64,000 nucleotides of DNA. Origin: Bisporella sp. PMI_857. Lineage: Eukaryota; Ascomycota; Leotiomycetes; Helotiales; Helotiaceae. The stretch lies in contig JAJSPD010000119.1 of the NCBI GenBank assembly GCA_021307315.1, positions 1 to 64,000 of the forward strand, in the 5' to 3' direction. Numbering within the stretch: the stretch's first letter is position 1; each line of letters starts with the position of its first letter. The notes below the pieces were generated by a model, which did no database searches, was not told the DNA's origin, and saw nothing but the letters and a program-made list of their open reading frames with translations. Below are positions 1-64,000 of the stretch, in pieces. The position numbers and the translations under genes are program-made.

Positions 1-1
1 G

Positions 2-337
2 AGTCCTAGCAATCAAGGCCATGATGGCGCTGGAGAATTTTGGGGTGATGTCTGGGTTTTCATGCCTCCTCCACAAGGAATGACTGGCACAAGTCTCAAA
101 GATGCTACCTGGCAAGCTCTTGGAAGAGAGACTGGAGAAGGACTTTGGAGTGCTGTGAGAGTGTCAGATGCTGAAGGAGCCGAAGGAGAAGATGTTCGAT
201 ATCTAGTTCCAAGCGAAAGAGGATGGTTTGCCAGCTCTGCTATGGGAGATATAGATATAAGTTCCATTGTGCTTTGGGGTGGCTTGAATGCAAAAAATGA
301 AAGGGAAGGCAACGGGTGGATGCTGAAAATTGACTGA
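2..337 (+). CDS. Kelch-repeat protein, C-terminal part (cut by window edge)
   Basis: An open frame enters from the left edge and ends at a TGA at 335-337, so only the last ~111 residues are present. The visible part has Kelch-blade character: an FWGDVWVF strand, then a W-containing strand (ATWQALGRETG), and a final blade ending VLWGGLNAKNEREGNGW, where the GG pair followed by a spaced G-W is the Kelch signature. Kelch propellers are protein-interaction scaffolds or galactose-oxidase-like folds; which of these applies cannot be decided from the C-terminus. There is no TM segment or targeting tail in the visible part. The family call is fairly safe; the exact function is unknown. Confidence 0.7.
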   Translation, partial: SPSNQGHDGAGEFWGDVWVFMPPPQGMTGTSLKDATWQALGRETGEGLWSAVRVSDAEGAEGEDVRYLVPSERGWFASSAMGDIDISSIVLWGGLNAKNEREGNGWMLKID

Positions 338-1770
338 ACAATTTCCCTGGACATTTATTTGAAAGATTGGGAAATGACATGGGAAAATGGGTGCACAGTA
401 GTGGATTTCATGCTGAATAATGAGCTGGAGATTCAGGAAAGGGAGTGAAAGGGAGTAATATACTCGGACTTCGTCAAGAAGGTTTTGTTTTTCGTTTGAC
501 CAAGGGTAGCGGTTGGTAAAAGTCATTTCTACCTTGGCATAGATAAAGGGGCTCGCTTAGCGCCTTTACAAATCCACTTTGTCAAGCGAATGCGTGATAA
601 GTCAGGGAGATGGATCATTAGGTGTCTGCAGCATTCTTCTTGTAAGGTAACTCCTCTATTCGGTCATAGATTTATGTGAAACACGAGAATTGGAGGCCAT
701 TAGTCGACCCTGTGACTCGGACCCAAGCCATAAACTATAAAGATTTGACGGTACAAATGCCTGTGACATGAATTATCAGTGCACAGCATTTCCGTATCAG
801 CCACAAAGATTCCACGCAATTATGAGTGTTTTTTGTTTTTTAAAAGATATCGAGGCTTTCGTCCATTGAATGCGGACGCACACACCGATGCAACGAAAGA
901 TATCGAGCTCGTCAAGATACTTATCTTATACAATCAAATGGAGATTCTTTTTCTTCTTACATTTATTCGGATGCCAAGCTGGAGGTTTTATAGCCAAAAA
1001 TACCTAAAGAGATGATAAATGCCTCGACGATGGTCAGGGATGGACATGCATTGTGAGATCCTCGCTTATAGTATATATTTGCCCGAATGCATTTTCTTCT
1101 TAAGATGGATTGTATGCTGATGCTGAGGATAAAAGAATCCTGCAAAAATGAGTACCATTACAGATGTTCCCTAACTCTTGAGTAGGAAGTGGATACCACA
1201 ATACGGCCTCCTATGTTGAAATGCTTTCTAGTTATACTGAGTCGAAAAATTGTTAGAGATATACTTATCCTCATCTTATTTACCTCGGTGTTTCTGCCAG
1301 CCAATTGAGCCATAACCTTTATGCAAACCATGCGCCTAGATAAACAGTTTTGTCGAATGTCTTCTTTTACTTATTTATATTACTAATAGCTAGCCCGCTT
1401 GCGGTGCTAACCTTTGTTACATATTATTACAAAAACTATAGTATTAAAAGCTGTACAAAGGTTATACACCGCTATTTGCAAAGACAAAAGTACGCGGCCC
1501 GATTATAGATTATTTTACACTAGTTTTAAAGTTTTCCCAACCGTTTCAGCGTTTGCTTTCAATATAGAAATCACGTAGTTTTCTCTTTTTTTTGTAAACA
1601 GACACTAGTGAAAAGCTAAAAGAGTGCACGTTTTCAGACCACAGACAAGTATGTGCTTAGCGATATTATCAAACGTAAATTCTACACTCAATTGAAAACA
1701 AAGGCAAACATCCGCATCTGGCGTCATGCGATGATTGTTATTTCCCGTTGGCACCTGAAGCAAGCAAAAT
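338..1770. other. Intergenic, no gene seen
   Basis: Only short ORFs without recognisable domains occur here. Composition becomes AT-richer after about 1,200. A small imperfect inverted repeat sits at 1401-1472. I see no coding structure. Confidence 0.5.
1401..1472. repeat. Short imperfect inverted repeat
   Basis: The arms are 1401-1420 (GCGGTGCTAACCTTTGTTAC) and 1453-1472, whose reverse complement is GCGGTGTATAACCTTTGTAC. The arms are about 20 bp with a couple of mismatches or a one-base shift, around a 32-bp AT-rich loop. It could be a MITE relic or a chance hairpin. No flanking TA duplication is clear. Confidence 0.4.
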
Positions 1771-1861
1771 TTAATTAAAAAAACCTATGATCTCGATCCA
1801 AGATAGAATGATGCGCAAGCAGGTCACACAACTCAAGTTCTCTACATTTTGGAGCTGGTGC

Positions 1862-2497
1862 TTAGTAACAGTAATGTACATAGTTGTAAAGGTGGCAGCG
1901 ATAGCACTGTGCGGGTTTACCGCCAATAACAAATTTACGAGTGTATGCGCACTCTCCATTCGCTATAGTAACTGTCATTTTGGCAAAGAGCTTATCAGCC
2001 TCTCTCGTGTTCAAATACACAACCATTGAGAGATACTTGTGAACCTTGACCTTGTTCAGTGGACCAAAAATTAAACAACCCACCTCGTCCACCGCCGCTA
2101 CGCGATAAACTCTATCGACCCGCAGTGGATATGCTGATCTCCGTACACCGTTCCTCTATCAAAGTATGTCTTAACCCAAGTGTCATCCCTCTGTATGTTC
2201 TCAACCTCTTTGTCTTGGAAAAGAAGCCGATACCGCCCATTCCCCTTGAATTGACCCATAAACACGTTATTTGCCATCCCTTCAGGGCCTTATTCACTCG
2301 TCTGTGCGCGGCGCATTTCCCTCTTGGATCCCGGAATCTGACCTGGCGCCACTGATGGCGTTGGAAACGGTGGGGAGAGCGTGTAGTAATTCGTGGGGAA
2401 AGCTCGTTTTGTATAAACTCCCCCAAGGCTTCGATGTGCTGCTCCGCTTTCTCTGCTCGATGCTCCGCAGCCAAGATGGTGGATTCAACAAGCGCAA
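1862..2497 (-). pseudogene. Decayed LINE (Tad-like) ORF1/gag-like remnant
   Basis: Minus-strand translations at 1862-2092 give a stretch (LSMVVYLNTREADKLFA, later AQCYRCHLYNYVHYC) resembling the RNA-binding ORF1 of fungal Tad-type LINEs: a hydrophobic V-x-L motif, an EAD segment, then one CX2C...C zinc-knuckle-like motif. Upstream on the same strand, 2112-2474 gives a helical stretch (EHRAEKAEQHIEALGEF) in another frame. Several stops and frame changes separate the pieces, so this is a relic. No reverse-transcriptase domain lies nearby. The family assignment rests on pattern recognition only. Confidence 0.4.
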
Positions 2498-3023
2498 GGA
2501 GGACTTTGACTTGGGGCCGTTAGTTGGTATCCACTGCCGTCGGTACTGTGTGAGATGTCGAGGCCGTCGTAGAGTTGGGCTCGAAGGGCTGCCTGTGCTT
2601 CAGAGGTCCCTCAAGGTGCTCGTAGCTTGGACTGTAATCGAGTCATTACCATCAGATTTATCGAGCAACTCGAACGAATTGCCCTTTCGGCTGTTCACGC
2701 CATTCTTGCTATTCTTTGGCATTTTTCCCTATTAATCATAATCTCCATTGGGGTTATTAGTAGTGGCACTCCGAGCTGAAATTTGGAAAACCGCTAAGCC
2801 TGAAATGGGGAGGGGAGGGGGTTCGATGATGAGCCACAACAAGGGTTGGCAAAACACCTTTACCTCCGCAGTTCCATACCATACCGGCTCTTCAACTTCC
2901 CAACCCACATTTTCCGAATGCGAGGAGTACAATCAGCCGTTTAGCAATTAGCAGTCTCTTAATCAGCACCTCAACTCCCCCTAGTCACAGTTTTAGAATG
3001 CGATCATCCCTTTAGGGTTAGCC

Positions 3024-5235
3024 ATGCCTTGTATAACGGTTATACGCCTGTTACTATTTCTATCACTGTGCACATCCGATTCAGCTGCCGCTATTACGCA
3101 GTTCCAAACAGAAACCTCCACAGGCTTTGTACCACTTACCACTGGCTTCACACCAGCACCTGAATGTAGTTCTATTACAATAGTACATAGTCAACGCGAT
3201 GTTGCAGTCTACCAAGGCTGTGTCGGCTCTGATCCCAGTTGCTGCCCTCAATCTGGGCGTCTCAACAATACCTATAGTCCCGGAGTATGCCCATCAGGTT
3301 ATATATCTAAGGATGCTCATGTTGGCTTGGACCGGCTTGCTATAGATACCCTTGAATGGGAAGCAACCTGCGTTCCCTCGTAAGTTCATATCCGATCTTT
3401 AGCTAGAAGACGTGCCATCAATCCTTCCTCTTCCTTGCGCGCGTACGTAGACCTCCAAGTGACTTTGGTAGAGCTTTTACTACCTGCACCAGACCGTGGT
3501 ACAAGTTGCCCCAGCAGCCCATGCTCCCAGACACAGATTGTCCTCGGCGGTACACTAGCCAACTACCCCGTCTCACAACTCCTTTAACAGTATCGGTCTT
3601 TTATTACCACCCTTATGACTACAATCTTGATTCGGGGTCGCCCTGGCCATACCGGGTTGGCTTTAGAACTACTATGGTATTATCGGAATCCTGGCCGATC
3701 TTGATTCCTGCAACTACAACTCCTAAAGCGGTTGTTGCGACGCATTTTATTATCCGATGGAAGGACTCTGACTTCTCGTCGACTCTTTCACCTCCGGTCG
3801 TATCGGCGAGCATCTCTGGAAGCCCGCCTCCTGGATTCACGGGGGTAGACCCTATCACAACATCTACTCCATCATATTCCCAATCAGGCGTACCAGAAAA
3901 TGATGGAGTGACTACGACGAGGTCGATGTCTGGTTGCCCTACGTGCGCCACAAAATCTTCGTCTCCATTACCATCAGGCAAACTTTCCCATGGGAGTATA
4001 GTTGGCATAACCATAGGTAGTGTGGTAGGTACTGCTGGGCTTGTCTTCGGGGTACTATTCTGTTATTTTCGAAACCGAAAAGGATCGCCTAATAGCGAAA
4101 TCGAGCTACAAGACTCAGGACCAAATGTGGGGTTTTTAACATTGTACAGAGGCGAAACAGATCCAGGGCCGGTTGCCGAGTAAGCCCTCTCTCCTACCAT
4201 TTTTTCGTAATACCTTACTAATAATCTACAAAGTATTGTTTTAGTTCACGGCTTGCGAGGCCACCGCTCAAGAACGTGGACAAAAGACGGGTGTTGTTGG
4301 CCAAAAGACTTACTCCCTCAGAAACTTCCAGGAATCCGGGTCATCTCATTTGGCTACGATTCCAGTATAGCAAGATTTATAGGGCATTCATCAAGAAATA
4401 ACATAAACCAACACGCGACATGCCTGCTTGCAGACTTAATTGATATAAGGAGCGGGAATACTCAAGTTGGTCTCTCTTACTATACTATAGAATTGCACTT
4501 GAGCTAACAGGTGATGGATAGCGGCCGATAATCTTTGTGGCTCACAGCTTAGGCGGTATTGTTGTGAAAGATGTCTGTCCATTTACAACGCAATCTATTC
4601 TAAACTGACCACGCAAACAGGCCCTCCGGAAAGCGAGAGAACTCAACGAAGGTGGCCGATATCGCTCCATCTACGAAGCCACCCACAGTGTTATATTCTT
4701 AGGAACCCCTCACCATGGAAGTGCTTATGCTCGAGTCGGCAGATCAGTGGCAGATATGCTCCGTTGGTTCTGGCGCGATACAAATTCGAGCATACTCCGT
4801 TCACTAGAGTACGACTCTGAAATCCTTGAGCGAATCTCAGATGATTTCCGAAACACATTAGCCCACCGCGCCGACCGCAAGATAAAAATCTGTTCTTTCG
4901 CAGAGGAGCTGTCTATGTCATCCCTAGCAAGCGTTAGTCCATTATACGCAGCATTCGGTAATATGCTAATGTATCAGTAGCCCGTCGTTTATGCTAGATC
5001 TGCATTCATAGGCTTATCAGAAGAGATCACAGAGACGATATGGGCGCACCATAGAGATATGTGTCGGTTTAGCAATGAAGACGATCCTGGGTATCAGAGG
5101 ATTGCGAGGAGGATTATTGAGTTCGTCGCGGATGCTACATCGGGTGCCAGCTATTCTAGCTCCGTTGGAACTGAATCGGACACCTCTATAGAGAGGGTAG
5201 AAGATTCTGAGGCGCCAGATCCCGAGATACGATAG
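3024..5235 (+). CDS. Signal peptide/ectodomain/single-TM protein fused to cytosolic SesB-like alpha/beta hydrolase
   Basis: Six exons: 3024-3379, 3451-4179, 4234-4465, 4522-4572, 4621-4932 and 4981-5235. The total is 1,935 nt (644 aa), and every junction keeps frame. Residues 1-23 are a signal peptide. Residues ~24-290 are a Cys-containing ectodomain with a Ser/Thr/Pro-rich stalk. A TM helix lies at ~300-325 (VGITIGSVVGTAGLVFGVLF) followed by a basic RNRK stop-transfer. From ~362 there is a serine hydrolase of the DUF676/SesB type: the oxyanion motif VHGLRGH, the nucleophile elbow AHSLGG (Ser ~448), GTPHHGS, and a C-terminal HHRDMCRF carrying the likely catalytic His (~584). In fungal NLR-like proteins this hydrolase is the N-terminal effector domain; here it follows a TM and has no NB-ARC or NACHT. 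The fourth donor (GTCTGT) and third donor (GTTGGT) are weak, but frame and branch points (CTAAC, CTGAC) support them. The substrate is unknown. The least certain part is 3500-3640. Confidence 0.8.
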
Positions 5236-5559
5236 ATAAACATAACATCAGGTCGCAGTACGATACCAACAGAACACAAGGGCTGATAGGCCCTACGAAC
5301 CCATGCTCCTACCACCAGATTCTTATTGGTATCGTGGATGATTCTGCCTTTGATGACAAACATCACACTGCTCTAATGGCAAAGGAATATCAACTTCAGA
5401 AGGGACGAAACATGGGCATTGCTGCGCGGCGGACAGCGAAGACAAACGTATCCCTATGTTCAAGACCTTCTTCCCTGATGGAGAGCGATTCGAAAGATGG
5501 ATTACCTGAAAATCGGTTTCTGCAACTGGATCGTAACGTTTCCTTTTTTTAATAGCAGG

Positions 5560-7721
5560 TGCCCAACCTGTGCACGGAAATAGAAAGATTGCTGATTAAC
5601 GTCAGGATAGAACAGCGTATCGGCCATTCGATGGCGCGGTTCGCTTCAAACCTCAATTTCTCGAAAATGCATCGTTCCAGAATTGCACTTGTGCCGAGAT
5701 ACTAAGCTTTTGCACGTAGGTCACATGTTTGGTAAACAAGAATGGCGCGAGTCCAGGGGTAGCGTCACACTATGTTGATCATCGAATGTACATTGACAAG
5801 TCGAACAATCAACTCATCTTATTGAATGCTGGGACATTATATCCACGGTTTGAGATAATATCAACGAGATGAAAGCAGCGTGTTACTATGGAAGTTTCAT
5901 CAGCTCACTTGCCCTCAACCACACTTGTCGCGGAGTTGCGAGGCTTGTCCGGATTGAGAGCAGCATAATAAAGCAATTAGCAGTCATTTTTGAGACCTGT
6001 GTATTCCAGGTTCTATCTTGCGACCCCTTTCATAGCCTTACTCGATATTATAACTATATTAGCGAGTAATGTCTCAGCGGCGTGTCAAAAAGTCCTCATA
6101 GAGCTGGGCATGAATATCCTAGGCTTGGATCAAAAAGAAGCTTAGCGATGTGTTGTTCATATTCTTAACATAGCAGCTCTGTCCTACTCTGGTGCTCATA
6201 CCCAGTTTATTGGCAGCGAGACTGTCGGCTCGGTTTCTCTCCCAGGTTCTTTCCTAGAAGTACAATGCCTCAAAATTTGCCGAAAGACATTCTCATCTTT
6301 GAGCGAATTTCTGAAAGGACAGGACGTTTAGGTCCTCGAACTGCATCATGTTAATACACTTCACATTGACTTTACTCCCTTGTGTTTGTTAACCGACACT
6401 ATGACATTCGAGGACATTTGGGGTCCAATGTGAAAGCCATGCGTTCTTGGTCGTGAAGACCGAATCATTCACTACAGCGCTGGAAACGGAGTAATTATTC
6501 CTTGGAGTCGACCAACCTCAACTTCACAAGATGTAATTGAGGTTCGAATGGACGAAGTTTTCTACTACTGGATATCAGAAAAGGATGGCCGCGATCTAGA
6601 AGATCATGCCAACTCATCGACTATGCATGGAAACGATCCTATTCTCATTGGGGCTCCAGTCAGGTTGGATGGCAACGATAAATGCAGAGCTTCGACGGCT
6701 GCTCACAAGCAACGATTAAAAAACTCTGGATCTCGTACTGAACCTGGCACTATAAAGCCAGGTAGGGTATTGGACTCTGAAACAGTTCAAGTGCAAATTA
6801 CGCCACCACATATGGGATTGGGATATCAACGACAATACGGTAGGAGGGGACGAAGTTTGAAGGACTGCGTAATTGAGAATAGAAAAATTCTCCATTCAGC
6901 CGCCAGACGGGATATCTGGATTTTAAGTTAGGGCTTGAAGTTTCAACTTGTCCCCACAATGCCCGTCGAATAAGGTTGATTAAATTATTTGGCATACAGA
7001 CTATGCTTAACTATTTGCAGAATATCCCTCTCCAATGGACAAGCACGGAATGTCGGGAAAACTTTTGCTCTGCTCTTCAGGGCCCTGATCACACAGCGTT
7101 TCGCAAACCGTATGAGTCCCAGCCGGGCTGGCAAACTAATTTTGGCAACGCTGTCGGGTGTTGTTTTGATGCACTGGCAGACACTGGGAAAAGTGAGAAT
7201 AGTCTGGTACTATTTTGGGCACCAGATGCCGAACCAGGAGAAAATAAAAGCTTGAAGTCTAATGAGCCTTCTTGGATCAGCTTTTTGGAAGACACCGAAG
7301 CAGCGGGATGCTAGCTGTACTGGACAGGTGTCTAGAGCTCCTAGATCTAGACATAGGCATGAAATGTCGGATCAATAATTTTGGTCCGAGGCACATCAGT
7401 GGCCAAATTTCTACGGGGACTTTCAACGGGTTAATCCTGGAGACATCGGTGCGTTTGAACGAGACCTGTGTTCCTCTTTCTATTCGTGAGGGACGCATCG
7501 AAAGCAAGAGGCATGATGGCATACCTCCTAGATGTCCGTATCGTTGGTCTTTGCTGCCATTAGAAGAGGGCAACAAGTTTGAGTTCGGTAAGAGAGGCAA
7601 TTTGAAAGCAGCCACCCTCACTCAAGGCCAAATACTGGCAAAATGGAGCGTCTCTCTAGAATATAAGCGCCCTGCAGACGATGTTGAGCAAGATACCAGT
7701 ACTTGGCAAAATTATCAATGA
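5560..7721 (+). pseudogene. Broken copy of an uncharacterised fungal membrane-protein family
   Basis: Conserved-looking blocks occur in order but in changing frames: NIAALSYSGAH (~6165), FEDIWGPM followed by a stop (~6405), GNGVIIPWSRP (~6485), then a long frame at 6548-6931 (FYYWISEKDG, REPGT-like, LDSETVQVQ). A frameshift follows near 6900, after which the frame resumes as LDFKLGLEVSTCPHNARR (~6910-6970) and continues to 7314 (FCSALQGPDHTAFRK, FWAPDAEPGE). Another frameshift near 7310 leads into 7272-7721. I recognise this block order from hypothetical fungal proteins with N-terminal TM segments, but I know no function. With at least two frameshifts and several stops it cannot make the full protein. 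The 5' limit is uncertain and could reach 5330. Confidence 0.55.
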
Positions 7722-9907
7722 GCCGCCTCCGAATATCCATGATGATCCGGGACAGAGAAGACGACACTAGCCCAATATATTTTATCATCCTCAGCACTGC
7801 CAAGACAGTGCTACACTCAGCACAAGTTTCATCCCGACATCTCTCCACGCCATGTCGTCCTTGATGGATCAAACAAAAGTTTATCATTTCAATTCTTCAG
7901 ACTCTGGGATGCCTAGAATCATGACCAGAACTCCACGATCTGTTCTCTCACAGGGCGCTATCAATGAGCTGAGGGGAATTATAAATAGGTGGCAAATGCC
8001 ACTACAGATTCCACTTGAATGGCCAAGGCAGAATTAGCATGTCAGAAATAAAATCTATCAACTAGAGGATCAATTGGAGAATCTGCGAGAGTATCACAAC
8101 AATAGAATACAGGACTATTTCCAGCATTACGGTTGATATATTCTCTACGGTTATTGGCCGTAATATATAGGTACGAGATTTTCTAGCTCATTGGACTATT
8201 TACGTAAGCCAATTCCTGACATGGTAATAGCTATTATGGCGCTAGGCCACGCAAAATCGAGAACCCGATGTGCCAGCAGCTTGCCCACTTGCGAATATTG
8301 AAACCCGCTGCAAAACGGTGTACGTGTACATAGATCGGCTAGCGCTTGTCACTGCCCGACTTGCACACCAATAATCTTTAATTGAAGGAAAAAAGCACAT
8401 AAGTAAAGAAATAAGCAAGGCATGAAACTTGGAACAATTTAGCAGCCTTACATTAGTCAAGCCACCAGGCAGTAATAAAGTGTAATCAGGAACAACACTA
8501 TGGAGAATAGGAGTATACGAGAATGTTGAAAGAAAATCAAAGTTGAAATTTCAAACAAGGCAACTCGCTATAATGCCTGATGTATAGATACAGTCTTTTA
8601 CCTCTCTACAACGCCGCGTGCTTTATATAGTCTAACATTCAGTGGCATGCATTCTCTGACCCCGACCTTCTGATGAATTCAGAAGTTAGTGACTGTGATA
8701 TGGTTAGTCTTGTTCTATCGAAGACAGGAAGTCAACTTACGCCTAAGCGGTAAACCGAATTGCTCTCGAATCCCTTTTATCCTTTTTAGCATTCTTGTTG
8801 ACTAGCTGCTGTGCCTTATTATTCTGATCAGTCGCAACAATGCTGTCCTTCGCAGGGCTGGTGTTGACAACCGTGATAATGGGGGGCCTCTTATGCTTCG
8901 TAGCATTGAACTTGCCGCTAGGCCGCTCGCTCATCTTCACGACATCCAGCTTCTTTTGCTCGTCAGTCAGTTTGCCGCCGGCTTTTTTTTCCAGTTTCGA
9001 TGCCGTTTTCGCCTTTGAGATTTTTCTGTCGTAGCTGGTGGTGTAGTTGATGTTGACTGCTTAAGGTCCCGCGGCGAGAAGAGCGGCGAGAAAAGACTTT
9101 GATATTAAGCATATTTGCAGCGTTTAAGCTAATAAATAGCTAATACCGGGAAAATTCGAGTAAAAGCTTTAGCTACTTACAATAAATATTAGTAAAATTA
9201 CTTTTTGAGAAAGTAAGAAACTGCTCGTGTTAAAGTTGTTAGTGTTGCTGAAGCTTACAAATGTGTTGGTCTTTATTGTGATAATAGTTGTTTTTAGGCA
9301 ACTTCTCGGGACTCTTATATACAGTTCTCAGCAATTGACGGGCTTCTAACTCTGTAGACATGCATCACTGCACCAGAAATGGCTTGCTTCCTTTAGAAGG
9401 AGTGTAGTTGTTACAAATCGGCCCAATATTAGGTCCTATAGCTCCTCAACTTGTAAACTGACCAATAAAGCAGCCAACTATCGGTGCAAAGCCATGTGAA
9501 TTCCAATAACTGAGACACAAAACACGAACAAACCAGCATATGCTGCTTGTGATGCGGCATGTAGGCACTGTAAGGCAGTGCAGTTGGTTATGGATAAGGG
9601 GCTGTGTACGAGTACCAATAATGTGTGGGAGTAGCAAGGCGGCTAATCTCGAATCCATTTTATTTTTCAAGCTTACTGCGGTTTCAACCTAGGGTCACGA
9701 TTGGCCCACGATTAAAGTTCTCATGATTACAAAGCCTGCTCTTACGCGTGTTGACGCTGTGACTGCATAAAAGGCACACTTACACAACGCCTCTCCTGCT
9801 TAACTTCTCCATGATTGTACGGTAGCTAGCACATTGCTAAACCACCTTCAAAAATCTATAAAGTCTCTCTAAAATACCCATCGCCACGTTGTCAGCGCGA
9901 AAGGAAA
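7722..9907. other. Gene-poor interval upstream of the 2EXR gene
   Basis: This interval holds short ORFs (for example + 7852-8037, which continues after a stop as a coiled-coil-like IYQLEDQLENLREY near 8055) and one lysine-rich minus-strand frame at 8743-9060 listed separately. No domain is recognisable. The last ~200 bp are presumably the promoter of the gene at 9908. Confidence 0.4.
8743..9060 (-). CDS. Possible small lysine-rich protein or its remnant
   Basis: A minus-strand open frame of about 105 codons reaches back to a stop just above 9060 and ends at 8743. It is rich in Lys, Ser and Asp (YDRKISKAKTASKLEKKAGG, NKNAKKDKRDSRAIRF) and contains an eight-A run at an AAA-AAA Lys pair. There is no good in-frame start. 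The nearest ATG, at about 9112 on the minus strand, is in another frame, so either a short intron, a frameshift or a non-coding reading is required. A GTAAGT donor-like site lies just after the stop. I do not recognise the family; it may be a decayed gene. Confidence 0.25.
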   Translation of the reverse strand, partial: AVNINYTTSYDRKISKAKTASKLEKKAGGKLTDEQKKLDVVKMSERPSGKFNATKHKRPPIITVVNTSPAKDSIVATDQNNKAQQLVNKNAKKDKRDSRAIRFTA

Positions 9908-10771
9908 ATGGCATCAAGGGACACTACGCCCTCCTCGTTCACTCTTTTCACTAGCCTCCCACTAGAGCTTCGTGAGCAAATATGGCGAGAAACTCTTCCA
10001 AAAGTTTCCAGTTCAGTTCTATTCTCCTACAGAAGAGGTTGCTGGACTGTCCGTGACCCCGCCAAAGGCGAGACCGGGTTCGACCTAGGCTCCCATAACC
10101 ACTTAGAGCTGCTCTTCCTGTACAAACTCCTGGACAAGCCTCACTTCGACATACCAATATTCTTTGTCAACTCTGAAGCTCACAAAATTGCCACAACCTG
10201 GCTTTGCGAAGAAGGTCTTAAACTTGAAGCTTATCCAGAACCGCTGTCCGGGCATCAACATCCTCGGTGCACCTTTGCGCGAACTTTCAGACCAGATCGC
10301 GATATTTTATATGTGTCGGACGACAGGTCGGCCGACTTCCATGGTGAGCCCTTCGATTGTATCAATCAGCCAGAGTACGAGTACTCCTACTATAACACCA
10401 CATGCGAAGTCAGCCGACTCGCTGTCTCAGAGACATTATTCATGGATGGCATCCTCGAGGAACTGCTACAGTTTTGGAACTATCGCATTGCACATATTTT
10501 CGTCATTGTTGGCTCGTTGCCGAATGAAACATGGACGGCTGGTGAAGGCAGGGAGTTGACATGGTGGGAACTGGACAGTTGGAATGGCGGGTCTTTTCGA
10601 TGGATCAAAGATTCGTGGGAGATCGATGTGGAAACCCGCGAGCTTGTAGACGAAATTAGACTTCTGCAAAATGCCATTAAAGACGTCATTGAAAATTTGG
10701 CACAGCTTGACGAACTTTGCAGATATTCCCCGGAGTTGAGCATTCAGCTTGCACGAGCCGTGCAAAGATGA
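9908..10771 (+). CDS. 2EXR domain protein (F-box-like fungal family)
   Basis: A single-exon gene of 287 aa. Residues ~10-40 carry the 2EXR signature FTLFTSLPLELREQIWRETLP, a short F-box-like helix block (LPxELRxxIW) typical of a very large, lineage-expanded family in Pezizomycotina. The rest has the usual features of these proteins: FVNSEAHKIA (the 'NxEA' helix) and an acidic, Trp-rich C-terminal half ending in a helical region with heptad-like leucines. The ATG follows GGAAA at 9908 and no earlier in-frame ATG is available. Function in this family is unknown; a ubiquitin-ligase adaptor role is sometimes supposed from the F-box-like motif. The frame is intact and the gene looks functional. 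Confidence 0.85.
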   Translation: MASRDTTPSSFTLFTSLPLELREQIWRETLPKVSSSVLFSYRRGCWTVRDPAKGETGFDLGSHNHLELLFLYKLLDKPHFDIPIFFVNSEAHKIATTWLCEEGLKLEAYPEPLSGHQHPRCTFARTFRPDRDILYVSDDRSADFHGEPFDCINQPEYEYSYYNTTCEVSRLAVSETLFMDGILEELLQFWNYRIAHIFVIVGSLPNETWTAGEGRELTWWELDSWNGGSFRWIKDSWEIDVETRELVDEIRLLQNAIKDVIENLAQLDELCRYSPELSIQLARAVQR

Positions 10772-11460
10772 CGAGAGCCATGAGCACAAGTTAAAAATGA
10801 TAGCGTTATCGGAAATCTAAAAAGACGAAACTAGTGAGCAAGCCTTGCATGACTTTGCTTCGAGCTTGGTAAAAGTGTACACTTCGTACTTAGTAGCCAG
10901 TTTTGGTCGATACTTTTTGAAAAGAACAAGCAGCAAAAATTGAACTTCCGTTTTAAAAACACCTTGGTATACAACTATTGCTAAATTGGAGAACTAGTTA
11001 TCAAATATGATTCACTAAATCTTACACGGGTTTCCGTCGATGACCGTCGAGCTTATTATTTCCGTCCAGTGATGCGCTAGCATATCCGATTCCAGAGCGG
11101 CAACCACCAAGCAAGAAAGTTTCAGGCCCGTAATATTGACTGGAAACACGTACTGACCTGCGAAAGGAGCATATCGGTAATAATAGCCACTTTCCCTGAC
11201 AGGCTTGGGATATTGCTTTCTTTGATCGTCAAGGATGTCAGGTGTAAACCGTGTTATAAGGTCCATCTGCAAAGCTTCGAGTGTCACAGGTGAGAAATCC
11301 TCTGTTACCACTCAATTTAATTGTTTTTCCCCATAATTTATGGACGATGCCTACCATGGAGAGCCTGTGTTAACATGTGCGTACCGCAACACAAACGCCG
11401 TCTAAAGATGGAGGTCAACTCAGGTATCCATGGCGTGTTGAGACAGCTCAGATGAAACAA

Positions 11461-11865
11461 ACACTCATTATTCTGCCCTTTCTACCAATAACGAGCAGCG
11501 CAAATATCTGTGTCATTGCGAACGCTCCCCAAACATTGACATCAAACATCTTTTGGCCTCCTCCGAGTTGGTGTCCAAGATGGGCATGACTATAGATTGA
11601 ATGGAGTTTTCAAAAGATAGTCAAGCGTTCCATCTGCCTTGGCTTTTACAAATTCAAGCGTCTCAGCAATGCTAGATGACGAGATCACATCAGGCTCGAC
11701 TAAGGTGACATTTAGGCGATTTTGGAGGTGCGGCATCTCTGAGAGTGTACATGCAGTCGCAAATACATGGGTACCACACTTCTCGAATAATTCAGCGAGG
11801 GCGGATCCTATGCTGCTGGCGCTGCATTCTGTAACAAGAATGGCTTTTATTGCCATGTTCTCCAT
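11461..11865 (-). pseudogene. Short-chain dehydrogenase/reductase (AYR1-like) pseudogene
   Basis: The N-terminal frame (11590-11865) reads AILVTECSASSIGSALAELF, where functional relatives have the TGxxxGIG dinucleotide loop; here the first Gly is Glu and two loop positions are Ser. It continues through a plausible Rossmann half (FATACTL, NVTLVEPDV, TLDYLL). The catalytic-side block MPILDTN and FDVNVWGAFAMTQIF, normally contiguous, is split over two frames (~11465-11589), and stops follow. The closest functional family is 1-acyl-dihydroxyacetone-phosphate reductase-like SDRs. No YxxxK block is found downstream on this strand. This is a dead gene remnant. Confidence 0.7.
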
Positions 11866-13000
11866 ATGGTCGTTTTGTCATTGTAGTTGCGATATATTTT
11901 GCTGCCGCAAGTGTCCCTCGAAATGTCTCTTTATACACTCATCCTAGCTCACAACATGAAGCCAACCCAAATCAAACCCGGCTGGGCAATGAGTTGCAGC
12001 GTTTCCGCTAAAGATTCAGACACCATGGAGCAGAAAGTGCTTCAGTGTTTGCAGCTTTTGTTAGATGGCTTTGTGCAACACGGGGGATATGTTGTCTAAA
12101 GTCTTGATACTTGGTACGCACTCTGCTCCCATAACTTCACCTTCGCCATTTAGTTCCAGGTTCTGCTACAGCAAATGCATCTTACAATCCTGGTACCAAC
12201 CCGCACCCTGTATCTCCAAGTCATATTTATAATGCATCTTGGTCGGTTCTGTGTGCAGTTCTATCCATGCTATGCTTTGGGAAAATCTCGATTGCAAAAA
12301 GAGCCAAAATAGAATCTGTGCCTAGAGACAAAATAAAAAAGAGGCAACTGAGCATTAATAAAGCCAAACAAGCCTTTTTGTGGAGCAGCCAAAATTGCCG
12401 ATCAGTGCAAAGCTTGGGCTGGATCTACCATGTGCTCAGGAATGCTCACCCTCAGTTCGGGTTAAAGCGGTAGCTGCTCACGTCCAAACACTAAAACGGA
12501 ACCAACGGAAAAAAAGCAGAGTCTGACTTTAATGGGTACCTGTTACAAATTAAGCTATTGGCTAGTCAAGGCGCTGCGTAGATATAATTGGTAAGTCTGG
12601 CTAAATTGCAAAACATTGTAAATGACGGTCGAGTTGGAGAATATTGATTCTTAGCGAAAAAAGCAAAGGGGAAGTGGTTAGAGATGGTGTATGGCTATGA
12701 TCATAAATGGACATAAGAATTAGGAATCGATATGTCGACGAGACAGCCTAGCTTATGACGGTTCTTTAAGGATATAATAGTGAGAGGTCGAGGGCAAAAT
12801 GGGCCATGCTTTTACGCATCAAGTTGTAGGAGGGAATAATCGTTGATTGTTTTGCCTAACCTAGCCGGCAATCCCGAAAATTAGGTATGATGATTTTTGA
12901 TTTTTTTTTGCAGTGTGACAATGACTCATGGATTGATTATTCCCCCCCTGCTCGACAAGATTCGACATATGAACCACCCTCCTCAAACCTTATTCTGCCT
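11866..13000. other. Intergenic, no gene seen
   Basis: Short ORFs only (for example 11887-12099 and 12267-12473, plus strand), none with recognisable motifs. The last ~100 bp are presumably 3' UTR of the minus-strand DUF1304 gene. Confidence 0.5.
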
Positions 13001-13366
13001 CTACTGCCCAAACCACACCCCCAACCCCGCAACGAGCGCCGGCACAGTCTGCACATACAAAATGGCCCTTTTAGCTGTCACCGCTCCGACTACTCCAGCG
13101 GTAGCTACACATCCTAGGAAGAACAATTTAATCTGCCTCCCGACACCTGCATCTGGGTGTAGCAGACCCCAAATAAGTCCTGCAGCTAAAAAACCGTTGT
13201 AGAGACCTTGGTTCGCCGCTAATGTCCTCGTCTGTTGCGCGAACTCGGGAGTAAGGCGGAAGGTCTTGCGACCACGGGGTGTGGTCCAGAGGAAACATTC
13301 GAGGACGAGGATGTAGCTGTGAATGGCTGCGACCAGGCCAACCGGGGCGGTGGAGATAAGAGACAT
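13001..13366 (-). CDS. DUF1304 family small membrane protein
   Basis: A single-exon gene of 121 aa. The sequence shows the DUF1304 pattern: an N-terminal TM helix with IHSYILVLECFLWTTPRG, then RLTPEFAQQTRTLAANQGLYNGFLA (the conserved Q-T...NQGxYNGFLA block), and two more hydrophobic helices (GLIWGLL..., FFLGCVATAGVVGAVTA...). The length matches the bacterial and fungal family (~115-125 aa). The predicted topology is four TM helices. The molecular function is unknown; some entries are loosely called 'epimerase' without good basis. The family has a patchy distribution between bacteria and fungi. The start is the first Met of the only long frame. Confidence 0.9.
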   Translation of the reverse strand: MSLISTAPVGLVAAIHSYILVLECFLWTTPRGRKTFRLTPEFAQQTRTLAANQGLYNGFLAAGLIWGLLHPDAGVGRQIKLFFLGCVATAGVVGAVTAKRAILYVQTVPALVAGLGVWFGQ

Positions 13367-14051
13367 TTTTGAAGTAGATGTGAGATTGTATGTAGAGGTT
13401 GGGTGATGGCTCTAAGGAGAGTTTAGAATCTGGGATGTGAAGATTTGTAGAGAACGAAGCATATGGAAGTGATGATTTATAGAAGAAAGGCAGATTGCCA
13501 AGAATATGGTTATGCATATTCCCAAAATGGATGGACTGGCCAAAAGTGGCTTAAAGGATTTACCGAGTGATCGGAGGCTGATCCTTTAGCAAGGGGCTCC
13601 CCTGGAAGATAAGCGAACTCCTCGGTTGCGTCGGTCGGGCTGATCGGGGGTTGACCGGCCAAGGTTTCGGAAGACTCCGTAGAACTAGAGTTTTATGCTA
13701 CGTCTAGCTCGAAGCCGTTGTAACCCTTAGATATGCAACAAAGATTGAATGACTCGTTTCCATTGGTTTGAGAGGCAGTGCTTGGACCTCAGAATTTTTT
13801 TTAAAAAAAAAAGAACTGAATCGAAGCACTCGCGAAAGCTTACTTGTGCCCAAAGCTTATGGAATTACAGGTAGGCATAGGAATGGCATATCGTCATACG
13901 CACTGGCCATCTGAGATTGAACGAAGGCAGATAAGTAACGATGAGAGGAACTACATCTTAGATAAGTCTGCACTACTTCCCGAGCTTGTTTGTGACATTT
14001 ATCATTGAGAGAATACAGAAAACGGAATGATGGGCTGAAAAATTTTGTTGA
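13367..14051. other. Intergenic between DUF1304 gene and DCD1
   Basis: Upstream region of the minus-strand DUF1304 gene, merging with the 3' region of DCD1. It contains a T8/A10 run at about 13796-13813 that can pair with itself. No coding sequence seen. Confidence 0.5.
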
Positions 14052-15230
14052 CTAGTATAATGACTGCTTCTCCAGATGGATCAATCCATTTGCGGGCTAA
14101 AGGAATGTCAGTCAAGGTCTTGAGTATCGCATGCACAACTCACCGGAATAAACTGCCTTAGTTTCACTCCAGCCTGTGAAAACACAGCAGCTGTCTCTGT
14201 GTCCATGCTGTAGCTGTAGCTATAAACTACCTCTGTGATACCAACTTGGCATATCTTGATGCTGCATGTCAAGCAGGGACAGGTATCACAGTAGAGCACA
14301 GAATCTTCCCGTATTCTCTCTCGCCCAGCTTCAAGAAGGGCATTCTCTTCAGCATGAAGGCATAGACAAGAGGCAAGCGATACTCCAGATCCCTGTCCAT
14401 CATTACATCGTGGACAGCCTCCATCCCCACAATTCTTCAGTCCTCTAGGTGTGCCATTGTATCCTGTGGCAATGACGCGTTTCTCGCGCACAAGCACGCA
14501 TCCGACGCGCCTTTTCATGCAATTGCTTCTCTGTGCTGCAAGAGAAGCGAGTTGCATAAAGTATTGGTCCCAGTTTGGCCGTAATCTATCCTCATTTGTA
14601 AGATCAAGCTTGCCTAGTGTCGCATATAAATGTGCTAGGTCGGAGGAGGTATTGAGAAGCCTGATAGTAGCTCGAGATATGAGAGGAAGCAGGCCAGAGT
14701 CTGGGTTGTATAGGTGGTCGTCGGATTGGAGAAGGAAGTCTTCAAGACTTGGGATACCAGATGCGGATTTGGACTTTTGGAGACGCGTCTGAAACCGCCT
14801 CCATCGTACACTGACGGGCGCGTCAACACTGACTAGAATGAAGAAAGGGCGTCGAAAGAGCTTGTCCAAAATGGCTTCTGTATGTATGTCTGTTGTTACC
14901 CAACGTTCCTTCCATCTTTTTGTCACGAAATCCAAGAGGCTGTCTGTGGTGGAGAAGCTTAATTCGCCCTTGGTCCTCCGAGAAATCCAATTGGACGTGT
15001 GATCCCCATTCAGTTTAAGCGCATCATCTTCTCCGCTGACTTCCAAAGTACCGTTTGCAGCGTTAGGGTTGGAATCTCTGCGGTCTTCTTGCAGATAGAG
15101 TTGGGTGAAGCCGTGATGCTCCCTCAAGTATTGGGCAACAGTGTGCTTGCCAGCACAAATTCCTGCTCGAATGTTAACCACAGTTGAACATTGTCCAGCA
15201 CAACATACCTCCGCAAAGGCCAATAAGCAT
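14052..15230 (-). CDS. DCD1: Deoxycytidylate (dCMP) deaminase
   Basis: Catalyses dCMP + H2O to dUMP + NH3, supplying dUMP to thymidylate synthase. Three exons on the minus strand: 15230-15209, 15162-14144 and 14096-14052 (1,086 nt, 361 aa). The first exon supplies MLIGLCGG and splices into ICAGKHTVAQYL, restoring the kinase-like P-loop typical of fungal DCD1. The last exon replaces a spurious tail with PPANGLIHLEKQ. The N-terminal ~200 residues resemble a nucleoside-kinase-like fold. The deaminase domain carries the zinc site HAEEN (His ~277, catalytic Glu ~279) and PCLTC (~303-307), with CxxR-x-VG (MKRRVGCVLV) upstream. All key residues are present. It is divergently arranged with ATG7, with 697 bp between the start codons. 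Confidence 0.95.
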
Positions 15231-15927
15231 TTTCAGAGTATTTTAGTAGATGTCTTGTCTACAACATGGAAATCGAGAGCTAAGGAGAAACAAGAGAAGC
15301 TGAAGCTCAGATTAGACTTGCCAAGACAAGTCGGGTTTGGTCCCTTGCAGTGACCCTTGCATCATGTTGTTCTTACAAAAGTCAGTTGGCAGACCCAGCA
15401 TCTTGGAGGGCAGCTTCTAAATCCATATAGTTGTCAGTTACAATAATGATTGAAAGGACCCTAGATTTGAAGCACATTAGGAAGCAGGAACTACTATTTC
15501 TTAAGGATGAACTCAAATATCACGTGATATTTGAAAGTGTGCTTGGCGCTAGCGGATGCGGCCGCATGAGCCGCCCAAGCTTAGCCAGCAAAGTGGTTCA
15601 GGTGAGTAGTTACACCTGACACAGAGAGTCACAATCTGAGTCTAATCTCTCACTTTTATATCTTCGCAGAAGAGCAAATAACACTATTTTATTCCTTTAT
15701 TCCTTTATCTCACTGATTGTTGATAAGAATTTACTTTTAAGAAATCACATCGAACTCTCTAAACCCCTCTTCGGCATCTCAACCCCGCCACCCTTTGAAA
15801 TCTCAAGCGCAGCGATCGGGAATAGCTAGGCATCGTCTAGGTGAAGAGTGCGGCCAGTGGGCGACCTTCGCTTTATCGCCAATCTTTGCTCATTGTTTTT
15901 CTGACGGGATAGACATTTTCATTTCAG
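15231..15927. promoter_or_regulatory. Shared DCD1/ATG7 intergenic region
   Basis: A 697-bp region between two divergently transcribed genes, so it must hold both promoters and 5' UTRs. A CACGTGAT-type E-box-like sequence lies at about 15522 and pyrimidine-rich stretches precede ATG7. Individual sites cannot be assigned from sequence alone. Confidence 0.5.
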
Positions 15928-18260
15928 ATGGCTCTCAAATTTGCACCATGGATCTCAGAGATTGAGCTTCCTTTTTATACATCTTTGTCGCATATCAAGA
16001 TCGATCACGACAAGCTAGATGATTCGGCGCGTGTTGTACTCGGTATTTACGAGCCTCGGGCCGCAGAGGCGCCTGAGAATAGTACTCGGATGAGGATTCT
16101 AGGAAACGCGCTCACAAGTCAAGGGCAGGTCTATTATTCGGTTTGTTGTGGGAGGCTGATGCTAACATATACTTAGCGCCCCGAAAGATTATATCCGAGC
16201 TGAGGGCAAGATCAAGAATGTCAATACAATTGAGGACTTCAAAGATGCAGACAAGACTGCTATGATCAATTTAAGCGGCAAGCAAGTAAGCGTTTCTCTC
16301 CATTCTCCCGACATCAGCTACTGACAAATAAAGATATGGGATGCAATACAAGACGGCACTATATACTCCATCCCATCCCTTCTCTCGTCATTTACCATTT
16401 TATCTTTCGCAAATCTAAAAAAGTATGTTTTCACTTATTGGTTTGCATTTCCAGCGCTTCATTCGGATCCGGCATGGAAGATCGTTGGACCTGAACCCGG
16501 AAAGAATCGTCTTACTAGCGAGGAAACCGAAGTCCTAGAAGACAGAGTCGCTACCTGGAGATACGCTAATGATCAGCGGCAACATGGCTTTTTCTTAGTT
16601 AAGAGAGTGCATCGAGCTGCAGATGAGGATGCACGTCCTGTTACCCCAAGAACCCCTGGTGACGAGGACCGTCTTCCGAAGCTCGACTTTGAGTGGGTCG
16701 TCGGTACTCTGGGAGACTTTGAGACTGGTTTCTTCGACGGCATTCCATTTGAAGATCAATTTGTCTCGTTTGTTGATCCATCTACCTATGAGGAGAATCC
16801 AGGATGGATGCTGCGCAATCTACTAGTCTTGATCAGATATCGGTACAAGCTCAGCAAAGTTCAAATTCTACGGTATAGAGATGTTCACGCCATGCGTCAC
16901 GAGCCCCGAAGCCAGATCATGATTCTAGAGGCACCAGGTCCAGTCCCAGAAGTTACAGAGATGCCCAAAGTCACAGGTTGGGAACGACATAGCAACGGAA
17001 AGCTCACTGCCAGAAGGACGGATCTAGCTCCGTATATGGACCCTCAACAACTTGCCGATCAATCCGTTGATCTCAACTTGAAGCTCATGAAATGGCGCAT
17101 TGCACCAGACCTTGATCTCGAAAAGATTAAACGGACCAAATGTCTCCTACTCGGTGCAGGAACTCTGGGAACTTTCGTGTCACGCGGCCTGATGGCATGG
17201 GGTGTTCGCAAGATCACTTTCATCGATAATGCCACTGTTTCATACTCGAATCCGGTCCGACAGCCTCTATTCGATCACAAAGATTGTCTGAACGGCGGAG
17301 CAAAGAAGGCTTTCAGGGCTGCAGAGGCGCTGCAGGAGATCTATCCTGGAGTGGATAGCGAAGGCCACGTGATGTCAGTGCCAATGCTCGGTCATGCCAT
17401 CACCGATGAATCGAAGACCAAAGCAGATTTTGCAAAGCTTCAAAAACTGATTGACGAGCATGACGTCATCTTTCTGTTGATGGACACCCGAGAGAGTCGA
17501 TGGCTCCCCACAGTTATGGGCAAGGCAGCTGGTAAAATTGTCATGAATGCCGCCCTAGGTTTCGATACCTATGTTGTTATGCGACACGGAGTCACGCCCC
17601 TTGATGGCGGAGAAGCGTCACTAGGGTGTTATTTTTGTAATGATGTAGTCGCGCCAGGAGACGTGAGTTTGTTCTTCCATCCCCAGTCATCACCTACTAA
17701 CGAATGAGCAGTCCGTCAAAGACCAAACCCTCGATCAACAATGTACTGTCACACGCCCTGGCATTGCACCCATTGCCTCAGCCCTCCTTGTCGAGACTTT
17801 AGTATCCATCCTCCAACATCCCCTCGGCGCCCTCGCACCGGCTCCAAAATCTACCTCCACATCCGCGTCATCCGCGCCACAGTACGAGCGTGATCCACCT
17901 AACCACCCCCTTGGCGTCATCCCCCATCAGATCCGCGGCTATCTCAGCACTTTCAACAACCATCTCATTTCCGGGGTAGCATACGATAAATGCTCGGCGT
18001 GCTCAAAGAACATCATCGATGCGTATCTCGAGAACACACCTTCTGAGACCAACGACTCGACGAAAGACCCCGAGCCCGCTCCTGCGTCGCCGGACCCCAA
18101 GGGCTGGAAGTTCATCAAAAGGGCGCTATCGGATAAAGAATACATCAGCGAGCTCAGCGGGCTTGCAGAGGTGCAGCGGCAGGCAGAGAAGTTGGCCAGC
18201 GAGCTGGACTGGGATAGCGAGGGCGCAGATATGGATGGCGGAGACGGAGAACTGCTTTAA
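15928..18260 (+). CDS. ATG7: Autophagy E1-like activating enzyme ATG7
   Basis: ATG7 activates the ubiquitin-like proteins ATG12 and ATG8 with ATP and passes them to the E2 enzymes ATG10 and ATG3. Four exons: 15928-16124, 16177-16285, 16334-17662 and 17712-18260 (2,184 nt, 727 aa). The N-terminal domain (1-~300) begins [17 protein letters not shown]. The ThiF-type E1 domain has the nucleotide loop [21 protein letters not shown] (~373-393), [13 protein letters not shown], and the catalytic Cys in QQCTVTRPG (~556). The C-terminus has the ATG3-binding acidic tail (LDWDSEG...GGDGELL). The first intron (16125-16176) is only in frame if its donor is GC (GCAGGT), giving SQGAPKDY; no GT donor in the right phase exists. 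The intron has a good CTAAC branch point. The gene is intact. Confidence 0.95.
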
Positions 18261-18841
18261 AGTCTCATTTACTAGTTCTAGGGGTTTACAGTGATTTTAT
18301 ATGGGGGTTTATATGGATGACGTGGGGTTTGCGATGGTTCATGTGGCGTTGTGCGGGAGACATGGGAACGGGGAGGGCATATGCGTGGCTTTAGAGGTAC
18401 TTAACGCGTTTCGGAATTATATCGATGAATTTCCAATGTTCCTGATATCGTGATACATTCGTTGGTGGCTAAGCATAAACTCAGATCAAAGCCACTTACG
18501 TTTCCACAGCTACAAAGTCTCACAATGTATTAAATTTTGGTCAGATAGTGAAAAAAAAAACATCTATCATATTCCCTGATTCATATACTCATCTCTCATG
18601 ATATGAAAAATAAACTAGACGACGCTGACTAAATACAAAAGACTCAACGAAACAAAAAGAGGGATAAAAAAGAAAATATCGTCATCCATCATCATAAAGT
18701 CGTTACATGCCTCCAAACGCGCGCTTGCGAAATGCCGCTCGTCGAATTCCGAAGTAGAAGGGGACGAGAAAAAGAGAGAGAAGAAAAGAAGAAATCCTCT
18801 ATCGTTAAGTCCAAATGAAAGGATGAATAAAGAAAGATAGA
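18261..18841. other. Convergent 3' region of ATG7 and DUF3824 gene
   Basis: The two genes converge here, so this should hold both 3' UTRs and terminators. It contains an A10 run near 18551. A minus-strand frame at 18615-18887 runs across the DUF3824 stop but looks like UTR translation (poly-Ser/Phe/Leu). No gene seen. Confidence 0.5.
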
Positions 18842-21800
18842 TTACCGCCGTGCGCCGTCGGCCAACCCTGTCAGTAGATCTCTCCATCTCATGCGTCCCT
18901 CAACCACGTCGCCGAAGCTTCTCGCGAGGCGCTCCGCCATCTCTTGTTGCCCACCTCCGGAGGAAGCTTCAATCAGCCGGCCCTTGCTGTCGAATCTATC
19001 GGGCAAGACCTCTACCTCGTCACTTTCCTGGCTGGGGGTGGGGGATCGGGTGCGATTGTTGCGTCTGTGACGGCGATGCTCTGAGGGACGGTTGTATGAA
19101 GGGTCAGAGGTGCGGCGACGATGTCGGCGATGGTGATGGTGGTGGTGAGTAGGTGAGGAAGGGGAGTCCGAGTCTGGATCTTGGTGGCGGTCAGATGTCT
19201 TGGATCGTTGGGGTGGAGGATGGTTAATAGGCTCTGGAGCGAAGTTTACGGATTTCGTGCTCTGAGGTTCGGGGCTGGAAGGCGGGGTCTCGATCGAAGA
19301 TTGCGAAGAGATAGGTCTATGCCTTGATGTATTGTTTACTGTATTCTTCACCGTTAGCATTAGATAGAGGAAAGAGAAGGCAGGGAAATGAAACTGGCGC
19401 ACCCTCGTGCTCTAACGGCTGCGCAGGCGGGGGAGGAAAATACGGCATTTCGGTTTGGTTTGCGGGATTGGAGGAAGGCATGTCTCTACTCACATTGCGA
19501 CCCGCTGGAGGATAACCATAGGGATCATGTGGGTGTTGGTGTGCATAATCTGCTGGATTGTACGGTGGAATGGGCGAGTCGTTTGGGAACTGCTGATTTT
19601 GAGGGATGTATGCAGCACCCGTTGGAGGAGGTGGGAACTGGTTATTTTCAGGGTAGTAGGACCCGCCTGAGGCGTGGGGAGGAGAAGGCGAGTAGTTGTC
19701 GCGCGCATAGTAGTTCTCTGGCGCGGGTTCTTCTTCATAACCTGGGACGTGTTAGTGAGTGCTTTGCAGTGATGGTGAGTATGACGGTATGAACAAAGGA
19801 AATATACCTCACGACCTGATCATCATCTGGGGATTAGATTCGACAGTCGACGCGTCAAATTGCTCCTGATGGATGATGCAGATCGTGAACGGGGACGGAC
19901 AGGCGAGTGATACTCACGTCTTCGTTCCCGCTCACGCTCGGCTTCCTTCCTTTCCTTCCGCTTCTTGTATTCATTCACTCCAATAGCTGCTGCTCCGGTA
20001 GCTATACCCGCGGTCGCAAAGTCTCGTACCCGGCTCCTGCTTCTGCTTCGTCCGTGGTCATCCGAACTTGAAGATGAATCACGACGTCTGTGGCCACGTT
20101 CCCTTGCGTGACCATATGCCGCTCCCGCACCAGCGCCAGTTAGTGCAGGATCGTATGGTTCATAGCCACGTCCATAGGTTGTGGTCTGTGAATGGGTATA
20201 GACCGGGTCTGTACCATACTGCACCATTCCCAGCTCTGGGTCAGGTTCGGAATAGCCTCCAAGAGATCGGTCACGGTTGCGGGATTTGCTCTTCCGCCGC
20301 TCTTTCCGAATCCGGGTCTCCTCAATATCTGCTTCTTCCTTTGCTTTACGATTTTCGTACAGTCCAGCCACAGCTGCTCCTGCTAGACCAGCGCCTGCGA
20401 TCTCAGCGCCCGTTCGAATACGTGACTTTGATCTCTCTCCATTTCTGCTTTTAGATTTGTTGCGGAAATGGTTGACCACACCAGCGACTGCTGCAGTAGC
20501 TGCCCCGGCCTTGGCGATCTGAGCAGCTTGATGCTTTGGATCCTGATGCTTGCTCTTGGTTTTAGTGGTTGTGATCTCTTCCTCAGAATAAGATCCAGCA
20601 GAAGAATGACGACGCCGTCTGGAGTGACTCCGTGTTCGACTTCGTCCTCTGGTCAACTCCTCCTTAGTCGCCTTGCGGTCCTTGACATATTTGGCAGCCG
20701 CTGCAGCCGCAATGCCTGCAACAGCAAGACCAAGAGCAGTCTTCACTACCGGATGTCCCCTTGATCGCGATCTTGACCTGCCCTCAGTATGTTCACGATA
20801 TCGACTTCGTGCTCGGGTGAGAACCTCAGCGCCAATCGCACCTAGAGCTGCTCCACCTGCCACATTCCTGCCACGGTGCTCCACAGGAGCTCCTTGCTTG
20901 CTTCGATGGTTTGCAAGCAAAGCAGCTGCACCAGCTCCCGCCAAAGCTCCTTCCGCAAGGTGTCTCTTATGGTGCGAGTCTACACTTCGTTCGCGCTCTT
21001 TGACGACTCTCCTCGTAACAACCATATCTTCGTCATTATATGCTCTATCGTCATAGTCTCTATATCTCCGGTCATCTCGATAATCATTTCTGCGGTCATA
21101 AACAGCAACTTCGCGCTCCTCCCTAGCTGGGCCAACTTCGCGCACATCTTTCCGATAATAATATTCATCCTCTTCCCGTTTTGGCGAAGGCTTCCGCTCT
21201 TGGATTTCTTCCTTAACCTCTCGTCGAACAATTTCATAGCTTTGTTCTTGTGGCTGCGGGACAACAATTGGAGGAGGAGATGGCGCTTCTTGTACGATAA
21301 TCTGCTGAGGTTTGGGCGCTGGCTGTCGAATTATAATTGGCGGAGGGGTCTTCTCAGGTCGATCATAATATTCGGTCTCTCTTTGATACCTCTCTACTTC
21401 ATAAGGGGCTTCACGGGGTTCATGACGTTCAACCCTTTTCTCAACCCTCGTCTCTGTTTCCCTGACTTCTCGTTCTGGCTCCCATCCTCTGCGACTCTCC
21501 GTCCAATATTCGGAATCGCGCCCCCGGTCCCGCTCATAAGTAGTGGTTCTGACTCGTTCTTCCCGGCGATCAGGTTCATCACGATCTACATATCTCTCGA
21601 CGATACTTGATCGAGGTCGCATATCTACAGCAGAACGCGGGCGGTCGATCTCGCCGGTATAGCGCTCGACTCGACGGTCGACTTCGATACGCTCAGAGCG
21701 GGCGGGTAAATCCAATCGCGAGTCAAACCTTGCTGAACGACGGTCGTCATCGTCATCTTGTCTGCTAGGGGCTACACGGTAGCGTTGAACGGTGCGATAG

Positions 21801-21892
21801 TGACCGGAATGAGATCTATCGTCATCAGAGGAATAATAACTGTCATGATCGGTCCTGTAAGTGTTGCGCGACACTCTCGTCACCTCGGGCAT
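18842..21892 (-). CDS. Large disordered DUF3824-containing protein
   Basis: Three exons: 21892-19918, 19741-19403 and 19338-18842 (2,811 nt, 936 aa). The N-terminal ~330 residues are highly charged, with Arg/Asp/Glu-Tyr repeats and a Pro-rich patch (PPPIVVPQPQ). The middle has three to four repeats alternating an Ala/Gly-rich hydrophobic helix (LAEGALAGAGAAALLANHRS, VVKTALGLAVAGIAAAAAAK, IAGAGLAGAAVAGLYENRK) with RSRSRSR tracts: the DUF3824 arrangement. Exon 2 encodes a Pro/Tyr/Asn-rich prion-like segment and exon 3 a His/Arg/Ser-rich tail with TKSVNFAPEP. Related fungal proteins are unstudied or organelle-tether-like. The short hydrophobic helices suggest membrane or self association, which is inference. 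The junctions are phase-consistent; the first intron is long (176 bp) and might hide a small exon. Confidence 0.85.
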
Positions 21893-24176
21893 GGTGTCGA
21901 CAAGATGTGTTTCCTAAGGGCTGTTGGAGGAGTGTGTGATGCCCACGGACGATCAAAATGTGTTATTGAGAGAAGGAAGTGTGAAGCTGACCTGGTTGCT
22001 GGGCTGCTATTGAAGTGAGTGTCCTCGTTGGCTGCAAGTAAGACCTGGCGGGTGCCAAGGTGGGGTGGGGAGGGATACACTTTTGTAGGAAGGCGGCCAA
22101 AGCCTTGTTCGTTTTTGATCTTCCCTGTCTCTCTCCCTCTCTCTAGACCACCTTTCTTCTCTCACACACACTTGGATGATGGCGTAGAGCGTTCCGCTTC
22201 TTCCTTGGGCTTCCCAGCCTTGTGATGTAGTATTATTGTTATTATTATGATGCGCCAAAATCCTAAGCTGCTGCTTTCACTCTCCGGCTGACTCAAATTG
22301 GCCTCTTTGTTGACAAAGCAAAGCGACTAATCTCGAAGCTGGCTTCGCGTTTATGCCTTACAGCAGTCAACAATTCGCACCGGGAGCGTCGGATTCCTCT
22401 TTAGTATAGAGCTTGGGTACTGTTGGGTAGCCTAAGGGAAAGAAGAAAAGAAAAGAAAAAAACAAAGAGTTTTCGTTCGTGATACAAGGCTGGACTGGCT
22501 AAAGCGTTGTTTTGAGGGTGGTTGTAGTCTTTCCAGCGAGGTCAATAGATAATACACAGTGATGACAAAGTGGTAAAGTACAGCAGGATGTGGTAAGGGA
22601 GGGACACGAAGTGTTGGCGGATTGCAGGCGAGATATATTCAACCGCTTCCTTTTCGACTCCCTCGAAATCCAGCTCCTCCCCCTCCCTATATCTTGAAAT
22701 CTTGTCAACTGACACGTCGGCCCCGCAGGATCCCGCAATTTTAAGATGACGGCGGTGCGTCTGTATGCCGATTTTTGAGTATATTATTATATATCTGCAG
22801 TGCTATATGACCAAATCCAGTGCCAACCCGCCAGCCACGCCTATTACCTGGTTGCTCTAGCGGGGCAGAAAATGCCCAGAAGTATGCGAAAGTGACCAAC
22901 TTCTATAATGACGCACTGGCCCGCACGGAACCTGAAGAAAAACAAGATACGGACGGCGCCTTTCATCTTCGTGCCCAGCAGAGCCGCATGCATTTAAAGG
23001 GGATGCACTACCTCACTTTGGTATGCTTCAAATTCCAATCATGATGAATTGCATGCATGCAGCTTCAGGATTGTTTCGCATTATCAGCCACTTTTGCAGT
23101 CTATGGGATGAGGTTGTAACAGTCAGACCAAATCTGACTGTACGGGAGAGAATATTATCCAACACGTTTTGATTGGACAATACTGCTGCCACAAAAATGC
23201 CACTGCCACAGCCACAACCCGGAAGCGGCCGCAACCACTCAACATCACTGGAAGCAAGCCCACCATCCCCTTCGCGTTAATACTCAGCCTCCACCCTAAA
23301 TCTCAATGATATATACTTTCAAAACTACGCCTCATTGTCACCAACGTCAACTGATCCCAATATGCATCGTTTTCTCCTCACTTTCTTACTAGTGCGCGTA
23401 CCCAGCCCAATCAGCATCTGAGCAGACTTCTCCATCTGATAAAGCTAAAGCCAGAGCTTATATCCACGTCTGCCTGAACCCAATAGATAAACTATAGCTC
23501 ACCAAAGCTACACCTAGCACAAGGCTTGCCAATCATGTCTCAGGATATCACCACATATACCTGTGGAGTCCCGTCTTTTGTCACTCTATAATCCCTCATC
23601 CTGTACTCGGTCTCGCGATGTTGTCTCTGGCTTGGTGCTATCTCCGGGAAACATGCAAGCCATCAAGGCAACCGCGGGAGAAGCCTCAGCATATGCATTA
23701 ATCAGGAAGGCAAATATCGTACGTGCCGCTGAATATATTGTATAGACGGCTCATCAGACCAGGGTTTTTTCAGCCGCTAAACTCGGTCTGGGATGCCGAT
23801 ATCAAGGCCTTCTTTTACCGAGTGTGCGTCTGTTCTAGAGCCTCGCTGAGAAGTATTGAGTCATAAGTGGGATGATTTAGATCCCACCCAGGTGCTATTT
23901 CGTACTATTAGTGCTACGTGTGTAATCATCTTCGACATTTTGTGTCTGCTACAGATAAGCATAGAAGGCAAAACCGCGTCATGATTCTCGTAGAGAAGTG
24001 CAATGAATCAGCTACACAAGTCCATCATATTTATTCCAGAACTCATAGTTATCTTGTGTTAGCCTCGGGGCAATAAATTGATCTTTATACCTGCGTCTGT
24101 TTTTTCCCATGTAATTTCCATAGTTTCAGTAGTAAGCAAAGGCATCAGTCAGACCTCTCCGTAAGCTTGTATTTCA
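21893..24176. other. Promoter region and gene-poor interval
   Basis: The first ~400 bp are the likely promoter and 5' UTR of the DUF3824 gene, with CT-rich stretches at 22120-22170. The remainder has only short ORFs. A possible Met-initiated hydrophobic leader at ~23361 (MHRFLLTFLL) is followed by stops in all reasonable splicings. No convincing gene. Confidence 0.45.
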
Positions 24177-24758
24177 TCACCACACCATCACGGACTCGAA
24201 TCTTCGGACAAGCCAACTACTGCTCGTCCTCAATCCGTGCAAGGCGGTGCTACATCGAGCCATCATAAACCCCATAATAAGCTCACCATTCCAGCCCTCG
24301 TAAAAATCTACCCGACAAAGATAGATCGCAGGCACCCAAGGCTCCAACAACCCTCCTTCCCCAAGATCACATCTCCGCTCTACCGGGACGTCTCTTACCG
24401 GTTCAAAGCCAAACTCCCTCCTTCCGTCCTGCCCCGGATCCGAATACGACCGCGCCTTTTGCTGAAACGTAAGGTTATCGTTGTCATTCTGGGATGGTCG
24501 TATAAATGGCTGTACGCTGAATTTGATCGCTTGGCACATAGCTTGCTGTTTTTGGGAATGTGGGATATATGTTGTTGGTGTTATATCCGGGGTGGAGCGG
24601 CTTATCCATCCATGGTCGCGGCGCGGACGGCCGGTATTAGGTAAGCCGTCGTTTGAGCCATAACTCAGGTCAGTAGCGGCAGTGTTGGCAGTTGAAGCTG
24701 CTACAGAACTCCTTTGCCGTAGTTTCGTCAAGGCTTGGTAGGACTGGCCTATTTGCAA
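24177..24758 (-). CDS. Hypothetical protein, weakly supported
   Basis: A 193-codon minus-strand frame starting MQIGQSYQALTKLRQRSS and ending RRFESVMVW. The first 75 residues are Ser/Thr/Asn-rich and polar; the rest has mixed composition with several Trp, Cys and Met near the end and no recognisable domain. A plus-strand frame (24237-24644) overlaps most of it, so the openness may be chance from GC content. There is no splice evidence and no neighbour in an operon-like arrangement. The C-terminal half could be an intron-containing artefact. It is listed because it is the only long frame between 22 and 25 kb. Confidence 0.3.
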   Translation of the reverse strand: MQIGQSYQALTKLRQRSSVAASTANTAATDLSYGSNDGLPNTGRPRRDHGWISRSTPDITPTTYIPHSQKQQAMCQAIKFSVQPFIRPSQNDNDNLTFQQKARSYSDPGQDGRREFGFEPVRDVPVERRCDLGEGGLLEPWVPAIYLCRVDFYEGWNGELIMGFMMARCSTALHGLRTSSSWLVRRFESVMVW

Positions 24759-25069
24759 GACAGGGAAATCGTGGGCTTGACTATTGGGATGGTTGGAAGG
24801 TTGGAGAGTTTGTATGTTAAGATTGCCTTATGAAATTAATCGGGGATATGGAAGAATGCCTTGACTGACACAAGTGATGAGCCTACGTCACAGAGGATAT
24901 ATATTCCAGACTAATAAGGAGGCATACGGCTTGGCCAGAAAATATGCATGCTATTAAGGCAGCGGGGCTTATTAATATTCTGGTAGTATTCTCCTAAGCG
25001 TATGATTATCTGTGGTTATTCAATCTGAAAATGTGTAGCTAAAAGTAGTTCACTGTCCATGTTAATTTA

Positions 25070-25152
25070 ACGGCAAATATCTCAAATACCATCGTTTTGT
25101 TGATAAATATCTCATATACCACACTTTTTTTGACGAATATCTCATATACCAC
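25070..25152 (+). repeat. Left terminal inverted repeat of the 4.3-kb element
   Basis: 83 bp, the exact reverse complement of 29291-29373. It contains three spaced copies of AATATCTCAnATACCA-like motifs. The preceding TAATTTA is the left copy of the target duplication. Confidence 0.92.
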
Positions 25153-28100
25153 TTTGATGGTATATGAGATATACGTCAACAAAACGATGGTATATTAGAT
25201 ATTCGTTAACATGCACTGTAAAGCCTGTAATACAAGCGTTATAAGCTTAAAATCAATATCATTCTTTCTAATCATTTATTTTTCGGTTTGTATTTTATAT
25301 TTTTTTCCAGACTTTGTAACGTATTTTAAAGGCAGTACAATATCGACGAAATCCTGATTCGCAAAAAATTTCACTATTAACCTTTGAAAGCTCGCTGTCG
25401 CTATTCAGTTAATTAACTTTTTTTATTTGTATGCTTAATTTTCGATTAAAGTACTTTCTTTTATTTTTATTCTCGTTTTTTTCGCTTTTTATTTTATTCT
25501 TTTTTTCATTTTTTTTATTCTTAGATTGTAGCTATTTTTAAGCTCGTTGTCGACGTTCGCTAGCAACAAGCTAGTTCGTACAACGACAACGATTATGACT
25601 TTAATTAAAGCAGTTGCTACAGCGCGTTTGCTTTTTATTTTACGTGCTTTTGCGTACTCGTTTTAATCGAAGTCGGCCGATTGATTTTCGTGCTACAAAA
25701 AGTTTGATTAAATTATCGCGAAATAAGTTTATCGACAATACTAGTAATAACGAACGTCGATAAGTTTTGCGATATTTTTTAGCTGTAAACTAATTATTAA
25801 AATAGTCAATTGGATCAATATAAAAAATCTTTGCAGCTGTAATTGCGTAAAAACAAAGCGATTGAAACTAATAAAAATTTGTACAGTCGCAACGCTTTTT
25901 ATCGAGATTAATTACTTATTTACGACTTGTTTTTAGATTTTTAACTTGCGCAATACTATTATTTGAGAAGTAAACGCGATATTGACAAAAAACTTTTAAT
26001 TGATTTTTAAATTTGGCTATAAGTACGTCGGCGAAACTATTAGTTTTGTTTTTTTTGTACGCTTTTTAAACCACGTTTTTAAAGCTAAAAAATAAATACT
26101 ATTTAGCAATTAAAGAAAAAGCATTTAGCGATATTTGTTTTAAGTCGAATTCAATAATTTAACAATATTCGAAATATTGTAGCTAAATTGAAAATATTGC
26201 AAATAAGTTTTAGTTTACAGCTTTTTGTCGATATTAGAAAAGTAATTAAACGCGTCGATACTTAATTTTTTTATTTTTATTATTTTAGTTTGATACAATT
26301 AAAGTGTTTTTGTTTTACATACTTTTCAAAACAACGGCTTTACTTTATTACTAAATTTTTGCTGTAAGTTATTTGCAATATGTTGACAGCAATAAAAATA
26401 AATAGCGTCAAGAAATAGCTTTACGACAGCGTTTGCTATTTCTTTTTTACGATTAAAAATAAAAGTATGCTAACTTTGTAAAATAACAGAAAAAGCAAAC
26501 TTAAAATAATGTAAAAACTAAGTCTATTAGCGTTGATTTTTAACAAGTACTAATTTTTAAGCTAAAGAAACAACTTTTCCGTTAGCGTCGATTTTACAGC
26601 AAATTATTAATATTATACAATACCGAGATTTTGTATAAGTTCCATTAATAGCAAAAAACTGGCAAATATGTTTAAAAGCTTTACGGAAAAAACTTAAAGC
26701 AAAAAAAACTGCTTAAAATATTTTATTCGTTTGCGTTTAAAGTGCAGCGTAATTGTTTTCGTCGGCTTTTTTGAACTTTTTGATATAGCTAAGAAACAGC
26801 GCAAAAAATTCGGTTTCGTTACTATATAGTTTTTTCAAAACAGCTTGTTTAACGCGATATATTTAAAAATAAAAAATATTGTTAAAAAATTGAAAGCGTT
26901 TATTTGACTGAATTTGTTTAGAAGTAATATTAAGATTATTAACAATCGACGCTTAATAATAAAATATTATAAACTTTAAATTATTCGTATTTAAAACTGT
27001 GAAGTAATTTGCAAGAAAGCAAGTATAAAGTTCTAAGTAAGTTATTACTACGCTTTTTTTCTTAGAATTAACTGCTTTAATTTTGAATTTGCAAATATTC
27101 GCAGTAAAGCATACAATAAGTCCGTGTACTTTTATCCGAACTACTTTTTTATTAGAACTACTTAAAATTAAGCGATTTTCAGACTGCTACTTTTGCTATT
27201 TTTGTTTTTATTGAATTAATTCTAATTTAAATTACTTCAAACTTTGGATTTTATTTTTTTAAGCTAGTTATGTTTTAATATACCGAAAATAATATAGCTC
27301 AAGCTATAAAAAATGTTAGAAATAGCAAGTTTATTAAGCTAGCTGCTCGAAAATAAAGTATTTTTTATTTACTTTTCGAAGTCGAATTGCAAGCAAAAAA
27401 AACTATTTTATTGCAGCAGAAAATTAACAGAAGTTATTAAAAGTACAAAAAGAACACTTAGCTTTATAAGTTTTTGTTTAAAAAGTTTTAAAAGTGCTTT
27501 TAACTTATGCGCAAATCAAACAGTTTGCTTAGCGCTTTTTAGACTTTAAAAAAAATAGCAAATTACTAGAAAAACGCTAAATGTAAGCTTTTTTACGACG
27601 CAACTTTATTTTTAAAACTTAAAAGTTTCGTAATATTGATTTTTAGCGTGTTAATAGAGCTACTATTTTTATAATCAAGTTTTAGTTTCAGCTTTTTTTT
27701 TTCTTTAAATTTAAGCTATTTCGCCCGAAAATCGGTGAAATATAAATAAATCCGGTATTATAAAAAGTTATAAAGCAAATAGGCTAATAGTCGAAAGTGC
27801 TAAAAAGCGTTTTATTTAAAAGAAACAGTTTAGATTTTGTGTTTAGATATTATTTATTAAGTGTGTTTTAGCAAGTAAAAAAGTATTTACTTTGTTAGTA
27901 ATTTTCAAAAAAAAAAAAACAGTTTAACAACAATAGTTTCTTATAAACTTTACTTTGTACAAAAGCTAGCAGTTTACAGCTACCGAAAATACTTGGACTT
28001 TAAATAATATAGCTGTGAAATAGCTTTAGAAAGTGTTTTTTTTTAAACATTTATTTTAAAGCTTAAACTTTTTATTTTAAATAGCTATAAAGTTATAAAA

Positions 28101-29290
28101 CTACTGAATTTATGTATTTGTGCTACTAGTATAATATATATTTTTTATTTTTACTTTTACATACTTTTCACGTTTTTCAACTTTTGGATTTATTAGTTTT
28201 TTTTTTTTTAAAAGTTACTACCGGAAAAAAGTTGAATATTTGACTTTTTTAACAAATTCTAGCTTAATTAGAAAACAGAATTTTTTAGTTTGCTACTAGA
28301 AAGCTAAAAAAAAAGCTTTAGCTGCTAAAATTATTAAAAATAAGTAAAAAACAATTGGTTTTTAGCTAAAATCTATAGCAAAACTACTTATAAGCTTTTT
28401 ATTTTTAGAAAATAGTAATATAGCTAAAAAAACTTTTATATATATTTTACAAGTTTTACAGAACTTAATTGAAAGTTTTACAGTTAATTCATTTCAATTT
28501 ATATAGTTTATACTTAAAAAATCGACTAAAATAAAAGTTTAAACAGCTAAGTTTTAAAAGCTTTAAAACCAAAGTTATTTAACACAAAAGTTTTTATTTC
28601 GGAAAATTATAAAAAGTTTTGAAAAGTAAAAAAGTGTTTTAGCAAATTATAAACTTAGAATTCACTCTTTAAAAGTTTAATTAAAGAAAACTAAGCCTAA
28701 AAAACGGAAAAAGGTTAAAACTAGCCCAAATTCCAAGTTTGCAAATATTGAAGCTATTTACAAAGCGCAAATAGCAGCTGACGGGGCTAGAATTAAAAAA
28801 AAAAAAAAGAAATAGCTAGTTTATTTGATTTTACTTTAAATTGTATTGAAATTGAGTAGTTATTTAATTATAATTATTTAAATGTAGGCAATAGTCTGAA
28901 TATCGCTTAATTTTAGGTAGTTCTGATAAAAAAGTAGTTCGGATAAAGGTGCACGGACTTATTAAAGCGTTTTTATCGGAATAAGTAGCTTTTTATGATT
29001 CAAAATTATTTGCAACAAAATCTTTTATTGCTTTTTTGCTAACGTAATATTAAAGAAAGTATTACCGACTTGAAGCGTTATAGCTATAATAAAGTTGCAA
29101 AAGAAAAATAATCGACAAAATACGAATATTTGTTGTGCGTTAAGTGCTTTAGTTTCTTAGCGCAACGCACAGGTTTTTTAGATATCTACTAACAAAACGA
29201 TAGTATATGAGATATATTAGTGTTTCTTATATACTATCGTTTTGTCATTAGGTATCTGAAATACCACTGTTTTGTGCCAAAAGACAAATG

Positions 29291-29373
29291 GTGGTATATG
29301 AGATATTCGTCAAAAAAAGTGTGGTATATGAGATATTTATCAACAAAACGATGGTATTTGAGATATTTGCCGT
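29291..29373 (-). repeat. Right terminal inverted repeat of the 4.3-kb element
   Basis: 83 bp, the exact reverse complement of 25070-25152. It is followed by TAATTTA at 29374-29380, the right copy of the target duplication. Confidence 0.92.
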
Positions 29374-29471
29374 TAATTTAAAGCGTCACCATGTTAGAAA
29401 CACCGGACTAATTCTATCACTGATTCATCTTACAATACACTCATTCTATGCCAAAGTAAAATTTCTCTCAT

Positions 29472-31424
29472 TCACAATGAAGCTCCCCACCTGGTCAACT
29501 CCTTTTCCTTCATTGCTGCCTGCAATCGATGTTGCCGTATATCTCTTACGACATCATAAAATGCATTTTCGTTGATATGGGACTCCGTTGAAACCTCCAC
29601 AAATTTACAACCTAATTTTTTCGCTAGTGCCTGCCCTTCTTCCGTCGACACTTCACGTTCATTCGAGCGATGACAATTATTGCCAAACAACTTGATAGGG
29701 CAGAACGGAGGACTAACTGTCGTGAGATTAGAGCCTGGGTAATTTATCAAATTTGCCCTCTTCTTTACTCTCTGGATTTGATCGTGGAATCGGGGAATTT
29801 GGACAAAGGAAAGCCGGCTTGTGATTGAGTAAACCAAAACAAAGCCGTGCCCCTCCCTGATCCACTTGCCTCGCAGGGCCGTGGCCCCCTCTTGACCCGC
29901 CGTATCTAGAACTCCTAGAACGCAGGCATGTTGACCGATGACCACTCTTTGTAGATATGAAGGCTCCTCACTCGTCGGCTCGTATGAGTAAATAGAGTGC
30001 TGGAGAGTCAACTGGAGCGTATGTTAGCACGTCTTTCCGCCATTTATTAAAGTAATTCACCTGCTTAGTAAATGCTGACCTTTCTACATCATTGTCTCCT
30101 AGAACGGCCAATCTATATAATGGTAGTTTTTCTTCGATAGGCATAGGCTTGGAGGAAGATGAAACGGCTTTGTTAGAAGATTCAGCAGCTAGACGTTCTG
30201 TCACCACACTGACGTATGGGCCAAGGCTGTCCCGAATCATTGGTGTCGAAGCGAGGACAAGGCTATTAGAATTCCTACTCAGGCTGAGTGGGGAAAAGAG
30301 GCGCGAACGAGGTTTCTTAGACTTCTTCGGCGATTGGAGTTGGATTATCGAGTCTAAAGTGGTTTCGGAAGCTGTGTCGGGCAGGATATCTCTCGTATGC
30401 GTCTCTTTCGTAGCCTGGGTTGTCATCTGCACATCAGCTTCGGCAGATTGGCTTGGCATATAGTATTCCTTATTCGATAACTCATCCACGTACAGTGGTA
30501 ATGCTACTGCTGAGATCATAGAAATCTCTGATAAAGTCAACCCAGAGAATATCGACCACGCATGGGTACGAACTTCAGAACTGGTGAACGAAACATCCGA
30601 TTCGTACAACTCAGTTCTTTTGTACACTCGAGAGGCTCCGAGATCTACTTGAAAATTGGTCTGAGAGGCAAATTCATCAAGGCTATCTACTATCATAGAG
30701 GATCTCCCAATGCCGAGTTTCATTAAGGTGCCTTCTTCAGATCGGATATGGCCCTCGACCTCTGACTTATCCTCTCCATGCTCACTCAAGGTACCGTTTC
30801 GAAAACAAGTCGTCATTATACTTTGGGATTCAAACTTATCTTCAATTCTCTGTAGGCGTCGCGAAACGTCGTTATTGCTTCTCAGAAGTTCTTCAACAAG
30901 ATTCTGTAAGCTCTCTCGAGACTGTGCTGCTTCCAGATCTGACTCGCTAGCATGTGTGTCAGTTACTACAAACAAATGGAATCTCTGGACGCTCACCATT
31001 GTATAATATTCAGCATGAGAGACAAGGAAGATTTGTCGCGTTCTAGTCTAAGCATGATACTGGCAGTGGTGCCTTCCTCCCAGATGTACATAAGACGTGT
31101 TTTGACCGACATCCCGTCATCTCCTGCAATTGACTTGACCAGAGTATCGAGCTCCGAGAAGGTTCGCACAGCCTCAGTCAACGTCGCAACGAGATGGTCA
31201 ATTCGGATCATGGATATGCGACCTCTGGGTGCGGAGTTCAGTTCAAGAAGAAAGCTTTGTACCGCTGAAAGACATATCTCGAGCTCCTTGACTTGAGATA
31301 GCATCTGGTCCAACAATCTTGGCACCTCAACGATGCTCTTCTTCACCACTGAGAGCATAGAGACGACCTTCCCCGCAGCGGTTAAGAGGCCTGCCACGGA
31401 CGCCATGACGCTTAACGGGTCCAT
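29472..31424 (-). CDS. Helo-like N-terminal domain fused to degenerate Ras-type GTPase
   Basis: Three exons on the minus strand: 31424-30997, 30946-30061 and 30011-29472 (1,854 nt, 617 aa). Residues 1-~142 match the fungal Helo-like/STAND N-terminal domain: MDPLSVMASVAGLLTAAGKV, then a four-helix pattern ending SSLSLMLNIIQC. Helo-type domains are membrane-active death effectors in fungal incompatibility proteins. A linker (~150-415) is Ser-rich with a conserved-looking block VSFTSSEVRTHAWSIFSGL. Residues ~419-600 follow a Ras fold in order, but the motifs are damaged: the P-loop reads GDNDVERSA instead of GxxxxGK[ST], G3 is kept (DTAGQEG, ~474), and G4 reads NNCHR instead of NKxD. GTP binding is therefore unlikely. 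Start: M6 of the frame (MDPLS) is chosen over a Met 15 nt upstream. Frame and splicing are otherwise intact. Confidence 0.8.
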
Positions 31425-32398
31425 AATGATTGGCCACACAGCACGCTATCTTGCTTTCACGACCATTGAGAGAGAAATTGCGGCGTTAGAAAGCACTGGA
31501 TATTTACGTGCGGAAAATTCGATCCTCGAAAAGGGTGAAATTTCTTTTTCTGCAAAGCCTGACAGCCCCAGGAGTCAGCCTTGCACCAGACTAAGTCCTT
31601 GACTGCAGGAGCAACCAACAACATGTCGGACGTAATGGGTGAAGCGAAATGAGGTTTAAAACGTGGCGTACAAGGATTTATTTTTCAGCCGCAACACCAT
31701 TTCAAAACCGTATTTTTTTAAAGGGTCGCTGGGGATTATGAGATATATCGGTGGTATAATCAACTTTATATCACATTTAAAGAACTATTACTACCCAAAA
31801 TTCTTAAGATATACAGTCATTGTAAACCTACCTTAGCTAACATAAAGCCTGGATAGGATAAGGTTACTATTTTAGAGTTTGAAGCCTCTTGCTACATCAA
31901 CTTAAAACTCGATCTGTTGTTTAGAAAGCGCGCTTTATAACAGGTTAGTTTTGCGCAAATACTCAAAACAAATAACTTTAAAAATTGTACCCTGTAATGT
32001 GACAAGTCTTTTGATACACCGAGCCAGTGAGTAGGCTTATACTCTACTTGAAGGTATAATCAATACACTTACTAGAATGTGACAATGCTTTTTTCAAACA
32101 GAATATGGCTCCTTTTTATATACGCAGGAAATAATGCACGTTTCGAGCAAAGCTATCACCACATTGCAGACCAGTCAGGGACTAAGTCTCCTAGGACATT
32201 GTGTGCTTGGACCCGAGGTATATGACCACATTTTCAATGTCCGTTGTTGCAAGGAGACAAGATCTCAAGACAGTTGGCAAGGCATGAATTGTAAGTTCTC
32301 AAGCGGACCCAGTAGTGGTACGCATGCTTATGGGAGAGAACGTGTACACGGCAGGAGCGTCCCTGCGGTTGCGATGTTCGAGGTCAATCTTCCAGCAA
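31425..32398. other. Intergenic, no gene seen
   Basis: Promoter side of the Helo/Ras gene, then AT-rich sequence (31680-32110). A plus-strand frame at 32134-32424 has no recognisable features. Confidence 0.45.
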
Positions 32399-33590
32399 TC
32401 AAATCTTCGCAACGAAGCTCATAAACTGTTTATTTGAATTGCAAATTCGTAGGCGGTAATGAGGCTTGTGCACACAGGGCTTCTTAGGCACGTATTTTTG
32501 CGATATAGCATCGACTTGTGTCGTAACAGCCGAGAGCAGCCTCTCGGGGAATTGATATCCGGAGACTCGAATAGTCCACGATTTTCTGAATGGTGCACCC
32601 GAGACATTTTCGAGCAAGCCAGATATGGCGATAATACCGTACCACAGATACATCCAATTTTTGCCCTTGAAACTGAGTAAAAATATTGGCAGTTGGCGAA
32701 GATGAACTTACAGTGCACCAGCAGACGACTATTGCTCCTGATTGTAGAAGCCAACACGCTGCGAGTATACAAGATAGACAGGTGCAAAGTAGAATAATCC
32801 CTGCAGTGATTTCCAAGTTGGGGCTGTGCGTACGGTGAGGTTGCTCAGTTGTAGCCTTTTTGTGCACGATATTCGCAAACTCTTTCGCTTTCTTTTGGGT
32901 TTCCATTCCCTCACTTGTCACATCGATAACCGTAACGCTCCTCGACGGTCCTTGCGAGCTTTCAGCTACTGTAGCACCGCCCACGCTCCGCAGTTCGCAT
33001 CCTGGATTCAGAGAGCGAAGGAGATTCGTTCCTCCCATGGCTTTATCTTTTGCACCGGAAACCTATCATTAGCCCTCGCCGACGTTGGCACGGCCTACCA
33101 AACAAGCTCGAATGGCTCTAAGCCTACTCACTCTTCTTCTAGCGACGGGAGCTCTGATTGGAGCTCCTGCCGAGGAATTATGGGTATTGTATAAGTTGAT
33201 ACCTCTGGTTGGAATATTGACCGTTGCCCTTTCTCTGGGGGGAACATTATCCCCCGCCGCATCAATGATTACACGAATCTCGAAGAGCTGCTGGACAGGA
33301 GAGCGGTCTGAGAAATACTTCGAGTCAGCAATAACATTGGAGTCGTTCGACGGTGTGGGTTGGAAGTCGAGATATGACGACTCAGGAGGCTCTAAGAGGA
33401 AGTAGCCTGGCTCTGGTACTGGGACCGCAAGCGCCTTAGGCAGGAAAACCAGTGCTCCACAGATACTGGTATTGAGGTTTTCAAGAATGTTATGACAGCG
33501 CGCGGCTGCGTCTGTAGCTAAACTGCCAAGTGACGAAAACAAGAAGGTTACCCGATGCAGTCGAGAGGTACTGTTCTCAGAACGCTGCAT
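32399..33590 (-). CDS. Unknown protein with two or three hydrophobic segments
   Basis: Three exons on the minus strand: 33590-33132, 33062-32712 and 32665-32399 (1,077 nt, 358 aa). All introns are phase 0 with good signals (GTGAGT and GTAAGT donors; CTAAT branch point in the first). The N-terminus has a moderately hydrophobic segment (ICGALVFLPKALAV, ~43-56). A strong TM segment lies at ~237-268 (ITAGIILLCTCLSCILAACW) and a second hydrophobic stretch at ~273-288 (MYLWYGIIAISGLL). The C-terminus is short, basic and Cys-containing. I recognise no family. A plus-strand frame at 33085-33405 overlaps exon 1 but has no splice support. It lies about 1 kb from the Helo/Ras gene on the same strand; any functional link is speculative. 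Confidence 0.5.
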
Positions 33591-34884
33591 TTTGATCTAC
33601 AGAGACAACCTTTCGGAGCTTCATCGACAGAGGGAAAGGCTAGACGCTTATAGCCATTTCCAAAAGTTGAGTCTCGTGCCTCCGGCAGTGTGCTGATCAC
33701 ACCATCTGCTGGTCGCCGCCGTAGTTGGTCATAAGTAGTAGTTCATGCTATCGGGTCCCAAATTGGCCTAGCGCCGTATCTGACAGCGGGAGAGCAACGC
33801 CTGTTTTTGACGTTTTGGTTCTTCTCGCTTGGCCATGTTCCCTTGTCATACCATTTGGAGCCTATCACATGGCCAGCTGCACCACCTCACCGAGGTGGCA
33901 CCGTTCAGCTGAGACGCCGTGTGCGACAATAGACACTAACCCTAAGCTCGTTTTTAAATGAACTAAGTATAGCCCTAGCTATCCGCGCGAAAATGAAGTT
34001 CAACATGACCGCCTTATTGCATGACCTAGGTTGAGTACAGCGTCTATTCTTGTTAAACTTGTTTTTTTAAAAATAAATAGCGAGCAAGTGGTTATATACA
34101 GGCGGAATATTGACGTAGCAGAACGATCCAACAAGTTTGCTAGGCTGATGAATTTTGTTATATTATAATTAACGCGTAATAAGTATCTTTGTTTAGCATC
34201 AGCCGGCCCCGTGGCGCTATTAAATGATTAATCTTCACTACCCCAAAATGAAGGATGCGTAAACATCTTATCCTGCACGTTCTTCCATATCATTAACGAA
34301 TTGGCCATAATTCTCATCGCGGTTCATTCGGCAAGTCTGAGCTGGCAAAAATGAGGTAGCCATAGTGGAAGCCAAGCTTCTCTCTTCTTTTTACTTCAGT
34401 CAGCGAATACTACTCTCGACGAGACAGGCTTATATGCAGGGCAAAGATACCAATAATTCAAAAGAGGTGAAGCATCATACCCTCCTAGGATGTTTTGAGA
34501 TGATTACAAAGCCCAGATGGCACTCCATATTAACAAGAGCCGTCTCCCGTTGTAACACGAGGGACCTGCCACACGATGTAGATGGCCAATTCAGGCAACC
34601 TAGGCGCAGAAGAAACCCTGCCTCCAGCCCAGAATTTTATGCTTCGAATCGTCCTAGGTTATTAGCAGACTCTTCAGCTAGGGGCTCCACAATAGAGCCT
34701 CATTCTCCATCTTTCCAAAGCACTATTTAAAAGAGCAGTGGTCCACAATATAAGCTTACTCTGTCCGTTATAGTATTCTCCATTCTCCGACTCAGACAAG
34801 AGAAATTGAATAGAACATCAAACACTATTCAATTGTGCTATCTCCGAATACATATCCTCAAGCCCTTCTCTTCTATAGTCCGTA
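33591..34884. other. Divergent intergenic region
   Basis: Between the start codons of the minus-strand 32.4-33.6 kb gene and the plus-strand 34.9 kb gene. Only short ORFs are present (33725-33961, 34365-34730), without domains. It likely contains both promoters. Confidence 0.45.
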
Positions 34885-36660
34885 ATGGGCACTGCTTCAC
34901 CCGATCCTACTGACGCACTCCGTGCGCTAGACACCAGCAAACCACGACCTGGCGAAACCCACTTGTCACGCGGGTTGAAGTCAATCGGCCTTCCGCTACT
35001 TCATCTTTCTTGCTGTGTCGTTATATCCTTCACCATAGCATACGTTCTTGATGGCTACCTGGCAGTCCCAGCGGAATCGCCTCGATACGTCGATGGTGGG
35101 AAGTTTAAACTCAAAGTTTCTGACGTTACGACACTGGTTTCTACAGGGTTGACAATAGTAAGACTTCTCGTTGGAGCATGGGCAGGAACGATAATATGGA
35201 ATTGCACTTTCATATTGTTGGAGAAGCGGCCGGGAGGATTATCCCTTCCACAACTCAGCCGTATAATGGCGTTCAATGTCCCACCGATTCCGAGGTCTCC
35301 TTCCGAAGGACTTGTTTTGCTTCTTCTCCTCTTAATCATACCTCAACAGCTCATCGCTCCTCTTATTACAGGTGCTGTCAACTGGAGCCCTTCCTTCGAA
35401 TTTAGCCAGTCGCTGCGGCCGACGCAAGCTGGAAGCCCTGAAGCTAACCCTACTAGTTGGTTTTGGTACTATTACGCGGGTGCGGATAGGCGTGCTAGCG
35501 TCCGGCGCGCAGCGGCAATGGCGACTATGGCTTGGGATGGTTCAGCCACTGATCGCGCACATTCTCGTCACGTCATGAACGATGTTCGTGGTGTCTCCAT
35601 ACCCATAAACTCAACTCTTTTTAATGCCGTTGTTCCATGCATTCGAGCTCACTCCATTACCTTTCCCACAGCACCTCCTCCAGAAAAGGTTCTCAAAATT
35701 GCCAAAGACTCCGTACATGATCAGGAGGAATCTGAGACGTTGCTAACGCGAGTCGGTGAGGCACCACTCAGGTACGGTGTTAACGGTAATGCAGTCCTGT
35801 TTGACCCCGATGACAGGCCTGGCACCCATGATGCACTGCCCCCCAAATACGATTCAGCATTTGTAATGGAACGTCCAGCCGACTATAAGAAGAGCGGGAT
35901 TATGTACGCAGTGATCCTCGCCGGAATTCCTGGAGCCGATGGGAGCCCATGAGTAGGCTGCGAAGAATTTAAAATCAGCATATTTGGCAAGACACCCAAC
36001 AACATATTCAATACTACGGATGGGGGTAACTACGACTGGTGTCACACATACGCTATCGTCAATCTGACTGCTGGGATAGCGCAGAGCCCAACGAGTACAT
36101 ATGTCTCCGATCGTGTCGTGGAAGCCGATCTCCCGAGCACCGAGCTGGACTTGAAGGGTGGTCCCTGGGTCAAAGAAGCAATGTATCTTATGCCCGATGT
36201 CATGAGTAATGTTGCAATGATGCACTCAACCAAACTGTATACTTGGGATGACATAGAGCGATACCTCGATAAGTTAATCCGATATTCGTACCAGGGGGCC
36301 TGGGACATGCTCTATCGATCGTACGAACCTGATAACAGGACGCTAGATGTCCGTTATTATGAGCCCAGGGTTCTTGCCTCAGTATCGAAAGCTAGGGTAT
36401 TCGCTTGGCTAGCACTCAGCCTGCTGTTGACGCTTTCGGCAGTGGTTTTAGTGACGGGAAATAAGGCGTCGTGTGAGAGGAGTATTGTGTTTGATGGGCC
36501 TGTTGCTGCTCTAGTTACAGATGCGAGGGAAGTGTTGGAGAAAGGCGGCGTTGGTTTGACGAATTTGGCGTATGTGACGAAGGAGAAGAAGGTGGGGAAG
36601 GTGCAGTTGAGAAGGAATCCTGGTAGTGGATTTTATCTTGCATCTTCCCATATGGAATAG
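34885..36660 (+). pseudogene. Multi-pass membrane protein interrupted by one in-frame TGA
   Basis: A continuous frame of 592 codons from ATG 34885 to TAG 36658-36660 is broken only by a TGA at 35950-35952 (codon 356; context GGG-AGC-CCA-TGA-GTA-GGC). N-terminal TM helices lie at ~33-58, ~80-108 and ~142-165, followed by a long extracytoplasmic-like region with N-x-T/S sites (NSTLF, NNIFNTTDG, NLTAG). A C-terminal TM is at ~503-525 (AWLALSLLLTLSAVVLV), followed by a short tail. After the stop the protein goes on for 236 codons with no other defect, including WVKEAMYLMPDVMSNVAMMH and DDIERYLDKLIRYSYQG. The layout is that of a common fungal hypothetical family of unknown function. A one-base nonsense mutation (for example CGA to TGA), a sequencing error or stop readthrough could explain it; no usable intron removes the stop. 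Confidence 0.7.
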
Positions 36661-36686
36661 GTTTAAGTGGATTCTTGGTAGTAGTA

Positions 36687-36859
36687 CAGTCAAACCTGGT
36701 TATATCGGAACGCTCGGTGCCAAACTAACCTTCCGATATATAGAGGTTTCCGATATAACGAGGTCCATTATAGCTACCTAAAGCTCGGCGGATCCAAGGT
36801 TCATTCCAATATACGGAAGTTTCCGATATAACGAGTTCCGATATAATCAGGTTTGACTG
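36687..36859. mobile_element. 173-bp pogo/Fot1-like MITE
   Basis: The ends are near-perfect inverted repeats of ~24 bp: it starts CAGTCAAACCTGGTTATATC, and the reverse complement of the right end reads CAGTCAAACCTGATTATATC. It is flanked by TA on both sides (36685-36686 and 36860-36861). Internal copies of TTCCGATATAACGA extend the terminal repeat. The size, TA duplication and CAGTCAAACC terminus fit a non-autonomous pogo/Fot1 (Tc1-mariner superfamily) element. It inserted 27 bp after the stop of the preceding gene. Confidence 0.85.
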
Positions 36860-38670
36860 TAATAAGAGTTTAGGTAAGATCCTTGGTGCTTACTCCGTCG
36901 CTGCTTTTGGAAGTAATTTCGGGCCGTTACACCGAATTTCTTTAACTTTATATCTATCACCTAATACGGAAACTTCAGCGTATTCTTCTAGCCTTGCTAA
37001 ATAGCGCAACGCAAATTGCCTCGTCTTTCTGCGGCTATATGCCACCTCATTACTAAACAAGAAACGCCAGTGTTAAATTTTACACGATCTGTAGCAACAC
37101 TAACTCTCTTTCAAGAAAGCTGTTACATAACTAAAGTAGTATATAACGATTAAATTTAACTTGATAATAAGTGCTTTAACAAATAATACCAAAAATTAGA
37201 GCAAGAGGAAGATAATCACAGTAACGTGACCTGAATTCAATTTAACGCCAGCTCAATGTGGCAGCCTATATGAGCTATGCAGACGGTAGGTAGCTATATT
37301 GCTTATTTTTCTATTCTAAGTACATCTAGATAAGTGGGACAATGCCTTAGTAGCCAGGATCCTAAGAAAGAGGGTAACCCTGACCTCTTCCTATATTGCG
37401 GTGCCGAAACAGCTCATTGCTCGCTTAGTGTAACTATATTCTCTATTATCTTTATATTGCCTGAGGATTTTGTCTAGATTATAAAATATGCCGCATTTCT
37501 TATCTTATTAGGCTTGTTGAGGAGGTCTTTTAACTCAATTCTGGTTCTTTTGCTCTTCCTCTTTCGCATATCTCATGTCTCCCTCTTGATATCCGCTTGG
37601 TCCCACGGGTTTCACGTGATTTAGAAGCCGCCTTTAGGATTTCGGGTGGTTCCAAAACCCAATTTATTTTAAGAGTAAACTTTCCAAGACTCATAATTGT
37701 TGTAGGAGCTGTTGAAAAATATTAAACATCCATAAACTGCTAAAACAGTAAGGCCACAGATTTACTTTATATTAGGCTTCAATAAAAGTTATTTTATTAG
37801 CTTAATTTCTGGCTGCTGTCTGACACACAGAAAGCATAGATAATAAAGTGAGTTAACTTTGGTTAAGTCTTCAACTTTTAACCTATACAAGAATGCAACA
37901 TGGATAGTCGCAAAAGCAGCGTTGGAAACTGCGAGATTAGTCTTAAAGATTTTACCCAGCAATTAAACTTACGGAAAGAAAACTAAAAAGAATCTGACCT
38001 TCAACCAGCTTCTTATTAAGCTGAGCCAGATCCATCACCCAATCATAGCAAAAGACATGCGGGCATAAACGATTGAAGACTTGAATTCTCTCCTTGATTA
38101 AATGCACCAATGCCATTAAAGCTTTACTGTGATGATGGGCAGCAGAATTCAACTCCTTCGGATGATCAAAATAATGACCCACCTACCTCTCCCCGAGTAA
38201 ATTATATAGCAGCTTTATTCGACTAGGTGTTGCTGACGTTATAATATGCACCCACTGACCCTCCAAGGGAAAAAGGAAGCAAATCGAATAAATGCTAACG
38301 AAACAGTTTTCTCTCGATGGCCGACTAGCGATTTTATATCTCACACGATCCTGAAGCGTTAGGCTGCAGAAGTGCCCGCCTCTGCAACGCTCCGTGTAAT
38401 GAAAATATGTACTTCCATATCAAAACCCCTACGGTAACCTCCAAAAAGCATTCAAGATTGTTGTTTATAGCTCGCCAGCGTGCCACAGACTCATATGCAC
38501 ACTACTTCGACCTTCCGCGCAGAATCCTTTCATTTTATCCACTAGCGCTCCTGCCGGCCCGCCTCCAACGATCATCCCTCTATTTCGAAGTCAAATAACA
38601 ACAATAACTGGGGAATTGTTTGGAAAACTTGATCTTTGCGATTTCGAAGTATGAGGAGTATATCTGGTTC
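36860..38670. other. AT-rich gene-free interval
   Basis: Low-complexity AT-rich sequence with the look of decayed repeats. A minus-strand frame at 37952-38182 (HHHSKALMALVHLIKERIQVF) has no clear family. No gene seen. Confidence 0.45.
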
Positions 38671-39132
38671 TCAACGAGAAGAGATCGGGATGTCAACAAC
38701 AAGAGCATCCCTCTCTAGCTGGGAAATGACACGAAACCAGCTTTCGGTCGGAATATCTCTCGAGGCCATCACAAGGGTGAAGCAGGGCTGGGGAGCTTTC
38801 GCATTTGACAACACGAAATTTTCCCTGATCCAAGAGGTTTTGCAGATAGCCTCTAACGACTGGCGGTGCACCCCTTGGAGAATAATAATCATTGAGGTCG
38901 GAGAATTCCCGAAAACTTCTTTTAGGTGGCCTATGGCGGACAAACCACGACTTTCCAGATTTGGGCCTTCAAAATGGATGTTCCAGAAGACCAGTCTTAG
39001 GAACCCCTCCTGAACGAGGCTCTCCTCGCCTCCTGGCTTGAAGAGATGCCAATAGTTTCTTGACACGGTAAAAGACCTTTCATGCCCGTGAGACTTGTCT
39101 GGGAAACGAGACTGCTTGCCAAGTATCAGCAT
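38671..39132 (-). pseudogene. TDP2-like endonuclease/phosphatase fragment
   Basis: A minus-strand frame of 153 codons resembles the N-terminal half of an endonuclease/exonuclease/phosphatase domain of the TDP2 type. LRLVFWNIHFEG carries the catalytic-Asn strand (WNI), IIILQGVHRQSLEAI matches the 'LQEV' metal-binding strand with Glu replaced by Gly, and WFRVISQLERDALVVDIPISSR matches the RxxxxxxxRDALxxDI block. The frame then stops, and the following HLES/C-terminal blocks with the catalytic Asp-His are not visible, although ~20 codons of homologous-looking sequence continue after the stop. The loss of the metal-binding Glu and the truncation indicate a dead or non-catalytic copy. Confidence 0.55.
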
Positions 39133-41657
39133 ATCCTAGAATAAAACCTGAAATTTGGTGTCACACCTTTTGCTTCTCGTTAATACGATTGACCATGCTC
39201 TGGCTGAAACTTCGAAGTTGTCCCATAGAGAATGTTTCTGCTTTAAGAGGCTTCCGGCCTCTGGACGCGCTCCACAAAGCATGTTTGCCAGGATACCGAA
39301 CAATACCAGGAGGCAGCCCCTTTATCATATTCAAAGCCATCACTGATAATAGGCTGTCGAGATGCGATATTGTTGGTTTTGTAGAAACTTGGAAGGCTCA
39401 ATAATATGAATGAATAAACAGTTTATGGATGACTCTAGAAACTGTCTCAAAAGGCTGGTAGTAGAATATATACTATTAAAGTCTTGTAAATAGCAAGCCG
39501 CTTCTAGGGTATTATTGATTAACCGCCTCTAAAACGCGGTGCTGCTGGTGGAACCTTTACGTTCAGTGATTGACAGCGAATAAAAGGAATTGTTTCGTAT
39601 TTGCTATTCTCCTTTTAATCTAGTGGCCTTAATGAACATTTAATCAGGCAGACAAGAACTAAAGATAACTCAGCCTTGTTGATACCACCACCACCACTTG
39701 TTTGTTTTCTTGTAGTTAGGGCGTAAGAAGTCATACAGCAGGGCACATGCAGGGAAAATGCCGCCAGGCGAGCGCTTGAACACCAATAACATTGATTTCA
39801 TGGCGCCACTCTGAAAGCAGGAGATGCTCACATTACCAATAATTCGCTTGTGGTGAGCCATTCCAGACCTGCAACAGAAGCGGCGTCCAATTAGTATCGC
39901 AATTAAGTGGCATTCAGGCTAATATGTTTTACTCAAATCCTGTTGTGTTGTGCATTTGAATTACCCTTGTTGGAGTCGAGAACAAGCACGCAACTAAGTC
40001 ATGGCGTGTGTATTGGCAAGGAAACCCTCAAGACCATCAAGTTCATTCCATAAATCCACTATTTATTCCCATATTTATTGCTTAACATATCCCAACAAAG
40101 ATCTCATGGAGGCGAATCAGGGTGCTTCGCCGTTATCCCTGGGCAATCGCAAACTCAAACCATACACAGCCATAATATAAACTGAATGGCGAAGATAGGA
40201 CAGATCCTGACTAATCTTGGCTCAGTGCTGAGGCTCTTGTTTGAAGATTATTAGATTTCATAAAGAAAGATATGCCCAGAAAGCAGTGGCAATTGTCTCT
40301 GAGATTGGTATAGTAGCATTTATGGCCATGTTGCTCAGCATAATGTGAAGGATATGGACACAAATCGATGTGAGAATACTATTTTGCATTTAGCAGCCGT
40401 ATTCAAAGAGCTAAAGCTGCTAGTTTGGGATTTCCAAAGTTTCCTTTTGCCGATTACATAAAAACGGCTGTTATAAAAATATTTCGGAACAGTGATAAAT
40501 TTTACGGTAAAATAATAAGTATACTTAACAAGCAATAAGTTGACCAAAGTAAAACAAAAAGGTAGTTGGATAGGCTAGGCATAGCTATTAGCATAGTTAA
40601 GTATTTTGAATGTTTATGTATATAGCCACCATGCCAGTCTACTCTAGGCGGTTAGCGGTTGTCTAAATTAACCTTTACCGCATTTTTAAGATATCTACTC
40701 GCTTGTGCCAGCTGGTCACGATTGGGTTCACGATCTACAACATCACGGGATGCATAAAATTCCTTAAACATGAAAACACATTCCCCCTCCTAGTTAAGCC
40801 TGTCATGATGCCCGTAAGACCGGACCTGATTTAAATACTACAGTTTCGATATTTACATTAAGTTCTTTTACAGGTGGCACCAGCTTCCCTTTTGAGTAGA
40901 ACGACAGCAATACACTTATGGCAGCCGAAATATTGGCTATCGTTGCGCGCCTCGCGAGGCATTGCGAATTTAGAATACTGGAAGCGCATTGTCCTATCCA
41001 GGTTCGTGTGAGGAATAGCAACCCCATCGTTACCCACAATGGACCGTGTTCGGTGATTTCTGTGATTGGCAGTGAAGCACTTCAAAAGTACTTCTCTAAG
41101 CTTGGTACCGGACACGAATAGCTGAAATAATTCCAAGACACTGTCCTGAAGGAGGCGGAATTAGGCATCTGAATTCAAATTTCTGGCGTTCGTAGTTGCT
41201 GAGCATTAGTTCCACACCGAGTTTGAAGAAGATACAAACACTCTCGAGGAATTGCCGCGCGATGGTGTGGAAGGTGATTGAGGAAAAGAATTTCATATAC
41301 CTCTGGAGTCATATCAATACAAAATAATCCCAGATAACATAGAGAGCTCGGTCTTTAGAATCGGAGCCGATGGGAGGGGCATAAGTATTCTCCTGTTCGC
41401 CCGTTTCGGAAAGAACGTATGTCTAGAACTATGCTCAGGAGAGGAGATATAAAGCATCTCCCGACACTGAATTAGTCTCTGCCAAGGAAATACCTACACA
41501 CCTCGGCAGATTCAATATGTCAAGAAGTCTAAGGAACGTCCGATAGACGAGAATAGAAGAATCCACGTGATATAAAAGACGGCGAGCCATGATGCACAAA
41601 TTTGGTCAATAACTCCTTCAACTTATAACTACCAGATGTTTCAGAAATCATACCAGC
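39133..41657. other. Gene-free interval
   Basis: Short ORFs in all frames. Two adjoining minus-strand frames (40858-41136 and 41096-41296) could be parts of one decayed gene (FFSSITFHTIARQFLESVCIF, then SGTKLREVLLKCF), but no family is recognised. AT-rich from ~40250 to 40800. Confidence 0.4.
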
Positions 41658-41659
41658 TA

Positions 41660-43033
41660 CAGTACTAGTCATTAAGTTTCCGGCAAGGATCATATCACCC
41701 GCACCCTACATAATCCTATAATTACATATAGTTGAATTACTATTAAATTTGTTTGTAGAATCATGTACAAATTGGGTTATATTAAAGCTTAAAGTCTTCT
41801 TTATTCAAATAACTAGTAAAAATCAAGATTGGATTTATTGTATCTTTAATATTTCGTATGCTACTTATCGGCCGCGATACAAGCTTCAATTCGACTCGGC
41901 ATGCTTTGATACAATTTATTAAACACTTTTTTATTTATTGTATTCTACGCAGCTTGCAAACAAAACTTTAAACGTTAGCGATTATTTTCCGACTTTTTTT
42001 TGCAAGTTGCGACTTCAAGAAACATTTTTACAACACGTTTTTTCAACTTTCACTAAATATGCTCGATCGAGTTAAAGTCTAAAAAGTAAAGTAGCTATAA
42101 AGTAACTGTAACGTTGTTGTATATAAACTAATTTTAATAGTATAAACTGTATATATTCGCGCGTTGTTTTGTATAAATATATACTCGGAATCGTTGTTTT
42201 AATAGTGTAGAAAAAATTCGTTGTTAAGCACTTCGAAGTAAAAGTTCGCATTATACTTATGTTTTTTTGATTCAAAATCTCGATTTATTATGTAAAAGTT
42301 CGAACAGCTAAAGTCCTAAAAGCATTTTTAGACTATAACTTTTATTTTTTTGCTCGTAGTATATATTTGAACTATTCGTTTTTCTCATTTTTAATTAGAA
42401 ATACGAAACACCTATTCGTTGGCTTTTCCGCGTTTTCGCTTTACAAAGCACTCGTTACTCTACATAAACATGCTTTATTTTTTCACGTTTTTATGTCTAT
42501 TTTTTAAGCATTAAGCAAGTCGACGAGCTGCGTAAGCTTTTGTAAGTTCCGGACAGCGTTTTGCTTTTTAATTAGTGATATAGTGCTTCTTTAAAATCTT
42601 TTTAATAGTAGATTTTTGATTGTAAAGTTAAGCTTTTTAATAACTTTTGCGTATGTGTATTTAAAGAAAAAGCGTATATGTCGTACAAAAGCTCGTTCAT
42701 CGCGTTCGGTATACTTTTTCGGCCGGCCAGCTCGTACTTTAGTTTCTTTTTCGCAGCGTAAAGTGTCGGCTTGTATTGTACTGAACACAGTCTCGCGGGG
42801 CTGGTTTAGACCAATAGCAATTGCGGTAGGGCTAAAGCCCAAAATATGGCCTTCTATAATTTTTCCTTTTTCATAAGGACTCAATTCATAATTAGAAGTC
42901 GATTCCCAGAAATAGCACCTAAAGGATGACGTTGAGGTGGCATGGTTGTATGGTTGTAAAGGAAGATAAAAAGCGTGTTCGCGTTCTCGCGTTTTAAAGT
43001 GGGGATTTGCCGGAAACTTATTGACCCTCACTG
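41660..43033 (-). mobile_element. Decayed Tc1/mariner element with TIRs
   Basis: Terminal inverted repeats of ~28 bp flank the element: the left end starts CAGTACTAGTCATTAAGTTT, and the right end reversed reads CAGTGAGGGTCAATAAGTTT; both then continue CCGGCAA. TA dinucleotides lie outside both ends (41658-41659 and 43034-43035). Length 1,374 bp. It encloses a minus-strand transposase relic. The left two-thirds is AT-rich (RIP-like), while the right third is less mutated. Confidence 0.85.
41860..42943 (-). pseudogene. Tc1/mariner transposase remnant
   Basis: From the minus-strand ATG at 42943 the relic begins PPQRHPLGAISGNR and, after a frame change, continues YELSPYEKGKIIEGHILGFS (first helix-turn-helix), SGRPKKYTERDER-like (AGRPKKYTERDERAFVRHIR) and a second HTH block up to ~42591. 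Downstream fragments in mixed frames still show a NARIYT stretch (counterpart of the 'DNARxHxA' catalytic strand), a DRAYL/SPDLNPIE-like position, and SKHAESN near the end. Stops are frequent, so it is non-functional. The block order is that of fungal Tc1/mariner transposases with a DDE triad. Confidence 0.8.
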
Positions 43034-43261
43034 TAGGTAGCATCTGGTTTCTCGTCAAATTTTTATTTTATACGCAGTTACCTAGCTACTAGCTAATTTT
43101 ACCTACATCGAAGGTACGGTCATGCTAAGCCTCTAGCCCTTTCATTCAGCGTTTCAACGGACTGATCAAACATAGGATCTTCATCTTGTCTCTATCTACA
43201 AATAAAGCGCCACGAATTTTATCACTACTCAAGGTGAGATTAAGCAGACATCTCTATTCTT

Positions 43262-43754
43262 AGGAAATGTAGTTGAAATATGTATCGTATCGCCCGACTG
43301 CAAGAAAACAATGAACGGCCTTTTAAGCTTAGGAATAGGCCCTTTTCAGATCCATACGTTCAATTCTGAGACTGTTACCAATCAGACATTCCGACGAAAG
43401 CCGACGGCATTTGAACTCAAGGTCTGCTTTGCTACCCAAGGCTCTATCGTATTCGAGATAACGCAACCTGTATCAGGCCATTCGATTATGACTGAGTTCT
43501 TTCGGAGACACGACGAAGGTATTCATCACATCGCTTTTGACTGTAATCGCATTGCACCTGCAGAGCGAAAAGCGGAGTTTGAAAGAAGAGGCTTTGGGTT
43601 AGTTCAGTCTGGCATTTAGCATGGGAAGAAAGGAACTTGCGAGTTTATGTTCTTCGATACCGAAGGAGCTATAGGAACTCGCTTTGAGTTGTATAACTTC
43701 TCTTCAGATTGGGAGGACCCAGAATCAACTGTTTGGTATCAAAGCCCTGCGTAA
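43262..43754 (+). pseudogene. VOC/glyoxalase-fold protein with an in-frame TAG
   Basis: The frame reads VVEICIVSPDCKKTMNGLLS LGIGPF and continues FELKVCFATQGSIVFEITQP, GEGIHHIAFDC-like (DEGIHHIAFDCNRI) and FERRGFGLVQSGI, then meets TAG at 43617-43619. It resumes in the same frame as HGKKGTCEFMFFDTEG and FELYNFSSDW up to TAA at 43752-43754. VOC-fold enzymes of this sub-family (methylmalonyl-CoA epimerase or lactoylglutathione lyase-like) are ~150-170 aa, which fits if the TAG is a former TGG (Trp). No good start exon is visible: 43262 follows a possible acceptor, but the upstream intron would be only ~30 bp. It is therefore called a pseudogene. Confidence 0.7.
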
Positions 43755-44023
43755 TTGGCATAGCGTTTTTTTGAATCGAGGTGGAATCTAAAGGTCTTGA
43801 TACTTATTTAGGCTAGCTCGAGCCTTAATTCATATTTATTCATAACTGTTGAACACCCATCATTGTTTCCCCAACTATCAGAATGTTTGAAACACGCCTT
43901 CGCAAAGCTAACCTTATCGTAATGACATATTTGAATAGAATGCTATGCTACGCACATTGAAACACAGGAACTTCACATATAGCTCGTGCTGAAATTATGA
44001 TTGCTAAAAATTCAATTCAGTGT

Positions 44024-47000
44024 CTAAATTAGAATACGGTCAGTTGGCTTCACTGCCCAAGTGTCGACAATAAATTCCAAACCTCCATCCAGCCGGGAAG
44101 ACTCTGGATCCACATAAACTCGGAGGCCAATTCTCCCCTCGAGATTGAAAACACGCAGAATAACGTATACTTCTGGGGCTGCCATTTGCGGCTCTAGCTT
44201 CATCCTTCTCATCTACCATCATTAAATTAGTGATAATGTTGTGAAGATGCTAGTAGCGACATACCCGATTATACTGGGACCCGCTCATATAGAATTGCTC
44301 GCTGCAATCTTTCGTGGTTGTCTTGACTTCAAGGTAGTATTTGGGGCGCGAATTCTCCCATGTCTCGCGGTCAAGATATCTCTTTTCTATAAAAAGTTTG
44401 GTTAAGACACCGTCAATATCGTTGTACGTAATGTCAGCTGTCTCACGGCGAGTCAAAAATTCCAAATTTCGATAGCGATCGTGAACACGGACTTCGGTTC
44501 TGATCGTACTTTCCCAACTGATCTCAGAGAACCCGGGGAGGCTCAAGCCGAGAAGAAGTTCAAAAATCTACGTGTCAGTGAGTCAGTATCTTTACGTAAT
44601 CCTATAATTCAATATTTTACTCACAAGTAGTTCTCCAGCAGCACCAATGCGGCTTCGGTCTGAATAACGGTCGATGAAGACTGACTCGGACACATCCGCG
44701 GCAGCACCTGTATCAACTGAACGACTGCCCTTTCTGGGTATTGTCATCCTTCCTGCACTGTCGATCACCCGTTGCAAAAGGGAAACGTAGCCTGAATCCT
44801 GGGTATTATCATTCATTAATGGATGTACGGTTTCTGATGGTCTCCGGGGGGGACGAAGCGAGCTAATCGACGTAGAACTTTGACCACCGAAGCTAAATCC
44901 ACCCGTGAGGATAGTTGGCGAATGACCTGGCCTGTAAGGAGCTTCCGGGATCGCCCCTGAGGTAGAGACTGGTGTTGAAGGCTCGGATTCAGACGTTTCA
45001 CTGTCAATACTTTCTTCTGAACTCTCATTTGCTGAGGCGTCCTCATCATCAGGCTGGGCATGTCTCTGATCGTATTCCGAGGCTCGTTCTATTCCATCTA
45101 TCTCAGCAATGCCAGCGTCCTTGAGAATACCATCGACTGCAATTAAACTCCTACAGCCGATAATTCCGTTGAATAATGCTTCTGCACTTGGATCAGAAAT
45201 TGCGAAGTATGTCATCAATCGTCTTGGAAGTTGCCGGAAAAAACACTCTTCTTGAGCATTCTCATCCCTGGGAACATAAAGCCGTAGCTTCTCATTTTTC
45301 TCATCAAGATGAAAGTTCGCGTGGTTATTTTCCACAGTAACTGTTTCACCATACTGAACGACGCTCACTGATTTATATATCCCGTCACTAACATAAATAG
45401 AGGCGTCGAGAAGGTTGTTATATAAAGACCTGTCCTTGTCTCGGCTTTTTTGGCTCTGATAATGAACACAACACCTAATAAAAGATAAAAGTAAGTAAAT
45501 TTTAAAGTGCTTCTCTATTATCATATAAAAAACACTTCAGAGACTTACCGGAAGAGCGCGTATGCCTTCAGTCGAAAATTTCGTGTTAAGTTCGTGCTTA
45601 TAACACCATCTTGTACTTTTGTTGTTTCCTCAACCAAAATTGAAAGGTGTAGTCTCTTTAAGCCTAGAGCAAGTAAGAGTGAACCGCAGGCACGGACTTC
45701 TGCAATCGAATAATCGAGAAGATTGATTTTACCAGCAAATGCAATGCCATACTCTGAACGGTCAACAATGGCAAAGTCCGCAGCCGAGTCTGCAAAAGAG
45801 ATTTGTCCACTAGTCGTTCTTACCGAGAAAATCCTGGACCTCCGAAGGTCCTTAACATCATTCTCAGTAGGGTCCATAGAGCTTATGAGCATTATACTCT
45901 GCTTGATTGCCGAGGCCGATGGTGTAGGTAGAGTTCGTGCCAGCTGTTTCAAGGCTTGAACATGCATCTCGAGGCTTGGCTTTGGTACGTCTAACACCCT
46001 GCAAAAGAAGTCTTCCAGAGTCGAATAATGTGACTTTATAGCCACCTTCCCAGGAATTCGGATATGATCTCCAGCCCAGATACAGGACGAAAGAGGATGC
46101 CAGCTGTTCTCCGACGGCAAGTACACGAGCTCTAATTCTTCCATTATATTTCTGAGGCAAGAATCAATCACCATGTTCTAATGAGAACAGAACTTAGAAG
46201 CATCTTACCGTATTTTTGCCAAATTTGAATCGTGTTCAAATTCTCGCCAAAGACGTCGATAGATTTCAACCACTCTTTCTGTATCCTGACGACCATCCTC
46301 TTCCAATATTTCTAGATCCACTATATAATGTCCCCAGGTTGCATCGCCTATTTTCAAGATGACACGAAATAGATGCTCGTAGTTTCCGAAATTTGAAACG
46401 CCATTTAGGCGGTGTCTGGATTCCAGCCATTCAGGCGCTGTCCAGACACAAGCCTTGGAGTTGACCCATTCTGCCTCTCGACTTGCAGTTGCAGGGATAT
46501 ATATATAGTCACCTTTCTCAAAATAATCGCTACTATAAGGTCAGAAGTACCCAGTATCAAATGAGCAAGAAACTTACCGAATATAAGATGCATCGTCTGA
46601 GCTCGAGCATTTTTCTGCAATATCAGCGTAGGTTGCAAAGAGGGCATCCAAGCAGTCCGTAGTGCATCCGCGTCTATTCTCAATAGCAATTCTCTTCAGT
46701 AGTCTAAGGTAGAAATGAAGCTCGTCACTCCCACTAAAAGGTTTAACGCCAAATCGTTCCAAAAAACGCCATTTATTCTCATCTTCATCAGTGAGCTCCT
46801 TAGGCATCGACAGGAATGCGAAGTCAGTTACTTTTCGGCTCCTGACGATCGATTTCAATCTCGGAAGAGGCAAGAATGTTGCTAGAAGCACACAACCGGG
46901 GTGGTTTGCATCTATAGGCACCTTGCAATCCCGTAATTTACCTACTATAGTGGCCGTCATCTGGGGCTCGTAGAAAGACCAATAACGTTCCAATAGTCCA

Positions 47001-49515
47001 ACCAGCTTTGCAGGTCTGTGTTGCATTACATAATTAAACTCATTAGAGACTTCCTGAGATTTTGGATTAAGGAGTTGCGGGTAGCTTTTGACACCAGCAA
47101 AAGCGCTTAACCACTGTTCCCACGACTTTCCATAACAATTCACCTCGACAGGAGCTCCCTTAAGGTATGCCGCATTGAGAAAGTGAACTTTAAGACCTGG
47201 AGCTTTGGTATTCTCTGTGAGAGATGGTTTAAAAAGTTTATGGGCTCCGTACTGCTCTTCCTCTTGCTGAAAGTAGATGTACTCCATGCTATCAGTACCA
47301 TTGCAACTCACTGGGCGTCCTTCTTGGTCCCTGAGAAATATTATCTCCTTCGTGACTGGGTGATCTTCAGAAAGGCTGAAGTAAAGATAATGGAGGTGGC
47401 ATATACTATTTTCTAGTGATGGCCTCGGAGGACTCCAAACGCTGGTGAAAGGCCCAACGTATTTCAGCATAATCCGGGATATTATGTCACTGCGATCGGC
47501 AGTTGTGACTCCTAATTCCAGAAAAAGGTTCCTTCTAGCAGTACTCAGAATGGCAGATGGTTGAACAAGATTAATTCCAAGATCTGGGGGGATTGGAACA
47601 TTCACGGTATTAGGTAGGAATACCGCCGAAGTTGTTCCAGAGACCCATTTGTTATCTTGTAAGGGAATTAATTCCAGACTTTTTAAAGACTTAACAACTC
47701 CTTTGGTAGCTTTTCTCATTGTGATTAAGAGCAAGTTTGCAGCTCGTGCGTGCCAATCTCCGTCTGTGGTGGTGGCCATCATCTTTGAGTCTGCTCTTCG
47801 AAGATCTGATTGAACCCTCTCAACTAGAAATGAGTAGCTCCTCCCTCTGACTCCAAGGGCCCTGAGAGTCTCAATGTCTCTGAACTCATAAAATTTGGAT
47901 AAATATTCTTGTTTATCCGAATCCTTAAACAAAGGCTCGCCGTACCTGTCTTTAAAGTCAGGTGGTACACGGTAAAGATGACCAGGCAAGCAGAGAGGAG
48001 CTCCGCTCCATGGCCGCAGACAAGGGGTGGCGCTCAAGAGAGAAAGTATTTTGGGTCGGAGGGTTCTCCAAAACTCATCGGAGATTGAGTCGCTGGGCAG
48101 GTAACGCATCCATTGGTATTGAAGAGAAAAATGGTCGCAAAATTTAAGTACTGCTTCTCGAAATGTTTCTGCTACATGGGAAAGCAGACATTCATTCCTC
48201 GCAGAGTGGAAGACGTCCTCACGACTCGCCTGGGTAATAAAGTCCGACTGAATTATAAACTATTTTGTATACACCATTAGAATAGATCATCAAATAAATG
48301 ATGTGGATGGAAGTCCAAAAAGCCAGAATTCTTATTAACATGTCGTCAAATGATAAAGTACATAAATCAAAATAATTTCAACATACCGTAAATCCAGCAA
48401 GGCGGAGAGGCAGAAAGGCAAATACATGCTGTTGCTCGATAAGGGCATCGCCTTCCTCGTCTATGGGAAACGCTAGGACGACGGTTGCTTGGTTGGTGTT
48501 TTTGCGAGTCTCATCAGGTGGTAAATTATCGACGTTTTTCCTCACCACAAAGAAATTTAGGGCCTTTTCATTTACCTCTCTATTGAATGTAGTGGTCTTG
48601 ACAATAGTTTCCAGATATTCACCGACTTCGTCGCCAGAATGGCTGTATTTTATCCGGGTTGCGTGTCCATGTTCCGGATATATGTTAATTTCCAGCACAT
48701 CAAGCTTGACGAGGAAGAGCAATAAAGTGTGAGGAAGATTAAGCAAATCTTGAACTCGCTGTTCAAAGGTCGATGGGTTAAGAAGTGTTAAGGTAATCCT
48801 CGTACGTACGCCTTCTGGGAGGTCATTGTACTCCTCATCGATTGGAGTTACCATCCCAAGCCCATCGTCACCCCAACTCTCAATGTCTCCTTCTTCAAGT
48901 GGAGTCCCCGTTCCAAGTTCACCATCACGGGAGCCTCTTATATGTTCAAAGGAAAATGAAAATGGACCTGATTGAATGTGGACCTTTTTACTAACTTTGA
49001 AGACAGACTTGAACCCAATGCCTTTCTCGCCAATATATCCCTGGGCAGTTTTTGTGCTCTCTCCCACACTGCAAATCGCCTTGACATCCTCTTCAACGAA
49101 TCCATCTTCGTTAGAGTCGAGTACAATTCTGTCTGGGTAGATGCTGAAGCTGAGATAGAGGCTTTCCCCTGCCGCTTGTGCTTGATAATACTTGTTGTCT
49201 TCAGCATTTTGGATTAACTCATACACAAATCGTGTATCTTTAGAATATAGATTGGTTGCAAGTCTGCGAGAAGAAGTCAGCAAGAAACTCCTCCTAAAAT
49301 CATCTCTCTATGAAAATGAAGATTTACGTTTTCGTCGCAGCGCCAAGTTTGCGACGGACATTTTTTAACGCTCTCAAAGTTGCAGGTGGAGATGCTGCCC
49401 GATCCTCAGGAGAGATCCACCCATTGTCTTCTCTTATCCTACTGACTATCTCACGAGCTTCTTGCCGGGAAATCATGGTAAAACAGTCGAGTCCGAGTTC
49501 CACTTCAAGCTTCAA
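44024..49515 (-). CDS. NO VEIN-like protein: GHKL ATPase plus C-terminal DUF3883
   Basis: Eight exons on the minus strand: 49515-49328, 49263-48387, 48259-46578, 46532-46209, 46151-45549, 45474-44625, 44567-44265 and 44212-44024. The total is 5,016 nt (1,671 aa), and all phases agree. The N-terminus has a helical leader (ISRQEAREIVSRIREDNGW), then a Hsp90/sacsin-type GHKL ATPase: N-box YELIQNAEDNKY (~78-87), G1-like LDSNEDGF, and G2 box GYIGEKGIGFKSVFK (~138-152). The middle is a long sacsin/NOV-like region. The C-terminus (~1500-1610) has DUF3883: GAAGELL, ETADITYND, PKYYLEVKTTT (~1588-1592, a PD-(D/E)xK-like E-x-K) and FYMSGSQYNR. Plant NO VEIN has this pairing. Fungal members are unstudied; a role in protein remodelling or nucleic-acid defence is inference. 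The start could also be the Met at 49476. Confidence 0.88.
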
Positions 49516-52500
49516 TCATTTTCATTTCAAGTGTAATGAAATAAGAAACACTCCGGCTAGTGCTAGTGAGTGATTCCATGCTTTATACTTAAACAAACGA
49601 GAGATAATGGATACAAATGGTTTTCCTGGACGGATCAAGTGTTCCGACCATCAATTATCCCTGTCCCTGACGATATACGATGGGCGGTACCGACAGGCTG
49701 GTTGAGCCGCCCCAGGGCGTCGCAAGCGGCAATGTGGCGGATGTCATTGGATGTATCACGCGAAGAATTGTTGCAGGAACAAAATAGGTACCAATTCCGC
49801 TTTTGGAGGTCCCGCATCTGCATGTCGCTGAAGCAGGATCCAAAAGCTGACTTCACCTAGCTAAAATCACGGGCGACCAACCGTATACGGTACGTTAGCT
49901 GATCGTGGTAATACCCCCTAAGCTTACACAAGTCTGCAAAAGCAATTCGAATCTTTTCACAGCTTTCGATCTACCCACTTCCAAGCCAGTCCTAACCCTC
50001 ATTTCATTCTGTATGCAGTATACTGTCCGTCCCTGCCTCTGTACTACTTTGCAGCTGGCTGACTGGACCTTGGTGCAAAATACAAGCCAGCAGGAAAGTG
50101 TGATACTCACAAGATTACCTAAAGGATGGCCAGTGCAACCGGCTTTTTTAAGTACGGATACTACACTAAATGGCTAGTTCGTTATTCTAGCGCTAAAAAT
50201 AATTTGCAGCATGGCGAGATGAGGCAACAACAGCACCATTTCGCGTGGTGGCCATGGACTGCCTTTAACAGTGATAGCGATTAGCAGTGCGCATACAGTA
50301 ATCTAACATGATCCGATCGCTCATACGCTTGCTAGTCAGAACGTCAGCCGAGCATTACGGGGGTAGGGCCAGATCAATATCCGACAGTCTGTTCATCAAT
50401 CTTCGACAAATTCAGCTATGCCATCTTAACGATTAGTAATTATTGCGCGTTCAAGCCTAAGGAGAACTAGTCATCCCGTTCATAAGGTTGCATTCTCCCT
50501 TAGTGAAGAACACCGCGGCCGTAGAGACCTCCTAAAAGTGCGGCGCCGCCGTACGCCTTGTCTTCGATCATCATTCAAATGAAGATTTTATCAATAACCT
50601 CGTCACTTGCTAAAATTTCCAGGCTTAAAGAATGTTCTAGTCAGCTTTTGTCATCTTGAAAGCAAATCGGAATGTCCAAGGTTAGCTATTCATATTTCAT
50701 TAACTCCTAATCATGCTCAGTGAATATGGTCTTAATATTAATGCTACACCAGCTAGCATAGCTTACCCCAAATCCGGAAGAGTAAGTATGTTATTGTTGT
50801 ATGGCATCTATCCTACATCTAACATTGCCTCGGGCTCCAAGAATGATAGGGCTACACCTTCCGACTTCTCTTGACTATTGATTTGCGAATATAAATGCGC
50901 GAAATTTCACTTAACGGTATTGCTTATGAATAAAGAGCACCCAATCTAGCTTCGTTCTTTGGTACGCCATTGATTTCGAGCAGAAAAGCTCTCAGAGCGT
51001 GTTTACGTGTATGGGATACTTTCTTATAGGGCAAACATGTAAAGTCATTTGAAGCCTTGAAAGTTGTTAATAAGTTGATACTTGTAGCACTAAACCTATT
51101 TCCATCCCTCCGGTCAGCGGTACCTATAGAATACCCTATAAACACTTTGAGGAAAGGGGAGTGCCGAGTCCTCTTGATGAGGGTGGATCCTGCTTTCTGA
51201 ATCTTATCAAAATACACCTTAATAGGACTTAGCAACGCTATTCGGCAACCCTCTCCTCGAGTTAGCGGCTTGAGTTAAGCTTCTGGGCCGACCCTAGCCA
51301 CCACCCAGCAAGAACTCAAAAAATACCCGCACCGCGTTCACATGAGAATACACAATATCATGGAATATCAACACATTTTGAGTAAGCATCATGATAACGG
51401 AGCGGATAGCAGTCTGGATAGCGTCAACGCGGAGAATCAAAAGAAGGAAAAGCTATGATACAGCCGAAGGCACTGTCTCTTCGCTCGGTTTTGGGGATGC
51501 ATCTGCTGCTTTGACTACTTCAACTATGGCGTTGGCTCCAGCTTGGGTGAGAGGTGCTGGGATAGATAAAACATTTACTATATCTCCCTTATTGCTTCAC
51601 TGAAGTCCCACTGCGCCAAGGTATGCTCTCGAGAAAGTGGAACAGCAAGCGATTTCGCATTGTCGTTGGTAAGAGTTTGTGCTTTCGCTATCCAGACATT
51701 GGGTTGAAAATGAACTAGACCTCTGACGTGTCTTGCATAGATCTAGAACCTCTTATCGTACCGTTGACGGTAATCTCGATGACATATTCAAAGGACGGTA
51801 TGAAGGAGTGTGATATTCTCAGCTAGCTTGGTGAGCGACTTGACTTGGACAGAAGGGGCGATCTAGAATTGAAGAGTCAAGAGAGAAGTAGAAGGACAGG
51901 AGAAGCATCAAGTCTCCATATGGCAGGATCGCTCATCGACATAATCTAGTCGGGTCGGTTGCTTCACCGCATCGGGGTACAAATCCTTGGGTCAGGCTGG
52001 CCGGAGAAGTGACACGGAGAAGAGGTATTCCGTACAGAGGAGACACGACAAGACCTTGATGAATGAAGGGGCTATGGAACAGAAATTCAGAAATGGCTTG
52101 TGGTAAGGGACTGAGCCAAAAATTGCTTCTATCAGGCGCCTTTAATTCTCCTTGTATCTCAATCTCCCAGAAAACTACTAGGGAATTCTCCAGGGAAGAC
52201 AGAAACCAAGAGAAGACGTAGGGAGTTTGGTTGAGGCGGCCTTACCTCTGAGGGTCTTCTTTCCAGAGACACCTTCGTACAGTGCTATACTAACATAGAT
52301 CGACTTGTTGCCAACCATGTCACCTTTGATGAAGTGACAGAGGACATGTGTATTTGATTTCCGGAGATAGCCTTGACGCTTTGACCTGCCAGGCAGTTTT
52401 CCTTCTCCATTGACGTCCACCAATCACCGAAGCAGTCTCTCCAGATTGCATCTGGTGGGATATAGAGTCTCTCTGAGATGTCCGTATCTTCGAGATCGCA

Positions 52501-53010
52501 CCAGCCAGAGAAATCTCCCCCTGCCCGGGCTATAGGATGCAGATATGCGATCGATTAGCAGATAGATTCGCGAAGGCTGGAAGAACTCCGAAAGCACATA
52601 CTCAAGTTACCATCAGCTGAACGACAGGAGGAGAGAATTCAGGGTGAAGAGGAAAGCAGACAAGGAGCTTATTGAAAGTAGCAGTGAGGATATGGCTGTG
52701 GTGGGAACGAAAGAAACCAACTGAGAAGCAATTGGTTTGCAGCAAGGTAGCCAGGTTCTTACTCTCTACACAAGCCAATTTACTTTGTACTATTTCTGAT
52801 CTTGTGCGATGATACCCCCGCGTTGCTTTTCCAAAAAAAAAAAACATACATTTCAGAATATCAATGCCTCGCGGACCTCTCCCAGAACTGCTTCAGGTCG
52901 GTTTGAAGACCGAGGGAACCGTCATATTGAAGTAACAACTGATACATATGAAATCAACGAATGTGCTCTACTCATCCTACCTCCAACCGCAAACGCAAAC
53001 CAACAGCCGT
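49516..53010. other. 3.5-kb interval with no supported gene
   Basis: Short frames in all phases (longest 49570-49860 plus and 50924-51235 minus) lack motifs. A minus-strand stretch at 52380-52520 reads SGWCDLEDTDISERLYIPPD and could be an exon fragment, but it cannot be extended. The first ~300 bp are the likely promoter of the NO VEIN-like gene. A short A-run lies near 52835. Confidence 0.4.
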
Positions 53011-53631
53011 CTAATACATCCCCCCCTCGCACGGCCTCCCAAACCGATCGTCCTCAACCTCATTCAAACAATCCAAATAAACAATCCACCCCTTCTCATG
53101 CCACTCCCTCATATCGAAGCCCTCCTGCCCAGGCTCAATAGACGTGGCATTCAAGCTAAACTGGCAATACCTCCCCATCTCATCCACCCCCCCTCTCTTC
53201 GGCGTCCAAGCCCTAACCATCTTCCCCTCAAGCTCCACATCCGACACCCCTCCCTGCCCCGTAATATTAAAACACCGCACCCCACATCTGCTGCAGAAAT
53301 ACCAATGAATATCGCCCTCAAAACACGTATAGTCCTTTAGGCCGTCTTCGCCGGTCTTGATGCCGCCTGTGGCGCCCTCGGAGCTGGTGGAGGTGATGGG
53401 CGAAAGCAGGTAGAAATCCTTCGACGAGTCGGCGAGGCGGATGTTGAAGAAGGAGGTCTTTTGGCAGGTGCTACAGTTGCATTTTCGGATGCGGGTTGTG
53501 GTGGCGATGGTGGGGTCCGCGGTAATAGGGTTGGGCGGGAGTGTGATGTAGGCGATGTATTGGGTGAGGCCACAGTGGCAGGAGCCTTTGTAGGCACGGC
53601 GAGTTGGTGTTTCGGTGGCTTCTATGGCCAT
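53011..53631 (-). CDS. GFA/CENP-V domain protein (zinc-binding)
   Basis: A single-exon gene of 206 aa. It has the GFA (Mss4-like) zinc sites in order: GSCHCGLTQY (~17-26), KCNCSTCQKTSFF (~50-62) and WYFCSRCGVRCFNITGQGG (~109-127). This gives the C-x-C, C-x2-C and C-x2-C sets expected for one or two zinc ions. Bacterial and fungal members are annotated as glutathione-dependent formaldehyde-activating-like or CENP-V-like; the activity is rarely proven, so the substrate is left open. The C-terminal ~70 residues are a typical fungal extension (FSLNATSIEPGQEGFDMREW). The first Met of the frame is used; no intron is needed. Confidence 0.9.
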   Translation of the reverse strand: MAIEATETPTRRAYKGSCHCGLTQYIAYITLPPNPITADPTIATTTRIRKCNCSTCQKTSFFNIRLADSSKDFYLLSPITSTSSEGATGGIKTGEDGLKDYTCFEGDIHWYFCSRCGVRCFNITGQGGVSDVELEGKMVRAWTPKRGGVDEMGRYCQFSLNATSIEPGQEGFDMREWHEKGWIVYLDCLNEVEDDRFGRPCEGGMY

Positions 53632-54485
53632 AGTTGGGTGCCGTGGTGGGGATAGAAAGGTATTGTCTAGGGGAATGGGGGTATACTAACTGTTGTTGAA
53701 ATAATTGATATTCGAGGTTGATGTTAGTTGTTTCGATAGAAGAGGATTCTCAATTGGACTTGCAGATTTTATCCTTTGTGATATAGAACGAGAGAATGGT
53801 TCACCTATTATCAGTTACACAGATTGCATGACCTTCCTTATTTTGAACGCGCTGTATAATGTACGTGGCGTGTACTTTGAGCTGCTGATAGGAACGCGTC
53901 TGGAAAAGTCGGCCTGTCAACTAGCCGTTCTTACTAGTATGCGTGTTCCCGTGATGTGAAGCGCATGCACTCTCCCAATCAGTTCAGAGATCTGTGATGA
54001 AGACGAAGAGGGGTAAGAGGGGTACTATTGCTTATTTAGACAACGATAGAATGCTGCCCCGAACCTTCTGCTTATACCCTTCCATACCCCTAGCGACCCT
54101 CCTTATGTGCCGAAACCTAGAGCTGCGACCGAAATCCTTTTGTTACCACTTGGCACGTGATGTTCCCTGCACCGGACAGGTACGGTGAATGGATTGGGCA
54201 ATAGATTGCAGCGTACAATGAGGATTTGATGAAGCTTGTTTCCAAGCATCAATAATATGCAGCACGGAGGAAGCCAAGTGAGGTTGAGACAAGCATTGAC
54301 GTCAAGTTTTGAGGGTAGATCAAAATAGAAATATCAATACAACATATGCGGAAGTACATTAAAATAACGGTGGCTTTAAAATACACCCAGAAACCGTAAT
54401 CCCAGTATGACCAGGTCCAACAATACAACTCCCTTCCTATGCCAGCTTGGGCGTAACCTTATCAAAAGTTCTCTGGGAACATATC
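53632..54485. other. Intergenic, no gene seen
   Basis: Promoter side of the GFA gene and 3' region of the GQ-repeat gene. Short plus-strand frames at 53705-53959 and 53994-54188 have no motifs. Confidence 0.45.
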
Positions 54486-55523
54486 TTACATCAATCCAAT
54501 CATAACATCACCCTTAACTCTCGCGTATAGATCAACCTCAACCTCCAAATCCAGTTCAATCTTAATTCTTACAGCGCTATCCTTCGGGTTGCTCGGCTGT
54601 GGCCGGTCCTTGATACGCGATTCCCGGATGGCGGCCGGTCGGTACCCCTCGCCGCGAGGGACGTACCACCCGGGCATACCCGGCTGCTGCCGCTGCTGCT
54701 GCTGCTGGACCTGTTGTTGCGGTTTATGCATGGGAGGGAGAGGCTGCTGTGGGTAGGGATTGCGAGAGAAATTCAGCTGAGGTTCTTTTCGTGGCTGAGA
54801 CTGAACTCCCGCGTATGCATTGCCTTGGGCTCGGCCTTGAGCCTGGCCTTGAGCTTGAAGATGTCCTTGCTTCCGGGTTGCAAGTTGTCCTTGTCCTTGT
54901 GCTTGACCCTGTGTCTGGCCCTGGCCACGAGCTTGAAGCTGTCCTCCGCCTTGGCGTAGTTGGCCTTGACCTTGGGCTTGTCCTTGTGCCTGTCCCTGTG
55001 CTTGGCCCTGCCCGTAGCGGTTTTGACCTTGTATTTGACCTTGTATTTGACCCTGGGCCTGACCTTGACCTCCTACCTGTTGATGTTTTGGTGTCCGCTC
55101 CAGCTCCAGCTCTGCTTCAGATTGTTGTTTGCTCTCAAGTGGCTGTTCTTTCGACTGCACCTCTAGCTCGGTATCATCGTCCGTTTGATAGCTTTCCTCT
55201 TCAGCAGGCTCTTCTACCTGGGTATCCAGAATTGGCTGATTATCGGCTTTGTTCTCTTTGGCTCCTGAAACTTTACTTTCACCCAGGTTGTTCTCGTTTC
55301 CAGCAGTGTACGGAGCCTCCGAGGTCTCGATCTCAGCGTCAGCCTCTCCTGCTTCCTCCTGGTCTACTTCCTCTTCCTCGGATTCAACGTCGGATTGAGG
55401 CATGGCCTCCTCTTTCGAAGCCTCTGCTTCCCTCTTCTTTGCCTGGCTCGTGCTGCGTAAATTCATGAGAAATTAAATCTTCAAAGTTGGGATATAAAGT
55501 TGTGCCACCTACTTGTTAGACAT
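54486..55523 (-). CDS. Disordered acidic protein with Gly-Gln repeat tract
   Basis: The preferred model has a tiny first exon 55523-55513 (MSN), a 60-bp intron and exon 55452-54486, giving 325 aa in frame. An unspliced start at 55466 (MNLRSTSQAKK) is also possible. Residues ~15-125 are very acidic (SEEEEVDQEEAGEADAE). Residues ~130-225 are a GQ/AQ repeat of the form (A/I/G-Q-G-Q)n. Then come a Pro/Gln segment with a Q-rich run and PGMPGWYVPRGEGYRP. The last ~28 residues form an alternating hydrophobic/charged tail (KIELDLEVEVDLYARVKGD, then VMIGLM) that I associate with a conserved C-terminus in fungal hypothetical proteins. The function is unknown; the composition suggests a phase-separating or prion-like protein (inference). 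Confidence 0.75.
54810..55075 (-). repeat. Coding minisatellite for Gln-Gly-Gln repeats
   Basis: A degenerate tandem array of units like CCTTGNGCTTGN on the plus strand (CAAGG-type on the coding strand) encodes alternating Gly-Gln/Ala-Gln. Units are 6-12 bp with point variation. Such arrays change length by slippage, so the allele length is likely to vary between strains. Confidence 0.75.
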
Positions 55524-56005
55524 GACTAGTGGGAGGAGACTTGATATGGCAGGCAGTCAAGATCAATACTCTCGTGATAAAGGAAGAAAATTGTCAAGAA
55601 CTGAAATAAAATTACCAAATATTATATAGTTAAGAAAGTGAAATGATTCCATAAATCCGTAAACCAGATTTCTGTACATGCGTTACATATGACGCAGTGT
55701 ACAGGTAGTTACAGGGGTTGAAAACTGGGGCGGTGATCCTCCCGCCTCGAAAGTTGGCACTCGCAACTTTTAATTAGCTACAAAACATGCGCTGTGCCGT
55801 TGATCCCGTAGTCGTTTCATCGATGACTTAATTACGATAATGTGGAGAGACATCGTCCCAAACGTTTTAAGACGCATCATTCCGTCAAATATCCATCTTT
55901 CACTTTCAGTCTTGACTATGGCTTGGTCATGTGACATAGGAGAAAGTACAGAGTTACCTTCCTTATGTTGATCCAAATTTTGATATATTTGATGCTTTGA
56001 TGCGT

Positions 56006-58048
56006 TTAATAAGGCATCGGAATATGAGTTAGAGCCATCGCTATATTGGCCATTAACTCTCGCCATTTACCTGACTTGGATGGCAAATACTGACCAAATG
56101 CAAAGCTCAAAGCTACGGTTGGGAGAACCCATGTACTCTGAGCATAGATAAGACCAACGCCAGTTTTGATGCTAGATGCCAAAGCCGCTAATACAATTCC
56201 ACACATGCAGTGAATAGCGATGCGAATCAAGTTCCTCTTGTCAAGATTTGGTTGAATGGTTGCTTTCAATAGGCTCAGCATCATCAACGTAATACCGGAC
56301 GCAATGAAAAAATATATGAACTATGCTTGTATAAGCGCTAGCCTAGTCACGGAGTCTCCTGGAGGGACGATTGCGTACCACAAGCATGAAAGTATTTATG
56401 TTCCCCTTCCATTCTTCGTCTGGGTCTTTCAGGAGAGAGCGGTCTATGATTGGAGCCTCGATGTCGAAGTTACAAAATATAGAATCCTGAATGATACGGA
56501 AGAGTGTGTCAACTTCCTTCGTCTGACTAGGAGAGCCAAAGCTGCTGTTCCTGATGTTATGAAAAACGGTTTGAGCCTCTTTAATAGTTCGTACAAACTT
56601 AGGTGGATAAGTATTGAAAATTTTATTGGTGAGATTAGAGTATAGCTCTGACACTTCGAGATTAGTGCCGACCGTGGGAGACTTCCGTGCTTTGGTGAAG
56701 TCGCCATTTATAACGCTATTAGATGTCAGAATTCACAGGGAAAGCAAGGTACGCAGAGACATACCCAAAGATCTCAACAACCTTTCGCCAAAGTATGAAT
56801 TGTGCGGCTCCTTCAACGAGTAGAATTAGTGCAAGATGAAAAGGAAAGTGAAGAACCATCCACACGTCGCCTCGGATGACAATGTAATTCTCAGGTTTCA
56901 TCCACTCAAAGTAAAGTATATATATTAAATACTATTAGGAGGTCAGCCGAACCTCTCTATTTATGATCCAGATAGTATATGCCTGCTTACAATAATAGCG
57001 ATTGAAGACACGATAGTGCCAATGACAGGCGGCGTGAAGGATGCCTCGTTCTCAACAATCTAACGATATTTAAGTCAGCCACTTGTCCAAAATCTGGTGA
57101 CCATAATATTGAGGTGTCCAATTGGTATTTTTATGCTATATTTGATAATGGCCATGGGTAGTTGACAATGAACATACAGTGGCACAACTTTTGCATAGTC
57201 TGATGATGCCTTCTCCGACTAAGTTTGCGTTAATCTACGGTTTTTGACTTTTTATGAAGCGCCTACGTATGATAAGAGTGAGTAAGCTCATCCGATGTAT
57301 TAAATGAGTGCCCTGGAAGCTCAGGATACGGTAGTGAGCAGATATGGTGACATTTATAGCTGTCTCCAACAATGAAACAATATGCCAAGTCAGGTAGACA
57401 TAATCTTTCACTGCCGTATGTTGAAAGGCCCTATAGAGGCATATCAGTGACTTAGAAAGCTGTTCATGGAGGAGGAACTACTGACAGGAATGAGCCTAAG
57501 AATATTACTGCAGCTAGAAAATATAATGAGACAATCAAAGTCAGTGGCCGTCTCGAGTTCGGATGATCCGGGGTTTGGCGAAGAACCAATAGGTATCGAA
57601 GGGCAAGGAGCAGCCTGGAGAGCATCAAAGTCATAGCAAGTGACCGAAATGTACTGGATGTGTGGTGTGGCGATCTGATATGTGGACTGATGAGAGCCAG
57701 GCCGATCATGACTCCGAATTGGGCGGCCATACATAGTTTGTCGAGAACATTGCTAGTGATAAATCTCACATCACACAGGCTAACTTGAAGCCATAAGAAC
57801 CATAGGATACAAAAGAATCCAGCGTAAGATTTCAAGGGATCAATGCCATCAATATTGAGCATATCAGTAAATGTCGTGAGGTTAGCAACCAAGAAGAGAT
57901 CATAAAATAGCTCGATGTTTGTTGATTCGTTGCAATGCGAGTGATTCAGAGTCTCCGATGTTGCAGATTGATGATCAAGGTGGTTTCCAGTTTCAGTCGA
58001 ACACGGGCGCTTTTCTTCATCGTAAATAATATGTCTAGCAGCAAGCAT
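56006..58048 (-). CDS. LtrA-type multi-pass membrane protein
   Basis: Seven exons on the minus strand: 58048-57482, 57450-57267, 57218-57178, 57059-56991, 56931-56765, 56715-56379 and 56320-56006. The total is 1,680 nt (559 aa), and all phases agree, including a 41-nt exon. Family hallmarks in order: NIELFYDLFLVANLTTFTDM (~41-60, the LtrA 'ELFxDLxxVxxL' signature), YAGFFCILWFLWLQVSLCDV, RLLLALRYL, HRMSLLTLIILGEGI (split by the exon 2/3 junction, which restores it) and YILYFEW. About nine or ten TM helices are expected. LtrA was named from Listeria low-temperature growth, but the molecular function is unknown; fungal members are numerous and unstudied. The C-terminal end (alternative splicing at ~56090) is the least certain part. 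Confidence 0.85.
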
Positions 58049-59320
58049 TTCTTATCGGTAGCAATCGTGGAATAAAGAAAGGAGAAAGCTAGCATGAGTC
58101 TAATGAACTATGGCCAGTAGTAGAAAATTTTATAAATATGTGTATAGCCTTCGGTTTGAATGGAATATAAGTAGACTGCCCTGTGTGCCTTCGCAATATC
58201 TAGAGTAGTCTCCAGAGAGCTCATGGGAGTAAATGAGAAGCAGTATCTCCTTGCAAAGGGAAGCTAGGGTCACCGTGCTCAGTCATTGACTGGAATTCTA
58301 GCCAATTCGTATGTAGCAATAGATCGCCAAGAGTTTCGATAACTTCATTCCACCTAAGTAGATTACGAATGACAAAAGAAAAGTGGAAACAAAATAGACA
58401 TGCGGAAGATAAGATATCGACTGCCATCAAACTTCTTCGCCTTGAGATAAAAGTGAGAATCGAAGTTCATTAATATCACGTGATGTAGAATTGAACACGA
58501 GAATAACATGCAGTTATGCAGTAAATGCCATATGAAGGCCATTTGGATGTTCATTTAAATGCTCTTTGTCTCCGTCTCTTCAGAATTGCCTCGGTTCTGG
58601 GGAGTGGTGATGGAAGATGATTGGATCCATAACATCTGCCCAGTAGCCCCAATGCACGGCTTAGAGGAAGCTGGCCAATGCGTAGGAAAGGCGAACTTCG
58701 CTTCTCTGCTCATGTATTTAATTAGGTAATTGATGGCAAAGACATCTTTGAGATCGCCAGAAGTACTGCCGCCTACTTGAGTACTGACTGGTGAGGAGGT
58801 GAGGTGGTTGAAGGGTTAATAGTGGGGCTCAAAAAATGTAGGTCGTGACCTGGGATTGTATGGGCGCTGGGTGATGCATGAAGACAGGGGTCCTTGGAGA
58901 TGTCTTCAATTTTAATCGACATGCACGACGCGACAGGAGACGCGACAATAAACACTCGACAAAACAATATTCATTCCTTCGGAACATCCTTATCTGACTC
59001 GATATACTAAGAAACATTGCTAGCCACAGACTAGTCAGCCTTGCCGGCTGTGACTCTGGATGAACTGTGGCCTCAGTTACACCGTCTGCTACTCAAGCTA
59101 AACCTCCGAACACTCCACAAATAGATGTTATGACAGGCGGAGTCCGGTATTCAGGAGGTGTCACAAAGTTTTACCCATGAATTATCGTCTGCGGCCTGTT
59201 CTTAGACCGTCGCAGACCATATAATAGCATTCCTCGCCATCCTGGATCAGGCAGATTCGCAGGAGGCGAAGGGGACTCAACAATTGTTGATGTGGGAGGC
59301 GAGCATCAGTATATGGAAAG
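58049..59320. other. Divergent intergenic region, LtrA gene to kinesin
   Basis: About 1.3 kb between the two start codons, so it should hold both promoters. Only short minus-strand frames occur (58221-58430, 58773-58967, 59182-59409), the last overlapping the kinesin start. No gene seen. Confidence 0.45.
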
Positions 59321-62300
59321 ATGGCGCCGGCAGGTGGAGGAAATATTAAGGTGGTGGTGAGAGTGCGGCCCTTCAATAGCAGAGGTATGTAGCCCGTTCT
59401 TAGTCGCAAAATGCCCCTTGACAGGATATCCCTTTAACGAAATCCGCAGAGAAGGAGCGTAATGCAAAATGTATCGTGCAAATGAAGGGAGCCCAGACCG
59501 TTCTCACTTCACCTCCAGAAGCACAAAATAACCAGCGTGGTGGGAAGGGCGGCAAAGACGAGGGACAAAAGGTGTTTGCGTTCGATAAATCATACTGGTC
59601 TTTCGATCGTGGTGATTCCCACTATGCTGGACAAGACGATTTACACTCGGATTTAGGAAAACCTCTGCTGGATAACGCATTCCAGGGATATAACAATTGT
59701 ATTTTTGCATATGGACAGACCGGCTCTGGAAAATCTTACTCTATGATGGGATATGGACCTGAAGCAGGAGTTATCCCTAAAATTTGCCAGGATATGTTTA
59801 CGAGGATAGGTAGCATGCAAGAGGATAAAAATCTGCGATGTACGGTAGAGGTATCATATCTGGAAATTTACAACGAACGAGTTAGAGATTTGCTCAATCC
59901 AACTACGAAGGGCAATCTGAAGGTTAGAGAACATCCATCTACAGGACCATACGTGGAAGATCTCGCGAAACTGGTGGTCTCTAGCTTCAACGAGATTGAA
60001 CATTTGATGGACGAGGGAAACAAAGCAAGAACGGTGGCGGCAACGAATATGAACGAAACATCCAGCCGAAGTCACGCCGTCTTCACACTCACTCTGACCC
60101 AAAAGAGGCACGATGTCGAAACCAATATGGCAATGGAAAAGGTCGCCAAAATTAGCTTGGTGGATTTGGCTGGATCGGAGAGAGCTACTTCCACAGGTGC
60201 TACAGGCGCTCGTCTAAAGGAAGGTGCCGAAATCAATAGGTCTCTTTCCACACTTGGCCGAGTTATCGCTTCATTAGCAGATCTATCAGATGGCAAGAAG
60301 AAAAATGTCAAGGTTCCTTATCGTGACAGTGTCTTGACATGGCTGTTAAAAGATTCATTAGGGGGGAATAGTATGACGGCTATGATAGCAGCTATTTCTC
60401 CTGCAGATATCAATTTTGACGAGACCCTCAGTACCCTTCGTTATGCAGACAGCGCCAAGAGAATCAAGAACCATGCTGTGGTGAATGAAGATGCCAATGC
60501 TCGCATGATTCGTGAGTTGAAAGAAGAACTGGCAACTTTACGCAGCAAATTAAGTGGCGGCGGTGGTGCACCGGCGGAAGAAACCTACGCCGAGGGTACA
60601 CCGTTGGACAAGCAGATCGTCAGTATTGTGCAACCAGACGGCACCGTGAAAAAGGTCTCCAAAGCAGAGATTGCTGAACAGCTCAACCAGAGTGAGAAGC
60701 TGTATTCAGATCTTAATCAGACTTGGGAGCAGAAACTACAAAAAACCGAAGAGATCCACAAAGAGCGAGAAGCAGCTTTGGAGGAGCTTGGTATCAGCAT
60801 CGAGAAAGGCTTTGTCGGGTTACACACTCCAAAGAAAATGCCCCATTTAGTCAATCTGTCTGATGACCCACTTCTTGCTGAGTGCTTGGTATATAACCTC
60901 AAGCCTGGTACCACTACTGTCGGAAACGTGGATACGAATGCTGCGACCACGGCTGAAATCAGATTGAATGGCAGTCGCATCTTGCATGACCACTGCACAT
61001 TTGAAAACGTAGATAATAAGGTCACAGTCATCCCACGAGATGGAGCAGCAGTTATGGTCAATGGAAAGAGAATTACGGAACCCACTCGTTTGAAAAGTGG
61101 ATATAGGGTTATCCTCGGGGACTTTCATATTTTCCGCTTCAATAACCCTATGGAGGCAAAGGCAGAACGAGCAGAGCAAAGTCTGTTGCGCCACTCCGTT
61201 ACGGCAAGCCAAGTGCAGGATTATGAGAAGTCCACGCCATCGCCTAGTCCGAGACCTGGCCATGAGAGAACGTATAGCAAAGCTGTATCTGAATTTGATT
61301 GGGAGGGCAGCCGGCCAGAATCTCCAATGCCATTTCAGCCAGGGAGGGACTCAGATTGGTCCTTCGCTCGTCGTGAGGCTGCTGGCGCAATACTTGGGCC
61401 TGATCAGAAGATTGCAGGGCTTTCAGATGAAGAACTTAATATATTATTCGAGGATGTTCAGAGGGCTCGAGCGGAACGTGCCGTTCGGGACATGGATGAC
61501 GATGTCGATTCGAATACTTCATATCCTGTTCGCGAAAAGTACCTTTCCAATGGTACCCTGGATAATTTTTCTCTGGATACTGCCCTTACAATGCCATCAA
61601 CTCCGAAGCAAGGCGAGGTAGAGGACAAGATGCGTGAAATCAGAGAAGAGATGCAACTACAATTGGACAAGCAGAAAGCCGAGTATCAGGATCAACTGAA
61701 GTCTGCAGAAGCTGCTAATGTAGAATTTGAGGAGATCAAAAAGGAGAAAGTAAGGATGGAAGAGAATCTTCGGGAAATCAAGGAAGAGATGGTCAAGCAA
61801 TTGGAGTCTCAACGAAAGGAATTCGAGGAACGTCTTCAAAAGCTGGATCCATCCCGAACGATTGAGCCTCAGGGTCCAGCTCCTCTAACAGAGGCAGAGA
61901 TCTCAATTGCTCATAAAACCCTCGAGCACTGGCGCGGACGAAGATATGTGCGAATGGCGGAGGCAGTTCTACAGCATGCTCATCATCTAAAGGAAGCTCA
62001 GGTGATGAGTCAAGAAATGGATGAGGGTGTGGTATTCCAGTTTACCATTGTCGATGTTGGCCACTATTTATGCTCATCGTATGATATGGTTCTCAACGAC
62101 ATTTCGCGTGAGGGTGATGATGTGTTTTTGGAAGAAGCTCAAAAGCCTTGCGTTGGTGTACGAGTGATCGACTTTCGAAATAGTGTCGTACATCTGTGGA
62201 GTTTGGAGAAATTGAAGGAGCGAGTTATGTTGATGCGTCAAATGCATCAATATCTGGATCGACCGGAATATCTACAGCACTTCCAGCTAGACAATCCATT

Positions 62301-64000
62301 CATGGAAACATGCATGCCACAATACACTCATATTGGAGATGCCGATGTTCCTTTGGCTGCAGTATTCGAGAGTCGCGTGCAGGATTTTACCCTTGATGTT
62401 CTTTCACCTTACACCTCCCAAGCCGTAGGCATCATCAAGCTATCACTAGAACCTTCATCGGCTCGAGCGCCTTCGAGCACGCTGAAGTTCAATGTGGTCA
62501 TGCACGATCTGATTGGCTTCGCTGAACGCGAGGGGACTGAAGTTCATGGTCAGCTATTTATACCTGGTGTGTCTGATGAAGGAGGCGTAACAACAACGCA
62601 GATGATACAAGATTTCGATGAAGGTCCTGTCAGGTTTGAGAGTGTCCATAGCATGAGCGTTCCAATGTTCTCACCTCCTAATGTCTCCCTCCGCGTTGCT
62701 ATCTTTGCCAAGGTTTCTTCGATGCACCTTGACAAATTGCTTAGTTGGGATGATATGCGCGACAATGTTCCCAGCCCACAGCAAAAACGCAAGAATGCTC
62801 GGATATCGGAATCTCAATTCTATACAGAAGACAAACATGATGTCTTTGGGAGAGTTCAAATCCTGGAGCTTGCTGAGACTGGCGAATACAAACCCGTGGA
62901 GGTTATCCAAGCCAACGATAAAGATAAAGGAGCATTTCAGCTTCACCAGGGGCTGCAACGCCGCATTGCTATCAGCCTTTCCCATAGCGCTGGGGAAGCT
63001 CTTCCTTGGGACGAAATCGCCAATCTCCGAGTCGGGCAGATTCAGTTGATTGACCATGCTGGAAAGAACCCCGACCTAACGTCAGTGGCACCATTCATTC
63101 CTTTAAAACTAGTCGCTCGTCCATCTCTCAAGACGCATGCCAACGGTACAAGTAACGTGACGATGATGGGCCAGTGGGATTCGTCCGTTCATGAATCACT
63201 TCTATTGGACCGTGTAACAGCCGACAAGTATAAAGTGCAAATGACGCTTCAGTGGGATGTGGGCTCAGAGAAGCTCGCTCAACCAATGACATTCTCAATG
63301 AATGTGTCTTCACAAATTCTTTCTAGAAGCTTTGTGAGGTCGACAAGCGTGTTTGCAAGTCTATGGCAGAGCGTTCGCATTCTTCACTCGATTGGCGAAA
63401 TATTCTCTGTTGCTGTTCGGCCCTCTCCTGTCAAGAGAGCTGGTGACTTGTGGAGGATGAATACTGGTAATGACTATGTGAAAGGCGAAGAAGATCTGAC
63501 GAATTGGACGCCTCGAGGAATATCGCTCATTCGCGATCATATTGCAGCCAAACGAAGGAAGGTTAGACTTACAGAGCTAGATGCCGCCGCTCCCCTACTC
63601 AGCCGCATTAACTTTCCAAAGTCAGTGACCACGCCAGCTCTACCTACTACAAACGGCGATGGTAGCGAGACTTCTTCCGAGCAGGTCGAGGAGGAAGGTC
63701 TCTCAGATCGCCACACAAAGTTGGCTGAGAAATATGTTAGCCTTTGGAAACTTTGTCGCGAACCGACAACATCAATTCTTACAGCCGCCAATGTCGAGCC
63801 TCCCACAAACGGCGTAGCATCTAACCTTCATAAACCCCCTCCGAAACCTAACACACCAGATCATGCTCGCCAGCGCTCAATGTCATCTACAAGAAAACCC
63901 ACGTTTTTAGCAACTATATTAACGGTGACGAAGAACACCACCGTATTGAAAGGTGGCTATCTTCTGACGCCGAGTGCTGACAGTACAAAGTGGGTGCGTC
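59321..64000 (+). CDS. uncA: Kinesin-3 motor (UNC-104/KIF1 family, UncA-like), 3' end beyond window
   Basis: A plus-end-directed motor that carries endosomes and vesicles in hyphae. Exon 1 is 59321-59384 (MAPAGGGNIKVVVRVRPFNSRE); a 65-bp intron follows; exon 2 starts at 59450 and stays open to the edge, giving ~1,537 residues here. The motor domain (1-~365) has the P-loop YGQTGSGKS (~110), switch I NETSSRSH, switch II LVDLAGSE and a family-typical KKKNVKVPYRDSVLTWLLKDSLGGNS loop region. An FHA domain (~490-585) contains LNGSRILHDHCTF. KIF1B-type and DUF3694 regions and a coiled coil at ~745-820 follow. The last visible residues (TLKGGYLLTPSADSTKWVR-like) are the start of the C-terminal PH domain, cut by the edge. 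The upstream ATG at 59313 is out of frame. Confidence 0.95.

What the first reader, a model, noticed from the sequence alone, without database searches (positions are those of the whole stretch)
3024..5235. A receptor-like architecture: secreted ectodomain, one TM, and a cytosolic SesB-like hydrolase
SesB-type alpha/beta hydrolases are known as N-terminal effector domains of fungal NLR-like proteins. Here the same hydrolase, with an apparently complete catalytic set (AHSLGG Ser, HHRDMCRF His), is placed C-terminal to a signal peptide, Cys-containing ectodomain, Ser/Thr/Pro stalk and single TM. No NB-ARC/NACHT or repeat sensor follows. If the model is right, an outside signal could be linked directly to a lipase/esterase-like effector, a layout like a one-component immune receptor. 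Phase agreement over five introns makes an accidental merge of two genes less likely: intron 2 (4180-4233) joins the tail GPVA to DIVLVHG without a stop.
Basis: partly seen in the sequence, partly recalled or inferred. Interest (0 to 1): 0.78.

Follow-up and report, generated by a model that had tools for sequence, protein, structure and literature searches.

The report
Membrane-anchored SesB hydrolase with conserved ectodomain
A fungal gene really does encode one protein with a conserved outside domain, one membrane span and an inside lipase-like enzyme of a type best known from fungal immune receptors, and the same layout exists in other fungi, so it may link an outside signal directly to an enzyme; what it senses and does is untested.

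Summary
The gene at 3024-5235 is real and so is the fusion. Six exons translate, letter for letter, to the deposited Bisporella sp. PMI_857 protein B0O99DRAFT_50649 (637 aa). Order: signal-peptide-like leader, ectodomain with eight conserved Cys, Ser/Thr/Pro stalk, one TM helix, then a SesB-type alpha/beta hydrolase with intact Ser-Glu-His. The disputed intron 2 splits an Asp codon in phase 2; three of six other clean SesB loci in this genome carry the same intron, so the TAA at 4181 lies in an old SesB intron. Ectodomain-TM-SesB order recurs in three more proteins, from Sordariales, Xylariales and a metagenome. The four hydrolases plus three fragments form one clade (SH-aLRT 99). Of 32 retrieved SesB proteins with 40 or more residues upstream, only these four have a TM-like segment there. 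The ectodomain's first half (68% identity) is more conserved than the hydrolase (52%), which suggests a conserved ligand or structural role rather than an arms race. Best reading: a wall-sensor-like surface protein whose cytosolic part is a SesB effector. Sensing, gating and any immune role are inferred. None of my paper searches found this layout described.

The parts
3024..5235 (+). Whole coding span, six exons (3024-3379, 3472-4179, 4234-4465, 4522-4572, 4621-4932, 4981-5235), 637 aa
   Evidence: Joined exons equal deposited protein P0001
3024..3095 (+). Signal-peptide-like leader, residues 1-24
   Evidence: Hydropathy maximum 1.67; no signal-peptide predictor run
3096..3781 (+). Ectodomain, residues 25-222 (coding 3096-3379 and 3472-3781), eight Cys kept in 3 of 3 complete ectodomains
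3380..3471 (+). Intron 1
   Evidence: Deposited model; gap-free alignment with P0066 and P0068
3782..3988 (+). Ser/Thr/Pro-rich stalk, residues 223-291
   Evidence: 53% S, T or P over residues 223-292
3989..4081 (+). Transmembrane helix, residues 292-322 as modelled
   Evidence: helix; hydropathy 2.08
4130..5136 (+). SesB-type alpha/beta hydrolase, residues 339-605, over exons 2 to 6
4180..4233 (+). Intron 2: GTAAGC...AAAG, phase 2, splits the Asp codon; holds the in-frame TAA 4181-4183
   Evidence: Same intron in L011, L012, L026
4466..4521 (+). Intron 3
4573..4620 (+). Intron 4
4933..4980 (+). Intron 5
4546..4548 (+). Codon of predicted nucleophile S441 (AHSLGG)
   Evidence: Ser in 135 of 137 aligned SesB domains
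4903..4905 (+). Codon of predicted acid E544
   Evidence: Glu in 135 of 137; end of modelled strand 538-544
5050..5052 (+). Codon of predicted catalytic H577
   Evidence: His in 136 of 137; after modelled strand 569-573

Best explanation
A type I single-pass membrane protein. Shown by sequence: one gene; a hydrophobic leader; an ectodomain with eight conserved Cys; an S/T/P stalk; one TM; a C-terminal SesB hydrolase with intact Ser-Glu-His. Inferred: the ectodomain stands at the cell surface on its stalk, as in WSC/Mid2-type wall sensors, and binds a conserved outside molecule or wall component. Binding or clustering then switches on, or concentrates, the SesB lipase/esterase-like domain at the inner face of the membrane, where it hydrolyses a lipid or another ester and changes growth or starts a defence or death response. 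Sensor and effector would thus be one protein, without an NLR switch.
Against: No ligand, expression, localisation or activity data. In P0001 itself the 15 residues after the TM have net charge 0 and those before it +2, so the topology is not plain from charge alone. The ectodomain has no recognised domain and no usable model (pLDDT 37). Strong ectodomain conservation is unlike a polymorphic allorecognition receptor. P0066 has the ectodomain without TM and SesB in its model. Few N-glycosylation sequons: one in the P0001 ectodomain, none in P0066 or in that of P0068.
Confidence: 0.5

Rival explanations
1. A constitutive membrane-tethered lipid esterase: ectodomain and stalk only place and hold the enzyme at the surface membrane or at wall contact sites, and no signal crosses the membrane.
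For: Conserved ectodomain, intact triad. TM and juxtamembrane sequences are poorly conserved (8-50% and 20-55% between members), as expected of a plain tether.
Against: A tether alone would not easily explain why the ectodomain's first half is the most conserved part.
Confidence: 0.33
2. A cell-wall or adhesion sensor or an allorecognition partner in which the SesB domain has a scaffolding or partner-binding role and its hydrolysis is not needed.
For: Leader, Cys-rich head, S/T/P stalk and single TM are the layout of WSC/Mid2 wall sensors (recalled; sensor papers seen in listing only).
Against: Catalytic set intact in all four members; no WSC family in Pfam at E<=1.
Confidence: 0.13
3. Two neighbouring genes wrongly merged: an ectodomain-TM gene ending at the TAA 4181-4183 and a separate SesB gene.
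For: The in-frame TAA is there; no transcript was available.
Against: The first residues of the SesB domain (GFLTLYRGETDPGPVAD) lie mostly in the TM exon; three other SesB loci have the same split-codon intron; proteins from other fungi carry the join; P0065, an apparently unspliced metagenomic ORF, stops exactly at this donor (inference).
Confidence: 0.02

Closest known systems
SesB-like alpha/beta hydrolase domain of fungal NLR/STAND proteins, and stand-alone SesB of Nectria haematococca
   Same: Homologous domain (about 30-43% identity to the NLR hits), same Ser-Glu-His positions, same intron place as other SesB genes of this genome
   Different: Here the domain is C-terminal to a TM and an ectodomain; no NACHT/NB-ARC or repeats
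WSC/Mid2-type fungal cell-wall integrity sensors (recalled; papers seen in listing only)
   Same: Leader, Cys-rich head, S/T/P stalk, one TM, cytosolic part
   Different: No WSC family match; a hydrolase in place of a short signalling tail
Plant and animal surface pattern-recognition receptors
   Same: Outside domain, one TM, inside effector or signalling domain
   Different: No LRR, kinase or TIR match at E<=1; unrelated by sequence; ligand unknown
Bacillus licheniformis lipase BlEst2 (6wpy, 6wpx)
   Different: About 20% identity; no ectodomain-TM part comparable to this one was seen in the match

Membership tests
SesB-like hydrolase | Sequence similarity to SesB domains of fungal NLRs and DUF676/abhydrolase Pfam match | tested here: met
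   NLR-type hits from 7.9e-49 down; PF12697 and PF05057 over cut-off
SesB-like hydrolase | Nucleophile Ser, acid and His of an alpha/beta hydrolase | tested here: met
   S441, E544, H577, placed on modelled strands; activity not tested
SesB-like hydrolase | Lipase or esterase activity | not testable with these tools
   Needs experiment
Fungal NLR/STAND protein | NACHT or NB-ARC domain with C-terminal repeats | tested here: not met
   None at E<=1 in Pfam; SesB is the last domain
WSC-type wall sensor | WSC domain | tested here: not met
   No such family at E<=1 in P0001-equivalent, P0068, P0066, P0002, P0003, P0065
WSC-type wall sensor | Leader, Cys-rich head, S/T-rich stalk, one TM | tested here: met
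LRR or kinase pattern-recognition receptor | LRR ectodomain or cytosolic kinase | tested here: not met
   No such family at E<=1
One-component surface receptor (functional class) | Ligand binding outside changes effector activity inside | not testable with these tools
   Needs experiment

The most novel reading that the evidence does not exclude
Fungi have a family of cell-surface receptors in which a conserved ectodomain is joined through one TM to an NLR-type (SesB) effector enzyme: a direct fungal counterpart of plant and animal surface pattern-recognition receptors that needs neither a kinase nor an NLR.
Probability: 0.35. Interest if true: 0.86.

Novelty: new variant of a known kind. Interest (0 to 1): 0.62.

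Why it matters
How fungi perceive bacteria and other outside cues at their surface is poorly known: a survey of 101 species' genomes found no LRR receptors in fungi (PMC2939053, abstract), and a study of responses to bacterial molecules in Fusarium still seeks the receptors (PMC4889655, passages). SesB domains are common NLR effectors, and the passages I read treat them as NLR N-termini or stand-alone proteins. A conserved ectodomain-TM-SesB protein gives a concrete, testable candidate for a fungal surface receptor and a way to study SesB activity with a built-in membrane address.

Tried and rejected
Two-gene artefact: rejected (exact deposited model, shared intron, join conserved in other fungi). 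Intron 1 acceptor at 3450: dropped for 3471. PDB by sequence: none with the single protein at E<=0.1; with the A1 profile four weak matches, best BlEst2 at E 0.025. Ectodomain fold: low confidence both in the full-length model and in P0066 alone (pLDDT 37), so no fold search was run on it; the fold lists concern the hydrolase part. Ectodomain paralogues in the own genome: of six places at E<=1, two are the gene itself and four (E 3.5e-4 to 0.024) touch only residues 191-333 of the query; the one at C2, read as DNA, looks like another S/T-stalk TM protein. NCBIfam: none. PADLOC: one model, PDLC02918, over the hydrolase, E 2.1e-8 in P0001 and 2e-10 in P0068; not followed. Patatin loci were fetched to look for other TM-effector fusions, but the script stopped before it reached them and I did not repeat it. 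One search read only one strand of loci that partly lie on the other; it is replaced, which recognised a clean SesB start at 7 places (the window's included) in the 31 loci L007-L036 and L042, several of which overlap; its test would miss a TM in an exon under 60 aa or more than 900 bases upstream. Papers: nine searches listed no description of a TM-anchored SesB protein. Nine papers were opened, eight in passages and PMC2939053 in abstract and outline. The library lacks most subscription journals, so absence from print is not shown. The protein searches were limited: searches scored only the 7995 and 7991 candidates sharing most words, one search listed 120 of its 445 hits, and one search did not list P0002 or P0003 although both were in its length range; the family is probably larger.

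Full report
What is there. The window lies in a fungal assembly of 55.6 Mb. The gene at 3024-5235 (+) is the deposited Bisporella sp. PMI_857 protein B0O99DRAFT_50649 (P0001); Bisporella stands in Leotiomycetes, Helotiales. Exons 3024-3379, 3472-4179, 4234-4465, 4522-4572, 4621-4932 and 4981-5235 translate to P0001 without one difference. My first model used another intron 1 acceptor and was 7 residues longer; the deposited acceptor aligns without a gap to two relatives.

Parts. Residues 1-24 are a hydrophobic leader; 25-222 an ectodomain; about 223-291 a stalk rich in S, T and P (53%); 292-322 a modelled helix with hydropathy maximum 2.08; 339-605 a SesB-type hydrolase; then a short tail. Pfam finds Abhydrolase_6 (E 9.4e-6) and DUF676 (E 1.3e-5), both over their cut-offs; the other five families at E<=1 are below cut-off, and none is NACHT, NB-ARC, a repeat, kinase, LRR or WSC family. 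The six-frame DUF676 search of the own genome did not list this gene, so the family label alone would have missed it.

Is the join real? First, the SesB domain begins before the intron: GFLTLYRGETDPGPVA and part of the next Asp codon lie in the TM exon. Second, of six other SesB loci in this genome with a clean start (L010, L011, L012, L014, L016, L026), three (L011, L012, L026) have an intron at exactly this place, in phase 2, splitting the Asp codon before the VHG motif, and their joined readings give the same kind of segment. In the other three the coding sequence reads through. So intron 2 is an old SesB intron. Third, the join is kept in other fungi. A metagenomic ORF, P0065, carries second-half ectodomain, stalk, TM and the first SesB residues and stops with PIAE, exactly where this intron would start in an unspliced reading (inference). 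No transcript was available.

Relatives. Three searches gave P0001-P0158; one search listed 120 of 445 hits. Ectodomain-TM-SesB order is seen in four: P0001; P0068 (Naviculisporaceae sp. PSN 640, 654 aa, complete); P0002 (metagenome); P0003 (Xylariaceae sp. AK1471, Sordariomycetes). The models of P0002 and P0003 lack the first half of the ectodomain. P0066 (Rhypophila sp. PSN 637; Sordariales) has the ectodomain only and its model ends in the stalk; P0067 is a partial ectodomain. Of the 158 proteins, 146 had a recognisable SesB landmark, 32 of these had at least 40 residues before it, and 4 of the 32 had a TM-like segment there: the four above. Two borderline cases were read: P0153 and P0137 do not look like TM proteins. 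The set comes from searches made with this protein, so the fraction is no census.

Evolution. Of the 158 proteins 155 matched a SesB profile and 137 gave a nearly full domain. In a tree of 68 rows (8 chosen, 60 drawn at random from the rest), the four hydrolases and the fragments P0069, P0070 and P0071 form one clade with SH-aLRT 99; the four alone are not one side of a branch, as fragments fall among them, so one origin of the fusion is allowed but not strictly proved (quick method, no bootstrap). Identity of P0001 to P0068: ectodomain first half (residues 40-135) 68%, second half 47%, stalk 31%, TM 23%, SesB 52%, tail 4%. Eight ectodomain Cys are kept in 3 of 3 complete ectodomains. The outside part is thus the most constrained. 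This fits a conserved ligand, a wall component or a structural role, and does not fit a rapidly changing non-self receptor.

Own genome. The whole protein matches 58 places, three of them the gene itself and one (C2) only stalk and TM; the rest lie in the hydrolase part, some being exons of one gene. The ectodomain has no second copy: of six places at E<=1, two are the gene itself and four weak ones touch only residues 191-333 of the query. P0068 as an independent query finds its ectodomain only in this gene. Of the six other clean SesB loci, none has a TM-like segment in its ORF or in an ORF of 60 or more residues within 900 bases upstream.

How it may work. Shown: one predicted polypeptide with the parts in this order. 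Inferred: N-terminus outside and C-terminus inside; basic residues follow the TM in P0002, P0003 and P0068 (net +3, +4, +7 over 15 residues), while P0001 has RNRK but net 0 there and +2 before the TM. Inferred further: binding or clustering of the ectodomain gates or concentrates an ester-hydrolysing domain at the inner membrane face. SesB-like domains are described as predicted lipases that might modify the plasma membrane in response to non-self and as linked, indirectly, to regulated cell death (PMC4986451 and PMC9815663, passages). The main rival is a constitutive tethered esterase; my evidence does not separate the two well.

What is known. The passages read in PMC9815663, PMC3321046, PMC4986451, PMC4835503, PMC12881547, PMC12258605 and PMC3689799 treat SesB as an NLR N-terminal domain or a stand-alone protein; PMC4835503 gives 12 SesB NLR genes and 24 stand-alone SesB genes. 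None of these passages speaks of a TM-anchored SesB, and the word 'transmembrane' does not occur in the held main text of PMC9815663, PMC3321046, PMC4986451, PMC12258605 and PMC3689799. The gene itself is already deposited as a hypothetical protein.

Verdict. Observation confirmed; receptor interpretation plausible, not shown. A known effector domain in a conserved, membrane-receptor-like setting that I did not find described.

Noticed in passing
P0137 and P0141 (listed; P0137 read): SesB also sits C-terminally in proteins with an N-terminal Ras/Arf-like GTPase and ankyrin repeats, so NLR-free SesB layouts with another kind of switch exist too.
   Followed up: no
P0066 (Rhypophila sp. PSN 637): Ectodomain 84-87% identical to P0068 in its two halves, but the model ends in the stalk: a truncated model, or a form without TM and hydrolase.
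   Followed up: partly
window 48381-49307 (-), with long ORFs down to 44595: A sacsin-domain ORF (PF25794, E 3.4e-9) followed by long ORFs without a Pfam match.
   Followed up: no
window 29475-31445 (-): A Ras-family ORF (29475-30023, PF00071) beside an ORF (30996-31445) that starts MDPLSVMASVAGLLTAAGKVVSML, which recalls the N-terminus of fungal NLR-type or SesA-like proteins (recalled; no Pfam match).
   Followed up: no
window about 26000-30000: AT-rich stretch, G+C 0.245 and 0.305 in 2-kb steps against 0.37-0.53 for most of the window.
   Followed up: no
own genome C241:706128 and C263:471766; C241:974396 and C263:203879: Two pairs of SesB places with identical scores in opposite orientation on C241 and C263, as from a large duplication or redundant assembly.
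   Followed up: no
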